Assembly (NCBI GenBank): GCA_002748665.1
Contig: PDTB01000015.1
Location: 208,191 to 272,190 of the forward strand
Source of the DNA: Dethiosulfovibrio peptidovorans
GTDB taxonomy: Bacteria; Synergistota; Synergistia; Synergistales; Dethiosulfovibrionaceae
Length of the DNA stretch: 64,000 nucleotides
Direction: 5' to 3'
Below, one piece after another: positions 1-64,000 of this stretch (position 1 is its first letter; each line of letters begins with the position of its first letter). The translations under genes were made by a program, and so were the position numbers. Under the pieces are notes generated by a model, which worked only from the letters and a program-made list of their open reading frames with translations, made no database searches and was not told the origin of the DNA.

Positions 1-180
1 TTCGTCCGTGATAGATCCCTTCCAGAAGAAAGGTATTCCCGAGGGCAGGTTCTCTCGTCGCCCGGAAGAGAGGTCATCAACAACCAAAACGTCCCAACCG
101 TCACGTACAAGCCGCGCTACAAGAGTTCCTCCAATAGCGCCGGCACCACCGGTGACAAGGGCTTTTCTAAGATGTGTCAC
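1..180 (-). CDS. NAD-dependent sugar epimerase/dehydratase, N-terminal part (cut by window edge)
   Basis: Only the first 60 codons are present. The translation contains a Rossmann NAD-binding loop (LVTGGAGAIGG, about residues 8-18), followed by VVDDLSSGRRENLP, typical of the GalE/WbpP-like extended SDR family that acts on nucleotide sugars. I place the start at the GTG at 178-180, because it overlaps the stop of the upstream dehydrogenase as GTGA, the coupling used throughout this operon. The substrate cannot be told from this piece. Given the preceding UDP-ManNAc dehydrogenase-like gene, a UDP-hexose or UDP-HexNAc 4-epimerase is the likeliest role. Confidence 0.8.
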   Translation of the reverse strand, partial: MTHLRKALVTGGAGAIGGTLVARLVRDGWDVLVVDDLSSGRRENLPSGIPFFWKGSITDE

Positions 181-1373
181 ACCACACCCACACAGTCAAA
201 GACAGTTTTATTTCCAGGGATTTGAAGCCCTTGAAACTCTTTATGCCCTACAAGAACAAGCAAAAAATCACTTCGCTCTACAACGTCCTCCAAAGAAAGA
301 AGGGAAAGCCCCTCCACTTCGCTGAGGTTCGGCTCACAACAATGTACGACAAACCCCTTTTGTACTAACGTCTGAGCAATCTCCAAAGCTGGAGACTCCC
401 TCGTGTCCTCCACATTGGGCTTATACGTGAGACCAAGACACCCTATCGAACGAGGTTTGGGCAGCCATTGGCAAATTCGATCCACAACCCAGCTTGCCTT
501 AGCCTCATTCACCTCTCTGGCCGTTCGAATGAGGGGCGTCATAGCCGGATCTTTAGCCACAAGAAACCAAGGATCCACCGCAATACAATGCCCCCCAACC
601 CCAGGACCAGGCGAGAGAATATTGACTCTGGGATGGCGGTTAGCATGCCGAATCAACTCCCGCTCGTCCACACCATGGCGATGACAAAGCATAGAAATTT
701 CATTGGCAAAGGCTATATTTACATCTCGATAAGCGTTTTCGACAAGTTTACACATCTCAGCCGTTCGACAGTCCGTAAGCACCAGCTCTCCCTGAACAAA
801 GGTGCCATAGAGTTCGGCCGCTTTCTGAGCGCTGACCTCGTTGATACCCCCTAAAACCCGGTCGTTGGAGACTAACTCTTGCACAATCCGCCCCGGAAGC
901 ACCCGCTCAGGGCAGTAGGCAAGGTAAAAGTCCTCCCCGGGAACCAAGCCTGTCTCCCTGTGCAGGATAGCCCCTACAACATCCTCCGTCGTCCCCACAG
1001 GAGAGGTCGATTCGAGAATAACCAGATTTCCCTTTCGAAGGCAGGGAGCCATGGCCTCAAGAGCCTTTTCGACATAGGATAAATCTGGCTCCTTGTTCTC
1101 CTTAAAAGGAGTGGGAACCGCGATCATAAAAACGTCGGCCTCCCTCGGAGCACTTCCGGCGACCAAATTTCCCGAAGCTACTGCACCTTTGATAAGAGTG
1201 CTCAGATCGGGCTCGTTAAGATAGCCCTCCCCACTGTTGACAGAATCGATTACAAAACGATTTACTTCCACTCCATGAACCAAATTTCCCACTGTGGCAA
1301 GCAGGCTCGCTGTCGGTAAACCAATATACCCCAACCCTGTAATACACACAGAAAAAGATTTTTTATTCTTCAA
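177..1373 (-). CDS. wecC: UDP-N-acetyl-D-mannosaminuronate dehydrogenase-like nucleotide-sugar dehydrogenase
   Basis: A 398-residue member of the UDP-glucose/GDP-mannose dehydrogenase family, which oxidises C6 of a UDP-sugar to a carboxylate in two NAD-dependent steps. The N-terminal Rossmann motif is GLGYIGLPTA (residues 13-22). The catalytic cysteine lies in GPGVGGHCIAVDPW (Cys at about 263), and ESTSPVGTTE (about 121-130) matches the family. The opening (GLGYIGLP, then NEPDL at about 53-57) resembles WecC (UDP-ManNAc dehydrogenase) more than the WbpA-like paralogue at 15085-16404. It lies 100 bases downstream of the flippase gene and overlaps the next epimerase. Family is certain; the exact UDP-sugar is inferred. 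Confidence 0.85.
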   Translation of the reverse strand: MKNKKSFSVCITGLGYIGLPTASLLATVGNLVHGVEVNRFVIDSVNSGEGYLNEPDLSTLIKGAVASGNLVAGSAPREADVFMIAVPTPFKENKEPDLSYVEKALEAMAPCLRKGNLVILESTSPVGTTEDVVGAILHRETGLVPGEDFYLAYCPERVLPGRIVQELVSNDRVLGGINEVSAQKAAELYGTFVQGELVLTDCRTAEMCKLVENAYRDVNIAFANEISMLCHRHGVDERELIRHANRHPRVNILSPGPGVGGHCIAVDPWFLVAKDPAMTPLIRTAREVNEAKASWVVDRICQWLPKPRSIGCLGLTYKPNVEDTRESPALEIAQTLVQKGFVVHCCEPNLSEVEGLSLLSLEDVVERSDFLLVLVGHKEFQGLQIPGNKTVFDCVGVV

Positions 1374-1472
1374 ATTAAATCACATCCTCTAAAAATCTTC
1401 CATTAAGAACTCCCACCACATTTAATATACAACCTACACAACCTCCATGCCCCTGACAACACCAATGATCGC

Positions 1473-3047
1473 CTACCAAAACAACATTCTTCTGCAGACC
1501 CTGGATAGAATATCCTCTGGGCTCCATCCTGTGGGAATTTCCGTCCGAAGTGCAAAAAAACGGTATAAAACATAACCTGAGAGAAAAAGCACGACCACCG
1601 TGATACAGGCTGCAACCGAAGAGGAGAGAGGCAGACTTTGGCGAACCACCCAGCCGACACTTCCTGTCGCCCAACTCCACACCAATAGTTTATAGACATA
1701 CCCTCCAACTCGTCGAAGAGACCAGGAAAATCGCCACCTGACGTACATATACGCCAGAACAGCCCCCACATACGTAGCCACCGTCGTGGCAAACAAAAGG
1801 CCGTTCAACCCCCACCCCTCCACGAGAAGCCAATCAAGCAGGCCGTTCAGAGTCAGCGTACACGCTGAAAAAATCATACTTACATGAGACGCACCAGAGG
1901 CAAGGATCATGTGACTTAAAATACTCCCCAAACAAATAGCCGGTGCCTGAAAAGCGAGTATTCGGGCTCCTTGATATGTTCGCACCGCATCGTGAAAAGT
2001 AAATTGACCATGCACAAAGACGAGCCCAACGACATCGGGCAAAAGAACAACGAAGCCGACGGTAAAGGTGACAAAAAGCCAAAGCGTCGCTCGAATCGCT
2101 TTCTCCATATCCGATTGCAAAGCTACCATATCATCCTTGGCATAGTGAACGGAAAAACGGGTCAAAAGCGGTGCGAGGGGTTCATTCAAAAGGGCCGTAA
2201 GGCCCCAAAGAACAGTGGCATAGTTCATACAGGCCAGAGAGCCAACCGACAACAACGAGGCAAAATAACGATCAACGATCTGATAAATGACGGATTGCCC
2301 ACACATAAGCACGCCAGGAGTACCACGGACTGCAAAAGAACGCCATACAGCAAAGCCTTCAAACAACCCTTTACGTACAACTGGACGACGTTCTGGAGAA
2401 AGGACGAAAAAAGCCACCGATGCAAGTAAAAGAAAGGTTACCAACTGCCCAAGGGAAAGACCTAAAGGCCATGCTAAAAGGCCCATCCACGAAGCCCCCA
2501 GCAAAAGCACACAGACAAGCACAAAAGTTTGAAGAGCCCATCCAACTCGGGCTAACAGCTGCAGATCAAGCGCCTGAAAATAAGATTCAAGAACAAAAGA
2601 AAGAATCCGAAAAGCACCGAAGCCCCATAAAAACCCCATAAGCCCTAAAGCCACCTCAAGAGCTTCAGAAGAGGCTCCGGGGAAAAAAATCGAGATGAAA
2701 AAAGTTTTTTTAAACAGAACAAGAGCAGGAATACACAGGGCCCCTAAAACCCCTAAAAGCAAAAGTCTTCCCACAAAGTTACTTAACGCCGCCTCTCCTT
2801 TTTTGCTACAAAACCCCACCAAAAAAGGGACAGAATACGACAAAAACCCCTGCACCCAAATCGTACAAAGATGCATGATTGTAAACGACATAATATATCC
2901 ATCGACCAGAACACTAGCCCCCCAAAGATGGGAGACTATAACTTCCTTTAAAAAGCCAAGCCCTTTTGAAAAAAAAGCCAGAAAAATCAACGCAAACGAC
3001 GTAAAAAACGGAGTATGTTTCGTGACAAAGAACGAAAGCCACCTCAC
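1473..3047 (-). CDS. MurJ/MviN-like polysaccharide flippase
   Basis: About 524 residues, almost wholly hydrophobic with many membrane segments, as in the MOP superfamily. The segment FLKEVIVSHLWGASVLVDGY near the N-terminus resembles the MviN/MurJ motif in which a transporter is 'K-E-x-x-x-A-x-x-F-G-x-s-x-x-x-D-A'. It probably flips undecaprenyl-linked repeat units of the polysaccharide made by this cluster rather than lipid II, because it is embedded in a sugar operon; that is inference. I chose the GTG at 3045-3047, which overlaps the stop of the GNAT gene as GTGA. The longer ORF starting at 3113 would run far into that gene. Confidence 0.75.
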   Translation of the reverse strand: MRWLSFFVTKHTPFFTSFALIFLAFFSKGLGFLKEVIVSHLWGASVLVDGYIMSFTIMHLCTIWVQGFLSYSVPFLVGFCSKKGEAALSNFVGRLLLLGVLGALCIPALVLFKKTFFISIFFPGASSEALEVALGLMGFLWGFGAFRILSFVLESYFQALDLQLLARVGWALQTFVLVCVLLLGASWMGLLAWPLGLSLGQLVTFLLLASVAFFVLSPERRPVVRKGLFEGFAVWRSFAVRGTPGVLMCGQSVIYQIVDRYFASLLSVGSLACMNYATVLWGLTALLNEPLAPLLTRFSVHYAKDDMVALQSDMEKAIRATLWLFVTFTVGFVVLLPDVVGLVFVHGQFTFHDAVRTYQGARILAFQAPAICLGSILSHMILASGASHVSMIFSACTLTLNGLLDWLLVEGWGLNGLLFATTVATYVGAVLAYMYVRWRFSWSLRRVGGYVYKLLVWSWATGSVGWVVRQSLPLSSSVAACITVVVLFLSGYVLYRFFALRTEIPTGWSPEDILSRVCRRMLFW

Positions 3048-3553
3048 GAAAAGAGATCCTTTCGCATCACATATTTTGACATCTCCCAAAGAGAATGCAC
3101 ATAAAAACCGCACTTTTTATACAACTCGAGAGCTGGCAAATTGTCCTTATGAACCAAAAGCTGAATAAAAGGCTCCTTTCGAGAGCAAGCTTCATAAACA
3201 CCAGCCTGAATCAAGCTTTTGCCATACCCTCTTCCCCTCCATTGAGGCAAAATAATTATGTTGGAAACCTCGTATGAAGACAAGAGACGCAAAAAACGAA
3301 AACCCCTCACAAGCCAATGCGGAACAGGCCCCCACTTTCGCCCTATTTTTCCTAGAAAAATATTCAGATAAAACGGTCGAAAATACGAACAACAAATATG
3401 TCCTACGATCCTACCATTCTTCATCTTTACACAAAAATTCCCTTGAGCATCACGCGAAAAAAACACATCGGCCAAGATAGGATCAAACCCAAGCTCTTTA
3501 TACAGAACCCGGAGACGAGGCAGATCTCTTCGGGTAACTCTGCGCAGAAACAC
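3044..3553 (-). CDS. GNAT-family N-acetyltransferase
   Basis: A 169-residue single-domain acetyltransferase. It opens VFLRRVTRRDLPRLRVLY, the usual beta1-alpha1 start of GNAT proteins, and has the acetyl-CoA pyrophosphate-binding motif RGRGYGKSLI (about residues 112-121), followed by LALELYKKCGF-type C-terminal text (here NLPALELYKKCGF). The start is a GTG at 3551-3553 with AGAGGA six bases upstream. In this operon it probably acetylates an amino-sugar or an amino-acid substituent of the polysaccharide; the acceptor cannot be read from sequence. Its stop overlaps the flippase start by four bases. Confidence 0.8.
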   Translation of the reverse strand: MFLRRVTRRDLPRLRVLYKELGFDPILADVFFSRDAQGNFCVKMKNGRIVGHICCSYFRPFYLNIFLGKIGRKWGPVPHWLVRGFRFLRLLSSYEVSNIIILPQWRGRGYGKSLIQAGVYEACSRKEPFIQLLVHKDNLPALELYKKCGFYVHSLWEMSKYVMRKDLFS

Positions 3554-3556
3554 GTT

Positions 3557-3721
3557 TTATCCTCTTTCGGACAACAACGAGAAATGAACGTGAGCATCTT
3601 CACAAAAAGAGAGGGGTCTTTTATTAAAAAATCTGCCAAAGGCTCTCGATAAACCGGTCAATTCGTTATAGAAGTGCCGAAATAAAAAAACGCTTTCTAC
3701 AACCACATAAGCACTATCCAC
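3557..3721 (-). CDS. small ORF of unknown function between FemAB-like and GNAT genes
   Basis: A 54-codon frame starting at a GTG that overlaps the stop of the FemAB-like gene and ending at a TAA two codons before the GNAT start, in the same frame as GNAT. It contains LFRHFYNELTGLSRAFGRFF and reads like protein rather than noise. No domain is recognised and there is no good independent ribosome site. It may be a small coupled protein, a remnant of an earlier gene, or an N-terminal extension of the GNAT protein separated by one nonsense codon. Low confidence. Confidence 0.3.
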   Translation of the reverse strand: MDSAYVVVESVFLFRHFYNELTGLSRAFGRFFNKRPLSFCEDAHVHFSLLSERG

Positions 3722-4730
3722 GCACTTTTTTCCTCCAATCCGCAACAAACTTGGCCACTCTGCCCAAACCAGTGAAAGTATTCAAAATCCGATAACGTAT
3801 CAACTCCCCTCCAAATTTCATTTTAAATCCTCTGATATTTTTATCCTTCTCCATTTCTGGAAAGGGATTAACTCCAGCAAGATCAAAAAGAGCGATTTTT
3901 CTCTGTATCAACCATTCAAGCATATAGATTTTCAAGCGGTACCCCGCGTAGGGATCATGACGAGAAGATTTTTTAATAATAGCAGCCTCTTTAGCTAAAG
4001 ACTCAGAACAAAAAATTGTAGATGACGCTATGAGCTCATTTTTGCTTTTTATACCAAAAACGTACATAGCATTGTGTTTTCGCCCTTCAGACAGAATCTT
4101 TTGCCAATCCAGCCCTGAGTAGGCATCATACCCCTTTTCTTTTCTAAAGAAATCTACATATTCCTTAACACCTAAAGAATCTTCCGGATCTACACAGAAA
4201 CACTCATAGCCATTTTCTCGCAAGGATCTCCTAACATCTCTCCTGCCATTCTTCGGCATCTCGCTTATTACATCATCTATACTCTTATCAAGCAGATGTA
4301 TACATACAGTCTCCCAACATTTACCAGGAGAACCCATATCACAAGAAAGTCGAGCTCTTGGATCAAGATAATTTGGAACTCCGTGAAGAAGATATACGTT
4401 TTTCCAGGGCAGATTGCCAACAAGAAAACTTAATATAGAATCATAGCTTAGACCAAGCGTCTCTTTTGGAACACATGGAGAATCTAAAAGTGAAACGCGA
4501 TTAATTGAAAAAATTTTTTTACACATAAAAACAGCCAAACCCAACGGGTAGGACTTTTTTCTTATTTCAACGAGACAAAGAGAGCCTCCTTGTGCAATAG
4601 CAATTTTTTCCCAAAAAAGAAGCTGCTGTGCACCCCCTAAAATAATATTCGGAGCGACAAACGAGTCACCATGGTACGTTTTTAAAAAATAGGGGATATC
4701 AACAAATCGCAAAGAGAGATCGTTGTTCAC
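3714..4730 (-). CDS. FemAB-like / GNAT (Acetyltransf_6) aminoacyl or acyl transferase
   Basis: 338 residues with the C-terminal GNAT-fold layout of FemAB-type proteins: KNGRRDVRRSLRENGYEC (about 150-168), a central YVFGIKSKNELIASSTIF strand, and FKMKFGGELIRYRI near the C-terminus, the hallmark end of this family. Family members transfer amino acids or acyl groups to peptidoglycan precursors or to surface saccharides. The GTG start at 4728-4730 is preceded by GAAGGTG. Placed in a polysaccharide operon, it may add an amino acid or acyl group to a sugar; that role is inferred. The stop overlaps the following small frame. Confidence 0.7.
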   Translation of the reverse strand: MNNDLSLRFVDIPYFLKTYHGDSFVAPNIILGGAQQLLFWEKIAIAQGGSLCLVEIRKKSYPLGLAVFMCKKIFSINRVSLLDSPCVPKETLGLSYDSILSFLVGNLPWKNVYLLHGVPNYLDPRARLSCDMGSPGKCWETVCIHLLDKSIDDVISEMPKNGRRDVRRSLRENGYECFCVDPEDSLGVKEYVDFFRKEKGYDAYSGLDWQKILSEGRKHNAMYVFGIKSKNELIASSTIFCSESLAKEAAIIKKSSRHDPYAGYRLKIYMLEWLIQRKIALFDLAGVNPFPEMEKDKNIRGFKMKFGGELIRYRILNTFTGLGRVAKFVADWRKKVRG

Positions 4731-4767
4731 AGTAAAACACCTTCATCTAGAAAAAGTTCGTATAAAA

Positions 4768-5601
4768 TCAAGGGCTTAGGGGACACTCTCTTAACCTTTT
4801 TAAATACCCTTCAGGCGCAGCAGTAATTAATATCTTGCTTTCAATATTCGTGTCAACCTCAAAATGCAAAGGTTTTCCATCCCGAGCTCTTCGCCCTTCC
4901 CCTTCACAGAGACGAAGATATTCACGAACCGCTGTTTTTGGGTTATTACCAACACCCCAGGGACGATCAGGAAATGTCGAATCAGGCAGGTCTTCTATGA
5001 GAGTATCAAATACAACGCAATAGCTTCCCTGCGAAACCAAAGGTGCGTACGCTTCCAGCTCAGCCAAAACATGGTCATGGGTATGGTTTGAATCCAACAG
5101 TACAAGGATTTTCTCATACCCCTGCACTCGATCATAGATCTGGCTTATAATCTCATCATCAATACTGTTGCCCTCTACCATATCAAGCTTATGAAACAAA
5201 GGATGAGCTTCAAGAGCGGCTTTGTTGTGAGGACGAATTTCAATATCAAGCCCAACAACTTTTCGACGACTCTTTTGGACGTCAAAATCCTCCCCCGCAT
5301 CAGCCGCATCGCAGTAATCCAATAAAGCGAGCATAGCGGCACTCATGATAAGAGAGCCACCATGAGCTATCCCGGTCTCTACGATGCAATCAGGCCGAAT
5401 TGACCAGATGAGTTCCTGTACAGCAATCATATCCTGAGGATATTGGATAATGGGGCGGCCTAGAGAGAAGAAGTTATACGAATACTTTGCGCAGATCGAC
5501 TCCTCAAGAAAGCACTTCGCCCGACTGCGGAGCTTATCGTTGTCTCTGCTTTCACCAATTCGCTGGGCAACCTCTGTATTGAAATCATGATGATTGTTCA
5601 T
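4768..5601 (-). CDS. CmcI-like SAM-dependent methyltransferase (cephalosporin hydroxylase / rhamnosyl O-methyltransferase family)
   Basis: About 278 residues. It shows FFSLGRPIIQYPQDMIAVQE (residues 43-62) and IVETGIAHGGSLIMSAAML, the SAM-site signature of the CmcI family, then ILVLLDSNHTHDHVLAELEAY. Despite the historical name 'cephalosporin hydroxylase', family members in sugar clusters are O-methyltransferases. I start at ATG 5599-5601, since GGAAGGTGG lies at good spacing from it; the frame is open up to 5646, inside the preceding gene. Its start overlaps the end of the frameshifted methyltransferase by 17 bases, so it depends on that gene's reading frame for coupling. Confidence 0.78.
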   Translation of the reverse strand: MNNHHDFNTEVAQRIGESRDNDKLRSRAKCFLEESICAKYSYNFFSLGRPIIQYPQDMIAVQELIWSIRPDCIVETGIAHGGSLIMSAAMLALLDYCDAADAGEDFDVQKSRRKVVGLDIEIRPHNKAALEAHPLFHKLDMVEGNSIDDEIISQIYDRVQGYEKILVLLDSNHTHDHVLAELEAYAPLVSQGSYCVVFDTLIEDLPDSTFPDRPWGVGNNPKTAVREYLRLCEGEGRRARDGKPLHFEVDTNIESKILITAAPEGYLKRLRECPLSP

Positions 5602-6680
5602 GATCATCCACCTTCCATAATCTGCATCCTGATGCCGCCCGACCAAGGGAGGCTACAATCTCATCTACATAGTTAGAATTCATCACAAATAAATTAAAAA
5701 AACCATCAAGCAATGGCAGAACAGCACCCGGGGATTCTATTTTTATGCCTGTTCCAGGGACAAACATACCCTGTTTCGATGGGTTGATATCAATAAGGTG
5801 GTCTATTTTTGCTCCCATACGTTCCATTAAAAGAGAGAATATGACACCCTTGCTGGCCCCCCCCCCAAACAACTGAAGGGTTGCACCGCCCCCTCTTAAT
5901 CAATTCTCCAAAAAAATTTATGTTTTTCGTAAAGTTCTTGGGCATACAAACAGGCTCCCACACAAAAGGTTGCTGTTTCAGTGACCCTAAATCCGCTACA
6001 ACATATAGATACTGGCCCTCAAAAAATGTCCCCATCTCGTAGATCCTGTCAAAGGCATTTGAGAAGTCAGAAAGCCTGAAGTAATTCACGTGTTCATAGA
6101 AAATATCAAACCAGGCCCGATGCTCACAGATCCAATCAAAACACGGCACTTCTATGTAAATCTTCATCTCTACACCTGGACTCGACAAAGATGCCAAGAA
6201 ATCAAAGGGGTGGTGCAGGTGCTCCAAGACATGCCTGAGAATTAGGCTATCCCCAAAAGAGTCAAAACATGGCTCGTAATATTCTTTACGAATAGAGGGA
6301 TTTTCTCCCTCATAGGCTGGATCAAAACCTACCGCCCGCCCGGTGGTAGATTTTTGCAACATCTCAAAAAAGAAACCTTTGCCACAACCGATCTCAACGA
6401 TTCTCTTTTTGCTGTCAAAATGCCGTTTGACAATGCCAAGCACGCTTTCAAGATGAGCCAAAAACTTTTGCGAGTGGCCTTGCTCGTTCTGGTAAGAACT
6501 ATCGTACACAACACGTCCGGGATCAAACAGTACATTTGTAACAACCCCCGTATCCGTATCCTGAGCGAGGGCGATCTCCCCCTTGGGGCAGTGGATCGCA
6601 GCGTCACGAGTCGCGTACATTTTATTTTGAAAGACAGGGAACTGTTCAGCTCTATACAAAATCCTATCTTCATCTATCAT
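5585..6680 (-). CDS. SAM-dependent C-methyltransferase-like protein, interrupted by a +1 frameshift at a 10-G tract
   Basis: The first frame (6680 to 5790) gives a class I methyltransferase: KRIVEIGCGKGFFFEML (SAM motif I, about 94-110), LRHVLEHLHHPFDF and FYEHVNYFRLSDFS, as in the C-methyltransferases acting on deoxysugars. It loses its C-terminal domain at VVWGGGQQ. The missing domain continues in another frame: GGASKGVIFSLLMERMGAKI through YVDEIVASLG, ending at 5585. The switch point is a run of ten G on the coding strand (5857-5866); nine G would rejoin the frames as VVWGGASKGVIFS. It is either a phase-variable gene in the OFF state or a homopolymer error. Start ATG 6678-6680 overlaps the previous stop (TAATG) with AGGAGG upstream. 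Confidence 0.75.
5857..5866 (-). repeat. homopolymer tract of ten G (coding strand) inside the methyltransferase gene
   Basis: Ten consecutive C on the + strand, equal to G10 in the gene. It sits exactly where the two halves of the methyltransferase change frame. Tracts of this length slip readily during replication and are a classic basis for ON/OFF switching of surface-sugar genes. Confidence 0.9.
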
Positions 6681-7522
6681 TATATATCCTCCTCGTAACG
6701 CCGTAACTTGGTAACATCCCCCCAAAAGGCCATAGGTTCGTAATCCGGGTATGGGTAATAGCCTAAATTCAGGTTTATAGCCCAACCATTCTCCTGTATC
6801 CACCTCTCCACAAGAGAACGGATGGAAACAGGCATACCGGAGGCAAGGTTGACAACACCGAGAGACGCTCTGTGGAGAGCAAAGGAAACAAGATACGACG
6901 CTACATCCTGAACCGACAAATAGTCTCTAAGCTGTTCCCCGGCAGACATGTTAAAAACTCGGTCGCCATCTTGAGTGGCTTGCCTCAGCTGAGAATAGAG
7001 TGTTTTCGAAGGCTGCCCCTCTCCAAAGAGGTAAAAAAGCCGCGCCCAAGTGAATCCAAAAGCCCGCTCTGCCTGCAGAAACTCAAGCTGCTTCCGCAAA
7101 GCGTCCTTTGCGTAGCCATAGGGCGTATGGGGTCTCGTGTCCAGATCCTCACGTAAAGGCCCTGATACGAGGCCATACTCAAAACACGTCCCGACAACCA
7201 CAAGAGACGAAAGCCCTCCTTCAACCATCCCCTTCAAGAAAGCATACTGATGTGGCAGCTCATGTTCAATATGATGCAAAGACTTGTAGTTTGGCAAGCC
7301 TCCCCAAGCCAAATGCAACAAGACATCAGGCTCACCCAAAGCACAAAAAAGAGAGCCCGGCTCTGCATCATAGATATCCATAGCCCGTGCCGCAATATGT
7401 GGTCCCTCAGGCAAACGTCTTTTTTCATGGCCAACGGCGATGATATCGACATCATACCGCCCGAGCTCTAAGACCACATGACGCCCAATAAACCCCGATG
7501 CCCCAGTGACTGCAACTTTCAT
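6680..7522 (-). CDS. NAD(P)-dependent sugar epimerase/reductase (extended SDR)
   Basis: 280 residues with VAVTGASGFIGRHVV (residues 3-17, NAD(P) loop), LLHLAWGG, and the YGYAKDALRKQL active-site segment (Tyr-x-x-x-Lys, about 136-147). Upstream ATGA overlap couples it to the C-methyltransferase. In a CDP-glucose operon such SDRs usually reduce the 4-keto group of the CDP-6-deoxyhexose (as in RfbJ/abequose synthase) and so finish the sugar. That assignment is by context; the sequence alone only supports an SDR acting on a nucleotide sugar. Confidence 0.78.
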   Translation of the reverse strand: MKVAVTGASGFIGRHVVLELGRYDVDIIAVGHEKRRLPEGPHIAARAMDIYDAEPGSLFCALGEPDVLLHLAWGGLPNYKSLHHIEHELPHQYAFLKGMVEGGLSSLVVVGTCFEYGLVSGPLREDLDTRPHTPYGYAKDALRKQLEFLQAERAFGFTWARLFYLFGEGQPSKTLYSQLRQATQDGDRVFNMSAGEQLRDYLSVQDVASYLVSFALHRASLGVVNLASGMPVSIRSLVERWIQENGWAINLNLGYYPYPDYEPMAFWGDVTKLRRYEEDI

Positions 7523-8754
7523 TGAAGAGGCTCAATTCTTTTCAACTCAGGCACAACAGTAACAAAACGCCCTCCCCATTCCCCAACGTAGCAATGCCTC
7601 TGCACGACTTCATCAACGATATTCCAAGGAAACACAATAACCGTCTGAGGTTTACGCTCTCGCAACTTCTCTGGAGACACAATAGGGATACGACTTCCAG
7701 GTAAAAACTTCCCCTGTTTTGAAGGAGCGCCGTCACAGACGTAGGGCAACAGATCCGAGCGAATACCAGAATAATTTAAAAGCGTATTGCCCTTTGCCGC
7801 AGCTCCGTATGCTGCCACGCTACGCTTGAGGCGTTTTTGCTCGATAAGATACATGACAAATTTATTTTTGATACTTTCCGCCTTTTCCTGGAAATTTTTA
7901 TAGACATCAATCCCCCAAAGACCAAAGCGCTTTTCTTCCTCAAGCAACGCCTGTACTGAAGGAGATTCACGACGCCCGTCATTCTCGTGACAAGCGTATA
8001 TTCGCAAACTGCCTCCATGTGTGGACAAGCTCTCCACGTGGAAAACCCTCAAGCCCGATTTTTCAAAGATACGGCGAACAGTCCCCAAAGAAAGATACGA
8101 AAAATGCTCGTGATAGATCGTGTCGAACTGCATGTGCCGGATCAGTTCAAGCAGGTGAGGGAACTCCATTGTGATGCTACCTGCGGGCTTGAGAACTACC
8201 TTAAGGCCCTTGACAAAATCATTGATGTCGGGCACGTGCGCCAGGACATTGTTACCCACCAAAAGATCCGCCATTCTCCCCTCAGCCGCCAATTCCTGCG
8301 CAAGCCCCGACCCGAAAAACTTCTGCACCACAGGGATACCGAGCCTCTCAGCCGCTCTCGCTGTGTCGGATGCGGGCTCGATACCAAGGCATGGAATCCC
8401 CCTCTCAACAAAATTTCTCAGTAGATATCCGTCGTTCGACGCAATCTCGATCACAAAGCTTGATCGGTCCAACGAAAGCTTCTTCGTGATATCTTCCGCA
8501 TAGAGGGCTGCATGCCGAAGCCAGCTGCTCGAGACAGATGAAAAGTAGGCGTAGTCGGACCGGAAGAGCTGATTCGCCGCAGCAAAGTCCTCGGTTTGCA
8601 CCAGCCAGCATTTATTACACACGAAAACTCTAAGAGGGAAATACACTTCAGGATTGTGAAGATCGTCTTTTTTAAGGTACGAGTTAGATGGCGGTGCACA
8701 ACCAAGGTCTATAAACACATGTTTCAAAACCCTTCCACAATGTCGACACTTCAT
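7519..8754 (-). CDS. sugar C-methyltransferase (NovU/TylC3-like)
   Basis: 411 residues with the three-part layout of NDP-deoxysugar C-methyltransferases. An N-terminal zinc-binding region has CRHCGRVL (3-10) and CNKCWLVQTEDF. The SAM-binding domain has VIEIASNDGYLLRNF and NVLAHVPDINDFVKGL, then YHEHFSYLSLGTVRRIFEKSG. The C-terminal domain has VAAYGAAAKGNTLLNY and CDGAPSKQGKFLPGSRIPI. Family members methylate the carbon next to a keto group of an NDP-4-keto sugar, giving a branched sugar. It overlaps the epimerase genes on both sides (ATGA), so all are made together. The frameshifted gene at 5585-6680 ends in a similar C-terminal domain. Confidence 0.85.
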   Translation of the reverse strand: MKCRHCGRVLKHVFIDLGCAPPSNSYLKKDDLHNPEVYFPLRVFVCNKCWLVQTEDFAAANQLFRSDYAYFSSVSSSWLRHAALYAEDITKKLSLDRSSFVIEIASNDGYLLRNFVERGIPCLGIEPASDTARAAERLGIPVVQKFFGSGLAQELAAEGRMADLLVGNNVLAHVPDINDFVKGLKVVLKPAGSITMEFPHLLELIRHMQFDTIYHEHFSYLSLGTVRRIFEKSGLRVFHVESLSTHGGSLRIYACHENDGRRESPSVQALLEEEKRFGLWGIDVYKNFQEKAESIKNKFVMYLIEQKRLKRSVAAYGAAAKGNTLLNYSGIRSDLLPYVCDGAPSKQGKFLPGSRIPIVSPEKLRERKPQTVIVFPWNIVDEVVQRHCYVGEWGGRFVTVVPELKRIEPLQ

Positions 8755-9314
8755 AGCAGAATCCCATTATAATTAAAATCTAAAAAAGACAGCTCTTTAT
8801 CGCGGTCTGACCTGTCTGAAAGTTCCAAAGGCCATGTGATACCGATTATCTTATCCATCACATTTACCCCTCCTTCACTGTCGGGGCAATAGGGCGCCGT
8901 GTGAAGATAAAATAACTCACTTTCTGGTTCTAAAACCTGAAAACCATGAGCACACCCCTCAGGGATGACCAGCATTTTTTTAGACTCAGGCGCTAGCTCC
9001 TCCCCGTACCACTGTAAAAACGTAGGCGATCCCTGACGAAGATCGACAGCGACATCAAAGACACGCCCCCTCAGGCAGCGAACGAATTTCATCTCCCCAT
9101 GAGGGGGATACTGAAAATGCATCCCACGGACAGCCCCAACCTGATCGGTACGGGAGTGATTGATCTGAACAATGTGCTTCTCGCCAAGTAGGGGAGCAAG
9201 CTCTTCTGCACAGAAAAAGCGAGCAAAGGCTCCCCGATGGTCTTCAAAGGATTGCGTCTCCACCACGAAAACACCAGCTATAGGCGTTTTGGAAATGTAC
9301 ATTTTTTTGTCCAT
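8751..9314 (-). CDS. dTDP-4-dehydrorhamnose 3,5-epimerase family (RfbC-like), probably acting on a CDP-sugar
   Basis: 187 residues of the cupin-type 3,5-epimerase family: IVQINHSRTDQVGAVRGMHFQ (catalytic His in RGMHFQ, about residue 65), VFDVAVDLRQGSPTF, EGCAHGFQVLEPES, and WPLELSDRDK-like ending (here WPLELSDRSDRDKELSFLDF). Normally it epimerises C3 and C5 of a 4-keto-6-deoxyhexose nucleotide. With rfbF and rfbG immediately upstream, and no rmlA/B/D in view, the substrate is more likely CDP- than dTDP-linked (inference). The coding region overlaps the end of rfbG by 37 bases; Met5 at 9302 is an alternative start. Confidence 0.82.
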   Translation of the reverse strand: MDKKMYISKTPIAGVFVVETQSFEDHRGAFARFFCAEELAPLLGEKHIVQINHSRTDQVGAVRGMHFQYPPHGEMKFVRCLRGRVFDVAVDLRQGSPTFLQWYGEELAPESKKMLVIPEGCAHGFQVLEPESELFYLHTAPYCPDSEGGVNVMDKIIGITWPLELSDRSDRDKELSFLDFNYNGILL

Positions 9315-10399
9315 GATAGTCTTGCAGCCGAGGCATCCGTGACATACGCCTTCAGGTGCTCGTCGCTACGAACGTCTCCCCTTTCCATAAAGCTTCTATA
9401 CCATGTTGCAGTATAATACATCGATTTTTCGAGCCCCCATACAGGCTTCCATTCAAGCTCTTTCTGAGCCTTTTCGCTATTCAGGGAGAGAAAGGGGGCT
9501 TCATGTAGGTTTTTACGGTCAGACACATCACGCCACCGCAATTCGGGATAGTGCGATGCAAAAAGTTCGAGTATATGGGAAACCGTATTGCCACTTCCCT
9601 GGGCAGGCCCAAAATTCCAAGCTGTGGCATATTGCTCCCCCCGTTGGAGAAGTTTTTCTCCAAGAAGAAGATAGCCGCTTAGACAGTCAAGTACGTGCTG
9701 CCAGGGACGGGTAGCCTGGGGAGATCGAATTTCTAAAAGGTTCTTTTTTTCGATAGATCGCACCGCATCAGGTATGAGACGATCCTGAGACCAGTCTCCG
9801 CCACCTATAACATTTCCAGCCCGAGCAGAGGCAATGAAAGTTCTTTTTTCATGAGCAAAGAAAGATTTTCGATAGCTGTCTACAGCAATTTCACAGGCCG
9901 CTTTGGATGCGCTGTAGGGGTCATGCCCCCCAAGGGAATCGGCTTCATCATACCCGATAGGTCTTTCCTGCTCTCGGTAAACCTTATCAGTGGTGATGAC
10001 AAGGACTGCTCGTAGGGATTCACAGAAGCGACAAGCCTCCAAAAGGTTGAGAGTACCCATGAGGTTGCTGTTCCATGTCCCCATGGGGTCCAGATAGGAA
10101 GCCCTGACAAGGGGCTGCGCCGCCAGATGAAATATCATCTCCGGTTGTTCTTTCTTCAGGATCTCTGTGATAGATTGCAAGTCGCATATATTCAGACGAT
10201 ATTCCCTAATGCTGTTATGGAGGAGATCCCAATGGTTTGGTTCCGTGGAAGGGTCCAAAGCTAATCCAGCCACATTTCCACCGAGACGTATAAGCCAGTG
10301 TACGAGCCAGCTTCCTTTAAAGCCCGTGTGTCCGGTGACAAGAATCTTAGTGTTATCGTAAACCTCACCAAAGAGACGCCTCACTTCCAGAGCCTCCAC
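9278..10399 (-). CDS. rfbG: CDP-glucose 4,6-dehydratase
   Basis: 373 residues, extended SDR. ILVTGHTGFKGSWLVHWL (about 19-36) is the characteristic NAD loop of CDP-glucose dehydratases (GHTGFKGSWL). It is followed by FHLAAQPLVRASY, a TDKVYREQE segment and DPYSASKAACEIAVDSYR (Tyr-x-x-x-Lys). It converts CDP-glucose to CDP-4-keto-6-deoxyglucose, the entry to CDP-dideoxy and branched hexoses. It begins with a GTG inside the last codons of rfbF (19-base overlap), so it is translationally coupled to the enzyme that makes its substrate. Confidence 0.93.
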   Translation of the reverse strand: MEALEVRRLFGEVYDNTKILVTGHTGFKGSWLVHWLIRLGGNVAGLALDPSTEPNHWDLLHNSIREYRLNICDLQSITEILKKEQPEMIFHLAAQPLVRASYLDPMGTWNSNLMGTLNLLEACRFCESLRAVLVITTDKVYREQERPIGYDEADSLGGHDPYSASKAACEIAVDSYRKSFFAHEKRTFIASARAGNVIGGGDWSQDRLIPDAVRSIEKKNLLEIRSPQATRPWQHVLDCLSGYLLLGEKLLQRGEQYATAWNFGPAQGSGNTVSHILELFASHYPELRWRDVSDRKNLHEAPFLSLNSEKAQKELEWKPVWGLEKSMYYTATWYRSFMERGDVRSDEHLKAYVTDASAARLSWTKKCTFPKRL

Positions 10400-11154
10400 G
10401 GGGCTTTGCCGGAAATCCAGAGTTCTTCAAGCTGATTTTTTTCCCTCAGGGTATCCATGGGTTGCCAAAAACCGGAGTGACAGTAGGCCATAAGCTGATT
10501 ATCCCGAGCTAGGTGCTCCAGAGGCTCCCGTTCAAGGCTGGTGCCATCCCCTTCAAGATAGTCGAAAACCTCCGGTTCCATAACGAAGAACCCCCCATTG
10601 ATCCATGTACCGTCTCCTTTGGGCTTCTCCAAGAAGCTACGAACAGAACCACTTTTTTGCAGATCAAGGGAACCGAATCTCCCCGGAGCCTGAACAGCTG
10701 TTACGGTAGCAAGTTTGCCGTGATTTTCGTGGAATTTGACCAGAGCACCGATATCAATGTCCGCTACGCCATCTCCGTAGGTGAGGAGAAACGTTGCATT
10801 ACCAACGAACTCCCGAACCCGCTTCACTCGGCCTCCGGTAAGTGTATGTTCTCCTGTGTCCACCAAGGTTACGCGCCAAGGTTCCGCCGAATTAGAGTGG
10901 AACTCCACCTTGTTTCTGCAGAGATCCACGGTGATGTTAGACATGTGCATACAATAGTTTACGAAGTATTCCTTGATGATATATCCTTTATATCCAAGAC
11001 ATATGACAAAGTCATTGAAGCCAAAAAAAGAGTAGAGTTTCATGATGTGCCAGAGGATGGGCGAACCTCCGATTTCAACCATAGGTTTGGGTTTGAGCAC
11101 AGTTTCTTCACTTAGCCGGGTGCCAAGGCCTCCGGCAAGAATGATAGTTTTCAT
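10381..11154 (-). CDS. rfbF: glucose-1-phosphate cytidylyltransferase
   Basis: 257 residues, usual family length. It opens MKTIILAGGLGTRLSEETVLKPKPMVEIGG, shown here by the nucleotidyltransferase motif AGGLGTRLSE and the KPKPMVEIGG lysine segment, then HIMKLYSFFGFNDFVICLGYKGYIIKEYF cut short as GFNDFVICLGYKGYIIKEYF. FLEKPKGDGTWINGGFFVME is typical of RfbF. It makes CDP-glucose from CTP and glucose-1-phosphate. The ATG start follows GAGGGAGGATCC, a good ribosome site, and this gene probably heads the CDP-sugar block within the longer operon. Confidence 0.93.
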   Translation of the reverse strand: MKTIILAGGLGTRLSEETVLKPKPMVEIGGSPILWHIMKLYSFFGFNDFVICLGYKGYIIKEYFVNYCMHMSNITVDLCRNKVEFHSNSAEPWRVTLVDTGEHTLTGGRVKRVREFVGNATFLLTYGDGVADIDIGALVKFHENHGKLATVTAVQAPGRFGSLDLQKSGSVRSFLEKPKGDGTWINGGFFVMEPEVFDYLEGDGTSLEREPLEHLARDNQLMAYCHSGFWQPMDTLREKNQLEELWISGKAPWRLWK

Positions 11155-11192
11155 GGATCCTCCCTCTTATTCGTATCCGATAAAAGCTAAAC

Positions 11193-12170
11193 CTATCCCC
11201 AAAGAGCTCGTACTACGGGCAACACGTCAACGCCAAAGACAGAATGTTTTTTAGATAGCATGCCATATTTTAGAAGTTTTGCATAAGGCAAAAACTTTTT
11301 GCCAAGTATCTTTTTTACCAGACTCCGCTGATGATACCGAGCGTTGCATCGGAGAAAAGAGTCCAACATGTTGCTAAAAAGATCTTCCCCGTATTCTCGA
11401 AAAATCAATTCTTTCGCCCGGGAAAAGTCTTGTTGTATCAAAGGGTCTTCCATATTTTCCCACGGAATAACGCGCTTTAATTTTTCACCATAGCTCCAAG
11501 AGGGTTTCCATAGAAACTCCCGAACATTCCACAAAAAGTCGAGAAAGGCCATCTTCCCCTCTGCAGCCATAACAGTGCCAAAAAAAAGCTCGTACCATTG
11601 ATAATTCGAAAATTCTACTTCTGCCATAAGACTGTAAAATTTTTTAAGTTTTTGTGATGGATACATGGCGTAAAAGATATCTGCATAGTCACAGAAATAG
11701 CTTTGTACTCTCTCTCTCGATGTTGATGCTTCCACCTTTCTAACGACATTGTTGTTAAATGTGTCAAAAAAACGCCCGGGTAATTCTTTGATAAAACAAA
11801 GGGACCTTCCCCTTACGGAAACAAAAGAGGGGTTTTTACGTAAGAAGCTTCTTGCTTTTTCTACCCCAGAAAACAATACAAAATCATCGTCAGCACATTG
11901 AACTACATAGTCAAAAGCATCCATTTCGTTGGAAATACTTAGCATTTTTTGGGCAAATTCAAGCCCTGGACGGTGAAAATACTTGATGTTAGGGCAAAGA
12001 TTCTCAGCATTTTTATACTTTTCTCTTGTGGAGTCGACATAAAGTACAGGAATTCCTGTTTGAGCGAAGTACTGTGTCGAAACATCAAGATTTGCATGTC
12101 GATTATGCGTAGGAACCAGGACTACACAATCACTAAGGGATTGCTGAGCATGCGGTAACTCGGATTCCAT
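11193..12170 (-). CDS. glycosyltransferase-like protein of the TIGR00180 type
   Basis: 325 residues. It begins with DCVVLVPTHNRHANLDVSTQYF, close to the start of TIGR00180-type domains, and has VVQCADDDFVLFSGVEKA (about 92-109), where CADDDF is an Asp-rich metal/nucleotide-sugar motif. The rest is Lys/Phe-rich and less conserved. It is the only clear glycosyltransferase in the 17 kb locus, so others needed for a repeat unit must lie beyond the left edge or elsewhere. RBS AAAAGGAGTGG precedes the ATG at 12168-12170. Donor and acceptor unknown; a CDP- or UDP-linked sugar from this cluster is a guess. Confidence 0.65.
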   Translation of the reverse strand: MESELPHAQQSLSDCVVLVPTHNRHANLDVSTQYFAQTGIPVLYVDSTREKYKNAENLCPNIKYFHRPGLEFAQKMLSISNEMDAFDYVVQCADDDFVLFSGVEKARSFLRKNPSFVSVRGRSLCFIKELPGRFFDTFNNNVVRKVEASTSRERVQSYFCDYADIFYAMYPSQKLKKFYSLMAEVEFSNYQWYELFFGTVMAAEGKMAFLDFLWNVREFLWKPSWSYGEKLKRVIPWENMEDPLIQQDFSRAKELIFREYGEDLFSNMLDSFLRCNARYHQRSLVKKILGKKFLPYAKLLKYGMLSKKHSVFGVDVLPVVRALWG

Positions 12171-12192
12171 TTTTCACCACTCCTTTTGTTTA

Positions 12193-13227
12193 TCAAATCA
12201 AGCACAACGCTCCTAGTTCTCCTGATGAATCATGTGAAGTGTAATACGCTCGTTCCAATATCACTATCGTTTTTCGCCCCTCTCTGGCAGTCACAAAACC
12301 ATAAGATTGGACAGTACTATTGAGCATCCTCGGCAGATCTTTGTACAAAACATAATGTCCACCACCGTAGACACTTTTGGGATCGTAATTGACCAGTTCT
12401 GCATCGTTGTCCATAGGATGGGGTGTGTCAAAAGACCACTGCTCCACTTTGTTCATAGCGACACCGCCGATTTTAGCCGTACCTTTATCGCCCATAATGG
12501 TGATGCTACCCTCCAGGTTGTGAGGGTAGGTGAGCACGGAGACGTTGATGTTGCCCACGGCACCATTTCGAAATTTGAGGCCCACGGTGATGGTATCTTC
12601 CGCCTCAATACGTCGTCCCAGTGTGGATGAGAAGGCGTGGACGTCCTCAACAGCACCCCCCATCCACTGAACCATATCCACGTAGTGAGCTGCCTGGTTG
12701 GCGAGGCAGCCGCCGTCGAATTCCCACGTTCCCCGCCAAGGGGCCATGTCGTAGTATTCCTGTGGTCTGGTCCAGAAAACGTTGGAGGTTATCATGTGAA
12801 TTCGACCAAATCGGCCTGCCTCCAGAGCTTTACGGAGCAGTACTATGGTGGGGTTGAGGCGGTTTTGCTTGACTTCCATGTAGAGCACCCCAGCATGGTC
12901 ACATGCGGCGATGGCTTTGTCCACCTCTTTAAGGCTCGTACCCAATGGTTTTTCGGAGAGAACATTCACGCCAGATTCGGCAGCAACTACAGCATGAGCC
13001 GGATGAAGCCCCGAGGGAGTGCACAGAGCAACGAGGTCGATTTTTTCGTTTTGCAACATAGTTGAGTAGTCGGTATAAGCGGTACATCCGGCGTCATTAG
13101 CCGTCTTTTCGGTCCGCTCTCTGAGGATGTCACAACAGGCGACGAGTTTGAGGTCTTCCACTTTTTTGATAGCGGCCACGTGGCTGGCACTGATCCGGCC
13201 GCAACCGAGAATGGCGATGGTGTACAT
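12193..13227 (-). CDS. wbpB: Gfo/Idh/MocA oxidoreductase, WbpB/WlbA-like UDP-GlcNAcA 3-dehydrogenase
   Basis: 344 residues. N-terminal Rossmann fold IAILGCGRISASHVAAI (4-20); EKPLGTSLKEVDKAI (about 93-107) holds the catalytic Lys of the EKP motif; GGCLANQAAHYVDMVQWMGG (about 172-191) carries the His of the GGG/H-x-x-D region. WbpB/WlbA enzymes oxidise C3 of UDP-GlcNAc uronic acid during synthesis of diacetamido-uronic acids. Support comes from the wbpA-like and wbpD-like genes upstream in the same operon; the matching aminotransferase (WbpE) is not in the window. Specificity is therefore inferred from context. Confidence 0.78.
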   Translation of the reverse strand: MYTIAILGCGRISASHVAAIKKVEDLKLVACCDILRERTEKTANDAGCTAYTDYSTMLQNEKIDLVALCTPSGLHPAHAVVAAESGVNVLSEKPLGTSLKEVDKAIAACDHAGVLYMEVKQNRLNPTIVLLRKALEAGRFGRIHMITSNVFWTRPQEYYDMAPWRGTWEFDGGCLANQAAHYVDMVQWMGGAVEDVHAFSSTLGRRIEAEDTITVGLKFRNGAVGNINVSVLTYPHNLEGSITIMGDKGTAKIGGVAMNKVEQWSFDTPHPMDNDAELVNYDPKSVYGGGHYVLYKDLPRMLNSTVQSYGFVTAREGRKTIVILERAYYTSHDSSGELGALCLI

Positions 13228-13265
13228 TGAGAGTCTCCTTTATAACTTTAAATATAAAAAGATCA

Positions 13266-13889
13266 CTACGCATTTCCTCTGTTTTGTGCCAAAGAGAGCA
13301 TTTTATCCAACAGTTTTTGCAGGCTTGGGCACTTTTTATATGCAAAATCGGGATCCAGGCGTTTGAAAAGTTCCCCACCGTTCACGACTTTTTTATAGGA
13401 ACGTTTCACATATTTTTGGTACAAACGATCCAAAAGCTTCGCTGGAGGCTCGTTAAAATTTATCATCTCTGGATTTGCAATTTTAGAGGGAAATTTGATA
13501 TTCTCAGGAAAAATGTCTGGCTGGCTCAAAAGCCAGGCTTCTATCTCATGAACGGCAAAAAAGTGAAAGAACCTCTCTTCGTTCACATCCCTCTCAATCT
13601 TATTCTTTCCCCATGCATAGCGCTCGTCGCTTTGCGTCTTGTCCTCAGGATAGAAGGTCGGCCCGTAAAGATCCAAAAGAGAGATGACGGCGATAATGTT
13701 ATTTTGCGACGAACCATTCAAGTACATCCTCGCTTTTTGTGTAACGTCACTCAAAAGCTCCGACCAGCCATTAAAGCGTACCGGTTGAATTCCGACAGGT
13801 GACCTCAACTTGGGATCAAGCCATTTCTTCAGGAATTCAGGCAACGCTTTTGCTTCTGTGTAGCCTTCGACAAATAGGACAAATTTCAT
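13266..13889 (-). CDS. DUF4276 (TOPRIM-like) protein paired with an AAA ATPase
   Basis: 207 residues from ATG 13887-13889. The opening MKFVLFVEGYTEAKALPEFL carries the acidic residue of a TOPRIM-like fold (Glu8). It is followed by IIAVISLLDLYG (Asp at about 73) and FFHFFAVHEIEAWLLSQPDIF (acidic/His segment about 105-125), the DUF4276 pattern. DUF4276 proteins are nearly always encoded beside SMC/OLD-like ATPases, and the pairs resemble Toprim-ATPase immune modules such as PARIS or OLD. The start overlaps the ATPase stop as ATGA, so the two are made together. Nuclease or RNase activity is inferred only. Confidence 0.75.
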   Translation of the reverse strand: MKFVLFVEGYTEAKALPEFLKKWLDPKLRSPVGIQPVRFNGWSELLSDVTQKARMYLNGSSQNNIIAVISLLDLYGPTFYPEDKTQSDERYAWGKNKIERDVNEERFFHFFAVHEIEAWLLSQPDIFPENIKFPSKIANPEMINFNEPPAKLLDRLYQKYVKRSYKKVVNGGELFKRLDPDFAYKKCPSLQKLLDKMLSLAQNRGNA

Positions 13890-15070
13890 GACATTTGCTC
13901 CAGTTCGCCGGATTGGAAAAGGCTGCCAAGAGAGTAGCTTTTCAACCAATAGTCCAATTCGTCTCCATCAAGCGTTCGCAAAACTGTTTCTCCATCGTTC
14001 CACGCAGAAACTGTGGTAACCGGTTTTGTCTCCCCGAAAGCGTCCAGCAGCTGCGTCGAATGCGTTGTCAGAATAACCTGAGAGCGAGAGGCCGCATCAA
14101 TAGCATACTCAGCAACAAGCGGTAACATTGATGGATGAAGCCCTGTTTCGGGCTCGTCTATGGCAATAACCGGCGAGGGAGAGGGAGTTGCAAGCACTGC
14201 CAGCAAAAAGAGGAATCGAAGTGTTCCATCAGACATTTCCGCTGCCGACTGCTCCCGTTGCAGCGACTTCCAGCGAATCCGCATCTGCACCCTTTGGTCG
14301 GAGGCAGGAGGGAAGATGAGCTCTTCAAAGTCATTTCCAAAAGCACTCCTCATAGCGGAATTGATGTCTCTCTTGAATTCCCGATCACTTGTGTAGAGTG
14401 TGTGCAATACCGAGACGAGATTCTGTCCGTCTGGATCGACGTGCTTTTCCATTCGGGAAACGACAGGACTTCGTAAAGAGGCGTCCCTGTTGGTATGAAT
14501 GTCATGATAAATAGATATTGAAGCCAACCATTTCTGAAAGGGGGGAATCCGCGGATTATGTGTGAACGGACCGGATGTCAGAGAAAGAAGTGTCTCCTCA
14601 TCCGAGACGAACTCTTCAGGGGTGGTGAAACGGCTTTGAGATGCGTCGAAAATGACAGCAGCCTTCCCCGTCCGATCAAGAAATATGAATGGCTCATCTT
14701 GAGAACCAGAGCGTACCTCACGATAATTGGTCAATCGTTCGCTTCCGATTCTGTATGCGCTCCCACCGCCCAAGCCCAACATTTCAAGCTCGTATTGCTC
14801 AGGAAGACGATTATCATTTAGAGACGTTGTCTTTAGAACACATTTAATTGAGCTGGCTTTTCCGTCCCAAACTATAGGATCCATTCCCCCAAGTGACTGT
14901 ACATGCTTCCCCAGCCTGCCCTGCGCAGACAGAGAGAGTAGCTCTAAAAAGCGCAACAGGTTGGACTTGCCGCTTCCGTTAGGGCCAATGATAACGTTGA
15001 GGTCACCCGGATGCCAGCTTGTTTTTCGAAAAGAACGGAAACCTTCGATGTCGAGTTGTTTTATTTTCAT
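13886..15070 (-). CDS. AAA (RecF/SMC/OLD-like) ATPase of a two-gene ATPase-TOPRIM module
   Basis: 394 residues of the AAA_21/AAA_15 class. Walker A is GPNGSGKSNLLRF (about 29-41), an ABC-like signature SDGTLRFLFL at about 280-289, Walker B VIAIDEPETGLHP (about 301-313) and an H-loop TTHSTQLLD (about 335-343). The domain opens MKIKQLDIEGFRSF, as in RecF-like and OLD-like proteins. AAGGAGT precedes the ATG. It starts only 14 bases after the stop of wbpA and is followed by DUF4276, so the pair is fused into a sugar operon. It is probably a defence module picked up by the locus, though a housekeeping role cannot be excluded. Confidence 0.82.
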   Translation of the reverse strand: MKIKQLDIEGFRSFRKTSWHPGDLNVIIGPNGSGKSNLLRFLELLSLSAQGRLGKHVQSLGGMDPIVWDGKASSIKCVLKTTSLNDNRLPEQYELEMLGLGGGSAYRIGSERLTNYREVRSGSQDEPFIFLDRTGKAAVIFDASQSRFTTPEEFVSDEETLLSLTSGPFTHNPRIPPFQKWLASISIYHDIHTNRDASLRSPVVSRMEKHVDPDGQNLVSVLHTLYTSDREFKRDINSAMRSAFGNDFEELIFPPASDQRVQMRIRWKSLQREQSAAEMSDGTLRFLFLLAVLATPSPSPVIAIDEPETGLHPSMLPLVAEYAIDAASRSQVILTTHSTQLLDAFGETKPVTTVSAWNDGETVLRTLDGDELDYWLKSYSLGSLFQSGELEQMS

Positions 15071-15084
15071 AACACAGACTCCTT

Positions 15085-16404
15085 TTATAGCAGGTGAACG
15101 TTAGTTAGAGCCGAACGGCCTTCACTCAAAGCTGGAGCCAGAACATTTTTAGTATCGAAGATTATTTCTGCATTTTGGATGAGCATGTTGTAATCCACGT
15201 TATGCCTGTGGGCAGTCGTTATCACCACGGCATCGAAGGTTTTCAAACTCTCAGCCTTGAGAGGCACCGATCTTTGCTCCTTGCCGTTTCTCCAGACGCT
15301 GGGGCAATATGGATCATGATAGAGAACCTGCGCTCCCTTAAACTCCAGAATATCCCAGACTTTGAGAGCCGGGGACTCTCGAAGATCGTCGATGTCGCCC
15401 TTGTATGCAACCCCCATCAGGAGAATCCTGCTTCCGTTGAGAGGTTTTTGTCGATCATTGAGGAGATCCATGAGTCGTTCCACTACATGGCCCGGCATGG
15501 CGTCGTTGATTTCACCGGCGAGTTCGATAAGCCGAGTGTGATAGTCGTATTCCCTGGCCTTGTAGGTGAGGTAGAAAGGATCCAGGGGAATGCAGTGCCC
15601 ACCGATGCCAGGACCTGGATAGAAGGGCACAAAGCCAAAGGGCTTGGTGGCTGCCGCCTGGATGACCTCCCAAACGTTGATACCCATCCGATGACACAGT
15701 ACGGCCATTTCGTTGGCCAGGGCGCAGTTGACGATACGGAAGGTGTTTTCCAGAATTTTTGTTGCCTCGGCCTCTTTTGGGCTGGAGACCACGAAGACGG
15801 GAGCGTCCAGAACGGATTCATACAGGGTTTTGGCGATCTGCGCACAACGTTCCGTGCAGCCGCCGACGACTTTTGGGGTGTTGCTGGTTTTGTACGTTGC
15901 GTTGCCAGGATCGACTCGTTCGGGGCTGAATGCGAGGTAGATGTCCTGCCCCACGACAAGGCCCGAACTCTCAAGCAATGGCTTGAGAATTTCCTCCGTG
16001 GTGCCGGGGAACGTCGTGGACTCCAGCACCACGAGCATGTCTTTATGGATGCGGCGAGCGATCTCAGCAGTGGAGTTTTCCACATAGGAGAGATTGGGCT
16101 GCTTGAATTTGTCAAGAGGCGTGGGGACACAGATGGCAAGCACGTCACAATTTTCAAGTCGATCAAAATCGGTGGTGGCGGATATCCGTCCGCATTGCAC
16201 TAACGAGACAAGCTCCTCGGGGACGACATCGCCGATGTAGTTTTCGCCCCGGTTGACTTTGTCGCATTTTTCCTGTTGGACGTCAAACCCGACCACGGTG
16301 AAGCCAGCCTTGGCTTTTTCAACCGCCAGGGGAAGACCGACGTAGCCCAGGCCGATGACGCCGATCCTGGCCGTTTTATCCTTTATTCTGTCCATCAATG
16401 CCAT
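15085..16404 (-). CDS. wbpA: UDP-N-acetyl-D-glucosamine 6-dehydrogenase (WbpA-like)
   Basis: 439 residues of the UDP-sugar dehydrogenase family. Rossmann motif IGVIGLGYVGLPLAVEKAKA (14-33), STTFPGTTEEILKP (about 129-142), catalytic Cys about 271 in GPGIGGHCIPLDPFYL, and VAYKGDIDDLRESPAL (the WbpA/WbpO-type C-terminal region). It oxidises UDP-GlcNAc (or similar) at C6. Together with the downstream wbpB-like and upstream wbpD-like genes it suggests a diacetamido-uronic acid pathway. RBS AAAGGAGAT lies 10 bases before the ATG. It is a second dehydrogenase in the operon besides the wecC-like gene, so the polymer may contain two uronic acids. Confidence 0.87.
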   Translation of the reverse strand: MALMDRIKDKTARIGVIGLGYVGLPLAVEKAKAGFTVVGFDVQQEKCDKVNRGENYIGDVVPEELVSLVQCGRISATTDFDRLENCDVLAICVPTPLDKFKQPNLSYVENSTAEIARRIHKDMLVVLESTTFPGTTEEILKPLLESSGLVVGQDIYLAFSPERVDPGNATYKTSNTPKVVGGCTERCAQIAKTLYESVLDAPVFVVSSPKEAEATKILENTFRIVNCALANEMAVLCHRMGINVWEVIQAAATKPFGFVPFYPGPGIGGHCIPLDPFYLTYKAREYDYHTRLIELAGEINDAMPGHVVERLMDLLNDRQKPLNGSRILLMGVAYKGDIDDLRESPALKVWDILEFKGAQVLYHDPYCPSVWRNGKEQRSVPLKAESLKTFDAVVITTAHRHNVDYNMLIQNAEIIFDTKNVLAPALSEGRSALTNVHLL

Positions 16405-16421
16405 GTTCGGGTCGATCTCCT

Positions 16422-17168
16422 TTATCCTTCATAGAATGTCTGATTTTCTATGAGCTGTTCTTCTGGAACCGGTTTCATCTCTTTTGCCGGACATCCAATA
16501 ACGACGGTCCGTGCCGGGACATCCCTTGTGACCACAGCACCAGCCGCCACGAGGGCATCCGGGCCAATCTCCACGCCTGGGAGGAGGGTGGCGTTGACAC
16601 CTATACGAGCGCCGCGACGAAGGATTGGGCCGGCGAAGTGTTTTTTTCGTTCCTCGGTGCGCCCCAGGTAGTTGTCGTTTGAGAAGGCAGCGCAGGGCGC
16701 GACAAAACAGTAGTCCTCAACAAGGCTCACGGCGGTAATATAAGCGTTGCTTTCTATTTTACATCGTTTTCCAATGGTCGTTTTGTTCTCCACGGTGACT
16801 CCTCGGCCGATGATAGTGAGCTCGCCGATAGAGACATTCTCCCGGACCGTCGCTAAATCACCGAAGAAGACCCGATCCCCCACCTCAACTCCGCGGTAGA
16901 TCACGCAGTAGGCCCCTACCGTGACCGATTTTCCCAGCACCAGAAGAGGAAGTTCTCGAGACTCGCCTGTGGTGACAGAGAGTCCTGCCTTGACAGGAGA
17001 TTTGCCCAGGATGGCTCCATCCAAAATTATGGAGCCAGCGCCTATCCGAACACCGGACCTTATAAGCACGTTATGGCCGATCTGAACGTTTTCGCCGATC
17101 TGGACGTTCTTCTCTACCACCACATTTTCCCCAATAGTTACGCTTTCGGGGCAGGGGCTGCTTATCAT
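16422..17168 (-). CDS. left-handed beta-helix (hexapeptide repeat) acyltransferase, WbpD-like
   Basis: 248 residues, nearly all hexapeptide repeats ([LIV]-G-x-x-x-x), for example VTIGENVVVEKNVQIGENVQ near the N-terminus and RIGVNATLLPGVEIGPDALV then GAVVTRDVPARTVVIGCPAK at the C-terminus, typical of O/N-acetyltransferases. SNDNYLGRTE resembles the WbpD acceptor loop. WbpD acetylates the 3-amino group of UDP-GlcNAc(3N)A. It is longer than WbpD (about 190 residues) because of an additional N-terminal set of coils. It is the first gene of the leftward polysaccharide operon; GAAAGGAGT precedes its ATG. Confidence 0.75.
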   Translation of the reverse strand: MISSPCPESVTIGENVVVEKNVQIGENVQIGHNVLIRSGVRIGAGSIILDGAILGKSPVKAGLSVTTGESRELPLLVLGKSVTVGAYCVIYRGVEVGDRVFFGDLATVRENVSIGELTIIGRGVTVENKTTIGKRCKIESNAYITAVSLVEDYCFVAPCAAFSNDNYLGRTEERKKHFAGPILRRGARIGVNATLLPGVEIGPDALVAAGAVVTRDVPARTVVIGCPAKEMKPVPEEQLIENQTFYEG

Positions 17169-17261
17169 ATGGTAACTCCTTTCAAAAGCGATTGAAAAGC
17201 TCGTTTACCTTCAAAGAGGGGCAACGGTGTCCAGCCAGAGACAAATAGCGGAGCTCTTTCG

Positions 17262-17287
17262 AGTAAAAATACTACTTACAAAAGTAG
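17262..17287 (-). terminator. intrinsic terminator after copA
   Basis: On the minus strand a short stem (CTACTT pairing with AAGTAG, 17272-17287, four-base loop) is followed by a T-rich run (TATTTTTAC). It lies 27 bases past the copA stop and separates the copper operon from the polysaccharide operon. The stem is only six base pairs, so termination may be partial. Confidence 0.5.
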
Positions 17288-17313
17288 CTGTCACATGTCA
17301 ATTAAAAGCAACC

Positions 17314-19503
17314 TCACCGCCCCACGCGCATGGAGTTGAGGATAACCGAGATGGAACTGAAGGTCATGGAGATCTCCGCCACAGCGGGGTGCAGGAGCCC
17401 TGACATAGCGAGGGGAAGGGCTAACAGGTTGTATCCAAAGGCCCAGTAGAGGTTTTGACGGATGACAGTGAAAGTCGTTCGGGAAATGCGCACGCCCTGG
17501 GCGATTCGGTCCACTCCGCCGGAGACGATGACTATGTCGGCGCTGTCGATGGCAAGGTCGGCGCCTGAACCCACGGCGACGCCTACATCGGCACCCTTAA
17601 GGGCTGCGGCATCGTTCATACCGTCGCCGACCATGAGGACTTTACCCCCCCTGCTCTGTTCGGATCGGACGATGTCCAGTTTATCCTCGGGCCGGATTTC
17701 GGCGTGTACGTCCTCCTCAGGAATGCCCACGGCTCGAGCCACAAGACGAGCGGCTCCCCAGTTGTCACCGGTGGCCATAACGGGCCGGATGCCCAGTTTT
17801 TTCAGTTCCTGTATGGCGTCATAGGCTTCAGGACGGATGGGGTCTTCTAAAGCCAGGAAGCCTTTGATCTCATCGTCGCATCGAACTTCCACCACGGTGC
17901 GTCCCAAGTCGACCTGTTCTTTGTATGCATCTATGGAGAGAGGGCGACCGAGAATCCAGGTCTGCCCTTCAAGTACGGTCCTCAGGCCTTGGCCGGCCTC
18001 TTCGTTTATCTGGTCCAGCTCCAGAGCGGGAGCGTCCAGCCCTGCTATAGCTTTAGCAAGAGGATGGTTTGACTGGGATTCCATGGCAACGGCAACGGCG
18101 AGGGACTGATCGTCCAACTCTTTGTGGGTGACCACCGGGTGTCCCTCGGTGAGGGTTCCTGTCTTGTCCAATATCACGACCTGAACGTCGCCAGCCGTCT
18201 GGATGGCCTCGGCGTTGCCTATTACGAGACCCTTGCGGGACGCTGCACCGGTGCCGGTGATGAGAGCCATGGGAGTTGCAAGCCCCAGCGCACAGGGGCA
18301 GGCTATAACGATAGTCGTTACAAATGCGAAAAGCCCTACGGACAAAGGATCACGGGCCTCAACGACCCAGGGCAGGTACGTTCCCGCTTTATCCAGGAGC
18401 CAGCCAAAGTGGTCCACGCCAAAGAACCAAAAGACCCCCGAGGCCAGAGCCAAGAGAGCCACCACAGGGACAAAAGCCCCAGTAAGTCGATCAGCAAATG
18501 CCTGAATGGGGATTTTGGCCCCCTGGGCTTCTTCGATGAGGGCGATCATTCGGGAGAGAAAGGTGTCTTCACCGGTTCGGGTGACCGATATTTCCAGATT
18601 TCCCGTGACGTTGACCGATCCTCCGGTGACGTCGTCTCCCTCGCCCTTGGTGACCGGGATGGGCTCACCGGTGATCATGGATTCGTCAACTGCGGATGTC
18701 CCTTTGGCGATGAGGCCGTCGGCTGGGATACGCTCTCCTGGGTGTACGGACAGAGTCATTCCCTGAGTTACGGCTTCGATGGGCAGGGTGACGGCTTCGC
18801 CGTCCTTCAATATCCGGGCCTCTCTGGCCTGGATGCCCACCAATGCCCGTATTTCCTTGGCAGCCCGATCTCGCAGATGAGATTCGATGTATCGGCCTGT
18901 GACGTGAAGGGCAACGATCATGGCCCCCACGGCTCCAAAGGACGTAACCTGAATCCCCACAAGGCCCAAAAGAGCTGTGGACCAGGCAGCCAGAGCTCCC
19001 AGACACACGAGAACGTCCATGTTGCCGTGAGCGTGGGTGACGGCGATCCAGGCACCTTTCATGGAGGAACGACCAGCACCGAAGAGAACCAGCGCACCGC
19101 CAAAAATCTCAAACCAGCGGTACCCCGGGATATGATACCCCATCATATGAGGGATCATGAGACCCATGAGAGGAGCGGCGACAACCCATGCAAGAATGAG
19201 GTTCCGCCGGGCCAGGGCGTATCGTCGGGCCTCCAGGTCCTGGGGACGCTCCCGGGAGACGGCATAGCCCGCTTTGACGACAGCGTCCTCCAAGATCTCC
19301 AGTGGAACGGGCTCATCCAAAACGACAAAGGCAGTCTCGGTGGCCAGGTTGACCGCTGCGAAGACGACGCCTTCGACCTTGGAAAGTCGTTTTTCGACGA
19401 TCCGGGAACAGGAAGCACAGGTCATACCGGTGACCGTGAGGGAGACTGTCTCCCTCCGGTCACCGGGTGCAGAACGGCTCACGATCGGATTGGTGGGGAC
19501 CAA
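17314..19503 (-). CDS. copA: copper-exporting P1B-type ATPase
   Basis: 729 residues. The N-terminal heavy-metal domain has GMTCASC (Cys29, Cys32). The transmembrane CPC motif lies in IVIACPCALGLATPMALI, followed by the phosphorylation site VVILDKTGTLTEGHP and the hinge MVGDGMNDAAALKGADVG. CPC with these neighbours marks a Cu(I)-type transporter of the inner membrane. The predicted start is a TTG at 19501-19503 just after the copZ stop (TGATTG), with GGAGGTGGGGG upstream. Copper export rather than silver is the default inference for a copZ-copA pair. Confidence 0.93.
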   Translation of the reverse strand: MVPTNPIVSRSAPGDRRETVSLTVTGMTCASCSRIVEKRLSKVEGVVFAAVNLATETAFVVLDEPVPLEILEDAVVKAGYAVSRERPQDLEARRYALARRNLILAWVVAAPLMGLMIPHMMGYHIPGYRWFEIFGGALVLFGAGRSSMKGAWIAVTHAHGNMDVLVCLGALAAWSTALLGLVGIQVTSFGAVGAMIVALHVTGRYIESHLRDRAAKEIRALVGIQAREARILKDGEAVTLPIEAVTQGMTLSVHPGERIPADGLIAKGTSAVDESMITGEPIPVTKGEGDDVTGGSVNVTGNLEISVTRTGEDTFLSRMIALIEEAQGAKIPIQAFADRLTGAFVPVVALLALASGVFWFFGVDHFGWLLDKAGTYLPWVVEARDPLSVGLFAFVTTIVIACPCALGLATPMALITGTGAASRKGLVIGNAEAIQTAGDVQVVILDKTGTLTEGHPVVTHKELDDQSLAVAVAMESQSNHPLAKAIAGLDAPALELDQINEEAGQGLRTVLEGQTWILGRPLSIDAYKEQVDLGRTVVEVRCDDEIKGFLALEDPIRPEAYDAIQELKKLGIRPVMATGDNWGAARLVARAVGIPEEDVHAEIRPEDKLDIVRSEQSRGGKVLMVGDGMNDAAALKGADVGVAVGSGADLAIDSADIVIVSGGVDRIAQGVRISRTTFTVIRQNLYWAFGYNLLALPLAMSGLLHPAVAEISMTFSSISVILNSMRVGR

Positions 19504-19707
19504 TCAGGCCCCCACCTCCCGAGCCTCATATCCACCATCGTCCAGGGCAGTGAGCACAGCAGCCAGAGATTCAGCCTTCACTGTGACAGTCCTGGCCTGA
19601 AGGTCCACTGAGAAGTCAGGCACTCCCAAATCCTGAAGTATTCTGGTGATGCGGGCCTCGCAGTGGCTGCACGACATGTCGGGCACGGACAGAGTGTACG
19701 TCATCAT
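19504..19707 (-). CDS. copZ: copper chaperone with one heavy-metal-associated domain
   Basis: 67 residues, a single HMA domain. VPDMSCSHCEARITRIL (residues 8-24) holds the metal-binding CxxC. It would hand Cu(I) to CopA. AAGGAGG lies eight bases before the ATG, directly next to a perfect palindrome (19721-19743). It is the first gene of the copZ-copA pair. Confidence 0.9.
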   Translation of the reverse strand: MMTYTLSVPDMSCSHCEARITRILQDLGVPDFSVDLQARTVTVKAESLAAVLTALDDGGYEAREVGA

Positions 19708-19720
19708 GCTTTTTTCCTCC

Positions 19721-19743
19721 TTATAATTATGAAATAATTATAA
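19721..19743. promoter_or_regulatory. perfect 23-base palindrome upstream of copZ (candidate operator)
   Basis: Arms TTATAATTAT (19721-19730) and ATAATTATAA (19734-19743), separated by GAA, are exact inverted copies. It sits 14 bases before the copZ start and 29 bases after the suf stop. It contains TATAAT in both directions. It does not match the GC-rich CsoR or TACA/TGTA-type CopY sites I know. It could be an operator, a symmetric -10 region, or a weak AT-rich terminator for the suf genes. Confidence 0.55.
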
Positions 19744-19771
19744 ATGGACTACGAAAACGGTTCCCCGGGAT

Positions 19772-20932
19772 CTACATGGCCCCGGGGGCACTCGTTCTAC
19801 GAATCGTTTCCTCCATATCTCGCTTGAGCTCCTCGGGGAGGCCGATGATATCCAGAGAGAGGAAGCCCTTGATGATGAGGGACCGAGCGTCATCCTCCGG
19901 TATGCCTCGAGCCATAAGGTATTCGATTTCCTCTTGGTCGATCTTGCCAACGGCCGCCTCGTGAGACATCTCCAAGTCGCTGCATCGGGCTTCAAGCTCA
20001 GGAACAGCGTGGATAAGCCCTTTGTCAGAAAGGAGGAGACCATCGCACTCCAGGTGAGCTTTAACTTGGGGGACCTCACCGATCAGATGTCCCCGAGCGT
20101 AGATGGTACCGCCGGTGGACACCGCCCGGGAAACGACCTCCGCCCTGGTCTCGGGCGCTCGAAGGACAACCCGTGAACCTGAGTCAATCATAGAACCCGG
20201 AGCTGCTAAAAAGACGCTGTTGAAGGTAGCCACAGCCCCTCGCCCCTGGAGGATAGCCGTCGGATACATGGTCAGATCCCTGGCGGGCTTGAGACAGATA
20301 TAATTGGAGATGAAGGTGCCCCCCTCTTCAACCACGATGGTGCTTCGGGGCCGAACGGCCATCTCCTCGGCCCAGTTATGGACCATGGTGAAGGATAAGG
20401 TGGCGCCCTTTTTGACGTAAATCTCCGAGACTCCGACATGAAGCCCTGAGCGGACGTCGTCGGAGGTAGCGCAGCCGCTCAGAATATGCAGGGATGAGTT
20501 TTCCTCTGCAATGACTACGTTATGGACATCCTGAGCCATACGGTCCTGAGCCAGGTAGAGGCATGTCTGAACTGGTTCCAGCACGTGAGATCCAGGACGA
20601 GATCGGATGAAATACCCACCCTCCACATGAACATCGGCTTGATGGGTAAACTGGTCCTTGTCTCGATCCACACCCCGCCACCAATAGTCTTTCAGACCAT
20701 CATAAAGCTCCAGAGCTGTCAAAATAGGGAGCATTTCCACATCAGGACTTGAGGCGGCACAGTGGACCGTCGAGCGATCGGTGAGCATAAAGCTGCCCGC
20801 CACATTGGCCTCTGGGTCTATCCCACTTTTAAGGAGCGTTCGCCGATCTTTTTCCGGGAGGTCGGCCAGCCGCTTGACCAACGGACGCTGCGGAGCCTCC
20901 TCCCGATAGGCTTTCAAATCGATGTCCATCAT
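19772..20932 (-). CDS. sufB: SufB/SufD-type Fe-S cluster scaffold protein
   Basis: About 386 residues of the SufBD beta-helix family. YICLKPARDLTMYPTAIL and NSVFLAAPGSMIDSGSRVVL lie in the central sheet. The C-terminus has CSDLEMSHEAAVGKIDQEEI and YLMARGIPEDDARSLIIKGF, the family's most conserved segment (SHGATVGKLDEEQLFYLRSRGI in E. coli SufB, similar order). It works with SufC to assemble Fe-S clusters. It starts at an ATG/ATGATG overlapping the SufC stop, with AAGGAGG. Only this pair is present; SufS/SufU must be elsewhere. Whether SufB or SufD is the better name is uncertain. Confidence 0.85.
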   Translation of the reverse strand: MMDIDLKAYREEAPQRPLVKRLADLPEKDRRTLLKSGIDPEANVAGSFMLTDRSTVHCAASSPDVEMLPILTALELYDGLKDYWWRGVDRDKDQFTHQADVHVEGGYFIRSRPGSHVLEPVQTCLYLAQDRMAQDVHNVVIAEENSSLHILSGCATSDDVRSGLHVGVSEIYVKKGATLSFTMVHNWAEEMAVRPRSTIVVEEGGTFISNYICLKPARDLTMYPTAILQGRGAVATFNSVFLAAPGSMIDSGSRVVLRAPETRAEVVSRAVSTGGTIYARGHLIGEVPQVKAHLECDGLLLSDKGLIHAVPELEARCSDLEMSHEAAVGKIDQEEIEYLMARGIPEDDARSLIIKGFLSLDIIGLPEELKRDMEETIRRTSAPGAM

Positions 20933-21768
20933 ACACGACCTCCTTCGCTCATCATGCAGCGAAAACACTCAGAGTAGCCATTTTTCCGGATGTCCTCAAG
21001 GATATCCCGGGCATTACCGGAGCAAGCGATCCGGCCGTCCATCATGACGTGCCCCCGATCCACGTTGACGTAGTCCATGATGTTCCCCGTATGGGTGATC
21101 AGAAGCCCCGCCTTGTGACGACGTTCTCTGAGCTCTTTCACGGAGAGATCTCTTCGACAACCGTTCCGATCAGCACACCCGGAGCCGCAGAGACACCCCA
21201 AAGGCGCCTCCCGACCTAAAAGAGAGGCCGAGGCCCGGCCGATGAGGGCCATATTCTCGAGGTCAACTCCTGACTCAGGCTCGTCCAGAAAGACGAGTTC
21301 TGGCTTTTGAAGAAGAAGTTGAAGCATCTCCACCCGTTTCAGCTCACCACCGGAGAGGCCAGCGTTGACCTCTCGATCCAGAAAAGGAGCCACGTGGAGT
21401 GTCTCAGCCAGGGAATCGATCTCGGCAACATCACCTTTGTCGCATATTTCCAGAAGGGACCGAAGCCGAACTCCATGAATGGTGGGTGGCCGCTGAAAAG
21501 ACATGCCCACGCCCAGCCTGGCCCGTTCGTCAACCGAGAGATCGGTGATATCCTGTCCTCGAAAAAGAATAGCTCCCTGAGTCACCGTGTATTTACCCAG
21601 CCCCATAACGCTGGCCAGCAGGGTCGTCTTGCCCGATCCGTTGGGCCCAAAGACAGCGTGAACCTCCGACTCACCGATCTCCAGGGAGACCCCTTTAAGC
21701 ACTTTCTGTCCGTCCACCTCCACGTGGAGGTCACAAACCTCAAGCAGTGCCGTCGATTTCACGTTCAT
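20929..21768 (-). CDS. sufC: SufC-type Fe-S assembly ATPase with a Cys-rich insertion
   Basis: About 280 residues, compared with about 250 for typical SufC. Walker A GPNGSGKTTLLASVMGL, Q-loop MSFQRPPTIHGVRL, signature LSGGELKRVEMLQLLL, Walker B LVFLDEPESGVDLENMALIG, and THTGNIMDYV. Between Walker B and the H-loop there is an insertion with four cysteines, CLCGSGCADRNGC, plus a C-terminal CFRCMM. It energises cluster assembly on SufB. Start choice is uncertain: ATG 21766-21768 has GGAGGA right against it, whereas the GTG at 21760-21762 has ideal spacing. Divergent from the DnaJ gene. Confidence 0.88.
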   Translation of the reverse strand: MNVKSTALLEVCDLHVEVDGQKVLKGVSLEIGESEVHAVFGPNGSGKTTLLASVMGLGKYTVTQGAILFRGQDITDLSVDERARLGVGMSFQRPPTIHGVRLRSLLEICDKGDVAEIDSLAETLHVAPFLDREVNAGLSGGELKRVEMLQLLLQKPELVFLDEPESGVDLENMALIGRASASLLGREAPLGCLCGSGCADRNGCRRDLSVKELRERRHKAGLLITHTGNIMDYVNVDRGHVMMDGRIACSGNARDILEDIRKNGYSECFRCMMSEGGRV

Positions 21769-21981
21769 TCCTCCCATGTTTTTCTTGGTTTTAGTGTACA
21801 AAAGATGATGCACATATGGCTGAGTTTCCCCACATACATCATAAAAGATCATACATATATGCAAATTATACCAAGAGAAGAAGAACCCGTCAGGGCATTT
21901 TTACGGAAACAGGGCCTTCACAAAGAGAGGAATGCCGTGTATAATCTCAAAGGTCAATATATGTCAAAGGGGGTCTGTCCC

Positions 21982-22887
21982 ATGTCAGTACAGTACAAAG
22001 ATTATTACGATATTCTTGGGGTCCCCCGAAGCGCCGACGCATCGGAGATCAAGAGAGCCTACCGAAAGCTTGCAAAATGCTATCACCCCGACGTCACCAC
22101 CTCGAAGGAGGGGGAAACCCGGTACAAAGAGATAAACGAGGCATACGAGGTTCTCAAGGACCCGGAAAAGCGAAAACTCTACGACCAGTTGGGTCCTAAC
22201 TGGCAGGGGGGCCAGGGTTTCACGCCTCCTGGCGGAGGGGTGCACGTGGATTTTGGCGGCGATATGGGGGGATTCAGCGACTTTTTCCGAACCATCTTCG
22301 GCGGCATGGGGATGTCTATGAACGACGACATGCTCTTTCATCCCTCGGGACCACGTCGAGGACAAGACCAGGCGGTGACCCTGGAGCTCTCCGTTCGAGA
22401 CGCCGCCACCGCTCCGATCCGGCGAACCGTGACCCTCCAAGGGCCAAGAGGTCAGAGAAACCTTGAGATCAACCTGCCTCGAGGCATAACCGACGGAAGC
22501 AGACTGACCTTGAAGGGACAAGGAGCCCCCTCCCAAAGCAGTGGTCCAAGGGGGGATCTTAAGGTAACTATCCGGCTAGCCCCGGATCGGGATTTCTCCG
22601 TCTCAGGGCACGACTTGACCACGTCGGTAACGGTGAGCCCCTGGGACGCCGCCCTGGGGATGGACGCTCTGGCAGTACCCACTTTGAACGGAACGGTGAA
22701 GGTAAAACTTCCACCAGGAACCCAGGCAGGGCGTCGGCTTCGCCTCGCTGGCAAGGGGCTACCTCTCCGAGGAAAAGGCTCGGGGGATCTCTACGTGTCG
22801 GTTGAGGTTTTTATTCCCACAGATCTGACGGAACATCAAAGAGAACTCCTTCAGAACCTCCGTCAAAAATGGAACTCAACTCTGTAG
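21982..22887 (+). CDS. DnaJ/CbpA-like J-domain co-chaperone
   Basis: 301 residues. The J domain (5-70) has KDYYDILGVPRSADASEIKR and the HPD tripeptide at residues 35-37. A Gly/Phe-rich linker (GGGVHVDFGGDMGGFSDFF) follows, then two beta-barrel C-terminal domains (VTLELSVRDAA, LPRGITDGSRLTLKGQGAPS, VKVKLPPGTQAGRRLRLAGKG). There is no Cys-rich zinc finger, so it is a CbpA/DjlB-class rather than DnaJ-type protein. It stimulates DnaK. AAAGGGGG precedes ATG 21982; upstream extension of the frame antisense to sufC is not coding. Confidence 0.9.
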   Translation: MSVQYKDYYDILGVPRSADASEIKRAYRKLAKCYHPDVTTSKEGETRYKEINEAYEVLKDPEKRKLYDQLGPNWQGGQGFTPPGGGVHVDFGGDMGGFSDFFRTIFGGMGMSMNDDMLFHPSGPRRGQDQAVTLELSVRDAATAPIRRTVTLQGPRGQRNLEINLPRGITDGSRLTLKGQGAPSQSSGPRGDLKVTIRLAPDRDFSVSGHDLTTSVTVSPWDAALGMDALAVPTLNGTVKVKLPPGTQAGRRLRLAGKGLPLRGKGSGDLYVSVEVFIPTDLTEHQRELLQNLRQKWNSTL

Positions 22888-22894
22888 CGACGCG

Positions 22895-22944
22895 AATACC
22901 AAAGAAGCGATGCCGGACAAGTCCGGCATCGCTTCTTTGGTATT
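22895..22944. terminator. bidirectional terminator with a perfect 24-bp stem between convergent genes
   Basis: The arms 22895-22918 and 22921-22944 are exact inverted complements, and TTTTT follows on the + strand; on the minus strand A-rich dnaJ-side bases give a weaker tail. It serves the DnaJ gene and the ZinT-like gene, whose ends face each other here. Confidence 0.85.
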
Positions 22945-22964
22945 TTTCATGTTATTTTCTAATA

Positions 22965-23612
22965 CTATTTAACCCACTTAGCCATTTTTTCGGGCTTGAG
23001 GTTTTCCAGGTACTGATCAAAGTTGAAATCGGAGAGCTGAATGGTCGGCCACCAGTTCGACAGAGCCGGATCGTTGATAAGCTGTGCGAATCCGGCAGAA
23101 CCATAGCGCATATGAGCATGCTTCTGTCCCTTGTCGTGACCGTGGAACTTTATCATAAGGAGATAGCGATACGCGTTGGAGAACGCATTAACATCGATCC
23201 CCTCAAAAGCATACCAGGAAGTACCATCCTTGCAGATCTCACCCCGATATTCGTACGTGACCTTAACAGGGGCGACCCAATCCACCGGGGAGAAGAAGGT
23301 GACGGTGTTCCCCGAGACCTCAAGCTTGCTAAAATCAGTGTAGTACATGAGCTTGGTTTTGTCGATAACGTCCTGGACGGAGAAGTCCTTTCCTATAGCT
23401 TTACAGGCCTCGGACAACTTCTCGAAGAAGGGCACGGCTTTCTTCTCATTCCAGTATGGAGACCTGCTCAAATGGGTTCCTTCCCAATCCTTGAGAGTGA
23501 CCTTTTCTGTCTGAGTTTCGGACGCAAATGCTGGGGCCAGACTAAAAAGGGCCAATACAGCTATTAAGGCTACCGAAAGAAACGTGACGCGACTACGACA
23601 GAACATACGCAT
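22965..23612 (-). CDS. zinT: ZinT-like secreted metal-binding protein
   Basis: 215 residues with a signal peptide (VALIAVLALFSLAPAFAS, cleavage near residue 31). The body begins LKDWEGTHLSRSPYW and ends with HGHDKGQKHAHMRYGSAGF then INDPALSNWWPTIQ, the His cluster and C-terminal text of ZinT/YodA lipocalin-like Zn/Cd-binding proteins. ZinT delivers or buffers zinc in the periplasm. It is next to a DtxR/MntR-type regulator gene and its promoter bears a palindrome, suggesting metal control. RBS AGGAGG precedes the ATG at 23610-23612. Confidence 0.82.
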   Translation of the reverse strand: MRMFCRSRVTFLSVALIAVLALFSLAPAFASETQTEKVTLKDWEGTHLSRSPYWNEKKAVPFFEKLSEACKAIGKDFSVQDVIDKTKLMYYTDFSKLEVSGNTVTFFSPVDWVAPVKVTYEYRGEICKDGTSWYAFEGIDVNAFSNAYRYLLMIKFHGHDKGQKHAHMRYGSAGFAQLINDPALSNWWPTIQLSDFNFDQYLENLKPEKMAKWVK

Positions 23613-23630
23613 AATGCAAAACCTCCTAAA

Positions 23631-23680
23631 ATTATAGTGTGTACGGGCAAATCACAAAGGTAGTTTATACTAACTTTGTG
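23631..23680 (-). promoter_or_regulatory. zinT promoter with a palindrome over the -35 element
   Basis: Minus strand -10 is TATAAT (+ coordinates 23631-23636) and -35 is TTTGTG (23653-23658), spacer 16. The -35 lies within an inverted repeat with outer arms CACAAAG (23653-23659) and CTTTGTG (23674-23680) and inner AGT/ACT pairs. The layout fits a metalloregulator operator, most simply that of the adjacent DtxR/MntR-like protein. Confidence 0.6.
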
Positions 23681-23805
23681 GCTTGCAGCATATCCTGAAC
23701 AGATTGTTTGGTCAAGAAGCGTATGACACGTTCTCGATACAAAATTACACGTTTACTCGTCGCTTCTTCGCCGTTTGCCTCGATTCTCGCCGTAGGTGGG
23801 AAAAA

Positions 23806-24477
23806 CTACTCCTTCTCCTGAGAGACAACCCATACAGAGAGTGCTTCCAGGCTCGTCAGGACTTGGTTTTGGCCATTCACCTCGACCTCTACACCCCGAT
23901 CTCGCCCATCGTCCACTCGGCGTATAACCACGTTTGGCATAAAGCCCTTCTCCCTGAGAATCTGACGCTGTTCACCTCCAACGGTCAATCGGAGAATCCG
24001 AGCATTCTCCCGAGGCAGGAGCATGGAAAGAGGGATAGAGAGGTGCTCCGGCTCCAGAACAAAGCGGTTCATCGCCTCCACCCAGGGCTGTTCCTGTGAA
24101 CGGGCCTTGCAGAAAAAGTCTACAAAGGCCGTAAGCCGACGCTCCGATTCGGGGGTGAGAGAGTGTTCTACGGCACAGGCCATTTCCCCGGCAACCTTGT
24201 CGTCCACTCCAAGAACCTCGGAGAAGAGAAAGGTCATATGTTGATGACGTCTGTAGGTTTCCAGGGCCTTGTCTCGACCATCCCGAGTCAGTTCAATCTT
24301 ACCGTAGCGCTGATGCTCCAGAAGGCCGAGCCCTACCATTTTTCGGACCGCCACTACAACAGTTGCCTTTCGCACCCCAAGACGCGCGGCCAGCTCGGTA
24401 ACTGACGGAACACCGCCCTCCAGTTCAATCTCCAGGACCGTCTCCATATAGTCTTCAATTCTCTCCGTGATGACCAT
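23806..24477 (-). CDS. DtxR/MntR-family metal-dependent repressor with FeoA-like C-terminal domain
   Basis: About 223 residues from ATG 24475-24477. The winged-helix N-terminus is ERIEDYMETVLEIE then VTELAARLGVRKATVVVAVR, the DtxR/MntR HTH. The dimerisation part has CAVEHSLTPESERRLTAFV (ligands Cys/Glu/His of the metal site). Residues about 170-220 resemble a FeoA/SH3-like domain (LTVGGEQRQILREKGFMPN, then VEVNGQNQVLTSLEALSVWV). It probably senses Mn, Fe or Zn and represses zinT and itself. A small inverted repeat TGTAT/ATACA lies at 24492-24505 just upstream. Metal specificity unknown. Confidence 0.82.
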   Translation of the reverse strand: MVITERIEDYMETVLEIELEGGVPSVTELAARLGVRKATVVVAVRKMVGLGLLEHQRYGKIELTRDGRDKALETYRRHQHMTFLFSEVLGVDDKVAGEMACAVEHSLTPESERRLTAFVDFFCKARSQEQPWVEAMNRFVLEPEHLSIPLSMLLPRENARILRLTVGGEQRQILREKGFMPNVVIRRVDDGRDRGVEVEVNGQNQVLTSLEALSVWVVSQEKE

Positions 24478-24607
24478 GCTCTCACCACTTTCTGTATGTA
24501 AATACAATGTCTATGAGTATACATATAAGTCAAAACTCCGCATCCAGCATACTCAAAGAATTTGCGCATGTCAAATCAAGCTAACTTTTCAATAAAACAG
24601 AAAGCTA

Positions 24608-24637
24608 TTGAAAATTTTCCAGCCTGTGTTGTATGAT
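24608..24637 (+). promoter_or_regulatory. promoter of the diguanylate cyclase gene
   Basis: -35 TTGAAA (24608-24613), 18-base spacer, -10 TATGAT (24632-24637). It lies about 30 bases ahead of the AAGGAGG ribosome site of the gene starting at 24675. Confidence 0.6.
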
Positions 24638-24674
24638 AGCAGCGAAATTCAGTTCTCCCAAGGAGGTTGGTAGC

Positions 24675-26225
24675 ATGAATCAGCCTGACGCCCCAATTAA
24701 GCGAAGTCTCGGCAGAATCGTGCTGTACTGTCTACTCCTCGCCCTGCCCATCTCCGGAGCGTTCCTATTGACAGAAAAACGCATGAAAAACCTAGAAGAA
24801 GAGGGCAGGATCAATATCATAAAAGTTCAGGACATCCAGAATCTTCAACAGCAATCTCGGCTGATTCAGCATATGTTGAATCGTGTAAAAAACGATGCCC
24901 GCTTTTTATCTCGCCTCCCGTCCATAGCCAATATCCTTAAAAAAGGGACAAAAAATGCGCTCACAGAGCAAGTCCTCCTTTCCATGGCAACAACCTATGG
25001 AAACTACGACCAGATTCGGCTTATAAATGCTTCGGGCGATGAGGTACTCAGGGTAAATTACGACGACGGATCGCCTCGAGTCGTGCCCCAAAATGAGCTT
25101 CAAAACAAGGCCTCTCACTCTTATTTCTCCGACGCCATGACAATTAGAAGCCCCGATCTGATCGCCATCTCCCCTTTCGATCTCAATATCGAACATGGGA
25201 AGGTGGAGATTCCGTTCAAACCCATGATCCGCATCAGCATTCCTATCGATGAAGGCGAGTCGCGACTTGGAGTGTTGGTTTTGAATTTCTTAGGAAATAA
25301 AATTTTCAAATTAATGGATGAGCTGCGTTTCTCCAGCCGTTCATCTGTGGGGCTGCTCAATCAAGACGGATACTGGCTACAGGGCTTTGATCCCGAAGAT
25401 GCCTGGGGCTTCATGCTTCCAGAGCGTCTGAACCGAAATATCTTCAACACAATGCCCGATGAGGCTCAAAAAATATACGCTCAGAACTCAGGTCAGTTTC
25501 AAACGGAATCTGGAGAACTAATCTCCTTTGCCACTATACGCCCCATGAACACCAAAGAGGGCATCTCCAGTCAGGGGCTGAACTTCTGGAAACTCATTTC
25601 CCGGACACCCGCCGAAGTAATCAATGAGCTGCAAATTCGAAGACCTTTCGCCCTAAAATCATTGATAGTCGTAGTTACGATTTTCCTGGCGACCTTATTT
25701 GCCTCCGTGTTCCTGGAGGAACGTCGGGTTATCAACAAGCAATTTTACCGAGAGCGCTTGGTAGATAAGGTAACTGGGACGTGGAATCGCCAATACATAG
25801 CTGAGTACGTAACCAAACATACCTCGCAGGAGGAGAAGATGTCCCTAGCTCTGGTCGACCTGGGTAATTTCAAAAAAGTCAACGATTTGTTGGGACACGA
25901 TGTGGGCGACCAGGTGCTCCGCCAAGTTGCCGAAATTTTTCAACGGTGCATCCGCCCCGAAGACCAGCTCTCGCGTCACGGCGGAGATGAGTTTCTTCTC
26001 GTGTTTCCAGACACTGACTGCACTACGACAGAGAAGATCATGAAGCGCCTGGCTACGGCGGTCCGACAGGAAGTCCTTCCCGACGGTCCCGTGACGGTCG
26101 AGGCCGATTGGGGTGTCGCCCAGGTGAAGAAGGGACATTCTATGAAGGAGGCCACTGTCGAAGCAGATCGACGAATGTACGCCTATAAAAAAGCCAGAAA
26201 GGAACGGCAAGGGATCACGGACTGA
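24675..26225 (+). CDS. membrane-bound diguanylate cyclase with Cache-like sensor
   Basis: 516 residues. TM1 is IVLYCLLLALPISGAFLLT, the periplasmic sensor (about 40-325) has IRLINASGDEVLRVNYDDGS and FSDAMTIRSPDLIAISPFDL, typical of dCache/CHASE-like domains, then TM2 SLIVVVTIFLATLFASVFL. The GGDEF domain has DKVTGTWNRQYIAEY and an intact active site RHGGDEFLLVF. I do not see an RxxD inhibitory site immediately before it. It synthesises cyclic di-GMP from GTP in response to an external signal. Start ATG 24675 follows AAGGAGG. Ligand unknown. Confidence 0.88.
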   Translation: MNQPDAPIKRSLGRIVLYCLLLALPISGAFLLTEKRMKNLEEEGRINIIKVQDIQNLQQQSRLIQHMLNRVKNDARFLSRLPSIANILKKGTKNALTEQVLLSMATTYGNYDQIRLINASGDEVLRVNYDDGSPRVVPQNELQNKASHSYFSDAMTIRSPDLIAISPFDLNIEHGKVEIPFKPMIRISIPIDEGESRLGVLVLNFLGNKIFKLMDELRFSSRSSVGLLNQDGYWLQGFDPEDAWGFMLPERLNRNIFNTMPDEAQKIYAQNSGQFQTESGELISFATIRPMNTKEGISSQGLNFWKLISRTPAEVINELQIRRPFALKSLIVVVTIFLATLFASVFLEERRVINKQFYRERLVDKVTGTWNRQYIAEYVTKHTSQEEKMSLALVDLGNFKKVNDLLGHDVGDQVLRQVAEIFQRCIRPEDQLSRHGGDEFLLVFPDTDCTTTEKIMKRLATAVRQEVLPDGPVTVEADWGVAQVKKGHSMKEATVEADRRMYAYKKARKERQGITD

Positions 26226-26231
26226 TAGAGA

Positions 26232-26489
26232 TCAAGAAAGATGTAGGTATGGACACCCCTCAATTATGAAAAGATGAGGCCCTGTCGGCCTGGTTATGTT
26301 CGCCGCCTCTCGTCCCGTATAGTCGAAGATGATCCAACCTCGGTCATGGTCTATTCGAAGACTCCATCGGGTATGTCGAATTGACAGAGTATAGTCAGTC
26401 ATATCCCTGAGGAAACGATCCACTTCTCGAAAGATGTGGGCAAAAGCTTCTTTGAATTCTTCCCAGCTGAGGGGAATAACCTGAATCAA
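26232..26489 (-). CDS. small conserved-looking hypothetical protein
   Basis: About 85 residues in the gap between two + strand genes. It has a plausible TTG start (26487-26489) with GGGAGGTGAG in front; the frame also stays open to 26525. Text such as SWEEFKEAFAHIFREVDRFL and SLRIDHDRGWIIFDYTGREA looks amphipathic and protein-like. No domain is recognised. It faces the diguanylate cyclase gene tail to tail. Confidence 0.45.
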   Translation of the reverse strand: MIQVIPLSWEEFKEAFAHIFREVDRFLRDMTDYTLSIRHTRWSLRIDHDRGWIIFDYTGREAANITRPTGPHLFIIEGCPYLHLS

Positions 26490-26650
26490 AACTCTCACCT
26501 CCCACCAATAAAGCATACCAGTCATGGGAAAGGGTCGTCAAGGCGGCTTTTCCGTATATATGCCTATGGATAAATGTCGGTTTTTCTGGTATAAGTGTCT
26601 TTGTTTTGCACAATCAACAAATCTTTTGATAAACAGTTGGAGGAGTTTCT

Positions 26651-27562
26651 GTGATGAAAATACGCACACGCGCCCTACCCCTTGCCTTAGCTGCAACCCT
26701 GCTTTTGACTGGATCAGTCCTAGCAGCTGATAAAAAAGCCGATGAGGTTCTGGCTACCGTGGGAAAAGAGTCTGTAACTCAGGCTGACCTCAACCGCGTG
26801 GTTGAAGGGGCCCAGCCTAATCAAAGAGCGTATTTCAGCTCCCCCGAGGGGAAACGGGCACTGGTGAACGACATGGCCAACTCGCTCTTGTTCTACCTCT
26901 GGGGGAAGGATAATAAGCTCCAGGAGACCGAAAAATTCAAAGAGACCATAGCCGAGCTAGAGAAACGGGTGATTACCGGCATGGCTATGGAGAAAATCCT
27001 GAGCGACGTGTCAGTTTCCGAGCAAGACGTACAAACCTTTTACGATGAACACAAGGCCGCCTTTGAGGTTCCTGAGACGGTCAAGGCCAGTCATATACTC
27101 ATTCAGGTTTCTAAAGACGCTGGAAAGAAGGACTGGGAAGAGGCCAAGAAAAAACTTGTGGTACTTCGCAAGGACATCCTGGCAAAGAAGATCAGCTTCG
27201 AGGATGCTGCCAAGGCCAATTCATCTTGTCCATCTAAAGCCAGAGGCGGCGACCTGGGCTTTTTCACCAAGGGCCAGATGGTTCCTGAGTTCGACGAAGT
27301 GGCATTCAAGACCAAGGTAGGCGAGATCAGCGCTCCGGTGAAAACACAGTTCGGCTATCACCTGATCAAGGTGACAGACCATAAAGACAGCTCTATTAAG
27401 CCATTGGACGACGTGAAGGACGATATTCGACAGCAGCTCCTCCAGCAGAAGCAGCGGGAGACCCTCACTTCTTATATCAAGAAGCTTAGAGAGATGTATA
27501 AGGTAACGATCAATCTCCCCGAGCCGGCCTCTTCGGACATCTCGGCAGACGCAGGAAACTAA
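26651..27562 (+). CDS. secreted parvulin-type peptidyl-prolyl isomerase (SurA/PrsA-like)
   Basis: 303 residues. Signal peptide RALPLALAATLLLTGSVLAA (about 6-25), a SurA N-type helical region, then a parvulin domain: VKASHILIQVSKDAGKKDW, FEDAAKANSSCPSKARGGDLG (rotamase motif with GGDLGFF) and FGYHLIKVTDHKD. It helps fold exported proteins in the envelope. Start is GTG 26651 or ATG 26654 after GGAGGAG. A solid terminator follows, so it is likely monocistronic. Confidence 0.88.
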   Translation: MMKIRTRALPLALAATLLLTGSVLAADKKADEVLATVGKESVTQADLNRVVEGAQPNQRAYFSSPEGKRALVNDMANSLLFYLWGKDNKLQETEKFKETIAELEKRVITGMAMEKILSDVSVSEQDVQTFYDEHKAAFEVPETVKASHILIQVSKDAGKKDWEEAKKKLVVLRKDILAKKISFEDAAKANSSCPSKARGGDLGFFTKGQMVPEFDEVAFKTKVGEISAPVKTQFGYHLIKVTDHKDSSIKPLDDVKDDIRQQLLQQKQRETLTSYIKKLREMYKVTINLPEPASSDISADAGN

Positions 27563-27572
27563 AAGAGTTCTC

Positions 27573-27617
27573 TACGAAAAGGCGCCTCCTGATCTTTACG
27601 AGGGGCGCCTTTTCGTA
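27573..27617 (+). terminator. terminator after the parvulin gene
   Basis: Perfect 14-bp outer stem (27573-27586 with 27604-27617) whose right arm contains TTTT. Convergent with the TamB-like gene, so it may act on both strands. Confidence 0.8.
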
Positions 27618-27625
27618 TATGAGAA

Positions 27626-30600
27626 CTATGGATCGTCGGAGCCACCAACGATTTGTTGAATGAGCCCCTCTAAAATCTGATCCTTTACTTGATCTCCGGC
27701 TTCGTCACCCTGTGAACCGCCCTCTCCCGTAGGAATGTCAACCTTTATCCGTATTTTAGGTTCGGTAGTCTCTGAATCTCCAGGTAGAGAGGGAATACTG
27801 GACCCCATCGGAGTCTCGTCTTTGATCCGAAGTTCGGAGACCTCAGGGGCTTCTCTGCTACCACCCAGGTGAAGTTGAACTTCCCGAAAATCGTTCCTGG
27901 AATAGCCCCCCACGAGCTCTCCCAGTAGATCACTGACCAAAACTCGAGGATCCCTGATCTTGTCCAGAATGGACGCATTCAGGATACTCTTGAGTGCTCC
28001 CAAAAAAGAATTCAAGGCCTTGAGATTGACCTCCCCTACACACAATAAATCCAACTCTTCCCCCTTCTGAGAAGTGACAGCGTTACCCCATCGCACAGAG
28101 CCACTCGCAGCCACGTATTTAAACACGGGGTCATGAGGCCATGCCGAGGCTCTGCCTCCCGGAAGTATGAAAAGTTCATTGCCGCTCAAGTTGAAGTTAG
28201 CCGAGATGTCCCTGATTTTCAGGGGGACACCCTTGGTGACGGACTTGAGTACGGCGAAATCCCGAAACTCCACTGAACGTCCCTTGAGGTAGCCATCGAT
28301 GTTCATGAGGAAGGCGCGGCCAGCAATGCCCGAGATATCAAGCCTCACGTCCACGCTCCCAGCCATACTCCCCGAAAGATCCGTACAGTCTCTCATCAGA
28401 GGAGCCAGATCGGCACTGACCACTGATACCCGCCCCTTCCAGGTTTTTCTGCCAAACGCCACCCCAAGGTCAGCCACGGCCTTTCCTCCGTACACCTGAG
28501 CCCGTCCTTCCATAACCCGAAGTTTTTTCTCCGTAAGAGTGAGGGGGATATCAACCGACCGAAGGTGAAGCCCTGCAATAGATATCTCTTCGGAACTCCC
28601 CCTGCCCGAGGCATTAAGGCGGCCTCTTGACCAGAGCCCCGTCAGATCCAGATTCACCCGACCGGAACCGACGCCCTCCAAGACAGGGGAGAGGGCTGTC
28701 AGGGGCACATCCTTACCTGATGCGACGAACCGAATTCCCCAGGCGCCCTCCTGAGGAACGAGATCACAGGAAGCGACAATACGCCTGTCTCCGAAGAGAC
28801 TGGAGGCCCGAAAGGAGACATCATCCCCCCGTCTCAGATATCCCCCCAAGTCGGCACTGACAAATGATACGTTCCCCACCTGGATTCGAGGGGCCACTGC
28901 TCGAGCGTACAGCTTACTCCGGCCTAAAGGGCCGAGAAGATGAAGCTTGCCCGAAACGGTACCTCCCATGGAGACATCTTTGGGCATAAATCCCCGGATA
29001 TCCAGACCGTCAACCATTGCCTCCAGATCCAGGGCCCCCTTCTTCTTTCCTGAAGACAGCCGGACCCAGCCACCCCCAGTGAGGGGAGCTCCCCCAAGCT
29101 GCCCTTTCATGACAGAGACCAGGCGATCCCCATCTGTATCTAAACGTACCGAGAGGTTCTCCAGAGGAAAGAAGCCCACGTCAATTCGAGGGGCCTGAGC
29201 CGAGACGTGGATTTTAGGGGCACCAACACTTCCGGTCAGCGAAAAGCGGGCATCGACGATGCCCTCCCCCTCCAGATCCCCGAGCCCCTGAAAAAGCTCT
29301 TTACTCTTCATCTCTCTAAGTTGACCTGAAAAATTCATTGCGCCAGACTTCAAGAAAAGATCTCCCGAAAGAGCAAGTTTTCCACCATATAACGAGGCTA
29401 TACCCTCACGAACGGTCAGTTTATCTCCGTTCAAAACCAAGTCGAGATGGGGACGGGCCAGAGGAAGGACGTTAACGAAATTGATCTCTTGAGACTTCAG
29501 CTTCGCCGTAAGACGTCCGGAACCGGAGCCAATCTGCCGATAGGTCCAGCGACCATCAACACTCCCCTTAAGGGCTAGATTTTCAAGAGAAGGCAGGATG
29601 CGAACCAACCCAGCTCCTTGCACGCCCTGCACTGTTCCTCGGAAAGACGTCTTGAGTTCAGGTGAAAAACGAAAGCGACCGGCACCAACCAGAACGCCGT
29701 CAGCCACGGACAGAGTGAAAGAAGGCAGCCGAATCAGGCCATCATCGTATTGGATCGTCCCTGTGGCATGAGAGAAAGCGACACCCACGGCCCGAGGCTT
29801 ACGTATCGTCACGTTCCCGGTAATCGTCGGAGAGGTAGGGATTCGTTGAACGTGAAGGTCGGCATCCACAAGCCCTTCCAGATCCTCGGGAATTCCCAGG
29901 CCGGTTGGCAGCAAGTCCGCCTGCACTCCTCGAACCGTCACGTTCAGATCCATGTCACGAGATACCGCGTCCAGCCCTCCCTTCAGGGCAACGGTACCAC
30001 CCAGGAGAGAGAGAGCTCCGCTTACCTCAATCGCCCCTCCCTCTTGCAATCGACCAAATCCCTTAAGATCGGAGAACGCTATACCTCGGACAGTTCCCCG
30101 GGAAACATCCATGGAAACAACTCCCTTCAGGGCATCAAAGGGACCAAAAAGACTTAGATCCAGAGTTCGAACAGATGCCGCCAGATCTTCCGAGAGAGGC
30201 ATGAAATCAAGCCAGGGATCAAGCCCCAGATTTCGAGCATGAGCGTTCACCTGAATGAGACCAGAGGAACTCAGCCTACCATCTCCAGAGATTAATACAT
30301 CGCCCGAGGCCCCTCGCCAGTTCACAAAAGTCAAGGTATCTTTATCGATCCGAACAGCCCCAGAGATATCGGGCACGGGCAGTCCCAAGACGGCAAGAGA
30401 TCGCCCCGATACAATTCCAGAAAGACGAGGGTCTTCAAGATTCCCAGTAAGGCCATAATCCATGGAGAGCTCTCCCTGCACATCCATGGAGCAAAGAGAA
30501 GGAAGCAACATTTCCATGCGTTTCAGAGCAAGTGAGAGATCTCCCGAGACGGACAGTTGTGGCAGGAGCTTTCCGGCAAGGCGCATCTCTCCACCAAGAA

Positions 30601-31177
30601 CCCTCACCGACGACGAAACTACAGAGAGAGCCCCTTCATCAGTGCTCACCAGAAGTTGAGCGTTCACTGATAGCCCCTTCCATGCTCCGTCCCCCGAAAT
30701 AGCCCAGTTTTGCCCTTCCCGAAGAATTTGACATCGATCCACAGACCATTCCAAGCCACTCATGGATCGGATGCGATGCACATCCAGTTGCCCCAGCTCT
30801 ATTGAGGGAGACGCTTTACCCTTTTGAGGAATTATATGAGACACTCGTTCTTCGCAGATCTGTGTTCCCTCAAGAGAGACCTGTGCCAGTCGCAGGCGTC
30901 CCGCCAGGAGAGTCACAAGATCGAGACGGGCAAAGAGACGCTCCACAGTAGCAACTGAGGTTCCCTGGCTATCGGCCAGATTCAGTCCCCGGAGATCATA
31001 GCCTCTTAGAGGATTGCCATCGACAGCCTTTATCGATAGAGTTCCGCCATTTAAAACACTCCCTTCTGCCTCAAGAGCTTGTCGGACGATTTCCCCTCCG
31101 AAGGGAACTCCGAGTGCCATTGCGATAACGATCAGAATCAAAAGAGCTAAAAGGCCCGTACAAAGTTTCTTTGTCAA
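27626..31177 (-). CDS. tamB: very large TamB/AsmA-like protein (translocation and assembly module type)
   Basis: About 1183 residues with one N-terminal membrane anchor (LCTGLLALLILIVIAMALGV) and a long repetitive beta-rich body, for example GTLSIKAVDGNPLRGYDLRG, VKGLDIRGFMPKDVS-like repeats and alternating valine/glycine strands, then a DUF490-like C-terminus. TamB/AsmA proteins bridge the inner and outer membranes and move lipids or help assemble outer-membrane proteins. The best start is TTG 31175-31177 preceded by TTTGGAGG; the frame is open to 31213. No Omp85/TamA gene is adjacent. It is the longest gene in the window. Confidence 0.78.
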   Translation of the reverse strand: MTKKLCTGLLALLILIVIAMALGVPFGGEIVRQALEAEGSVLNGGTLSIKAVDGNPLRGYDLRGLNLADSQGTSVATVERLFARLDLVTLLAGRLRLAQVSLEGTQICEERVSHIIPQKGKASPSIELGQLDVHRIRSMSGLEWSVDRCQILREGQNWAISGDGAWKGLSVNAQLLVSTDEGALSVVSSSVRVLGGEMRLAGKLLPQLSVSGDLSLALKRMEMLLPSLCSMDVQGELSMDYGLTGNLEDPRLSGIVSGRSLAVLGLPVPDISGAVRIDKDTLTFVNWRGASGDVLISGDGRLSSSGLIQVNAHARNLGLDPWLDFMPLSEDLAASVRTLDLSLFGPFDALKGVVSMDVSRGTVRGIAFSDLKGFGRLQEGGAIEVSGALSLLGGTVALKGGLDAVSRDMDLNVTVRGVQADLLPTGLGIPEDLEGLVDADLHVQRIPTSPTITGNVTIRKPRAVGVAFSHATGTIQYDDGLIRLPSFTLSVADGVLVGAGRFRFSPELKTSFRGTVQGVQGAGLVRILPSLENLALKGSVDGRWTYRQIGSGSGRLTAKLKSQEINFVNVLPLARPHLDLVLNGDKLTVREGIASLYGGKLALSGDLFLKSGAMNFSGQLREMKSKELFQGLGDLEGEGIVDARFSLTGSVGAPKIHVSAQAPRIDVGFFPLENLSVRLDTDGDRLVSVMKGQLGGAPLTGGGWVRLSSGKKKGALDLEAMVDGLDIRGFMPKDVSMGGTVSGKLHLLGPLGRSKLYARAVAPRIQVGNVSFVSADLGGYLRRGDDVSFRASSLFGDRRIVASCDLVPQEGAWGIRFVASGKDVPLTALSPVLEGVGSGRVNLDLTGLWSRGRLNASGRGSSEEISIAGLHLRSVDIPLTLTEKKLRVMEGRAQVYGGKAVADLGVAFGRKTWKGRVSVVSADLAPLMRDCTDLSGSMAGSVDVRLDISGIAGRAFLMNIDGYLKGRSVEFRDFAVLKSVTKGVPLKIRDISANFNLSGNELFILPGGRASAWPHDPVFKYVAASGSVRWGNAVTSQKGEELDLLCVGEVNLKALNSFLGALKSILNASILDKIRDPRVLVSDLLGELVGGYSRNDFREVQLHLGGSREAPEVSELRIKDETPMGSSIPSLPGDSETTEPKIRIKVDIPTGEGGSQGDEAGDQVKDQILEGLIQQIVGGSDDP

Positions 31178-31195
31178 CTTTTTTCCTCCAAAAAC

Positions 31196-31272
31196 TGTGG
31201 ATATCGTGGACAAACCTGTGGATAAGTGGTGGGTTGACCTGTGAATTAGCGTTGGACAAAGAGTTATCCACT
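31196..31272. promoter_or_regulatory. cluster of DnaA-box-like nonamers upstream of the TamB-like gene
   Basis: TGTGGATAT (31196-31204), TGTGGATAA (31217-31225, the exact complement of TTATCCACA), TGTGAATTA (31240-31248) and TTATCCACT (31264-31272), plus CGTGGACAA at 31205. The first three are in the same orientation. This is a dense set in 77 bases of intergenic/5' region; its function as a DnaA-binding or oriC-like site is untested. Confidence 0.5.
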
Positions 31273-32032
31273 ACATATGTTCTACCTGTTTGATTGAGCC
31301 AATCTCCATCTCAGGCCCCCCATATCCGGACACGACCTTCCCCGTCACAGTGACGACCGAGCCTGGACAAAAAAGGCCCGGGGAGAGCGACGATATCACT
31401 GGCTGCCTGAGTCGAAGCCGCAAAGAGCTATCCTTCAGGTACACCGTCAGAAAAGCTTTGGTAACAACGGTGCGACTGATCACTCCAGTAACTGAGAGAA
31501 AGTGTCCTCTCAATGCAGTAATCTCAGATGAAACCTGAGCTGGAGTATACGCTCTTCTTCGGGCAATACCCCACAACCCCGACCTTGACGATCTTCCCTG
31601 GCTTACCCCACGTTCCACCAGATCAAGATGCTCCAAACCGTCTCCCATGGGGAGAGGAAGAGCCAGCCCCATGGCACAAAGCTCCTCAGCCAAAAGCCGT
31701 GGTCCTTCGGGACCTGTAAACCATACGTGAGCCAGAGTGCGGCCGTACCGATCAATCCCCCGAATCTCCAACTCCACATCCCGGGAAGCGATCATGGCCA
31801 CGGCGGCCCGACGGGCCTCCATCCCTAACTCTTCGACACCCCGCACTGGATGATGAAGCTCGGGGGTGTCGATCAACAAGCATCGGACGTTTATTTCTCC
31901 ATGGGCACATCGCACTCGATAGGTGTCGCCATCAAGCACATCGAGAACTCGGGCCTCATCTCCCCAGAGCTCCCCTCCCCACATGAGCAAGCTTATCGTC
32001 AGGACGAGGCAACACACAGCACGTCGGAACAC
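31271..32032 (-). CDS. secreted SNase-like nuclease with C-terminal OB-like domain
   Basis: 253 residues. Signal peptide at residues 3-23 (CCLVLTISLLMWGGELWG). The staphylococcal-nuclease fold shows VLDGDTYRVRC (about 32-42), RCLLIDTPELHHPVRG (about 50-65) and IDRYGRTLAHVW (about 90-102), matching the catalytic Arg/Asp/Glu positions of the family. After about residue 165 it has a second beta-rich domain (SVTGVISRTVVTKAFLTVYL) resembling an OB fold. It is a likely secreted DNA/RNA degrader. Start GTG with AAAGGAGG. It is 93 bases upstream of the TamB-like gene, with the DnaA-box-like repeats between. Confidence 0.82.
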   Translation of the reverse strand: MFRRAVCCLVLTISLLMWGGELWGDEARVLDVLDGDTYRVRCAHGEINVRCLLIDTPELHHPVRGVEELGMEARRAAVAMIASRDVELEIRGIDRYGRTLAHVWFTGPEGPRLLAEELCAMGLALPLPMGDGLEHLDLVERGVSQGRSSRSGLWGIARRRAYTPAQVSSEITALRGHFLSVTGVISRTVVTKAFLTVYLKDSSLRLRLRQPVISSLSPGLFCPGSVVTVTGKVVSGYGGPEMEIGSIKQVEHM

Positions 32033-32770
32033 CGCAACGTCCTCCTTTATAAAACTCTTCCATGGGCTTTATATAATACCTTGTCCCACTGAAAAACGGG
32101 GAAGGTCTAAAAAGATCAATATCTTGAAACCCCTTTACTAAACCCAGGGCCTCCTGTGACCACAAAGATTCTGTGTAAGAGTCTATGAGAACAGAGTCAA
32201 GCCATGGGAAGGGATGGGAGGATTTTCAACGACCATGAACACCAAAGACTAAAAACTTAAATATTTATGAATAAGACTCTATTTAACAAAACATACGCGA
32301 AGAATTTTGCCATACGGACACCTCCAAAAACCTACATCCGAGTCTCCCAGCCTCAGGTCTTCCAGGATGGATCTACTTTTGAGCAATACAGGTTCTCAGG
32401 CACCCCTCCACAAAGGCATGATGCTCTGACTTCCCCTGGAGTTCTTTGCCGGTAACCATATAGAGACTTTCAGTTATGCAGGGGCATGCTCCTCCAGAAA
32501 TTGACTTATGAAGCGCTCACGGAAAGGGCCTTTTGTCTGGAACCCCTCGCTGCATAGAGGTTGGGGCTGATATCCCTGATCACGACCACCACGAAAAGGA
32601 TTTTCTCGAGGAACGATCGTGACCTGTCTCGCCAGCTCAACAGATTAAGAGTAGAAAGAACGTCATCCGCTTTCATACAAGATACGCATCTTTAGTGGCA
32701 AAGATCAGTATATGATTGTTATTATCGTGCGTTTTAAAAGGCTGATTTATGCTGACCTTTAACAGTCTTC
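32033..32770. other. 738-base region without an intact gene
   Basis: No frame with a credible start and product. It holds a partial copy of the dispersed repeat (32318-32361) and coding-like scraps in different frames on the minus strand between about 32485 and 32680, for example a segment reading NPFRGGRDQGYQ and, one frame over, VVVIRDISPNLYAA. Several stops separate them, so this looks like a decayed gene, possibly of a mobile element. I cannot name it. Confidence 0.5.
32318..32361 (+). repeat. dispersed repeat, partial copy A
   Basis: Begins CACCTCCAAAAACCTACATCC and contains GAGTCTCCCAGCCTCAGGTC, the same text as copies D and (inverted) G; the remainder of the element is absent. The strand is set so that D is +. 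Confidence 0.75.
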
Positions 32771-32799
32771 TTGCCCCTCGACGAACAGACCTCTATACT
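32771..32799 (+). promoter_or_regulatory. sigma-70-type promoter ahead of a 37-residue membrane peptide
   Basis: -35 TTGCCC (32771-32776), 17-base spacer, -10 TATACT (32794-32799). Predicted transcription start near 32806, about 50 bases before the ATG at 32859. Confidence 0.65.
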
Positions 32800-32858
32800 T
32801 ATCATGTGAAAACTGACCTCAAGCACCGCACATCGCCACAGAAAGGGAGGAATGGACC

Positions 32859-32972
32859 ATGAATACTGTAGCATTTGTCGTCGCCTACTTGGCGCTGTCG
32901 GCTTGCGTACTCTGGCACAGAGAACTGCTGGAAAAGATCCATACGGTCCGTCAGCAAACACAGGGTGATTGA
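32859..32972 (+). CDS. 37-residue single-span membrane peptide
   Basis: MNTVAFVVAYLALSACVLWH forms one clear transmembrane helix, followed by a charged tail RELLEKIHTVRQQTQGD. GGGAGG lies eight bases upstream of the ATG, a good promoter precedes it, and a hairpin with a T run (32989-33018) follows. These three together make it a credible self-contained small gene. Function unknown; many such peptides modulate a larger membrane complex. It lies ahead of the Crp/Fnr gene on the opposite strand. Confidence 0.6.
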   Translation: MNTVAFVVAYLALSACVLWHRELLEKIHTVRQQTQGD

Positions 32973-32988
32973 TTTCACACCCCACAGG

Positions 32989-33018
32989 GGTACCGCCCAA
33001 CACGGTGCCTTTTCTTTT
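32989..33018 (+). terminator. terminator after the small membrane peptide
   Basis: Seven-bp stem GGTACCG/CGGTGCC (one G-U) followed by TTTTCTTTT. Confidence 0.65.
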
Positions 33019-33079
33019 GGGCACCTCTAAAACCTAACATCCGTAATCTCCCAGTCTCAGGGTCGTTTAGAGGTTCCCT
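33019..33079. repeat. dispersed repeat, short copy B (terminal inverted repeats only)
   Basis: Starts GGGCACCTCTAAAACC and ends GGTCGTTTAGAGGTTCCC, which are inverted copies of each other; the middle has TCTCCCAGTCTCAGG as in the other copies. It looks like a deleted element that kept both ends. Confidence 0.75.
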
Positions 33080-33086
33080 TTTGGTA

Positions 33087-33779
33087 TTATCGACCTTCAT
33101 ACCGGCCCTGCTCAGCCAAATCGAGCAGGGCCGGTCTATTGATCAAGAGTACGGTAGATCGCTCCACCCGCAGGAGCCCCCGTTCAGTCATATTGGCAAA
33201 GATACGGGACAGGGTCTCCGGTGTGGTCCCCAGAATCGCGGCCAGCTGTCCCTTCGAGCTCTCCAGAACCACAGCATCGGGACTCCCTTGCTTCTCGTGC
33301 AGGTATATCAAGTAGGTGGCTAATCGACCGGGCACTTCCTTGAGGGCCAGCCCCTCAATCTGAGTCGTAAGCTGCCGCATCCTCATGGACAAGCTCCCAA
33401 GCATCGAGAGAGCCAGTTGAGGCTCCTTACCAATGAGTTCCAAAAAAGTAACCCTGGGAAAGAGCAAAAGCTCGCAGTCGGATAGGGCTTGGGCCGAAGC
33501 GGGGTAGCACCCTTCTGAAAACAGGGTGACCTGGGCAAAAAGATCGCCAGGCCGGCAGATACGAAAAATAACCTCCTTCCCCTCTGAAGACATTTTGTAG
33601 ATCTTGACCTGTCCCGTAACCACCACGAAACAACCTTCCCCAGGGTCTCCCTGAGCAAAGAGGATCTCTTTCTTTCGACGTCGTTTGATCACAGCAACCG
33701 AGGCCACTCGTTCCAGAGCCGTCGGAGGAAGGCCCCAAAATCCCGTTATCTCACGAAGCACCTCTGACCTCTCCATCAC
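33087..33779 (-). CDS. Crp/Fnr-family regulator, HcpR-like
   Basis: 230 residues. The cyclic-nucleotide-like sensor domain (about 10-120) has EILFAQGDPGEGCFVVVTGQ and VIFRICRPGDLFAQVTLFSE; the HTH (about 175-200) is KGQLAAILGTTPETLSRIFA. It lacks the four-Cys Fe-S cluster of FNR, so it resembles the heme/NO-sensing Dnr/HcpR group. Divergent to the hcp cluster with an FNR-type box between, it most likely activates hcp in response to NO or nitrite. GTG/ATG start follows AAGGAGGTG. The dispersed repeat copy C lies in its leader. Confidence 0.82.
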   Translation of the reverse strand: MMERSEVLREITGFWGLPPTALERVASVAVIKRRRKKEILFAQGDPGEGCFVVVTGQVKIYKMSSEGKEVIFRICRPGDLFAQVTLFSEGCYPASAQALSDCELLLFPRVTFLELIGKEPQLALSMLGSLSMRMRQLTTQIEGLALKEVPGRLATYLIYLHEKQGSPDAVVLESSKGQLAAILGTTPETLSRIFANMTERGLLRVERSTVLLINRPALLDLAEQGRYEGR

Positions 33780-33806
33780 AAAAACACCTCCTTGTTTTCA
33801 ACCGTA

Positions 33807-33950
33807 GGGCACCTCCTGTGCCCTCCCGGCTTGGGACGACATCCGCCTCGCCCCAGTCGATACTTCACGACGGCAGGTCAAAAATACGAACCTCGAATGG
33901 GCTCCGTCGAAACCACCTGAGGCGAGTTTCTGAGTTTTCAGAGGTTTCCC
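33807..33950 (-). repeat. dispersed repeat, partial copy C
   Basis: Matches the internal part and one end of the full copy G (for example ATACGAACCTCGAATGGGCT and CTGAGTTTTCAGAGG), starting at a GGGCAC/GTGCCC palindrome. It sits between the divergent Crp/Fnr gene and the hcp promoter and ends 11 bases before the FNR-type box, so its insertion or loss could change the spacing of these regulatory elements. Confidence 0.8.
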
Positions 33951-33961
33951 GTAGTTTCTTT

Positions 33962-34003
33962 TTGATCTCTCTCAAGGTAACCGTCATCGTCTTGTCTCAT
34001 TAT
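33962..34003 (+). promoter_or_regulatory. FNR/HcpR-type activator box and -10 for the hcp operon
   Basis: TTGATCTCTCTCAA (33962-33975) matches the FNR consensus TTGAT-N4-ATCAA with one mismatch. A -10 CATTAT (33998-34003) places transcription start near 34010, which puts the box centre at about -41.5, the class II activator position used by Crp/Fnr proteins. Confidence 0.65.
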
Positions 34004-34049
34004 AGAACTCAAAGAGAGGCCTCATCCAAGGAGCAAGGAGGATATCGTT

Positions 34050-34763
34050 ATGACAAAAAAATGGAACCACAAAAAAGAAGAATTCCGCATTATGGACGTA
34101 CGTCAAGCCAAGGGGAACTTTCTTCCCAACCTGTTGAAGACCTGCCGTTCCCTGAAGGTCGGCGATGGAATCTGCATCGTTCAAACCTTCGAACCTGTCC
34201 CCCTGTACTCGGCCCTTGCCGAGTTGGGATTTGAGCACGAGACAGAGCGGATCTCGGATCGGGAATACCGAGTCTGGTTCTGCCGAACCCAGGGTGGAAC
34301 GTCCCTCTACGACAAAACGGGGGACATGCCCCTGAAGCCCACAGCTATCCTGAATTTCAAGAAGGTGGATCAAGATCTGGCGTCCCGGGTGGTGGATTTT
34401 TGGCAGCTGATCTGGGGAAAAGAGAACCCAGCCATAGACATGAAAACCAAGCTGCTGCTGTCGTTGACCAATGGCGTTGGAGCTGGTCGATTCCGACAGG
34501 CAACTCGGGAGCTGATCAAAACCTACGCCCTGGGAACAACCGTCGAAGAGTTGGACGAGGTATTCTCCCTCATGACTTGGAACGGCGGCATTGGCACCTT
34601 CGCATCGGAGATCGGTCCATCCCCTCTCTTTGGGGCTTATCAGCTGATCAAGGACATGGAGAATCGAGGCGTTGACCGATTGACCATAGTAACCAAGCTC
34701 ACCGAGATCTACGGCGAATCAAATCCCCAGGTCAGCGTAGCCGGCGGCGTCGAGGGGGCCTAG
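34050..34763 (+). CDS. DUF2249 fused to an AhpD/carboxymuconolactone decarboxylase-like domain
   Basis: 237 residues. The N-terminal DUF2249 portion (about 14-85) has VRQAKGNFLPNLLKTCRSLK and GICIVQTFEPVPLYSALAEL, LGFEHETERIS. The C-terminal part (about 115-230) has the AhpD-like helical pattern (MKTKLLLSLTNGVGAGRFRQ, AYQLIKDMENRG) but no CxxC, so it lacks the usual redox pair. DUF2249 proteins often sit in NO/denitrification loci; this one lies just upstream of hcp under the FNR-type site, so a role in NO stress is likely but undefined. Confidence 0.75.
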   Translation: MTKKWNHKKEEFRIMDVRQAKGNFLPNLLKTCRSLKVGDGICIVQTFEPVPLYSALAELGFEHETERISDREYRVWFCRTQGGTSLYDKTGDMPLKPTAILNFKKVDQDLASRVVDFWQLIWGKENPAIDMKTKLLLSLTNGVGAGRFRQATRELIKTYALGTTVEELDEVFSLMTWNGGIGTFASEIGPSPLFGAYQLIKDMENRGVDRLTIVTKLTEIYGESNPQVSVAGGVEGA

Positions 34764-34824
34764 ACGATATAGAAGATAGCACATCCATTTAACCGGAAAG
34801 ATTCACAGGAGGGGAGGATCATTG

Positions 34825-36486
34825 ATGTTTTGCTTTCAATGTCAGGAATGTGCCCGAAACACGGGATGCACCGTTCAGGGAGTTTGCGGGAAAAAAGAAA
34901 GCACCGCCATCCTCCAGGACTTATTGCTTTACATCCTGAAAGGAATCGGAATCTGGGGAATGATGGCCAACGAACTGGAGGTGCTTGAGGACCAGGATGG
35001 CCAGATAATGGCCGAAGGGCTTTTCGCCACCATTACCAACGCTAACTGGGATGATGATCGATTCGTCCAGATGATAGGCGAAGCCCTGATCCATCGGGAT
35101 ACCCTGAAAAACCGCACTCTCAAAGCATACCGGGAACGTTACGGACGTGATTTCGACAAAGTCGTTCACGACGCTGCGACCTGGATACCTTCCGATCAGG
35201 AATCCTTTTTCAGTAAAGCCCAAGAGGTCGGTGTCTTGTCCACAAAAGACGAGGATGTTCGCTCTCTCAGGGAAATGCTCATCATCGGACTCAAGGGGAT
35301 CGCCGCCTACACCGACCACGCCTCGATTTTGGGATACCGGGATCATTCCATCGAATTGTTCTTTATGGAGGCCATGGCCTCCACAACGGAGGATCGAACT
35401 ACCGACGATATGGTGAGGTTGATCATGAAGGCCGGAGAGGTAGCGGTTACCTCCATGGCACTACTGGATCGAGCCAACACAGAGACCTACGGTCACCCAG
35501 AGATCACATCGGTGAATCTGGGCGTCCGGTCCAACCCAGCGATTCTCATCAGCGGGCACGACCTTCGAGATCTGGAAGAGCTGCTGAAGCAAACCGAGGG
35601 AACCGGTGTGGACGTCTACACTCACGGAGAGATGCTTCCAGCGCATTACTACCCATTCTTTAAACAGTACGACCATTTCGTGGGGAACTACGGCAACGCC
35701 TGGTGGCAACAGAACGACGAATTCGAGGCCTTCAACGGTGCGATCCTCATGACCACTAACTGCCTGGTTCCCCTCCGTTCCAAAGACACCTACGGCGACC
35801 GCCTGTTCACCACAGGCATGACAGGGTATCCCGGAATCATTCACATCCCTGACCGAAAAGGCGACAAACCGAAGGATTTCTCCGACGTGATAGCCAAAGC
35901 TAAGGGGTGTCCGCCACCCACCGAACTGGAGACCGGAAGCATCGTAGGAGGTTTCGCCCATAACCAGGTCATGGCCTTAGCCGACAAGGTCGTGGAAGCC
36001 GTTACCTCGGGAGCCATCAAGCGGTTCATCGTCATGGCCGGATGCGACGGGCGCCACAAGTCCCGAGCATACTACACCGACGTAGCTGTGGCATTGCCAC
36101 AGGACACGGTGATTTTGACAGCAGGGTGTGCCAAGTACCGATATAACAAACTGAACCTCGGCGACATCGGAGGTATCCCGCGAGTTCTGGACGCTGGTCA
36201 GTGCAATGACTCCTACTCCCTGGCCATGATTGCTCTGAAGCTCAAGGAGATCTTCGGTCTGAATGACATAAACGACCTGCCTATCTCCTATGATATCGCC
36301 TGGTACGAACAAAAGGCCGTCGCCGTGCTCCTGGCCTTATTGTTCCTGGGGGTGAAAAATATCCGCCTAGGGCCTACCCTACCAGGTTTTCTCTCACCTA
36401 ATGTAGCCAAGCTCTTGGTAGAGACCTTCGAAATTAAGGGCATTGAGACCGTGGAAAGCGACGTATCAGCTATAATGGTGGGTTAA
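34825..36486 (+). CDS. hcp: hybrid cluster protein (hydroxylamine reductase / NO detoxification)
   Basis: 553 residues. [20 protein letters not shown] with the following CGK gives the N-terminal cysteine set (CxxC-x8-C-x5-C) for the proximal cluster; note QEC, an extra Cys where relatives usually have QEA or QET. The C-terminal domain contains [36 protein letters not shown] and [20 protein letters not shown], ligands of the hybrid 4Fe-2S-2O cluster. It reduces NO or hydroxylamine under anaerobic conditions. ATG 34825 is preferred over the TTG three bases upstream. A terminator follows. Confidence 0.95.
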
Positions 36487-36493
36487 AGACGTA

Positions 36494-36533
36494 AAAAAGC
36501 AGGGCCTGAGACGGAACCCAAGCCCTGCTTTTT
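36494..36533 (+). terminator. intrinsic terminator after hcp
   Basis: Twelve-bp stem AAAAAGCAGGGC (36494-36505) with GCCCTGCTTTTT (36522-36533), a classic rho-independent form. Confidence 0.88.
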
Positions 36534-36575
36534 AACTGCGATATCCATGTACACGTCTTGCTCTGAACCCAATAA

Positions 36576-37529
36576 TTATGTCACGCCTCTTTTTTGGAAG
36601 GTCGACATCATTGCATCGGACTCCTCACCGGAGATCACGACCACTCGCTCGCCTAAAAGGGTTTCAGCCGTAGACAGAAGAGTGGCATTACATATTTCAA
36701 TGATCGCTGGAAGTCCCGGCTCACCTTCAGGACCAGAAAGAAAAAGTTTTTCAAGAGCGTCCCACTGGGCGCATAGGCTTTTTCCCTCTATTGGGACGAT
36801 GAGGCAGGGTCCTTTGGCTCCGTCCATTTGAACGACTAGGGCGGATTGACAGTTGCCGTCAGAATCGATCTTGCTTCGAGCTACAACAGTCCAACGCCCA
36901 CCCAGAACAGGCAGGTCTTTAACAGCCTCGCTCAACCTGGGAAGAGGAGAGACCTCGCCTTGACCATCACTCTTTCCTACAAGCTGCCCAACTCCCAGAA
37001 GAGGATAATCGGGTGTTCCCGACACAAAAAGCATTATTTGCCTCTGCTCATCAAAAAGCCCCTCCTGGTGTATCCCTTTACGGCAGATCTCAATGATGCC
37101 TCGGATAGCGTACAGCATGGCGAGAACCTCGTCATTATCGGGCATACGAAAATCCTGTATAACATTGTCGTATACCAAGGGCTCGGGGCACAACCCCTCC
37201 GTTGGCTGACATTCGATGGATTGATACCACTCAATAGCATCTGCGGGCAGAGAGTCCCAGCTACCGATAGTACACGTGAAAAAATGAAGGTTATCCCTGA
37301 GCTGTAACGTACCTGAGTTGAAGAGAGACATAAAACCACGATGAAGGGATACCCCCACCTTATTGTTTGCCGGATCCACCGACAAAACAACCAAAAGGGG
37401 ATTCCGTTCGCCAGGCACAGCGACGAAAAACGACGGCAGTTCCTCATTCTCCAACAGCTCGTGAATGCCTTGAAGTTCGACACAAGCTGTAACTAACGCA
37501 CGAGCGTTATTTCGATGAAGCTCATCCAT
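36576..37529 (-). CDS. hypothetical protein, no recognised domain
   Basis: 317 residues from ATG 37527-37529, with GAGGAGG at good spacing (the TTG six bases upstream is less likely). It is soluble, with no signal peptide or membrane span. Segments such as VAVPGERNPLLVVLSVDPAN and VPIEGKSLCAQWDALEKLFL look like globular alpha/beta protein. It ends close to the hcp terminator, tail to tail. No function proposed. Confidence 0.7.
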   Translation of the reverse strand: MDELHRNNARALVTACVELQGIHELLENEELPSFFVAVPGERNPLLVVLSVDPANNKVGVSLHRGFMSLFNSGTLQLRDNLHFFTCTIGSWDSLPADAIEWYQSIECQPTEGLCPEPLVYDNVIQDFRMPDNDEVLAMLYAIRGIIEICRKGIHQEGLFDEQRQIMLFVSGTPDYPLLGVGQLVGKSDGQGEVSPLPRLSEAVKDLPVLGGRWTVVARSKIDSDGNCQSALVVQMDGAKGPCLIVPIEGKSLCAQWDALEKLFLSGPEGEPGLPAIIEICNATLLSTAETLLGERVVVISGEESDAMMSTFQKRGVT

Positions 37530-37838
37530 AAGCAATCCTCCTCACGGTCATGGTACCCACAAAATCCACCATGATCCGATTATTCTACCCCCTTATCAGC
37601 GATCCGTGTACAGCGGCCACGCAGTACTATCTTTGCCAGCCAACGTGAGAACTCAGGAACAGCCAAGATTCTGACTGCTGCGCTTCGAGATCGATTTATC
37701 AAGAGTAGTATCGTAACGTTGTTCCTCTCTATATCATTGACAGACATCGTGACCATCCTCAGCTGTCATGGGTTATACTAGAGTCGTGAGCCTGGCTGCA
37801 GGCATAGGCACCTATCGGACAAACGGAGGTACAAAGTT
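37530..37838. other. 309-base gap upstream of iadA
   Basis: No gene. It contains TTGACA (37737-37742) and TATACT (37774-37779), but they are 31 bases apart, too far for one sigma-70 promoter. The SD GGAGGT for iadA lies at 37825-37830. Confidence 0.5.
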
Positions 37839-39011
37839 GTGAATGAAAAACACACGATACCTCCGGCGGTTCTTATCGCCGGAGGTATCGTCTTAGAACC
37901 TCGGGAACTCGGAGTTCGAGATATACTGATAGCAGGCGGCATCATCCTGGCCATGGAACCCAAGATCGATCAGAGGGCTGTCGAAACCCTGTTCCCTGAT
38001 ATCCGCATCCTGGACGTCTCTGGCCTCTTGGTGACACCGGGACTCATCGATCAGCACAACCACTTCAACGGAGCTGGAGGCGAGGGAGGCCCGGCCTTCC
38101 GAACCCCTCCGGCCCAGCTTTCCTCCTTTGTACGGGCTGGAATCACCGGGGCTGTCGGGCTCTTGGGTACCGACGGTTTCTCCCGATCCCTAACAGAGCT
38201 TCTGGCCAAGGCCCGAGGTCTGGAGGTCGAAGGCTTGAGCACCTGGATCTACACAGGCTCCTACCAGATCCCATCACCCACGATCACCGGTTCAGTGGGA
38301 CGAGATCTCACCGTGATCGATAAAGTGATCGGTGTCAAAATAGCCCTCTCCGATCATCGGAGCCCCCACCCCACGACGGACGAGCTCCGACGCCTTATAT
38401 CGGATGTTCGGGTTGCCGGACTTCTTTCGGGCAAACCTGGGGTGGTCTGTATCCACATGGGGTCTGAACCCTCCATGCTGGAGCCTCTTCGAGAGGCTCT
38501 GTCTGGTCTGGATATCCCGTGGCGTCATCTTCTGCCCACACACGTGAGCCGTACCAAAGAGCTGCTGGCAGACGCAATCCGCCTGGTAAAAGACGGCGGC
38601 TACGCCGACATCACTGCGGATAAAAAAACCCCGGCCGCGATTGAGTCCTTCGTCCGCGCCGGAGCCGACATGGAGCGGGTGACCCTGAGTTCCGACGGTA
38701 ACGGGAGCATGCCACGCTTCAGCGAACGAGGCGAATTTCTAGGTATGGGAATAGGATCGCCCGATTCGCTTCTTCGAGCGATTCGGACCACTCTTGAGGC
38801 CAAAATCGTCTCCCGAGAGACGGCCTTCTCGATGGTCACGGCCAACGTGGCCAAGCAACTGGGTTTGAACGGCAAAGGGCACATAGCTCCAGGATACCAT
38901 GCTGACCTGGCCGTCTTGAGCCCCGAGCTGGAACTGTATCACCTGATTGGCAAAGGACAGTTCATGATGAAAAACAAAAAAATATTGAGAAGGGGCACGT
39001 TCGAAATTTAA
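37839..39011 (+). CDS. iadA: isoaspartyl dipeptidase (beta-aspartyl peptidase)
   Basis: 390 residues of the amidohydrolase superfamily. TPGLIDQHNHFNGAGGEGG (about 66-84) has the HxH metal site; IGVKIALSDHRS (about 162-173) has the carboxylated Lys; VCIHMGS and LLPTHVSRTKELLADAIRLV hold further His ligands; VTLSSDGNGSMPRF supplies the Asp. The enzyme removes isoaspartyl dipeptides formed in damaged protein, feeding amino-acid catabolism. A GTG start follows GGAGGT. A strong hairpin covers codons 6-17. Confidence 0.92.
   Translation: MNEKHTIPPAVLIAGGIVLEPRELGVRDILIAGGIILAMEPKIDQRAVETLFPDIRILDVSGLLVTPGLIDQHNHFNGAGGEGGPAFRTPPAQLSSFVRAGITGAVGLLGTDGFSRSLTELLAKARGLEVEGLSTWIYTGSYQIPSPTITGSVGRDLTVIDKVIGVKIALSDHRSPHPTTDELRRLISDVRVAGLLSGKPGVVCIHMGSEPSMLEPLREALSGLDIPWRHLLPTHVSRTKELLADAIRLVKDGGYADITADKKTPAAIESFVRAGADMERVTLSSDGNGSMPRFSERGEFLGMGIGSPDSLLRAIRTTLEAKIVSRETAFSMVTANVAKQLGLNGKGHIAPGYHADLAVLSPELELYHLIGKGQFMMKNKKILRRGTFEI
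37854..37891 (+). promoter_or_regulatory. strong hairpin over the first codons of iadA
   Basis: Perfect 15-bp stem (37854-37868 with 37877-37891, loop GTTCTTAT), 13 bases after the start codon. The left arm contains TACCTCC, complementary both to the right arm and to the iadA SD (GGAGGTA, 37825-37831), so two exclusive foldings exist. Confidence 0.6.
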
Positions 39012-39159
39012 TCTTCCCTTTTGTGTGTCTTCTCAACCGATTTTGATTAGTAATTTAAAAAATAAACCTCACGTATCGTGATATACAACCAAGAAAACGA
39101 CCGCTCCTAGCTTTGCGATATCAAGGCATCGATTTTATTTTGATACGGAGAATTGTAGA

Positions 39160-40240
39160 ATGGGGTCAAACGTTCCAGTTCCGAAAGATGACGTTGAAAA
39201 ATCAGCGTTGGTACCTTTTTTCAACAGTATTACCTTCAGAGTTATGTTGGCTTTTTCCATCGTGGCGTTGTTGCCCGTAGTCTCAATCAGCCCCGTCATG
39301 CATGTCATCAACAGCAAGTACGAGCACCAGATAGACAACGAGGTCACCAAGGTCCCTACGGGCATCGCTATCTATCTCAAATCCATTCAAGAGACGGCGA
39401 GCATGCTCTCAAAACAGACCACTATTAAAAATTCTGGAACTTCTTTGGTGTCCTACGTACATCTGGAGGCCCAACCTCCAAAAACAAAGTCCGTATGGAT
39501 CCAAAACTCTATGGCCCTCAAGCCAGGATAATCCACGAAGATTTCAAAAGCTTCGTCCAAAGCAGCCCCTCTATCTCGTTCTTTTCCCTTGGAACAGAGG
39601 CCCAGGGCGGATACATGTCGTATCCCATGTCGGATCGTCCTCCAGGATACGATCCACGGACTCGAAGCTGGTATAAGCTCTGCAAAAACGCGCCTAACGG
39701 CAAGACCTTCTCCAATCCCCGCGCACCCCAAACGATAGGAAGTCATGCATCAGATTTCGATATTCCCGGTTACGAGAGTCCTAAGACAGGTCTCCGCCGG
39801 AAAGAGATAATTTGAGAGGGACAGAACCTTCTGGAACGCTCATTTTGTGCTGTAGTCTACGAATAAGGATCCTGGCTGGACATACATCGGTATCGTGGAT
39901 GACAAGGAATATACCCTGATGGGACGTGGTCTCAGGGTGTTGATCATGGTGTTGTTTCTCGATGGCCTTGCGGTTTCAATCGTTATAGCTCTTCTTACCA
40001 CATATCGCCGCCATATCAGAAGAGCAAGCGACATCGCCAGAGGAGATGGCCGTCGGAGTACAGAGCATGGGCCAATCGATCGACGAAGTCCTCAACGCAA
40101 AGGAATCTTTAAATAAAACAGCTGAAGAAAATAACCACTTTGCAGATATGATTACCGACGTCTCTTAATCCATTACGACGACGACACAGGAACTCCAACG
40201 TCTTTTGGAGAGCTTTACCTTGCAAAAAACGGGTAAATAA
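39160..40240 (+). pseudogene. decayed methyl-accepting chemotaxis protein (Cache sensor)
   Basis: Pieces in different frames align with one chemoreceptor. The first frame has a TM (FRVMLAFSIVALLPVVSISP). A shifted frame has a Cache text (GYMSYPMSDRPPGYDPRTRSWY, shortened here to PPGYDPRTRSWY). A third has TM2 and HAMP start (GLRVLIMVLFLDGLAVSIVI). The end reads ESLNKTAEENNHFADMITDV, then a nonsense TAA, then TTTQELQRLLESFTL, a typical MCP tail. Multiple stops and a missing signalling hairpin show it is non-functional; loss is fairly recent, as text is still readable. Confidence 0.82.
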
Positions 40241-40241
40241 A

Positions 40242-40940
40242 TCACTCATTCTGGGGACCAAAAACTGAGACCGGCAACGATCGATACGGAACAGCATTTT
40301 TGTCCGTAACGCTCACCCAGGGACAGTCCCTTACGTACATCCGCCAGGGAACCGTTCCATAAATCCCTGCGTAGGCGACACCGACACGGGAAGCTGCGAG
40401 AACGTCCTGATCATTTACGGGCTCACCCTCTCGAACGATCAAAGGGGAACTTGGGTCGCTTAGGTCGCTTCCATAGTGGGCTGAGGTCACGGCCAAGGCC
40501 GCACAGAGCTTACCAGGACCGTCACAAAGTCGCTTCAGGAGCTGTCCTCGGCGGCGCTTCATAACGGCGATTCCTTCCAAGGGCTTCAGAGCCCGTATAA
40601 GAACGGCGTCAGGGCACCCTTCCGGACCAGTTACAGCACAGAGTTGATGGTGCATCCCGTAGACGAAAAAAACATAGGCCCTCCCACCAGGACCGAACAT
40701 GGCCCTGGTGCGGGGGGTCTTCTTCATGGGCCAGGCATGACTGGCCCGATCATACGCTCCGATATACGGCTCGGTCTCCACGATCCGCCCCGAAACGAGC
40801 TGCCCCTCTATCCGGCTCTCCAACACACATCCCAAAAGATCCCGAGCCACAGTAAAACAGGAGCGACCGTAGAATCGAGATGGTAGAATGGTTCCTCGCC
40901 CCTCCGCTCTTCGCAAGTCCTTGTCGATAGAGGGCGTCAT
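40242..40940 (-). CDS. mpg: 3-methyladenine/alkyladenine DNA glycosylase (Mpg/AAG type)
   Basis: 232 residues, normal length. ARDLLGCVLESRI, GRIVETEPYIGAYDRASHAW (catalytic Glu in the ETE motif), RTRAMFGPGGRAYVFFVYGM and GPGKLCAALAVT are all AAG signatures. It excises alkylated purines. Its ATG overlaps the stop of a 23-codon upstream frame (ATGA) and it has no strong SD of its own, so its translation probably depends on that frame. Confidence 0.92.
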   Translation of the reverse strand: MTPSIDKDLRRAEGRGTILPSRFYGRSCFTVARDLLGCVLESRIEGQLVSGRIVETEPYIGAYDRASHAWPMKKTPRTRAMFGPGGRAYVFFVYGMHHQLCAVTGPEGCPDAVLIRALKPLEGIAVMKRRRGQLLKRLCDGPGKLCAALAVTSAHYGSDLSDPSSPLIVREGEPVNDQDVLAASRVGVAYAGIYGTVPWRMYVRDCPWVSVTDKNAVPYRSLPVSVFGPQNE

Positions 40941-41008
40941 AGATCCAGCTCCAGAGTTTTCTTACATGAACGAAGAAGCTGATATCGGTCTATGGTAGCG
41001 ATATTCAT
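40937..41008 (-). CDS. 23-codon upstream ORF coupled to mpg
   Basis: ATG 41006-41008 has a near-perfect SD (AAGGAGG, seven bases away) and reads MNIATIDRYQLLRSCKKTL, ending LDL then TGA that overlaps the mpg ATG. It may be a leader peptide or simply a translation-delivery ORF; it has no known homologue to my knowledge. Confidence 0.45.
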   Translation of the reverse strand: MNIATIDRYQLLRSCKKTLELDL

Positions 41009-41027
41009 AGCTAACCTCCTTAAACCC

Positions 41028-41070
41028 AATGAAGCGGGGACAAGGGCTTTCCCCTCGCCTCCGCTTCATT
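41028..41070. terminator. hairpin between livF and the mpg leader ORF
   Basis: Ten-bp stem AATGAAGCGG/CCGCTTCATT (41028-41037 with 41061-41070). The + strand copy is followed by TTTTCGATTTTTTC; the minus strand, on which livF and mpg lie, has only GGGTTTAAGG. It may therefore be a partial terminator with read-through into mpg. Confidence 0.5.
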
Positions 41071-41091
41071 ATTTTCGATTTTTTCTGAAAT

Positions 41092-41820
41092 TTAGTGATG
41101 TCCGGTACCCAGATAAGCGGCCTCAACTTCGGGATTGACCAGAAGCTCTTGAGACGGCCCCTCCATGATCACTCGTCCCGTCTGAAGGACATAGGCCCTA
41201 TGGGAGAGTTTCAGGGCCTGACGGGCATTCTGTTCTACTAAGAGGATGGTCATTCCCTCGCTGTTAATGATTTTGAGTTCCTGGAAGATATCCTTGATGA
41301 TGATAGGAGCCAAACCAAGGGAGGGCTCGTCCAGAAGCAAAACCCGGGGGGTGGACATGAGAGCCCGTCCGATGGCCAGCATCTGCTGTTCTCCCCCAGA
41401 AAGGGTTCCAGCGTACTGCCTGCGGCGTTCCTTGAGCCTGGGGAAGAGATCGAAGACGTGATGCAGAGTACGTTTGATCTCGTCCCGATCCTTTCGGGGG
41501 AAGGCTCCCATCATAAGATTTTCCTCAGTAGTGAGGGGGGCGAAAACCCGTCGTCCCTCCGGGGACAGGGAAACTCCTTGGGCCACCACCTGAAAGCTCT
41601 TAAATGACAGAGGATCACCGTTCAGAGAGATGCTTCCCCCCTGACGAGGCACGTCGCCCATGATGGCATTCATGAGGGTAGACTTACCGGCACCGTTGGC
41701 TCCAATAACCGAGACGATCTCTCCCTCGTAGACGTCCAGATCCACGCCCAAAAGTGCCTTGATAGCACCATAGCTCACCTGTAGACCCCGAATTGACAGG
41801 AGAGGTTTTCTGTCCATCAC
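41092..41820 (-). CDS. livF: branched-chain amino acid ABC transporter ATPase LivF
   Basis: 242 residues. Walker A GANGAGKSTLMNAIMG, signature LSGGEQQMLAIGRALM, Walker B RVLLLDEPSLGLAP, and the LivF-type ending (VLQTGRVIMEGPSQELLVNP, YLG). It pairs with LivG to power import. Overlap with the livG stop is four bases (ATGA). It is the last gene of livJ-H-M-G-F. Confidence 0.95.
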   Translation of the reverse strand: MMDRKPLLSIRGLQVSYGAIKALLGVDLDVYEGEIVSVIGANGAGKSTLMNAIMGDVPRQGGSISLNGDPLSFKSFQVVAQGVSLSPEGRRVFAPLTTEENLMMGAFPRKDRDEIKRTLHHVFDLFPRLKERRRQYAGTLSGGEQQMLAIGRALMSTPRVLLLDEPSLGLAPIIIKDIFQELKIINSEGMTILLVEQNARQALKLSHRAYVLQTGRVIMEGPSQELLVNPEVEAAYLGTGHH

Positions 41821-42587
41821 TCGACCTCCTCGCCAAGATAGGCTTTGAGGACCTCAGGATTACCCTGAATCTCCTCGGGGGAGCCCTCAGCAATGACAGC
41901 ACCGAAATTAAGGCAGACCACGTGAGGACATATCTCCATGACCAGTTCCATATGGTGCTCAATGACCAGGATAGTCAGGTCGAAATCCCGGTGTATTCCC
42001 TTGATGAGACTGTTCAGATCTTGCACTTCCTCGGGGTTCATGCCCGCAGCGGGTTCGTCCAGGAGAAGCAAGTAAGGCCGAAGAGCCAAAGCCCGGGCTA
42101 TCTCCAAGCGCCTCTGGTGGCCGTAAGGTAAGGTCGTTGCCATACGATCAGCTTCCTTTGTCAATTCAACCCGTTCCAGGAGCTCCATGGCCTCGTCCCG
42201 AATAGTACGCTCCACGGATCGCCACCGTCCCAGGTGGGTGGCTGCCTCAAAGAATGAGTATCCATGATGCCTCTGACCAGCGGTCATGACATTCTCCAGA
42301 ACAGTGGCACCCCCGAAAAGCCGCAGGTTCTGAAATGTCCGGGCGATACCATGCCCCACAGCCTGACAGGTTTGGAGGCCAGTGATATCTTGGTCCTGGA
42401 CCGTTACATGCCCTGAGTCCAGAGGGTAGACGCCAGTAATGAGATTGAAAATGGTGGTTTTACCCGCTCCATTAGGGCCGATGAGGCCGGCCAGTTCTCG
42501 CTCTTGAAGGGAAAACGACACGTCCCGAACAGCATGGACCCCACCGAAGAATTTGTTCAATCCGTCCAGCTCAAGGGCCATGGTCAT
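41817..42587 (-). CDS. livG: branched-chain amino acid ABC transporter ATPase LivG
   Basis: 256 residues. Walker A GPNGAGKTTIFNLITG, signature TLPYGHQRRLEIARALAL, Walker B LLLLDEPAAGMNPEE, and IARTFQNLRLFGGATVLENV, the distinctive LivG segment. It is coupled to livM by a four-base overlap. Confidence 0.95.
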   Translation of the reverse strand: MTMALELDGLNKFFGGVHAVRDVSFSLQERELAGLIGPNGAGKTTIFNLITGVYPLDSGHVTVQDQDITGLQTCQAVGHGIARTFQNLRLFGGATVLENVMTAGQRHHGYSFFEAATHLGRWRSVERTIRDEAMELLERVELTKEADRMATTLPYGHQRRLEIARALALRPYLLLLDEPAAGMNPEEVQDLNSLIKGIHRDFDLTILVIEHHMELVMEICPHVVCLNFGAVIAEGSPEEIQGNPEVLKAYLGEEVE

Positions 42588-43444
42588 GACCGATCACCGC
42601 CCTTTCTGAAGATACGGCGAAGGAGACCCCGAAACTCCATCTGCCCCATCATCCCCTCGGGCCGGAGAACCATGACAAGCACCAACACAAGACCATAGAT
42701 GAGCATCCGATACTGGGATATTGGCCGGAAGAGCTCTGTGACAAGAGTGATGACCGACGTCCCCAAAATACAGCCACTCATGGACCCAAGTCCACCAAAG
42801 ACGACTACAGCGGTCATCTCGGTAGACTTGAGCATGTCGAACATCATGGGTTGAATGAAGGAGATAAATCCAGCAAAAAGTCCACCAGCCAAGCCACAGT
42901 ACAAGGCCGAGATGGACAGGCTGATGACCCTGATCCGGGCCACGTTGAAACCCAAAAGAGCCGCAGCCACGTGATCGTCCCGGCAGGCTTTCAAAGCCCG
43001 GCCTAAACGACCATCGATAAGACAGAAGGCAAACACTGCCAGAACCACAAAAAACCCAAAAGCCACAGGCAACGTAGTGAAAGTATCGATCCCAGCCAGC
43101 CCTCGAGCGCCATTGGTGAGGCTCTGCCAGTTCTCCAAAATGAGCCGGATGGATTCGGCCAGACCGATGGACACGATGGCGTAATAGTCTCCCATAAGCT
43201 TGAGGGTTGGTATCCCAATGAGACAACCTACGAGCATAGCCACGCCCCCTCCGGCTAAAACCGCAGGAAACCAGGCAACTCCGTAGTCCAAGGTGAGGAT
43301 AGCCGTGGTGTATGCACCCAAAGCCAGATAGGCCGCATGCCCAAGAGTGAAGATACCTGTAAATCCGGTAAGAAGGGAGACGCCCATAGCTGCCATGGCG
43401 TTGATGAGCAAGAGGATAAGGATGCCCTCCATATACGCAGACAT
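42584..43444 (-). CDS. livM: branched-chain amino acid ABC transporter permease LivM
   Basis: 286 residues, about eight to nine membrane helices. LLTGFTGIFTLGHAAYLALG and DYYAIVSIGLAESIRLILEN are LivM markers; RALKACRDDHVAAALLGFNV is the cytoplasmic EAA-like loop. It forms the channel with LivH. Confidence 0.94.
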   Translation of the reverse strand: MSAYMEGILILLLINAMAAMGVSLLTGFTGIFTLGHAAYLALGAYTTAILTLDYGVAWFPAVLAGGGVAMLVGCLIGIPTLKLMGDYYAIVSIGLAESIRLILENWQSLTNGARGLAGIDTFTTLPVAFGFFVVLAVFAFCLIDGRLGRALKACRDDHVAAALLGFNVARIRVISLSISALYCGLAGGLFAGFISFIQPMMFDMLKSTEMTAVVVFGGLGSMSGCILGTSVITLVTELFRPISQYRMLIYGLVLVLVMVLRPEGMMGQMEFRGLLRRIFRKGGDRS

Positions 43445-43446
43445 GG

Positions 43447-44328
43447 CTACACCTTCTCCTGGATGTCTTTACCGAACAGCCCGCTGGGCCGAACGATCAA
43501 GGTAAAAACCAACAGGGCGAAGACGACTAAATCCCGAAGCTGACTGGAGAAAAAGCCAGCAGTCAACATCTCGGAGAGGCCTAAGATCATACTCCCTAGC
43601 ACAGCACCAGGCAGAGAACCAAGACCACCGATGACCGCTGCGACAAAGGCCTTGATGGTGATCATCCCCAGCTGGGGATACAGAGTGTACCGAACCGAGA
43701 GGAAAATCCCCCCCACAGCAGCCAGAAGCCCAGAGACGAAGAAAACCAGGGATATAAGCTTACCCGTATTGACTCCCATGAGGCCAGCGACCGGAAGATC
43801 GCAGGCCGCAGCACGAATAGCCAGCCCCCACTTCGTTCGAGAGAGAAATATCTGTAGTCCCCCCAAAAAAATGAAAGCCGTCGCCAGGGATATCAGGTCC
43901 AGGGCACTGGTGGTCGCTGTACCAAAGAGATGAACGGGCGAGGTCGGGATCACCGGTGGCAGAGCCCGAAAACGCCCCCCCGCCACGATAACGAATATAT
44001 TTTCAATAACGATACTCATACCCATGGAAGCGATGAGGAGGTACAAAGTGATGGAGGTCCGCTCCCGTATGGGCCTATAGGCCAGTCGCTCGGTAAGCAC
44101 AGCAGAAAAACCAGCTCCAACCAAGGCCCCCAGACCAGCAAGCCAAATATTAGCTCCGGCCGATTTTAGGAGAAAGTAGCACAAATACCCTCCAATTATG
44201 AGAAATCCACCATGGGCGAAGTTTGAAAACATCAATATTGAGTACACCAAGGAGTAACCGACAGCGATCAGAGCGTAGATAGAGCCCAAAGACAGCCCGT
44301 TGATCACCTGTTGCACAAATGTTGCCAC
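43447..44328 (-). CDS. livH: branched-chain amino acid ABC transporter permease LivH
   Basis: 293 residues. The GTG at 44326-44328, with AGGAGGAAGGG upstream, gives the standard LivH opening ATFVQQVINGLSLGSIYALI; the longer frame starting at 44355 is not needed. VYSILMFSNFAHGGFLIIGG and AIRAAACDLPVAGLMGVNTG (EAA loop) are diagnostic. A hairpin between livJ and livH likely lets livJ be made in excess. Confidence 0.94.
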   Translation of the reverse strand: MATFVQQVINGLSLGSIYALIAVGYSLVYSILMFSNFAHGGFLIIGGYLCYFLLKSAGANIWLAGLGALVGAGFSAVLTERLAYRPIRERTSITLYLLIASMGMSIVIENIFVIVAGGRFRALPPVIPTSPVHLFGTATTSALDLISLATAFIFLGGLQIFLSRTKWGLAIRAAACDLPVAGLMGVNTGKLISLVFFVSGLLAAVGGIFLSVRYTLYPQLGMITIKAFVAAVIGGLGSLPGAVLGSMILGLSEMLTAGFFSSQLRDLVVFALLVFTLIVRPSGLFGKDIQEKV

Positions 44329-44363
44329 GAACCCTTCCTCCTCTAGTATCGTCACGAGAACAA

Positions 44364-44392
44364 AGACGGGGGGTACTTACGCCCCCCCGTCT
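44364..44392 (-). terminator. hairpin between livJ and livH (attenuator-like)
   Basis: Ten-bp stem of AGACGGGGGG with CCCCCCGTCT, then a weak T-containing tail on the minus strand (CTTTGTTCT). Such intercistronic hairpins commonly give more binding protein than permease. Confidence 0.6.
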
Positions 44393-44416
44393 CAACAGGA
44401 ATCACGAAGAAGCCGT

Positions 44417-45568
44417 CTATTCGGGTCTGATTTTCTTAAAGAACTGTCCTCGACCCTCTTTGGCGACAAGGACGATCCCGTCTTTGTCCAAGGGGTTGTG
44501 GAACTCGTCCATGGTGATGACAGCGTGATGAAGCTGTAATTCCTTTGTGGTAGCCAAAGCCTGAGCGATCTTCACAGGATCGTCCGAATCTGCCCTATCG
44601 ATAGCGTCAAAAAGCCAGTACATGGCGTCATATCCCAGGATGCCGTTGACGAATTCCTTACATTGGTCGTTATATGTAGCTTTGTAGTCAGCAAAGAACT
44701 TGGCCATGCTGGGATCGCTTGGTGATACGTGGTTGATCCAATAGGAGTTTTCCATAGCGTCTCCAGCGATCTCCCACATAAACTCAGCGTATCCATCGCC
44801 ACCTACGAAGACGAGATCGTTCATACCAAGCTCCCGAGCTTGTTTCATGATGAGAGCCATCTCCTTGCCCATGTTAGGCAGGACCAGCACATCGGCTCCA
44901 GAGTCCCTGATCTTGGTAAGTTGCGCACGAAAATCCACGTCCTGACCGCCCTTGAATGCCTCGTCAGCTACGGTCTCTCCACCGTAGTTCTTGAAGCTTT
45001 TGATGAAGAATTCCCGAAGCCCCTGAGCGTAGTCGCTGGCGATATCGTAGAGCACGGCCGCCTTGGTTTTACCCAGTTCTTTTGCAGCAAACCAGGCGAT
45101 CAACTTGCCCTGATACGGATCGGTGAAGCAGATTCGGAAACTGTACGGACGAACCTTGCCTCTGCGGTCCACTGTGACCATGGGATTGGTGGAGACCGTT
45201 CCGATCTGGGGCACCTTGCCCCGATTTACCAGCGCCGCCGTGGCGATGTTGATGCCGCTGGCGTTGGAGCCCACAATGGCTGAGACGTTGTCCTCCTCTA
45301 TGAGACGACGGACGGCATTTACAGCATCTTCCTGACGCCCCCGAAAATCGTACACGATGAGCTCGATTTTTTTGCCGTCGATACCACCCTTAGAGTTGAT
45401 CTCATTCACGGCCAGCTCAGCCGTGCGTTTCTCGGTCTGGCCGTAAGCCGCCCAATCACCGGTCAGCGCCGCCAGATAACCGATTTTAATGGCCTCTCCC
45501 GCCATGGCTCCCATCGATACGGTAAGCCCAAGGACGACAGACAAGCACAGCTTAGCGAATATTTTCAC
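44417..45568 (-). CDS. livJ: branched-chain amino acid ABC transporter substrate-binding protein
   Basis: 383 residues. Signal peptide CLSVVLGLTVSMGAMAGEAI, then IKIGYLAALTGDWAAYGQTE and the type I periplasmic-binding fold (VSAIVGSNASGINIATAALV, KAAVLYDIASDYAQGLREFF). It catches Leu/Ile/Val or related amino acids for LivHMGF. GTG start follows AAGGGGG. Specificity may be broader, as many anaerobes carry several liv paralogues. Confidence 0.93.
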   Translation of the reverse strand: MKIFAKLCLSVVLGLTVSMGAMAGEAIKIGYLAALTGDWAAYGQTEKRTAELAVNEINSKGGIDGKKIELIVYDFRGRQEDAVNAVRRLIEEDNVSAIVGSNASGINIATAALVNRGKVPQIGTVSTNPMVTVDRRGKVRPYSFRICFTDPYQGKLIAWFAAKELGKTKAAVLYDIASDYAQGLREFFIKSFKNYGGETVADEAFKGGQDVDFRAQLTKIRDSGADVLVLPNMGKEMALIMKQARELGMNDLVFVGGDGYAEFMWEIAGDAMENSYWINHVSPSDPSMAKFFADYKATYNDQCKEFVNGILGYDAMYWLFDAIDRADSDDPVKIAQALATTKELQLHHAVITMDEFHNPLDKDGIVLVAKEGRGQFFKKIRPE

Positions 45569-45628
45569 TTAAAATTCCCCCTTCAAACATGAATTTTACA
45601 CGTCCAGCCCTGCCCTTAGTGGAAAAGG

Positions 45629-46381
45629 CTACTTACGAAGCAAAAGAAGCAGCGGCGCAATCCAAAGGGCACTATAGCCTAAAGGCGTAGAGACACATCC
45701 ACCACTGATGGTCGGGTCACTCTTGGTCGTGAAGGTACAGAAGGTCGAGAGCCTCGCCGAACCGTTCCTTCCCCAAGCAACAACACGCCAGAAATACTTA
45801 GTCCCTTCCTCCAAGTATACGTCCGCCAAGGTGTTATCATTGGTGTAATACCCAGGTACTTGTTTGACGGTCCCGGCGCTGCTGCCAAAATAGACGGTGT
45901 AGTGGTCTGCGTTTATATACCCCTCCTCGGTGGACGCATAGGTCCACAGAAGAGTTTGCGATCCATATGGAACATCCGTAGCACCATCTGGCGGATAGAC
46001 AATCTCAAACTCTCCGGGGGGCGCTGTAACCGTAGTGGTAAAACTCCATATACCAGAAAGGAGATCGCCGCTTACGGTATGGGCCGTGACCTGCCAGTAA
46101 TAGGTCGCCCCCTCTTCGGTAACCACGTCTGCCATGGGAGCTGACGGGTAAGGAAGGGGGACATCCGTCATAGAGGCAGCGCTCCCTCCAAAACGAACAT
46201 CATAGCTTACGGCATCACCCGAAACGGCCTCCCAGATAAGGGTCACGGGGCCAGCAGGGACATCCATAGCCTCATTCGTGGGATTAATGGCATCGAGAGG
46301 ATCGGCTCCTCCTGCAGAGACGATTCCCAGGGTCAGGATCAGGGCGAGAAATAACGTGATGAGAGGGGTAGAACGTGTCAT
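45629..46381 (-). CDS. exported protein with two fibronectin-III-like repeats and Synergist-CTERM-like tail
   Basis: 250 residues. Signal peptide (TPLITLFLALILTLGIVSAG); repeat 1 has YYWQVTAHTVSGDLLSGIWS, repeat 2 has YFWRVVAWGRNGSARLSTFC, each preceded by an LIWE/LLWT strand, as in fibronectin type III-like modules. The C-terminus, SGGCVSTPLGYSALWIAPLL then LLLRK, has the GGC, hydrophobic helix and basic end of the Synergist-CTERM sorting signal. It is probably a surface protein anchored via the tail. It lies 60 bases upstream of livJ and may be co-transcribed. Confidence 0.75.
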   Translation of the reverse strand: MTRSTPLITLFLALILTLGIVSAGGADPLDAINPTNEAMDVPAGPVTLIWEAVSGDAVSYDVRFGGSAASMTDVPLPYPSAPMADVVTEEGATYYWQVTAHTVSGDLLSGIWSFTTTVTAPPGEFEIVYPPDGATDVPYGSQTLLWTYASTEEGYINADHYTVYFGSSAGTVKQVPGYYTNDNTLADVYLEEGTKYFWRVVAWGRNGSARLSTFCTFTTKSDPTISGGCVSTPLGYSALWIAPLLLLLRK

Positions 46382-46436
46382 GGTTTCTCCTCTTTTCTGA
46401 AGTGGTGTTTTGTAGAGACAAAGCTCCCATTTTTTT

Positions 46437-46466
46437 ATTATACCAGCAGATGACCAATCAGATCAA
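46437..46466 (-). promoter_or_regulatory. promoter ahead of the Synergist-CTERM gene (and perhaps the liv operon)
   Basis: Minus strand -35 TTGATC, 18-base spacer, TATAAT -10 with a TGG just in front (extended -10). It is the best match to a sigma-70 promoter in this region; livJ itself has none evident in its 60-base leader. Confidence 0.7.
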
Positions 46467-46495
46467 TGTGTGCGTTGCACTTATACAGGTTTTCC

Positions 46496-47668
46496 TCATC
46501 TCAGGGCGGAAACCGCCCTGACGATCTTATCCAAGCCCTCCCGTAACAGAGCTCTAGGCGTAGCAATGTTAAGCCTGGCGAACCCCTCCCCTCCTGAGCC
46601 GAACATGGCGCCGCTGTTCATGGCCACACCAGCATCCAGAAGGAAACGTTGAAGAGCCTCGGGTTCTTTTTTCAAGGATCGAAAGTCCACCAATGGCACG
46701 TAGGTTCCCTCGGGACGAACCAAAGTAATGAAAGGAATGCGCTTTCTGAGCGTGGTCTCCACCTCGTCAAGGTTACCCTCCAGATACCGAAGCAAGGCCT
46801 TAAGCCAGGGTTCGCCGTAACGGTAAGCGGCCTCGAAGGCATTAACAGCCATACAGGTTCCCCCCTCCAGGCTCATGGCCTCGGCCAAGCGATCATAGCG
46901 TGCTTTCAAGTCCGCATCGGGAATAACGACGGCCGACGTCTTGAATCCCGCGATATTGAAGGTTTTGCTCGGAGCCATGAAGGTCACGGAACGCCGGGCG
47001 ATCTCGGGGGAGAGCGATGCTATGGGATGGTGACGAAAGCCGCTGTAAACGACGTCGGAATGAATTTCATCGCTGATAAGGATCACGTTATGACGCAGAC
47101 AAAGATCCGCCACAGCTGACAAATCACCCTCAGTCCACACCCGACCTGCCGGGTTGTGAGGACTGCACAAGAGCAGCCCCCTGGCACCCCGAAGTTTCTC
47201 GTCTAAATCATCTAAATCCATAACGAAGCGACCATCTTTGTAGAGCAGAGGGTTCAGGACAGGCTCCCGACCGTTCAACCGAATCTGTTCCTCAAAGTGA
47301 TGATAGACCGGTGGCTGGATAACGACAGAATCTCCCGGCTCGGTCAGAGCCTTCAGGGTCAGAGCCATGGCGGTAACGATCCCCGGCGAGTGCGTAATCC
47401 AATGTCGCTCGATCTCCCAGTTATGACGGCGATTGACCCAATCTATAAAGGCATCGTACCATCCGTCAGAGTAGCGAGTGTAGCCAAAGATCCCATGCTC
47501 CACTCTATTTTGCAACGCCTCTATTATCTGAGGTGGAGCCTTGAAATCCATGTCGGCTACCCACAAAGCCGTCAGATCCTCACGACCGAAGACTTCCTTC
47601 ATGCCATCCCACTTGGTACAGTTGGTCCCTCGCCGATCCACGATTTGATCAAAATCGTATGTCTGCAT
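46496..47668 (-). CDS. MalY/PatB-type aminotransferase or C-S lyase
   Basis: About 390 residues of fold-type I PLP enzymes. FDQIVDRRGTNCTKWDGMKE and LWVADMDFKAPPQIIEAL match the PatB/MalY N-terminus; CSPHNPAGRVWTEGDL and ISDEIHSDVVY hold PLP contacts; APSKTFNIAGFKTS carries the Schiff-base Lys. Family members cleave cystathionine/cysteine C-S bonds or transaminate. Cystathionine beta-lyase activity is the common annotation; actual substrate is unknown. The ATG start is 12 bases from GAGGAG, so TTG upstream cannot be excluded. Confidence 0.83.
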   Translation of the reverse strand: MQTYDFDQIVDRRGTNCTKWDGMKEVFGREDLTALWVADMDFKAPPQIIEALQNRVEHGIFGYTRYSDGWYDAFIDWVNRRHNWEIERHWITHSPGIVTAMALTLKALTEPGDSVVIQPPVYHHFEEQIRLNGREPVLNPLLYKDGRFVMDLDDLDEKLRGARGLLLCSPHNPAGRVWTEGDLSAVADLCLRHNVILISDEIHSDVVYSGFRHHPIASLSPEIARRSVTFMAPSKTFNIAGFKTSAVVIPDADLKARYDRLAEAMSLEGGTCMAVNAFEAAYRYGEPWLKALLRYLEGNLDEVETTLRKRIPFITLVRPEGTYVPLVDFRSLKKEPEALQRFLLDAGVAMNSGAMFGSGGEGFARLNIATPRALLREGLDKIVRAVSALR

Positions 47669-47835
47669 ATATTCGATCAACTCCTCACATATCCGTCTTT
47701 GTGTCCATAAATTGTAATTATATCTCGAACAGGAAAAAACCGTTACCCCTCCCCTGTAAAACGTTTTTACCGTAGAATGATTCCAGAAAGAGATTTACAA
47801 TTGTCACATTCGTTTTTTTGGGGGATTGATACGAC

Positions 47836-49455
47836 GTGGATACAGCTCATTTTTTTCAGATTCTCGGGGGATTGGGTCTCTTTTTGTATGGAATCAAGCT
47901 TATGAGCGATTCACTTCAGGACCTGGCCGGTGATCGTCTTCGACAGCTCATCGCCTCGCTCACAAGCACTCCAATCAAGGGTGTTCTCATCGGAACCCTG
48001 GTCACTGTACTCATTCAGAGCAGCAGCGGCACCACGGTGATGGCGGTCAGTTTTGTTCAGGCCGGGCTCATGACCCTGAAGCAGGCAGTAGGGGTAATTA
48101 TGGGGGCCAACGTAGGCACCACGGTCACAGCCCAACTCATCGCTTTCAAGATAAAGAACTATGCCCTGCCCATCGTAGGGATAGGAATGATTCTGGCCGT
48201 TTTCGGAAAGACGAAAAAACAGAAGTATCTGGGCAACGGTATGTTAGGCTTTGGATTCCTTTTCATGGGCATGACGACTATGGAGGGGAGCATGGATTTT
48301 CTCCGGAATCGCAAGGATATTTTTCTAGCCTTCAGCCGAAACCCCATCCTTGGCATCCTTGCCGGAACAACACTCACCATGCTTATTCAGTCGAGCTCGG
48401 CCACGGTAGGACTCACGATAGCCATGGGCACCCAAGGGCTTCTTCCCCTCGGCGCTGCCATTCCCATTCTTCTTGGAGACAATATGGGAACTACAATCAC
48501 AGCCGTTCTGGCCTCCCTGGGTTCCAACCGATCAGCTAAGCAGGCAGCAGCATCCCACGTGTTTTTCAACCTCATAGGGGTCTGTATCTTCCTGGTTGCA
48601 TTGCCTTTATACAAACACGTAATCCTAGCCACATCTTCAGACATTGCCCGACAGATCGCCAACGCTCACACCCTCTTCAATTTGACCAACACCCTGATTT
48701 TTCTTCCCTTCGTGACACCCTTCGTGGGCGTCATCAAACGTATCATCCCATCCTCGGAGGAAGCTCATTCAGGTCCTCTCTACCTGGATGCACACCTTCT
48801 GGAAGCTTCCCCGGCGGCCGCAACCGACGCTATACGCAAGGAAGTCCTCCATCTCGGTCATATCGCCCTGGAGATGCTGGATGACGTTCATGCAGGCTAT
48901 ACCAAGGATGACCCCAAGATGATTGACCAAGTAAACCAAACAGAAAAAGTCGTTAACGATATGACCCATCGGATCGCTGCGTATGCTTCCGAACTCTGGG
49001 AGCGACACATCTCCAGTGAGCTCTCTCAGGTTCTATCGTCCTACGTGAACGGCCTGGGGGATATCGAGCGTATCGGAGACCATGCCCAAAATCTGATGGA
49101 GACGTACGAGTATAAGCGAGAGAATAAGCTCAGTTTCTCAGAAAAAGGCATGTCCGAGTTCAACCAGATGTACCAGTTGGTTCGAAGTTCTCTGGCCCTC
49201 AGCTTGGAGGCCGTTGAGACCGAGGATCTGAAGAAGGCCAACTACGTCGCGGAGATCCTGGAAGAAGAGGTGGATGACATGGAACAAAAACTTCGAAAAA
49301 GCCATATCCGCCGTCTCAACGAGGGCTCATGCAGTCCTTCAGCTGGCGTGGTGTTCATCGACATCCTAAGCAATTTTGAACGGATCGGAGATCACGCCCA
49401 CAACTTAGCCATGATCGTTCGGGACATGACCCGTATCCGCAAAAAAAGAGGTTAG
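47836..49455 (+). CDS. Na/Pi cotransporter family protein with C-terminal PhoU-like domain
   Basis: 539 residues. Two Na_Pi_cotrans repeats: GTLVTVLIQSSSGTTVMAVS and GTTLTMLIQSSSATVGLTIA, each with the QSSS motif, in a region of about eight helices. After residue 330 a soluble helical PhoU-like part follows (ALEMLDDVHAGYTKDDPKMI, DIERIGDHAQNLMETYEY, NFERIGDHAHNLAMIVRDM). It probably takes up phosphate with sodium. Its stop overlaps the convergent NYN gene stop by four bases. GTG start after GGGGGA. Confidence 0.88.
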   Translation: MDTAHFFQILGGLGLFLYGIKLMSDSLQDLAGDRLRQLIASLTSTPIKGVLIGTLVTVLIQSSSGTTVMAVSFVQAGLMTLKQAVGVIMGANVGTTVTAQLIAFKIKNYALPIVGIGMILAVFGKTKKQKYLGNGMLGFGFLFMGMTTMEGSMDFLRNRKDIFLAFSRNPILGILAGTTLTMLIQSSSATVGLTIAMGTQGLLPLGAAIPILLGDNMGTTITAVLASLGSNRSAKQAAASHVFFNLIGVCIFLVALPLYKHVILATSSDIARQIANAHTLFNLTNTLIFLPFVTPFVGVIKRIIPSSEEAHSGPLYLDAHLLEASPAAATDAIRKEVLHLGHIALEMLDDVHAGYTKDDPKMIDQVNQTEKVVNDMTHRIAAYASELWERHISSELSQVLSSYVNGLGDIERIGDHAQNLMETYEYKRENKLSFSEKGMSEFNQMYQLVRSSLALSLEAVETEDLKKANYVAEILEEEVDDMEQKLRKSHIRRLNEGSCSPSAGVVFIDILSNFERIGDHAHNLAMIVRDMTRIRKKRG

Positions 49456-50231
49456 GCCTTTCGCCTGGTTTTTTTGATGGTCTTTCGCCCCTTGGGACGG
49501 TTTCGAATGTATATTACCCGGGAGTGACCGTCACTTTGGACCCTCTCGTCAACATCGAAAATACCTATGGCCGAGGCCAGTTCGCCGAGCTTAGTATACC
49601 CGTAATTTCTGGGGTCAAACTCGGGGGACTGTTTGGCGATATTACTCCCCACGGTTCCCAGCTGAGCCCATCCGGCGTCGTCGGAGGCCGCCTCTAAAGA
49701 TGTTCGCAGGAGATTTACCAACTGGGTGTCACCTTTGAGCTCAACGGATGTCTTGCGTCGGATAGCCGGCTGGGCATCCTCTTTGATGATGATGACTTCA
49801 GTGTAGATAAACTTGTCACAGGCCGAGACGAACGGCTTAGGAGTCTTCTTCTCCCCGAAGCCATAGACCGTCAGACCAGCCTCCCGAATGCGGGCAGCCA
49901 ATCGGGTGAAGTCGCTGTCGCTGGACACAAGACAGAAGCCGTCAAAGCGATTGGTAAACAAGAGATCCATGGCATCGATTATCATGGCACTATCTGTGGC
50001 GTTCTTGCCAACAGTGTACCGAAATTGCTGGATGGGCTGGATGGAATGTTCAAGAAGAACGCCCTTCCATCCCCCTAGGTTCGGGGTAGTCCAATCGCCA
50101 TAGATGCGCTTGACGCTGGCAACACCGTACTTGGCTACCTCAGCGAGCAACCCCTCGGTGATGGCTGGTCTGGCGTTGTCCGCGTCGATGAGAACCGCCA
50201 GACGAGGTTGAGATATGTCGGTTTCGCTCAT
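49452..50231 (-). CDS. NYN-domain (PIN-like) protein with C-terminal OST-HTH/LOTUS domain
   Basis: 259 residues. LAVLIDADNARPAITEGLLA (about 11-30) supplies catalytic Asp residues, NATDSAMIIDAMDLLFT and FCLVSSDSDFTRLAARIREA the rest of the NYN active site. Residues about 165-240 resemble an OST-HTH RNA-binding domain (LVNLLRTSLEAASDDAGWAQ, YTKLGELASAIGIFDVD). The C-terminus is very basic (KGRKTIKKTRRKA). Likely an RNase or RNA-binding protein of the LabA family. AAAGGAGG precedes the ATG. Confidence 0.82.
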   Translation of the reverse strand: MSETDISQPRLAVLIDADNARPAITEGLLAEVAKYGVASVKRIYGDWTTPNLGGWKGVLLEHSIQPIQQFRYTVGKNATDSAMIIDAMDLLFTNRFDGFCLVSSDSDFTRLAARIREAGLTVYGFGEKKTPKPFVSACDKFIYTEVIIIKEDAQPAIRRKTSVELKGDTQLVNLLRTSLEAASDDAGWAQLGTVGSNIAKQSPEFDPRNYGYTKLGELASAIGIFDVDERVQSDGHSRVIYIRNRPKGRKTIKKTRRKA

Positions 50232-50513
50232 GGTGAGTTCCTCCTTTCCCGAGGTGCCCCAAAGCGCCTCTGCCTTAAAATTAACTTTATATGCTGATCG
50301 TTTAGAAAACTACCACTACACAGCCATGTTCTTTGGGCTCCAAGAAGCAACATTGACGGATTGTGTTTTTTCTTTGAGTCAGTATACGATCTTTTGGCCA
50401 ATCGTCCAACAAGAGAGCGTGTTGTGGATAATGTATTATTGTACATACACAAGGCCTTGGATTTGTTTTTAAATTTATTATGTCGAGCTCTGTACCAAGA
50501 AAGGACGAATGCC

Positions 50514-51605
50514 ATGAACAGACTGTTTTCTCCCATACAAATCGGTCCGATCACCCTGCCCAATCGCATTATCCTGCCACCTATGTGTCAATTCGTAGCC
50601 AAAGACGGTAAACCAACGCCATGGCACATCATTCACTACGGTCAGATGGTATGCTCTGGAGCGGGACTGATCATATTGGAAGCCACGGCGGTATGCCCTG
50701 AAGGAAGGATCTCTCCTTTCGACCTGGGGCTATGGTCCGACGAAACCGAGGAAGCCATGGCCCATTTACTGGCAAGCATACGGCCCTACGCCTCCATGCC
50801 TCTGGCGATCCAACTGGCCCACGCCGGACGAAAAGGATCCTGTAGCGCACCGTGGGATGGCAGCCATCTCATCACCCCTGAGAACGGAGGCTGGGTCCCG
50901 GTGGCTCCATCGCCTCTTGCCTATGGTCAAGGAGCTCCCCTCCCATCAGAGCTTTCGGAGGAGAAGATACAAGACGTGATTCAAGCTTTCACAGATGCCG
51001 CCTATCGGGCAGACCGTTTGGGATTCGACGCCGTTGAGATCCACGCAGCTCACGGCTATCTTCTCCACCAATTTCTCTCATCTCTAAGCAATCGCCGTCA
51101 CGATCGATTCGGAGGTTCGCTGGAAAATCGGATGAGGCTCACCCTGGAGGTTCTCCGATCGGTTCGGAAGGCGGTTCCTCACAGCGTGATAGGCGTCCGT
51201 ATCTCGGCCACCGATTGGGTGCCTGGAGGATGGGATCTGGACCAATCGACCACCTTGGTCCGACAACTTCGACATCTAGGTTGCGACTACATCCACGTCT
51301 CAAGCGGTGGTCTCTCGCCCGAGCAGATCATATCTCTTCACCCAGGATACCAACTCCCTTTCGCTTCAAGAATTAAGGCGGATACCGGTTTGCCCACCAT
51401 TGCCGTCGGCCTTATAACTCAGGCGGAACACGCCGACTCCATCGTATCTACGGGGAAAACCGATATGGTGGCAATCGGGCGAGCCATGCTATTCAATCCC
51501 CGATGGCCCTGGCACGCTGCGGCTTGCCTTGGTACGTCAATTCAAGTTCCAGAGCCCTACCGTCGATCAGCCCCTTCGGCGTTCCCTCGCTTGTTTCAAC
51601 AGTAA
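50514..51605 (+). CDS. namA: old yellow enzyme family NAD(P)H:flavin oxidoreductase (NamA/YqjM-like)
   Basis: 363 residues. MNRLFSPIQIGPITLPNRII begins the FMN TIM barrel; PPMCQF has the FMN-tuning Cys of YqjM-type enzymes; HAAHGYLLHQFLSSLSNRR and GGSLENRMRLTLEVLRSVRK are family signatures, with AIGRAMLFNPRWPWHAA at the end. It reduces activated C=C bonds. I start at ATG 50514 (AAGGA eight bases upstream); earlier frame is not coding. Copy D of the repeat begins two bases after its stop. Confidence 0.9.
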   Translation: MNRLFSPIQIGPITLPNRIILPPMCQFVAKDGKPTPWHIIHYGQMVCSGAGLIILEATAVCPEGRISPFDLGLWSDETEEAMAHLLASIRPYASMPLAIQLAHAGRKGSCSAPWDGSHLITPENGGWVPVAPSPLAYGQGAPLPSELSEEKIQDVIQAFTDAAYRADRLGFDAVEIHAAHGYLLHQFLSSLSNRRHDRFGGSLENRMRLTLEVLRSVRKAVPHSVIGVRISATDWVPGGWDLDQSTTLVRQLRHLGCDYIHVSSGGLSPEQIISLHPGYQLPFASRIKADTGLPTIAVGLITQAEHADSIVSTGKTDMVAIGRAMLFNPRWPWHAAACLGTSIQVPEPYRRSAPSAFPRLFQQ

Positions 51606-51606
51606 A

Positions 51607-51751
51607 TGCGTCCGAGTCTCCCAGCCTCAGGTCGTTCCGCCAGAACCCTGTTGCCCCAGTCGATACTTAACGACGGCAGGTCAAAAATACGAACCTCGAA
51701 TGGGCTCCGTCAAAACGACCTGAGACAAGTTTCTGGTTTTTTGGAGTACCC
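51607..51751 (+). repeat. dispersed repeat, partial copy D
   Basis: Shares GAGTCTCCCAGCCTCAGGTC with copy A, and CGATACTTAACGACGGCAGG and ATACGAACCTCGAATGGGCT with copies C, E and G. It lies between convergent OYE-like and fumC genes. A central block of the full copy is missing. Confidence 0.8.
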
Positions 51752-51803
51752 TGAATTCAAAAGCGAGTTTTATGGGTGTGGCATCCACAAGCCCACTTCC
51801 CGT

Positions 51804-53174
51804 TCAGACCATGTTCTCTGGACGGACAAGCCGATCAAAATCCTCACCCGAGAGAGCTCCTGAGGAGACAGCGGCCTCCCTGAGAGTGAGACCTTCTTCA
51901 TGAGCTTTTTTTGCGATGGCAGCCGACCGATCATAGCCCAATGTCGGCGTCAAAGCGGTGACCAACATGAGGGATCGGTCCCGTGTCTGGACGATTCGTT
52001 CCTCGTCGACCTCAAGTCCTGACAGGCACCTTTTAGTGAAGGAATCAACCCCGTCGGACAAAAGCCGCAGCGACTGAAGCACGGCGTTGATCATCACAGG
52101 CATGAACACGTTCAGCTGAAAGTTCCCCTGGCTTGCAGCCATACCCACCGCAACGTCGTTTCCCATGACCTGAACCGCGATCATGGTCAGAGCCTCGGCC
52201 TGAGTGGGATTAACCTTGCCGGGCATAATGGAACTCCCTGGCTCATTGGCTGGGATAACCAGCTCGCCCAGACCGCACCGAGGACCGGAAGCGAGCCACC
52301 GAACGTCGTTGGCAATCTTCATGAGGTCGGCCGCCAGCGCTTTGAGAACACCGTGAAGGGCTGCCAACTCGTCTTTGCTCGTGAGGGAATGAAATTTATC
52401 CGGTGCTGAACGAAAATCGATCCCTGTCAGGTCTCCCAGCTCCTGAGCCGCCCTTTCTCCGAACCCATCAGGGGCATTAAGGCCGGTTCCTACAGCTGTC
52501 CCCCCCAAAGCCAGGTCCTTGAGGTATTCCACAGCGCTGAGAAGCATGGACTCGCAGCGCTCGATCATACGAACCCATCCGCCTATCTCCTGACCAACAG
52601 TCACCGGTGTGGCATCCTGGAGATGGGTTCGGCCAATCTTGACCAGGTCAATATACCTCGTGACCTTCTCCCGGAGGACCGAAACCATGGCCTCCAAAAC
52701 AGGACACAGACGACGCTCAACAGCGAGCACTGTGGATATGTGCATAGCAGCGGGGAAGACATCGTTGCTGCTCTGGCTCCGGTTTACGTGATCGTTGGGA
52801 TGGACGTCCAACCCCGAGGATCTCCTGGCAAGGTGAGCCAAAACCTCATTGACATTCATGTTGGTCTGGGTACCGCTGCCGGTCTGCCACAAAGAGAGAG
52901 GAAACTGATCCTTCCAGTTGCCTGAAAGAACTTGATCGGCAGCCTCGACGATAGCCCGCCCTCGATCCTGATCCAGAACCTGGAGTTCAACGTTGACCGA
53001 GGCTGCAGCTTTTTTGATCAAAACCAAGGCCTCAATAAGCTCCGGCGGCATGACCTCTGTTCCTATAGGAAAATTATCCAGGCTCCTCTGGGTCTGAGGG
53101 CCCCATAGTGCATCATGCGGTACCATAACCTTTCCTAGTGAGTCTTCTTCCGTCCGCCATCCCACGCCGATCAC
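51804..53174 (-). CDS. fumC: class II fumarate hydratase
   Basis: 456 residues. RTEEDSLGKVMVPHDALWGP and TQRSLDNFPIG open the protein; GSGTQTNMNVNEVLA, SQSSNDVFPAAMHI, GRTHLQDATPVTVGQEIGGW and the superfamily signature GSSIMPGKVNPTQAE follow in order. It interconverts fumarate and malate. Start GTG 53172-53174 or GTG 53163-53165 (both follow AAAGGA). Convergent with the OYE-like gene across repeat copy D. Confidence 0.94.
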   Translation of the reverse strand: MIGVGWRTEEDSLGKVMVPHDALWGPQTQRSLDNFPIGTEVMPPELIEALVLIKKAAASVNVELQVLDQDRGRAIVEAADQVLSGNWKDQFPLSLWQTGSGTQTNMNVNEVLAHLARRSSGLDVHPNDHVNRSQSSNDVFPAAMHISTVLAVERRLCPVLEAMVSVLREKVTRYIDLVKIGRTHLQDATPVTVGQEIGGWVRMIERCESMLLSAVEYLKDLALGGTAVGTGLNAPDGFGERAAQELGDLTGIDFRSAPDKFHSLTSKDELAALHGVLKALAADLMKIANDVRWLASGPRCGLGELVIPANEPGSSIMPGKVNPTQAEALTMIAVQVMGNDVAVGMAASQGNFQLNVFMPVMINAVLQSLRLLSDGVDSFTKRCLSGLEVDEERIVQTRDRSLMLVTALTPTLGYDRSAAIAKKAHEEGLTLREAAVSSGALSGEDFDRLVRPENMV

Positions 53175-53216
53175 ATCCTTTCAAGGGATATGCGTATCAT
53201 ACATAGTATCCTTTGG

Positions 53217-53235
53217 TATTATATGCTCTATAATA
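53217..53235. promoter_or_regulatory. palindrome over the nikR promoter (candidate autoregulatory operator)
   Basis: TATTATA (53217-53223), five-base spacer TGCTC, TATAATA (53229-53235) is a perfect inverted repeat; the right half includes a TATAAT -10. It differs from the E. coli NikR site (GTATGA-N16-TCATAC), so binding by this NikR is inference. Confidence 0.5.
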
Positions 53236-53269
53236 GCAGTACGTACACGAAATATTGACGGGGGAAGAA

Positions 53270-53689
53270 ATGAAGATGACAGACAAAACGTTAATTCGCT
53301 TCGGGGTGGCGGTACCTGAGAAGCTGCTTCGTGATTTTGACCGCCAAGTTGAGGAGAAAGGCATTCCCAATAGATCCGAGGCCTTGAGACAACTTATACG
53401 GAACTCCATATCGGAACGACGATGGGCCCAAGGAGAGGGAGTTGTGTACGGGTCTTTGACTATCTCGTACAATCACCACGCCCGGGAGGTAAGTTCTGTT
53501 TTGACAGATGTTCAGCACAATTTCGGCGATGTCATTATTTGCACTAATCACGTTCATGCTGACAACGATCACTGTCTTGAGGTGATCATGGTCAAGGGCA
53601 AGGCCCACAGAGTGAAGAGCCTTGTGGATCTTCTCTCTGGAGTGAAGGCGGTCAACAACCTCTCGCCGGTCATCACGTCAATTTTATGA
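53270..53689 (+). CDS. nikR: nickel-responsive regulator NikR
   Basis: 139 residues. Ribbon-helix-helix domain: DKTLIRFGVAVPEKLLRDFD then RSEALRQLIRNSISERR. The ACT-like regulatory domain has HHAREVSSVLTDVQHNFGDV and NHVHADNDHCLEVIMVKG, giving the expected Ni ligands (His in HNFGD, HxH in HVHAD, Cys). No nik transporter gene is adjacent, so targets must be elsewhere. GGGGGAAGA is 3 bases from the ATG; Met at 53276 is a possible alternative. Confidence 0.92.
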   Translation: MKMTDKTLIRFGVAVPEKLLRDFDRQVEEKGIPNRSEALRQLIRNSISERRWAQGEGVVYGSLTISYNHHAREVSSVLTDVQHNFGDVIICTNHVHADNDHCLEVIMVKGKAHRVKSLVDLLSGVKAVNNLSPVITSIL

Positions 53690-53700
53690 CTCAACTTAAA

Positions 53701-53748
53701 AACACAATACAGGGACGCTGAAAATTCTTGGCGTCCCTGTATTGTGTT
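53701..53748. terminator. bidirectional terminator between nikR and ridA
   Basis: Perfect 18-bp stem (53701-53718 with 53731-53748) with 12-base loop between two convergent genes. Confidence 0.85.
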
Positions 53749-53760
53749 CGACTCTCTGGT

Positions 53761-54138
53761 TTATTGTTTCAGAGCGACGACCTCTATTTCCACCTTAGCG
53801 TCCAAGGGAAGTCTGGCAATCTGCACTGCGCTTCTGGCCGGGCACTCGCCGCTGAAGAACTTTTTATAGATCTCGTTCATTACGGCAAAGTCATTCATAT
53901 CCTGTAGAAAAACCGTGGTCTTGACCACGTTGTCCAGCGAACTTCCTCCGGCCTCCAATACAGCCGACACGTTCTTGAGAGCCAGCTCTGTCTGCCCTTC
54001 GATTGTATCGGCAAAGACCTTTGTTACCGGATCCATGCCGAGTTGTCCCGAAGTATAGACAAAGGTCTCGGTCTCAATTCCCTGGCTGTAGGGCCCAATA
54101 GCTCCCGGTGCTTTGTCCGTAACGATAGCTTTTCTCAT
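53761..54138 (-). CDS. ridA: RidA/YjgF-family enamine/imine deaminase
   Basis: 125 residues from ATG 54136-54138 with CAGGAGGAG upstream. GPYSQGIETETFVYTSGQLG, TELALKNVSAVLEAGGSSLD, VVKTTVFLQDMNDFAVMNEI and CPARSAVQIARLPLDAKVEI carry the family residues, including the Arg of PARSAV and the GQ near the N-terminus. RidA hydrolyses reactive enamines such as 2-aminoacrylate, fitting a cell that degrades amino acids and has a MalY-type lyase. Confidence 0.93.
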   Translation of the reverse strand: MRKAIVTDKAPGAIGPYSQGIETETFVYTSGQLGMDPVTKVFADTIEGQTELALKNVSAVLEAGGSSLDNVVKTTVFLQDMNDFAVMNEIYKKFFSGECPARSAVQIARLPLDAKVEIEVVALKQ

Positions 54139-54745
54139 AGGTAAATCTCCTCCTGCTCTTTGAAATATTTCGGCTCTCTTCATGCTCGCCAAAGATCACC
54201 GAACTTCCTCACTCAGTTTTTGGGGAACCTCTAAAAACTCAGAAACTCGCCTCAGGTCGTTTCGACGGAGCCCATTCAAGGTTCGTATTTTTAGTCTGCC
54301 GTCGTGAAGTATCGACTGGGACGAGGCGGATGTCATCCTAAGCCAAGAGGGCACAGGAGGTGCTCTCTGAATTTAATACATAGTCCGATCAAATTTATAG
54401 AAGAGCCGCTCCAAGCTTATTATAACATCTCAGAAGGGAACACCAAAGCTTGCTCCAGCGGGGAAGTCTCTCTCCAAACAAAATTCCCGGATAGCCCGAA
54501 GAAAATCCCCGACAGTCATGACGGCCTGGTCTTTTTCGTGGTTTGATCTCCAAAGACGTGTTTCACTCTGTTTCGGAAAGAAGCTTTGCTGTTTCAGGAA
54601 CTTCGGTGTTTGAGTATAACCGGTGTTGTGCGATCCTAATGCCCGGGAAAAGAGCTACCTTTCAAAATCGGGAATAAAATACGTACGACATGGTACTATA
54701 ACATCCAGACCTACGGAACTATATCGTCATCGGGAGGATTTATAC
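54139..54745. other. 607-base gap between ridA and the DUF2993-like gene
   Basis: No intact gene. It contains copy E of the dispersed repeat (54222-54368); the remainder, 54369-54745, is AT-richer and shows no frame I would defend. Confidence 0.6.
54222..54368 (-). repeat. dispersed repeat, partial copy E
   Basis: Starts GGGGAACCTCTAAAAACTCA and has CGACGGAGCCCATTCAAGGT, GACGAGGCGGATGTCATCC and GGGCACAGGAGGTGCT, the reverse of copy C; ends abruptly. Same end structure as copies F and G. Confidence 0.8.
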
Positions 54746-55507
54746 ATGACCCAATCTAAACTTGTTTTTTTAGCGGTATTGACTCTTGCTCTCCTTCAGT
54801 CCCCTCAGGCTCGCTCTCATGAGTTGGGACAAAAACTGTTCGATGAATTTCTAAGAAAAACACACCCTCAAGAGGCCGAGATGATCCTGGACGGAGAGCC
54901 AGAGGAGTCCGGTCGGGTCCGGCATATCTATCTAGACCTCCGAGATGCCGAGATCGGCGGTGTTATCGTAGATCAGATCGTTATCGAAGGCTTGGATGTC
55001 CTCTTCACCCCCCCTGATACGTGGAACACCGAGAGTGCCGATGTGCTCTCAGCCCTATCCACCAACGCCCTGACGGTGATTCGAGAACAGGACATCAACG
55101 ATCACTTGAAGCAAAAGGAGTTTGGTAAGGACGAGCGATGGGATAATATTCAGCTTGATTTCTCTCCGGGGCGGGTTTACGCTCGAGGAAACTACCTGGC
55201 CAACGCGCTTTTTATAAAGCTGAATATCCTCATTGAGATAGATGGGACTTTCAAGGTAACCGGTGGTAAGCAAATATGGTTGGACGACTACACTCTCAAG
55301 GTCAACCGTGCGACGATCCCTGACGGCCTGACCGATCGGGCTATATCCAAGATCCAGCCTATCCTTGACCTGAGAAAGTTTATATTCCCAGTCCAGTTAG
55401 AGAAGGTGATCCTCACCGACGAAGCGGCCCTTATCGAGAGTATCCGTCGTCCTCATCCTTTTGAGGGAATTCGATACAAATATAAAGCCCCCTTAGCTCA
55501 CCTGTGA
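54746..55507 (+). CDS. exported DUF2993 (LmeA-like) protein
   Basis: 253 residues from ATG 54746, GGGAGG upstream. N-terminal signal peptide (LVFLAVLTLALLQSPQARS). The rest has TVIREQDINDHLKQKEFGK, FIKLNILIEIDGTFKVTGGK and VNRATIPDGLTDRAISKIQP, resembling DUF2993 lipid-binding beta-barrel proteins (LmeA). Likely a periplasmic lipid-binding protein. It is followed by an MFS gene 67 bases downstream. Confidence 0.68.
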   Translation: MTQSKLVFLAVLTLALLQSPQARSHELGQKLFDEFLRKTHPQEAEMILDGEPEESGRVRHIYLDLRDAEIGGVIVDQIVIEGLDVLFTPPDTWNTESADVLSALSTNALTVIREQDINDHLKQKEFGKDERWDNIQLDFSPGRVYARGNYLANALFIKLNILIEIDGTFKVTGGKQIWLDDYTLKVNRATIPDGLTDRAISKIQPILDLRKFIFPVQLEKVILTDEAALIESIRRPHPFEGIRYKYKAPLAHL

Positions 55508-55580
55508 CACAAAACCCCTGGGGTGTTACAATGCCATTCAACGGCTTTCGTCCAAGCAAGAAAAAAGGAAGGATATGCCC

Positions 55581-56765
55581 ATGGAGCTTACAGTAAACTC
55601 CTCCGTATCGTCGAAAACGAAGGTGTCCCTTCTGGCTACAGGTCACCTGGTCAACGATCTATACGCTGCTTTCCTTGATACCTTCCTACCGACAATGGTT
55701 CGAAACCTGGGATTTTCCTACGTTCAAGCCGGTATCCTCACATCTCTGTCAGGAATTATGCACGTTGTTTTCCAGCCGATCATGGGGCACGTGGCTGACG
55801 GGCACACCAGACCGTGGCCCATTATGTTCGGTCCCATAGCCACAGCCCTGGGGGCCTCCCTCATCCCTCTGTCCAGCAGTTATACAATGGCCTTGAGCAT
55901 GGTGGTCCTTTGGGGTCTGGGAACAGCGTCTTTTCACCCCCAGGGTCAAGGCTCTCTGGGATACATAACACCTCCTCAGGATCTTGCCTTTGCCATTTCG
56001 TTATTCGGCCTTGGAGGCATGTCGGGGGTGACTGTCAGTTCTCTGTACGCCGTTGCTCTTTATCGCTTTCTTCCGCATTGGGTCATACCTCTTGTGGCGG
56101 TTACACCACCAATACTTTTGGCCTGTGTGTATTACCGCATTATGCCTCAGATTCGAGAATCGTCTGACGAGCATATAAATACTGCAGAGGATGGATTTAT
56201 TAAAAACCTTGTGGGAGTTTTTCGGCTGGTCTATCCCATATGGATCGTGACGTTCTTGAGGGATTGCTCTAAAAGGGGGCTTCGGTTTTTAATTCCCTTG
56301 CTGGTGACGGCCCACGGCGGATCGATGACTCAAGTCGGAACCCTCCTGTTTGCTCTGTCCCTGAATTCAGCCATCGCCCCTCTGATCGTTGCACGAATTG
56401 CTCTGAAAGTGGGAAATGTTCCGGTGGTTCGGGCTATAATCCCCTCAGCGGGAACGCTGCTATGCGTGGCATGGCTCGTTGATTCCTCTTGGAGTATCCC
56501 CCTGTTCGTCATCGGAGGAGCCTTACTAAGCTCTTGCTCGCCGGCCACAGACGCAATGGCCCAAAACTTGGCTTCCAAGCGTCGCAGCACCGCCAGCTCG
56601 ATCATGATGGGGTTCTCTTTCGGCCTGGGAGGGGCTGCTATGGCACCTTTGGGGTGGCTCTCGGATCAGAGCGGACTTCGAGCTGCCCTGGGACTCGTGT
56701 CCTTTTTACCTTTTCTTGCCGTTCCAACCATGATGTTCCTGTGGCCTAAAAAAGGCATAGCCTAA
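55581..56765 (+). CDS. MFS transporter of the fosmidomycin-resistance (FSR) type
   Basis: 394 residues with about 12 membrane helices. LLATGHLVNDLYAAFLDTFL and LPTMVRNLGFSYVQAGILTS resemble the FSR/Bmr-type MFS start (GH-x-x-x-D). GQGSLGY and FSFGLGGAAMAPLGWLSD are likewise typical. It probably exports a small molecule; substrate unknown. ATG 55581 is better spaced from GGAAGG than the ATG at 55575. Confidence 0.78.
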   Translation: MELTVNSSVSSKTKVSLLATGHLVNDLYAAFLDTFLPTMVRNLGFSYVQAGILTSLSGIMHVVFQPIMGHVADGHTRPWPIMFGPIATALGASLIPLSSSYTMALSMVVLWGLGTASFHPQGQGSLGYITPPQDLAFAISLFGLGGMSGVTVSSLYAVALYRFLPHWVIPLVAVTPPILLACVYYRIMPQIRESSDEHINTAEDGFIKNLVGVFRLVYPIWIVTFLRDCSKRGLRFLIPLLVTAHGGSMTQVGTLLFALSLNSAIAPLIVARIALKVGNVPVVRAIIPSAGTLLCVAWLVDSSWSIPLFVIGGALLSSCSPATDAMAQNLASKRRSTASSIMMGFSFGLGGAAMAPLGWLSDQSGLRAALGLVSFLPFLAVPTMMFLWPKKGIA

Positions 56766-56792
56766 TATTTTTTAACAAAAAGGAGAGATTAT

Positions 56793-59615
56793 ATGTCGTA
56801 CAAAGACTGGTTCCCCCGGGGAAGCGGCGATTGGTTCGATCAGAGAGGCAGCAACGATAGGTCCCAACCGCCCAAGTTTAAACTCCCCATCAGTAAGCCC
56901 GTCCTCATCGCTTTGGTTATCGTTGCTTTAATCATCGTCGTCGTCCAGGGTTCTGCGGGATTTCTCACCGAAATCTACTGGTTTCAAGCCCAAAAACTAA
57001 GCTCCGTATTCTGGACAACGCTTATTTCTCAATGGGGTTTATGGCTAACCGCCACCATTCTTTCAACGGTGATTTTTCTGATCTCCTTCCGTCTGGCCCA
57101 GAGACGAGCCGGATCCATCTCTCTTCCTGATGAGCTGGCCCAGCTCATCCCCCTTCGTTCTCCCAAGGCTGCTCTGCTGGTTATTGCGGCATCAATAATC
57201 TTGGGCGTCATTACGGGCAACGGTGTCCGAGGACAGTGGGAGGTTGTTCTACGATTTATACATGCCACATCTTTCGGAGTAACTGACCCCATCTTTGGAC
57301 ACGATGTGGGACTCTACGTCTTCGGGCTTCCGTTCTACCATATGCTCCACGCCTGGCTCATGCAGCTTTTGTTCCTTTGCCTGGTCGGATCGGCTGCTAT
57401 CTATGTGCTCACACTCCTGCCCAAGTTCCAGCTCGAACGCCGAATCATCGTCCCCACGCCCATCCGGGGACACCTCCTTTCATTGGCCGCCTTATTGGCC
57501 TTGAACTGGTCCTTCGGGTACTGGCTTGAGCGTTTCAATCTGTTGTACTCTACCAGGGGAGTCGCTTTCGGAGCCAGCTATACCGACATCCACGCCGATC
57601 TTCTGGCACTGAACGTCATGACCGTTCTTTCAGCTATGGTGGCTGTCCTGCTTCTCCTGGGAATCGCAAAAAAAACATGGAAATACTCGGCTTTCGTGAT
57701 CGGTGCCCTCTTCGTCTCCAATATCCTCCTGAGAGGTGTCTACCCAGGGCTCATCCAAAAATATGTAGTGGTCCCCAACGAGCTCGTCAAGGAGACCCCC
57801 TATATAGAGCATAACATCACCGCTACGGTGGAAGCCTACGGCCTCAAGGACCTTTCTATCCTGAAAGTGGAGCCTGATAAAACGATTACTCAGGCGGACC
57901 TGGAGGACGACACGGAGACCTTGACCAACATTCGGTTATGGGAATACAGCCCCCTGCTCCGAAGTTACAAACAACTTCAGGAGATTCGCAGCTATTATGA
58001 CTTTCTGAATGCCGACATCGACCGATATTCGGTAAGAGGACATACCCGGCAAGTGATGATCGCAGCCCGGGAACTTAATCTCAGAGAGCTTCAAAACCCC
58101 ACCTGGACCAACACAAAGCTGGAGTTCACCCACGGATATGGGGTTGTGATGAACCCGGTCAACGAGGTTAGCCCCAGTGGACAGCCCGTTTTCTGGGTTA
58201 AGGATCTGCCACCGTTGATGTCCATCCCTATGTCCATCAATAAGCCTCAGATCTACTATGGCGAGGCTCCAGAGAACTATGCATTCGTCAAGACTACCGT
58301 CCAGGAATTCGACTACCCTATGGGGGAATCGAATGCCCGTACGACCTACGATGGCTCGGGAGGCGTTCCCATGGGTTCCCTGTGGCGGAGGCTCATATAC
58401 GCCTTGAGCTTCAACGACTCAAAGATCATTTTCTCCGACGTGTTCACTCCAGAGAGCCGGATTATGTATCACCGGAACATCCGAGGTCGGCTCAGAAAAG
58501 CTGCTCCGTTCCTTCTCTACGATGGCGATCCATACATGGCTGTAGTGAACGGACGGCTTTTGTGGATTCAAGACTGCTACACTGCCACCGATGGGTACCC
58601 CTATTCGGAGCCCGTACCGGTCGGAGCAGGACGAAGCCGGGCTAGGATTAACTACATCCGAAACAGCGTAAAAGCAACGGTGGATGCCTATGACGGCACC
58701 ATGATTTTCTACGTGCTTGATAATTCAGATCCCCTCATTGCTACTTGGCGAAAAATTTTTCCTGACCTGTTTACCGACGGAAGCTCCATGTCTCCCGAAC
58801 TTCGGCGTCACATTCGGTATCCCAAAGGGCTTTTCGCCATTCAAAGCGAGATTTACCGAACATACCACATGCAAAACCCCAATACTTTCTACAACAAAGA
58901 GGACGTTTGGGAGACTGTCGGCAGTGGCGACGATCATACAGCGATGGATTCTTACTACCTGATCATGACTCTGGCAGGAGAGACATCATCCGAGTTCGTC
59001 ATCATATCGCCTTTCATGCCTGTGGGTAAAAATAACATGATCGCCTGGCTTGCCGGCCGATCAGATGGGGAACACTACGGCGACCTGCTGGTTTACAAGT
59101 TCCCCAAACAGAAACTCATTTATGGTCCTACTCAGGTTGCAGCTTTGGTAGACCAAAATCCGGAGATATCGGCCCAGTTATCCCTGTGGAGCCAGAGAGG
59201 TTCTGACGTTATCAGGGGCAACATGTTAGTCATCCCCATAGGCAAATCCCTTCTCTATGTCCAACCTCTGTACCTTCGGGCTGAACGAGGGGATCTGCCT
59301 GAACTCAAGCGGGTGATCGTCTCGACGGGCGGACGAGTTACCTGGGCCCAGGATTTTGGGTCGGCTCTGGCGAAGCTCCTTGGTCTGTCCGCAACAGCCG
59401 CTTCACCTGAGGATTTTGTGGATCAGCCACGCACTATTGAAACCTCAACGAACGGAGGTTCTCATGATCTTCACAGTCTGGCCGTTCGAGCCCAGGAGAT
59501 CTGGGAAGCATCCCAGTCTGCTCTAAGAGCTGGAGACTGGAAGGGCTATGGTCACTGGATGAATAAGCTGGAGGAAGTTATTCTCGAGATGGAGCGAAAA
59601 AGTTCCTCAAGATAA
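56793..59615 (+). CDS. UPF0182 large membrane protein
   Basis: 940 residues. About seven hydrophobic helices in the first 340 residues (LIALVIVALIIVVVQGSAGF, AALLVIAASIILGVITGNGV), followed by a large extracytoplasmic domain with ATVEAYGLKDLS, RSYYDFLNADIDRYSVRG and IIFSDVFTPESRIMYHR, all UPF0182 landmarks. The function is not known. AAAAAGGAGAG precedes the ATG. A perfect hairpin follows, and the MFS gene ends 28 bases upstream, so the two may be one unit. Confidence 0.92.
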   Translation: MSYKDWFPRGSGDWFDQRGSNDRSQPPKFKLPISKPVLIALVIVALIIVVVQGSAGFLTEIYWFQAQKLSSVFWTTLISQWGLWLTATILSTVIFLISFRLAQRRAGSISLPDELAQLIPLRSPKAALLVIAASIILGVITGNGVRGQWEVVLRFIHATSFGVTDPIFGHDVGLYVFGLPFYHMLHAWLMQLLFLCLVGSAAIYVLTLLPKFQLERRIIVPTPIRGHLLSLAALLALNWSFGYWLERFNLLYSTRGVAFGASYTDIHADLLALNVMTVLSAMVAVLLLLGIAKKTWKYSAFVIGALFVSNILLRGVYPGLIQKYVVVPNELVKETPYIEHNITATVEAYGLKDLSILKVEPDKTITQADLEDDTETLTNIRLWEYSPLLRSYKQLQEIRSYYDFLNADIDRYSVRGHTRQVMIAARELNLRELQNPTWTNTKLEFTHGYGVVMNPVNEVSPSGQPVFWVKDLPPLMSIPMSINKPQIYYGEAPENYAFVKTTVQEFDYPMGESNARTTYDGSGGVPMGSLWRRLIYALSFNDSKIIFSDVFTPESRIMYHRNIRGRLRKAAPFLLYDGDPYMAVVNGRLLWIQDCYTATDGYPYSEPVPVGAGRSRARINYIRNSVKATVDAYDGTMIFYVLDNSDPLIATWRKIFPDLFTDGSSMSPELRRHIRYPKGLFAIQSEIYRTYHMQNPNTFYNKEDVWETVGSGDDHTAMDSYYLIMTLAGETSSEFVIISPFMPVGKNNMIAWLAGRSDGEHYGDLLVYKFPKQKLIYGPTQVAALVDQNPEISAQLSLWSQRGSDVIRGNMLVIPIGKSLLYVQPLYLRAERGDLPELKRVIVSTGGRVTWAQDFGSALAKLLGLSATAASPEDFVDQPRTIETSTNGGSHDLHSLAVRAQEIWEASQSALRAGDWKGYGHWMNKLEEVILEMERKSSSR

Positions 59616-59695
59616 ATGAGAAATCTCCTTGAGAAAAAGAACAAAAAAGGGTATCCTAGTGTGGGTAGATCAAGTTTCTCCATACCAACAACCTC

Positions 59696-59735
59696 CAGAC
59701 AATACGCCGACGGATGTCCGTCGGCGTATTGTCTG
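59696..59735. terminator. perfect 19-bp hairpin between UPF0182 and the flavodiiron gene
   Basis: Arms 59696-59714 and 59717-59735 are exact complements with a two-base centre (TG). No T run follows on either strand. It sits between two convergent genes, so it may act as a terminator, but the tiny loop is odd. Confidence 0.6.
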
Positions 59736-59740
59736 ACGAT

Positions 59741-59766
59741 AGGGAACCTCTAAAAACTCAGAAACG
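59741..59766 (-). repeat. dispersed repeat, end fragment F
   Basis: AGGGAACCTCTAAAAACTCA then GAAACG, the same terminal text as copies E and G; then nothing similar. It is right at the stop of the flavodiiron gene. Confidence 0.7.
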
Positions 59767-60972
59767 TCAATCATCCACTCCTATAACGGCATCGGCAACG
59801 TTTCGTCCTAATTCCACCGCCATGTCTAAATCCTGCTCAGTCGGTCGGCTCACAATCTCCACTTCGGGTTCCACCTTTGTCCACCCCGCCTGTTCGGCGA
59901 AGAGTCTTAATGGTTTCATCGCGGCTCCCTTACTCCAGGTATAGGAGCCACAGATACCCACAAAACGTCGAGACATCTTCTTACCTTCCAGCATATCCAT
60001 AAAGTGAGCTATTTTGGGAAACACCCCGCCGTTGTAGCTGCACCCTACCAAGATCAGGCCCCGACACCTCCAAGCCTCCTGGATGAGACTTGATAGGTCT
60101 GCCGTAGCCGAATCCATCACGGTCACGTCGGTCACGCCCTCGTCATGGATGCCCCGAGCTGCCGCCTCGGCCAGACGAGCGGTATTTCCGTACATGGAGC
60201 CATATACAACTAAAACTGCTCGATCGGTATCTTGCCTAGCCATCGAGCGATACAGTTCAACAATATATCCTGGATCTTTTCGGTACAGGGGGCCGTGAGC
60301 AGGACAAATCATTCCCAGATCTAAACCATCAACTTTAGCCAAAGCTCTCTCGACAAAAGTGGAGTATTTTCCTACAATATTGGAGTAGTACCGATACGTT
60401 TCGCCTCTGTAATCCTCCAGGTCGATTTGGTCATCAAAGAGCCCACCATCCAGGGCTCCGAAGCTCCCAAAGGCATCACAAGAATAGAGAGCTTTGGAGA
60501 CTGTATCGTAGGTTACCATGGTTTCAGGCCAGTGAACCATGGGGATCAGGGAGAAGGTCAGACTGTGGTTGCCCAACTCCAACACGTCTCCATCAGCCAC
60601 CTCCAGAGATTGCGGCAGTGAGCCATAAAACTGACTCACATACTTAAGGGTTTTCCTGTTGCCTACGATGGTGATCTCTGGGAAAGCCTGAAGCATGGTC
60701 TCAATAGCTCCTGAGTGATCGGGTTCAACGTGATTGATAATCATGTAGTCCACAGATCGATCAGTACCTATGATCCCCTTGATTTTAGCGATGTATTGAT
60801 AGTAAAAATCGGCCTTAACCCCGTCGATCACTGCCACCTTGTTATCGTCAATCATGTAAGAATTATAGGAAACCCCTCTGGAAAGAGGCCACAAAGCCTC
60901 AAAGAAACCGGTGGTCCTGTCGTTGATGCCTATCCACCAGGTCTTATCAGCGATCTGAATTGGTCTGTTCAT
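59767..60972 (-). CDS. flavodiiron protein (A-type flavoprotein, NO/O2 reductase)
   Basis: 401 residues. Metallo-beta-lactamase domain: VDYMIINHVEPDHSGAIET (HxExDH diiron ligands), SLIPMVHWPETMVTYD, YSCDAFGSFGALDG, MICPAHGPLYRKD. The flavodoxin domain (about 250-395) has AVLVVYGSMYGNTARLAEAA (FMN phosphate loop) and ICGSYTWSKGAAMK. It reduces O2 or NO to harmless products. Start ATG 60970-60972 with AGAGGTGG upstream. It complements hcp 25 kb away; a 16-bp palindrome lies in its promoter region. Confidence 0.93.
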   Translation of the reverse strand: MNRPIQIADKTWWIGINDRTTGFFEALWPLSRGVSYNSYMIDDNKVAVIDGVKADFYYQYIAKIKGIIGTDRSVDYMIINHVEPDHSGAIETMLQAFPEITIVGNRKTLKYVSQFYGSLPQSLEVADGDVLELGNHSLTFSLIPMVHWPETMVTYDTVSKALYSCDAFGSFGALDGGLFDDQIDLEDYRGETYRYYSNIVGKYSTFVERALAKVDGLDLGMICPAHGPLYRKDPGYIVELYRSMARQDTDRAVLVVYGSMYGNTARLAEAAARGIHDEGVTDVTVMDSATADLSSLIQEAWRCRGLILVGCSYNGGVFPKIAHFMDMLEGKKMSRRFVGICGSYTWSKGAAMKPLRLFAEQAGWTKVEPEVEIVSRPTEQDLDMAVELGRNVADAVIGVDD

Positions 60973-61030
60973 GTATATACCACCTCTCATCAAATTACTC
61001 TGCTGAATATAGTAGCACAGTCATTCGAAC

Positions 61031-61046
61031 TTCGTTTATAAACGAA
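61031..61046. promoter_or_regulatory. 16-bp perfect palindrome in the flavodiiron gene promoter region
   Basis: TTCGTTTATAAACGAA is fully self-complementary. On the minus strand it lies about 17 bases upstream of a TACTAT -10-like element (61009-61014). Likely operator of an unknown regulator; it is not an FNR-type TTGAT-N4-ATCAA site. Confidence 0.5.
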
Positions 61047-61076
61047 CAATAGCGGGAGAACTTCTCTCGCTATTGT
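61046..61076. terminator. hairpin in the AT-rich gap
   Basis: Arms ACAATAGCGGGAGAA and TTCTCTCGCTATTGT (one G-U), followed on the + strand by an A-rich run; role (terminator or processed structure) unclear. The rest of 61077-61143 is AT-rich with no feature. Confidence 0.45.
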
Positions 61077-61143
61077 TAAATAAAAAATAATTTAAAAAGT
61101 AAAAAAATTTATAATAAATTTTCTGTGTACCCTGATTATCCAT

Positions 61144-61398
61144 AGGGACCCTCTAAAAACTCAGAACCCCACCTCAGATCGTTTCGACGGAGCCCATTCG
61201 AGGTTCGTATTTTTGACCTGCCGTCGTGACGGTATCGACTGGGATAAGGCGGATATCGTCCCAGTCGAGAGGACACAGGAGGTGCCCTTCGAGGCGACGG
61301 TACGAAGCAGGCAGGTCAAAGAATACGTTTAGGCGAGACAGGGCTTTGGCGGAACGACCTGAGACTGGGAGACTCGGATGTAGATGTTTAGAGGCCCC
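61144..61398 (-). repeat. dispersed repeat, full-length copy G (about 255 bp)
   Basis: Starts AGGGACCCTCTAAAAACTCA and ends GATGTTTAGAGGCCCC, imperfect terminal inverted repeats. It contains all blocks seen singly in A to F, for example CGACGGAGCCCATTCGAGGT, CAGTCGAGAGGACACAGG and CGACCTGAGACTGGGAGACT. It has no frame encoding a transposase. It lies 28 bases before the transglycosylase start. Confidence 0.85.
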
Positions 61399-61425
61399 CA
61401 TATATTTTTTAAAGGGGGTGACTCC

Positions 61426-62106
61426 ATGGAGAAAACCATCAAACGTGTTCTGGTTGTACTCGTCATATATCTGTCGATATCGGTAGTATATCTCTCTCTT
61501 TACGGTATCCACATCCGGAAAAACTTCGGTGGGGTTGCCCTTCGAGGCTGCAGGTACTTCCATAAGGAGAAAACTTTAGAAAAATATTTTAAAAATATAA
61601 AAAATAATATTAATAAAAATAACTTTTTATTACATTGCAAATATATAATCAAACAATCAATAAATAAAATCGGTCATCTGACAGCTTATATTCTTAAACA
61701 AAACGACGCGACCCCGCTTCATGTAGCCTTTAAAGAATCAGCTGCATTTTTACGATACAGTCATCTCTACGCTGTCCCTCTGGATCTGCTCATTGCCGTT
61801 GCCAACACAGAGAGTCATTTTAACCCCTTGGCTAAGAGCTCTCATGGTTCAGCAGGGGTTATGCAGGTTACGTGGAAAATTCACGAAAAAACGCTTTTAC
61901 CCTACGGGTTCAATAGCCCTGATGAGCTTCACGATCCGGTCCTAGGTATCAAAGCAGGAAGCATTATATTATCTCGATATATAGAAAAGAACAAAGATTT
62001 AAAGACGGCTCTAGGACACTATTATGGGGGACCTCCAGAAGCGTATTGGAGTCGTATAGCTAAGAACCTCAAACGATACCGTCGATACGATCAATCCGTC
62101 CGTTAA
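61426..62106 (+). CDS. soluble/membrane-anchored lytic transglycosylase (SLT domain)
   Basis: 226 residues from ATG 61426 (AAAGGGGGTGA upstream). An N-terminal anchor (VLVVLVIYLSISVVYLSLYG) is followed by an AT-rich, Lys/Asn-rich linker (codons about 55-85). The SLT domain has VPLDLLIAVANTESHFNPLA (catalytic Glu in ESHFNP), SSHGSAGVMQVTWKIHEKTL and ALGHYYGGPPEAYWSRIAKN. It cleaves peptidoglycan glycan chains. The linker is much AT-richer than neighbouring genes. Confidence 0.86.
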   Translation: MEKTIKRVLVVLVIYLSISVVYLSLYGIHIRKNFGGVALRGCRYFHKEKTLEKYFKNIKNNINKNNFLLHCKYIIKQSINKIGHLTAYILKQNDATPLHVAFKESAAFLRYSHLYAVPLDLLIAVANTESHFNPLAKSSHGSAGVMQVTWKIHEKTLLPYGFNSPDELHDPVLGIKAGSIILSRYIEKNKDLKTALGHYYGGPPEAYWSRIAKNLKRYRRYDQSVR

Positions 62107-62221
62107 GTTTTATTTCCCCAAAAAGTTCGTATAATGGACTCTTCTGGATATGAAGTGAAAAGACTTGTGAACACAAAAACCACAAGCGTTCCAGCCAGTG
62201 TCGGTATGATAACGTGCATCC

Positions 62222-62493
62222 CTATTCAGACTCAAGGGGAAGAGACCTAAAAAGAATCTTCACCATAGCCCAAGCTAAGAAACAAAACACGAAAGGTCCT
62301 AAGACAGCACTGAAAAAAAACATCCAGGAAGACCAAAGACCGTCGATTCTCCTACCACTCCATCACTGTAGGCAACCCCGTACCACCACAGAAAATACAT
62401 ACCGGTCAAGATGATCGAACAGAGAGCCTCAGATTGGGCTATCTGAAACCTCTGATCTTCTTTCCATCTTTCCTCTTGTATTGCCATAGGCAT
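62222..62493 (-). pseudogene. YhdT/DUF997-like membrane protein, frameshifted at an 8-T run
   Basis: The first frame from ATG 62491-62493 (SD AAAGGAG) reads EDQRFQIAQSEALCSIILTG then MYFLWWYGVAYSD, as in YhdT, and stops at 62299. The missing C-terminal half reads on in the next frame, FSAVLGPFVFCFLAWAMVKI then LFRSLPLESE, ending at 62222; that text matches YhdT ends. One extra T in the T8 run (coding strand; A8 at 62313-62320) would join them. YhdT usually sits beside a panF-like symporter gene; none is here. Truncation or sequencing error are both possible. Confidence 0.68.
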
Positions 62494-62494
62494 A

Positions 62495-62986
62495 TCAATC
62501 TCCTTTTCGATTATCGTCACCATCGGGAAATCTCAGTGCATAGACAGCCATGAGGCAAGCCAGAGATTGGGCTACATCTCGACGATCTATTTTTTTCGAC
62601 GTAGAATTAAAATAGGTTTTAATGGACTCCTGGGATGGATAAATCATCTTAAATGAAGGAGATTGGGACGGTTGAACAGTTCTGACAAAACTCCCAAGAT
62701 CCACCCGAAGCCTGGTCACGTTCAGTCCCCACCGACGACGAATCTCCGAAGTCACTGTTCCTCCTTTCATGTTTATCACCTTTGCGACTCCAGGAGTTTG
62801 ACAGGTCACCACGAGAACTCCGTCCTCCAGAGAAGCCGGATAACTTTTATTTCCTAAAGAGACTCCTACCACCGAAGGCCATAGATGACAGACCTCCGAC
62901 ATGGTCATCGCGATGCCCACCGATGGAGAGAGGGTACGGACAATAAGGGTATCTATTTTTTCGGGTCCCCTTCCTGTTTGTCTCAT
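62495..62986 (-). CDS. DUF721/DciA-like protein
   Basis: 163 residues. LWPSVVGVSLGNKSYPASLE then LVVTCQTPGVAKVINMKGGT and RRWGLNVTRLRVDLG match the DUF721 core. DciA of this family loads replicative helicase in many bacteria. It is coupled to mnmG by a four-base overlap (ATGA). A basic, divergent C-terminus follows (about 105-163). Confidence 0.7.
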   Translation of the reverse strand: MRQTGRGPEKIDTLIVRTLSPSVGIAMTMSEVCHLWPSVVGVSLGNKSYPASLEDGVLVVTCQTPGVAKVINMKGGTVTSEIRRRWGLNVTRLRVDLGSFVRTVQPSQSPSFKMIYPSQESIKTYFNSTSKKIDRRDVAQSLACLMAVYALRFPDGDDNRKGD

Positions 62987-64000
62987 GAATGTCGTTTCCT
63001 AGCGCTTAGAGCTGTGGACAGAAGCTCTAAATCGGTGGGGGTCACGCCGGATATCCGACCTGCTTGCCCCAAAGTCATGGGACGAATCTGTTCTAATTTT
63101 TCCAAACTTTCGGTGAGAAGCCCACTTATAGAACGATAATCAAAATCATCAGGGATAGTCAAGTTTTCCATCCTCTCCAATTTATGTACAGAACGAAGTT
63201 GACGATCTATATAACCTGCATATTTGATCTGAACCTCCACCCTATGAGTCAAATCCCTATCGATCTCAACTTCGGATGGTAAATAATTAACGATCATATC
63301 GTAGGTAACTTTTGGGCGTCTTAAAAGATCGTCTCCGCTGACAGTTCGATCTAACGGAGATTCACCCAGAGCTATCAGATCATCGTTCAGGCGTTTACTG
63401 GGATATATCCTGCTCTTTTCTAAGCGGTTAGTTTCTCTGTTTATAATTTCCCATCTTTTTTCCAAAACAGCCCATCGCTGATCGTCCAAAAGACCAAGAC
63501 GACGACCCAAACAGGCCAGACGTTGATCAGCATTATCATGTCGAAGCAACAGTCGATATTCACACCGACTGGTCAACATCCGATAAGGCTCCCTGGTACC
63601 CTTAGTCACAAGATCATCCACTAAGACCCCCATATAGGCTTCATGACGTCCTAAAACCAGAGGCTCATCACCTCTAAGACAAAGAACAGCGTTGATCCCA
63701 GCAAGAAGTCCTTGAGATGCAGCCTCCTCGTACCCTGATGTTCCGTTGATCTGTCCAGCAAAAAACAACCTCTGTATATTTTTAGTTTCCAACCAGGGAG
63801 TAAGGCTTGTTGGATTAATGTAATCGTATTCGATGGCATATCCTGGACGGAGTATTTTTGCAGCAGAACATCCCGGAAGGGTTCTGGTCATAGCGAGCTG
63901 AATATCATAGGGCAGGCTCGTTGAAAAATTTTGAACGTATATTTCCCGACTCCCTTTAGCTACGGGCTCAAAAAAAAGAATATGACTATTTTTTTCAGGA
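62983..64000 (-). CDS. mnmG: tRNA uridine-5-carboxymethylaminomethyl(34) synthesis enzyme MnmG, C-terminal part (cut by window edge)
   Basis: The visible part reads EPVAKGSREIYVQNFSTSLP, then LRPGYAIEYDYINPTSLTPW, GQINGTSGYEEAASQGLLAG and RLACLGRRLGLL, all C-terminal MnmG landmarks, through the tRNA-binding helical end. It modifies U34 in tRNAs with MnmE. The N-terminal FAD domain lies beyond position 64000. Its stop overlaps the DUF721 start. Confidence 0.95.
   Translation of the reverse strand, partial: PEKNSHILFFEPVAKGSREIYVQNFSTSLPYDIQLAMTRTLPGCSAAKILRPGYAIEYDYINPTSLTPWLETKNIQRLFFAGQINGTSGYEEAASQGLLAGINAVLCLRGDEPLVLGRHEAYMGVLVDDLVTKGTREPYRMLTSRCEYRLLLRHDNADQRLACLGRRLGLLDDQRWAVLEKRWEIINRETNRLEKSRIYPSKRLNDDLIALGESPLDRTVSGDDLLRRPKVTYDMIVNYLPSEVEIDRDLTHRVEVQIKYAGYIDRQLRSVHKLERMENLTIPDDFDYRSISGLLTESLEKLEQIRPMTLGQAGRISGVTPTDLELLSTALSARKRHS

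Follow-up and report, generated by a model that had tools for sequence, protein, structure and literature searches.

The DNA analysed, a stretch of 64,000 nucleotides from Dethiosulfovibrio peptidovorans (hereafter the window), carries on its minus strand a nucleotide-sugar gene cassette in which one methyltransferase gene is out of frame as assembled (Table 1). The N-terminal frame starts at an ATG at 6680, enters a run of exactly 10 Gs as V-V-W-G-G-G, continues after WGGG with an unrelated tail of 21 residues and terminates at 5790-5792. From the tract onwards, the C-terminal frame meets no stop codon until 5585-5587. The tract thus lies inside the gene, and its length sets the reading frame. 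Besides G10, no lesion was seen in either half. G10 is the longest homopolymer of the window, where the next G or C run has 7 bases and the longest A run 8.

Table 1. Features of the split methyltransferase gene and its neighbours in the window.
Feature	Position	Strand	Remarks
G10 tract	5857..5866	minus (C10 on the plus strand)	codes for W-G-G-A in motif WGGASKG; the reading frame changes here
Methyltransferase, N-terminal frame as assembled	5790..6680	minus	296 aa; SAM-binding domain plus 21-residue out-of-frame tail; Pfam Methyltransf_23, E 9.3e-11, above cut-off
Methyltransferase, C-terminal frame	5585..5872	minus	C-methyltransferase C-terminal domain; weak match to Pfam Methyltransf_14, E 2.4e-4, 21.4 bits, below the cut-off of 23.5
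CmcI-like / rhamnosyl O-methyltransferase family gene	4768..5607	minus	RMNT_CmcI 281 bits; NF045824 only 66.6 of 400 bits
NAD-dependent epimerase/dehydratase	6680..7522	minus	stop codon overlaps the methyltransferase ATG (TAATG)
Sugar C-methyltransferase, intact	7519..8754	minus	Methyltransf_13/23/14; C-terminal domain the same as that of the split gene
RmlC-like 3,5-epimerase	8751..9314	minus	TIGR01221 152.6 bits, just under the cut-off of 155.75
CDP-glucose 4,6-dehydratase (rfbG)	9278..10399	minus	TIGR02622 above cut-off
Glucose-1-phosphate cytidylyltransferase (rfbF)	10381..11154	minus	TIGR02623 above cut-off

A genome collection with one genome per species (84,980 species) was scanned with the N-terminal piece; 116 relatives were confirmed, and the best 80 of these were examined. 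Because scan and confirmation used the N-terminal piece alone, the frame of the C-terminal half had no influence on which relatives were selected. In all 80, a single ORF ran through both halves and the motif between them, with 84-97 residues from the W of the motif to the end of the protein, and the C-terminal half was 42-60% identical to the C-terminal piece of the window. The halves meet at WG[GACS][AGS][SA]KG in every one of the 80, the motif that is encoded in the window by the tract. It reads exactly WGGASKG in 55 of the 80 and retains W-G and K-G in all of them; in an alignment of 45 sequences out of the 80, W267, G268, K272 and G273 were invariant. Broken copies numbered 0 among the 80 examined, which puts the upper 95% bound on the broken share at about 3.7%.

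These comparisons confirmed the original prediction that one methyltransferase is split over two frames: a chance juxtaposition of two genes was ruled out, as both halves form one ORF in 80/80 relatives, and the possibility that relatives lack the C-terminal half was excluded. The point of the split had been predicted to be G10. Because the W of the motif is present in 80/80 relatives, the frame change can be placed within the tract and not at a nearby G5; a change at G5 would replace this W and was ruled out. With nine Gs the junction had been read as WGGASKGVIFS, correctly so, since WGGASKG is the motif found in relatives. A long homopolymer is also a plausible site for ribosomal frameshifting or transcriptional slippage, by which some full-length protein could be made from G10, and the local RNA fold is only mildly more stable than shuffled sequences (z -1.49). 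However, a frame change occurs there in 0/80 relatives, so recoding is no feature of the family, and we regard it as very improbable.

The SAM-binding domain scored above the Pfam cut-off in the window piece and in all three relatives scanned, namely L063 (Pusillimonas minor), L103 and L110 (each a Chlorobiaceae MAG). Methyltransf_14 was above its cut-off in L063 only (26.4 versus 23.5 bits) and below it in L103, L110 and the C-terminal piece of the window. A possible likeness to sugar 3-C-methyltransferases lies in the Methyltransf_14 C-terminal domain and in a weak match of L063, over the SAM domain, to the structure 4rv9 (D-mycarose 3-C-methyltransferase; E 8.8e-5); 5t64 was matched at only E 0.061. 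Unlike sugar C-methyltransferases, the window gene, a putative sugar methyltransferase, showed no match to the zinc-binding domain Methyltransf_13: at E 0.01 there was none in its N-terminal piece, nor in L063, L103 or L110. No solved structure matched the N-terminal piece at E 0.001.

The neighbouring genes recur with the methyltransferase. Among the 80 relative loci, some of them cut by contig ends, we found matches to the CmcI-like gene in 75, the C-methyltransferase in 74 (including three weak cross-matches, in L032, L041 and L085, to the homologue of the split gene itself), the RmlC-like gene in 71, the epimerase in 71 (43 of these matches are under 36% identical, hence not surely the same enzyme), rfbG in 67 (a few only about 25% identical) and rfbF in 66. 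The cassette looks like a widely transferred CDP-sugar module, to judge from these gene contents. On plasmid p1 of Desulfolutivibrio sulfodismutans (L276, 6058-6812), the CmcI-like gene matched in two frames, a frameshift; it follows an intact relative of the methyltransferase and is absent from the gene table, which is incomplete.

Within the phylum, the gene was present in 1 of 185 genomes, the window's own; in the others searched there was no copy, only two remote matches (28-30% identical). It was therefore probably acquired from outside the phylum, and there is no near relative to compare. The gene was also sought in the groups to which three of the relatives belong, with matches in 4 of 86 genomes (leaving out 14 further genomes with weak matches), 2 of 275 (one only 39% identical) and 8 of 257 (two only 34% identical). 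No internal stop codon appeared in any match listed from these three groups, which overlap with the 80: the query genomes are included, and at least two more resemble L034 and L097 by their linkers.

How a long G run could come to lie at the junction is suggested by the motif itself. The codons for W-G-G-A are TGG GGN GGN GCN and hence always G-rich. An in-frame run of nine Gs, written with the same codons (GGG GGG), was found in 2 of the 80 relatives examined, P. minor and the L103 MAG; therefore, the run can arise from codon choice. In the window's ORFs of at least 200 residues, GGG makes up 377 of 1520 Gly codons, and GGG-GGG 8 of 132 Gly-Gly pairs. A nine-G run at the motif would need no selection, and a single slip would turn it into ten.

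We also compared the tract with the rest of the genome, a draft of 2.06 Mb in 48 contigs. Genome-wide there are 39 runs of G8, 12 of G9, 3 of G10 and 1 of G11, a smooth fall with length. Of the 16 tracts of at least G9, six lie in frame within Pfam domains (GGDEF, creatininase, patatin, DprA, H+-pyrophosphatase and CobD), and another three sit in ORFs that are likewise intact (G10 in a PseG-like gene, the others in a flagellin-like protein of 930 residues and in a 192-residue ORF read on the C strand); at least 9 of the 16 are thus in frame in this assembly, and, leaving the methyltransferase tract aside, 9 of 15 are in intact ORFs. Two lie near or before a gene start, one at a sigma-70 factor and one at another gene, presumably for a TRAP-type small permease; three are non-coding or ambiguous, and two are in broken genes, the methyltransferase and L112. 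The G8 tracts were inspected by ORF alone, 30 of the 39. G10 did not stand out as an outlier: it is neither longer nor placed otherwise than codon use and the genome background predict. A long G tract in this genome is therefore not enough to mark a contingency gene.

The other broken gene with a tract, L112 (G000:C5 around 7926), is a truncated copy of a membrane protein with two frame changes, one of them at a G9. Some 250 residues at the start of the intact paralogue (437 residues, on C21) are missing from it, and its piece matched no named Pfam family; a transporter would be our guess. Considered as a second tract-broken gene of a multi-locus system, L112 was rejected and read as a pseudogene, given the missing N-terminal part and the extra frame change. 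At 39160-40240 of the window, several frame changes and stop codons mark what looks like a decayed gene, two pieces of which matched no Pfam family; we would guess at a sensor. Genes with several lesions, these two, therefore exist in the genome.

Other tracts were noted in passing. A second sugar locus of the genome (G000:C19:48972-50485, L120 and L150) has long G tracts: the PseG-like gene (TIGR03590, below cut-off) has G10 and, ~1.5 kb from it, a PseC gene has G8 (TIGR03588, above cut-off), both tracts being in frame. The G9 at the sigma-70 factor lies just upstream of its likely ATG (L127 around 1501, G000:C24:37877) and could affect ribosome binding. A genome of the same order and another family (G032) has 21 distinct places with at least 10 Gs among the matches listed; 4 of the 8 inspected were in no ORF of at least 100 residues. 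G9 starts numbered 75 in that genome versus 3-21 in the window's genus.

The background bears on whether the tenth G is an error of sequencing or assembly, the organism having an in-frame tract and an intact gene. A single base, in the window's longest homopolymer, is all the damage seen; apart from it the two halves are intact and align with relatives from end to end, and the genome is a 48-contig draft. With one assembly, a single homopolymer miscall would look identical to a slip. On the other side, tracts of 9-11 bases elsewhere in the same assembly are in frame in conserved genes, for example the G11 in CobD and the G10 in the PseG-like gene. Six such tracts keep the frame of a conserved domain, so the assembly is not in general at fault at long G runs, and the case for a systematic homopolymer error is weakened. 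We consider an error at this tract somewhat unlikely.

Repeats of another kind occur at the same junction in relatives. The L110 Chlorobiaceae MAG (CAIJVD010000003.1, 8750-8849) has a perfect (AGAAC)20 array, in frame and reading as a repeat of EQNRT, in the linker 12 bases before WGGASKG; in that genome it is the only AGAAC array of at least 5 copies. A unit gained or lost there would shift the frame. Degenerate AGAAC linkers were found in L103, in L248 and, weakly, in L247 (the last two being genomes of the same Chlorobiaceae family), and also in Billgrantia (L099) and a Desulfobulbaceae MAG (L095); L103 has the degenerate linker and nine Gs together. In a count over all 80 loci, 1.22 Mb in total, the methyltransferase gene held 3 of the 12 repeats that qualified, against a 7.8% share of the sequence (binomial P 0.06, with repeat thresholds set after the L110 array had been seen and trinucleotides left out). 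This enrichment is not significant; it is suggestive and no proof. The junction may be slippage-prone across phyla, and the L110 array favours phase variation.

These repeats bear on the original prediction that the gene is a phase-variable switch, in which slipped-strand mispairing would turn the methyltransferase on and off from cell to cell and so vary the sugar methylation pattern, the sequenced template being mostly OFF. The gene belongs to a class with known poly-G switches: PMC8437040 describes Cj1426 of Campylobacter as a phase-variable capsule heptose methyltransferase, and reports measured changes in tract length, with 8 of the 29 tracts located in the capsule and LOS clusters. Like Cj1426, the window gene is a sugar methyltransferase gene in a polysaccharide-type locus, here a nucleotide-sugar cassette, with an intragenic G run in which each base changes the frame. 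Slippery repeats also occur at this junction in relatives from other phyla, as (AGAAC)20 in L110 and as G9 in L063 and L103, and the singularity of the L110 array in its genome, together with the 3/12 repeats in the gene, points the same way.

By comparison with Campylobacter, the evidence here comes from a single assembly with a single long tract in the window; of the genome's 15 other long tracts, 9 are in intact ORFs elsewhere. Tracts in this genome show no concentration in surface genes (the six in conserved domains belong to unrelated proteins), their numbers fall smoothly with length, and all 80 relatives examined are in frame. The repeat enrichment misses significance under post hoc thresholds, the G9 cases follow from the coding of the motif, and the host of (AGAAC)20 is a MAG in which the array was seen once. 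Of the marks of a contingency gene, the window gene has a tract that sets the frame, and not one that goes beyond the genome background. A switch at this gene is, in our estimate, somewhat unlikely, about as probable as an error.

Contingency genes of the Neisseria opa type carry pentanucleotide repeats, and the L110 array resembles them in that a change by one unit would move the reading frame; it differs in lying in a linker inside an enzyme and in being known from one sequence. A broader proposal is that the methyltransferase is a travelling phase-variable gene of the widespread CDP-sugar cassette, the hinge ahead of the C-terminal domain and the motif at its start being a hot spot for repeats that differ between lineages (poly-G here, a pentanucleotide in Chlorobiaceae), so that in several phyla a single sugar methylation, together with the adjoining CmcI-like step, would be turned on and off. 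This we hold to be unlikely.

We tentatively prefer, at somewhat less than even confidence, that G10 is a real OFF allele, in which a +1 slip lengthened a run of nine Gs. Such a run would exist because the conserved W-G-G-A happened to be written TGG GGG GGG GCC, and a +1 slip would have made it G10. No result shows that the tract is kept as a switch, and the one-off slip is preferred over it. Against this reading, the C-terminal half lacks the decay expected of a long-dead gene.

On the one-off slip, the OFF product of 296 residues would keep the SAM domain without the C-terminal one, and its reaction would be expected to fail; judging from the family, the truncated product is probably inactive. 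The original prediction further held that the OFF state alters coupling to the CmcI-like gene. The geometry fits: the C-terminal frame overlaps the start of that gene, its stop codon (5585-5587) lying past the ATG (5607 or 5601) and a putative ribosome-binding site lying inside the C-terminal coding stretch, and in the OFF state this overlap would be replaced by a premature stop ~180 nt upstream of the ATG. If the two genes are translationally coupled, the CmcI-like gene may be translated less. We infer this weaker coupling, and also that the G10 allele could revert by slippage. The outcome would be cells adding fewer methyl groups to one cassette sugar.

The first reading of the locus had added that such switches were not reported for this phylum. 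Among the open-licence papers listed, we found no report of phase variation in Synergistetes/Synergistota, and in the open-licence literature no paper combining Dethiosulfovibrio with phase variation. Mentions of Synergistetes in PMC3711429, PMC3234257 and PMC2996958 are table rows, an organism list and a reference title, none of them on phase variation there. A scan of viral contigs with the tract pattern gave no match. Phase variation has been studied mainly in pathogens, as stated in PMC3711429. If the tract does not vary, the gene would be a clear example of a G-rich conserved motif mimicking a phase-variable gene in draft genomes. If it does vary, it would represent slippage-based switching of a sugar methyltransferase outside those pathogens; given its spread over many phyla, the cassette would then supply test cases for how a conserved Gly-rich motif becomes a mutational switch.
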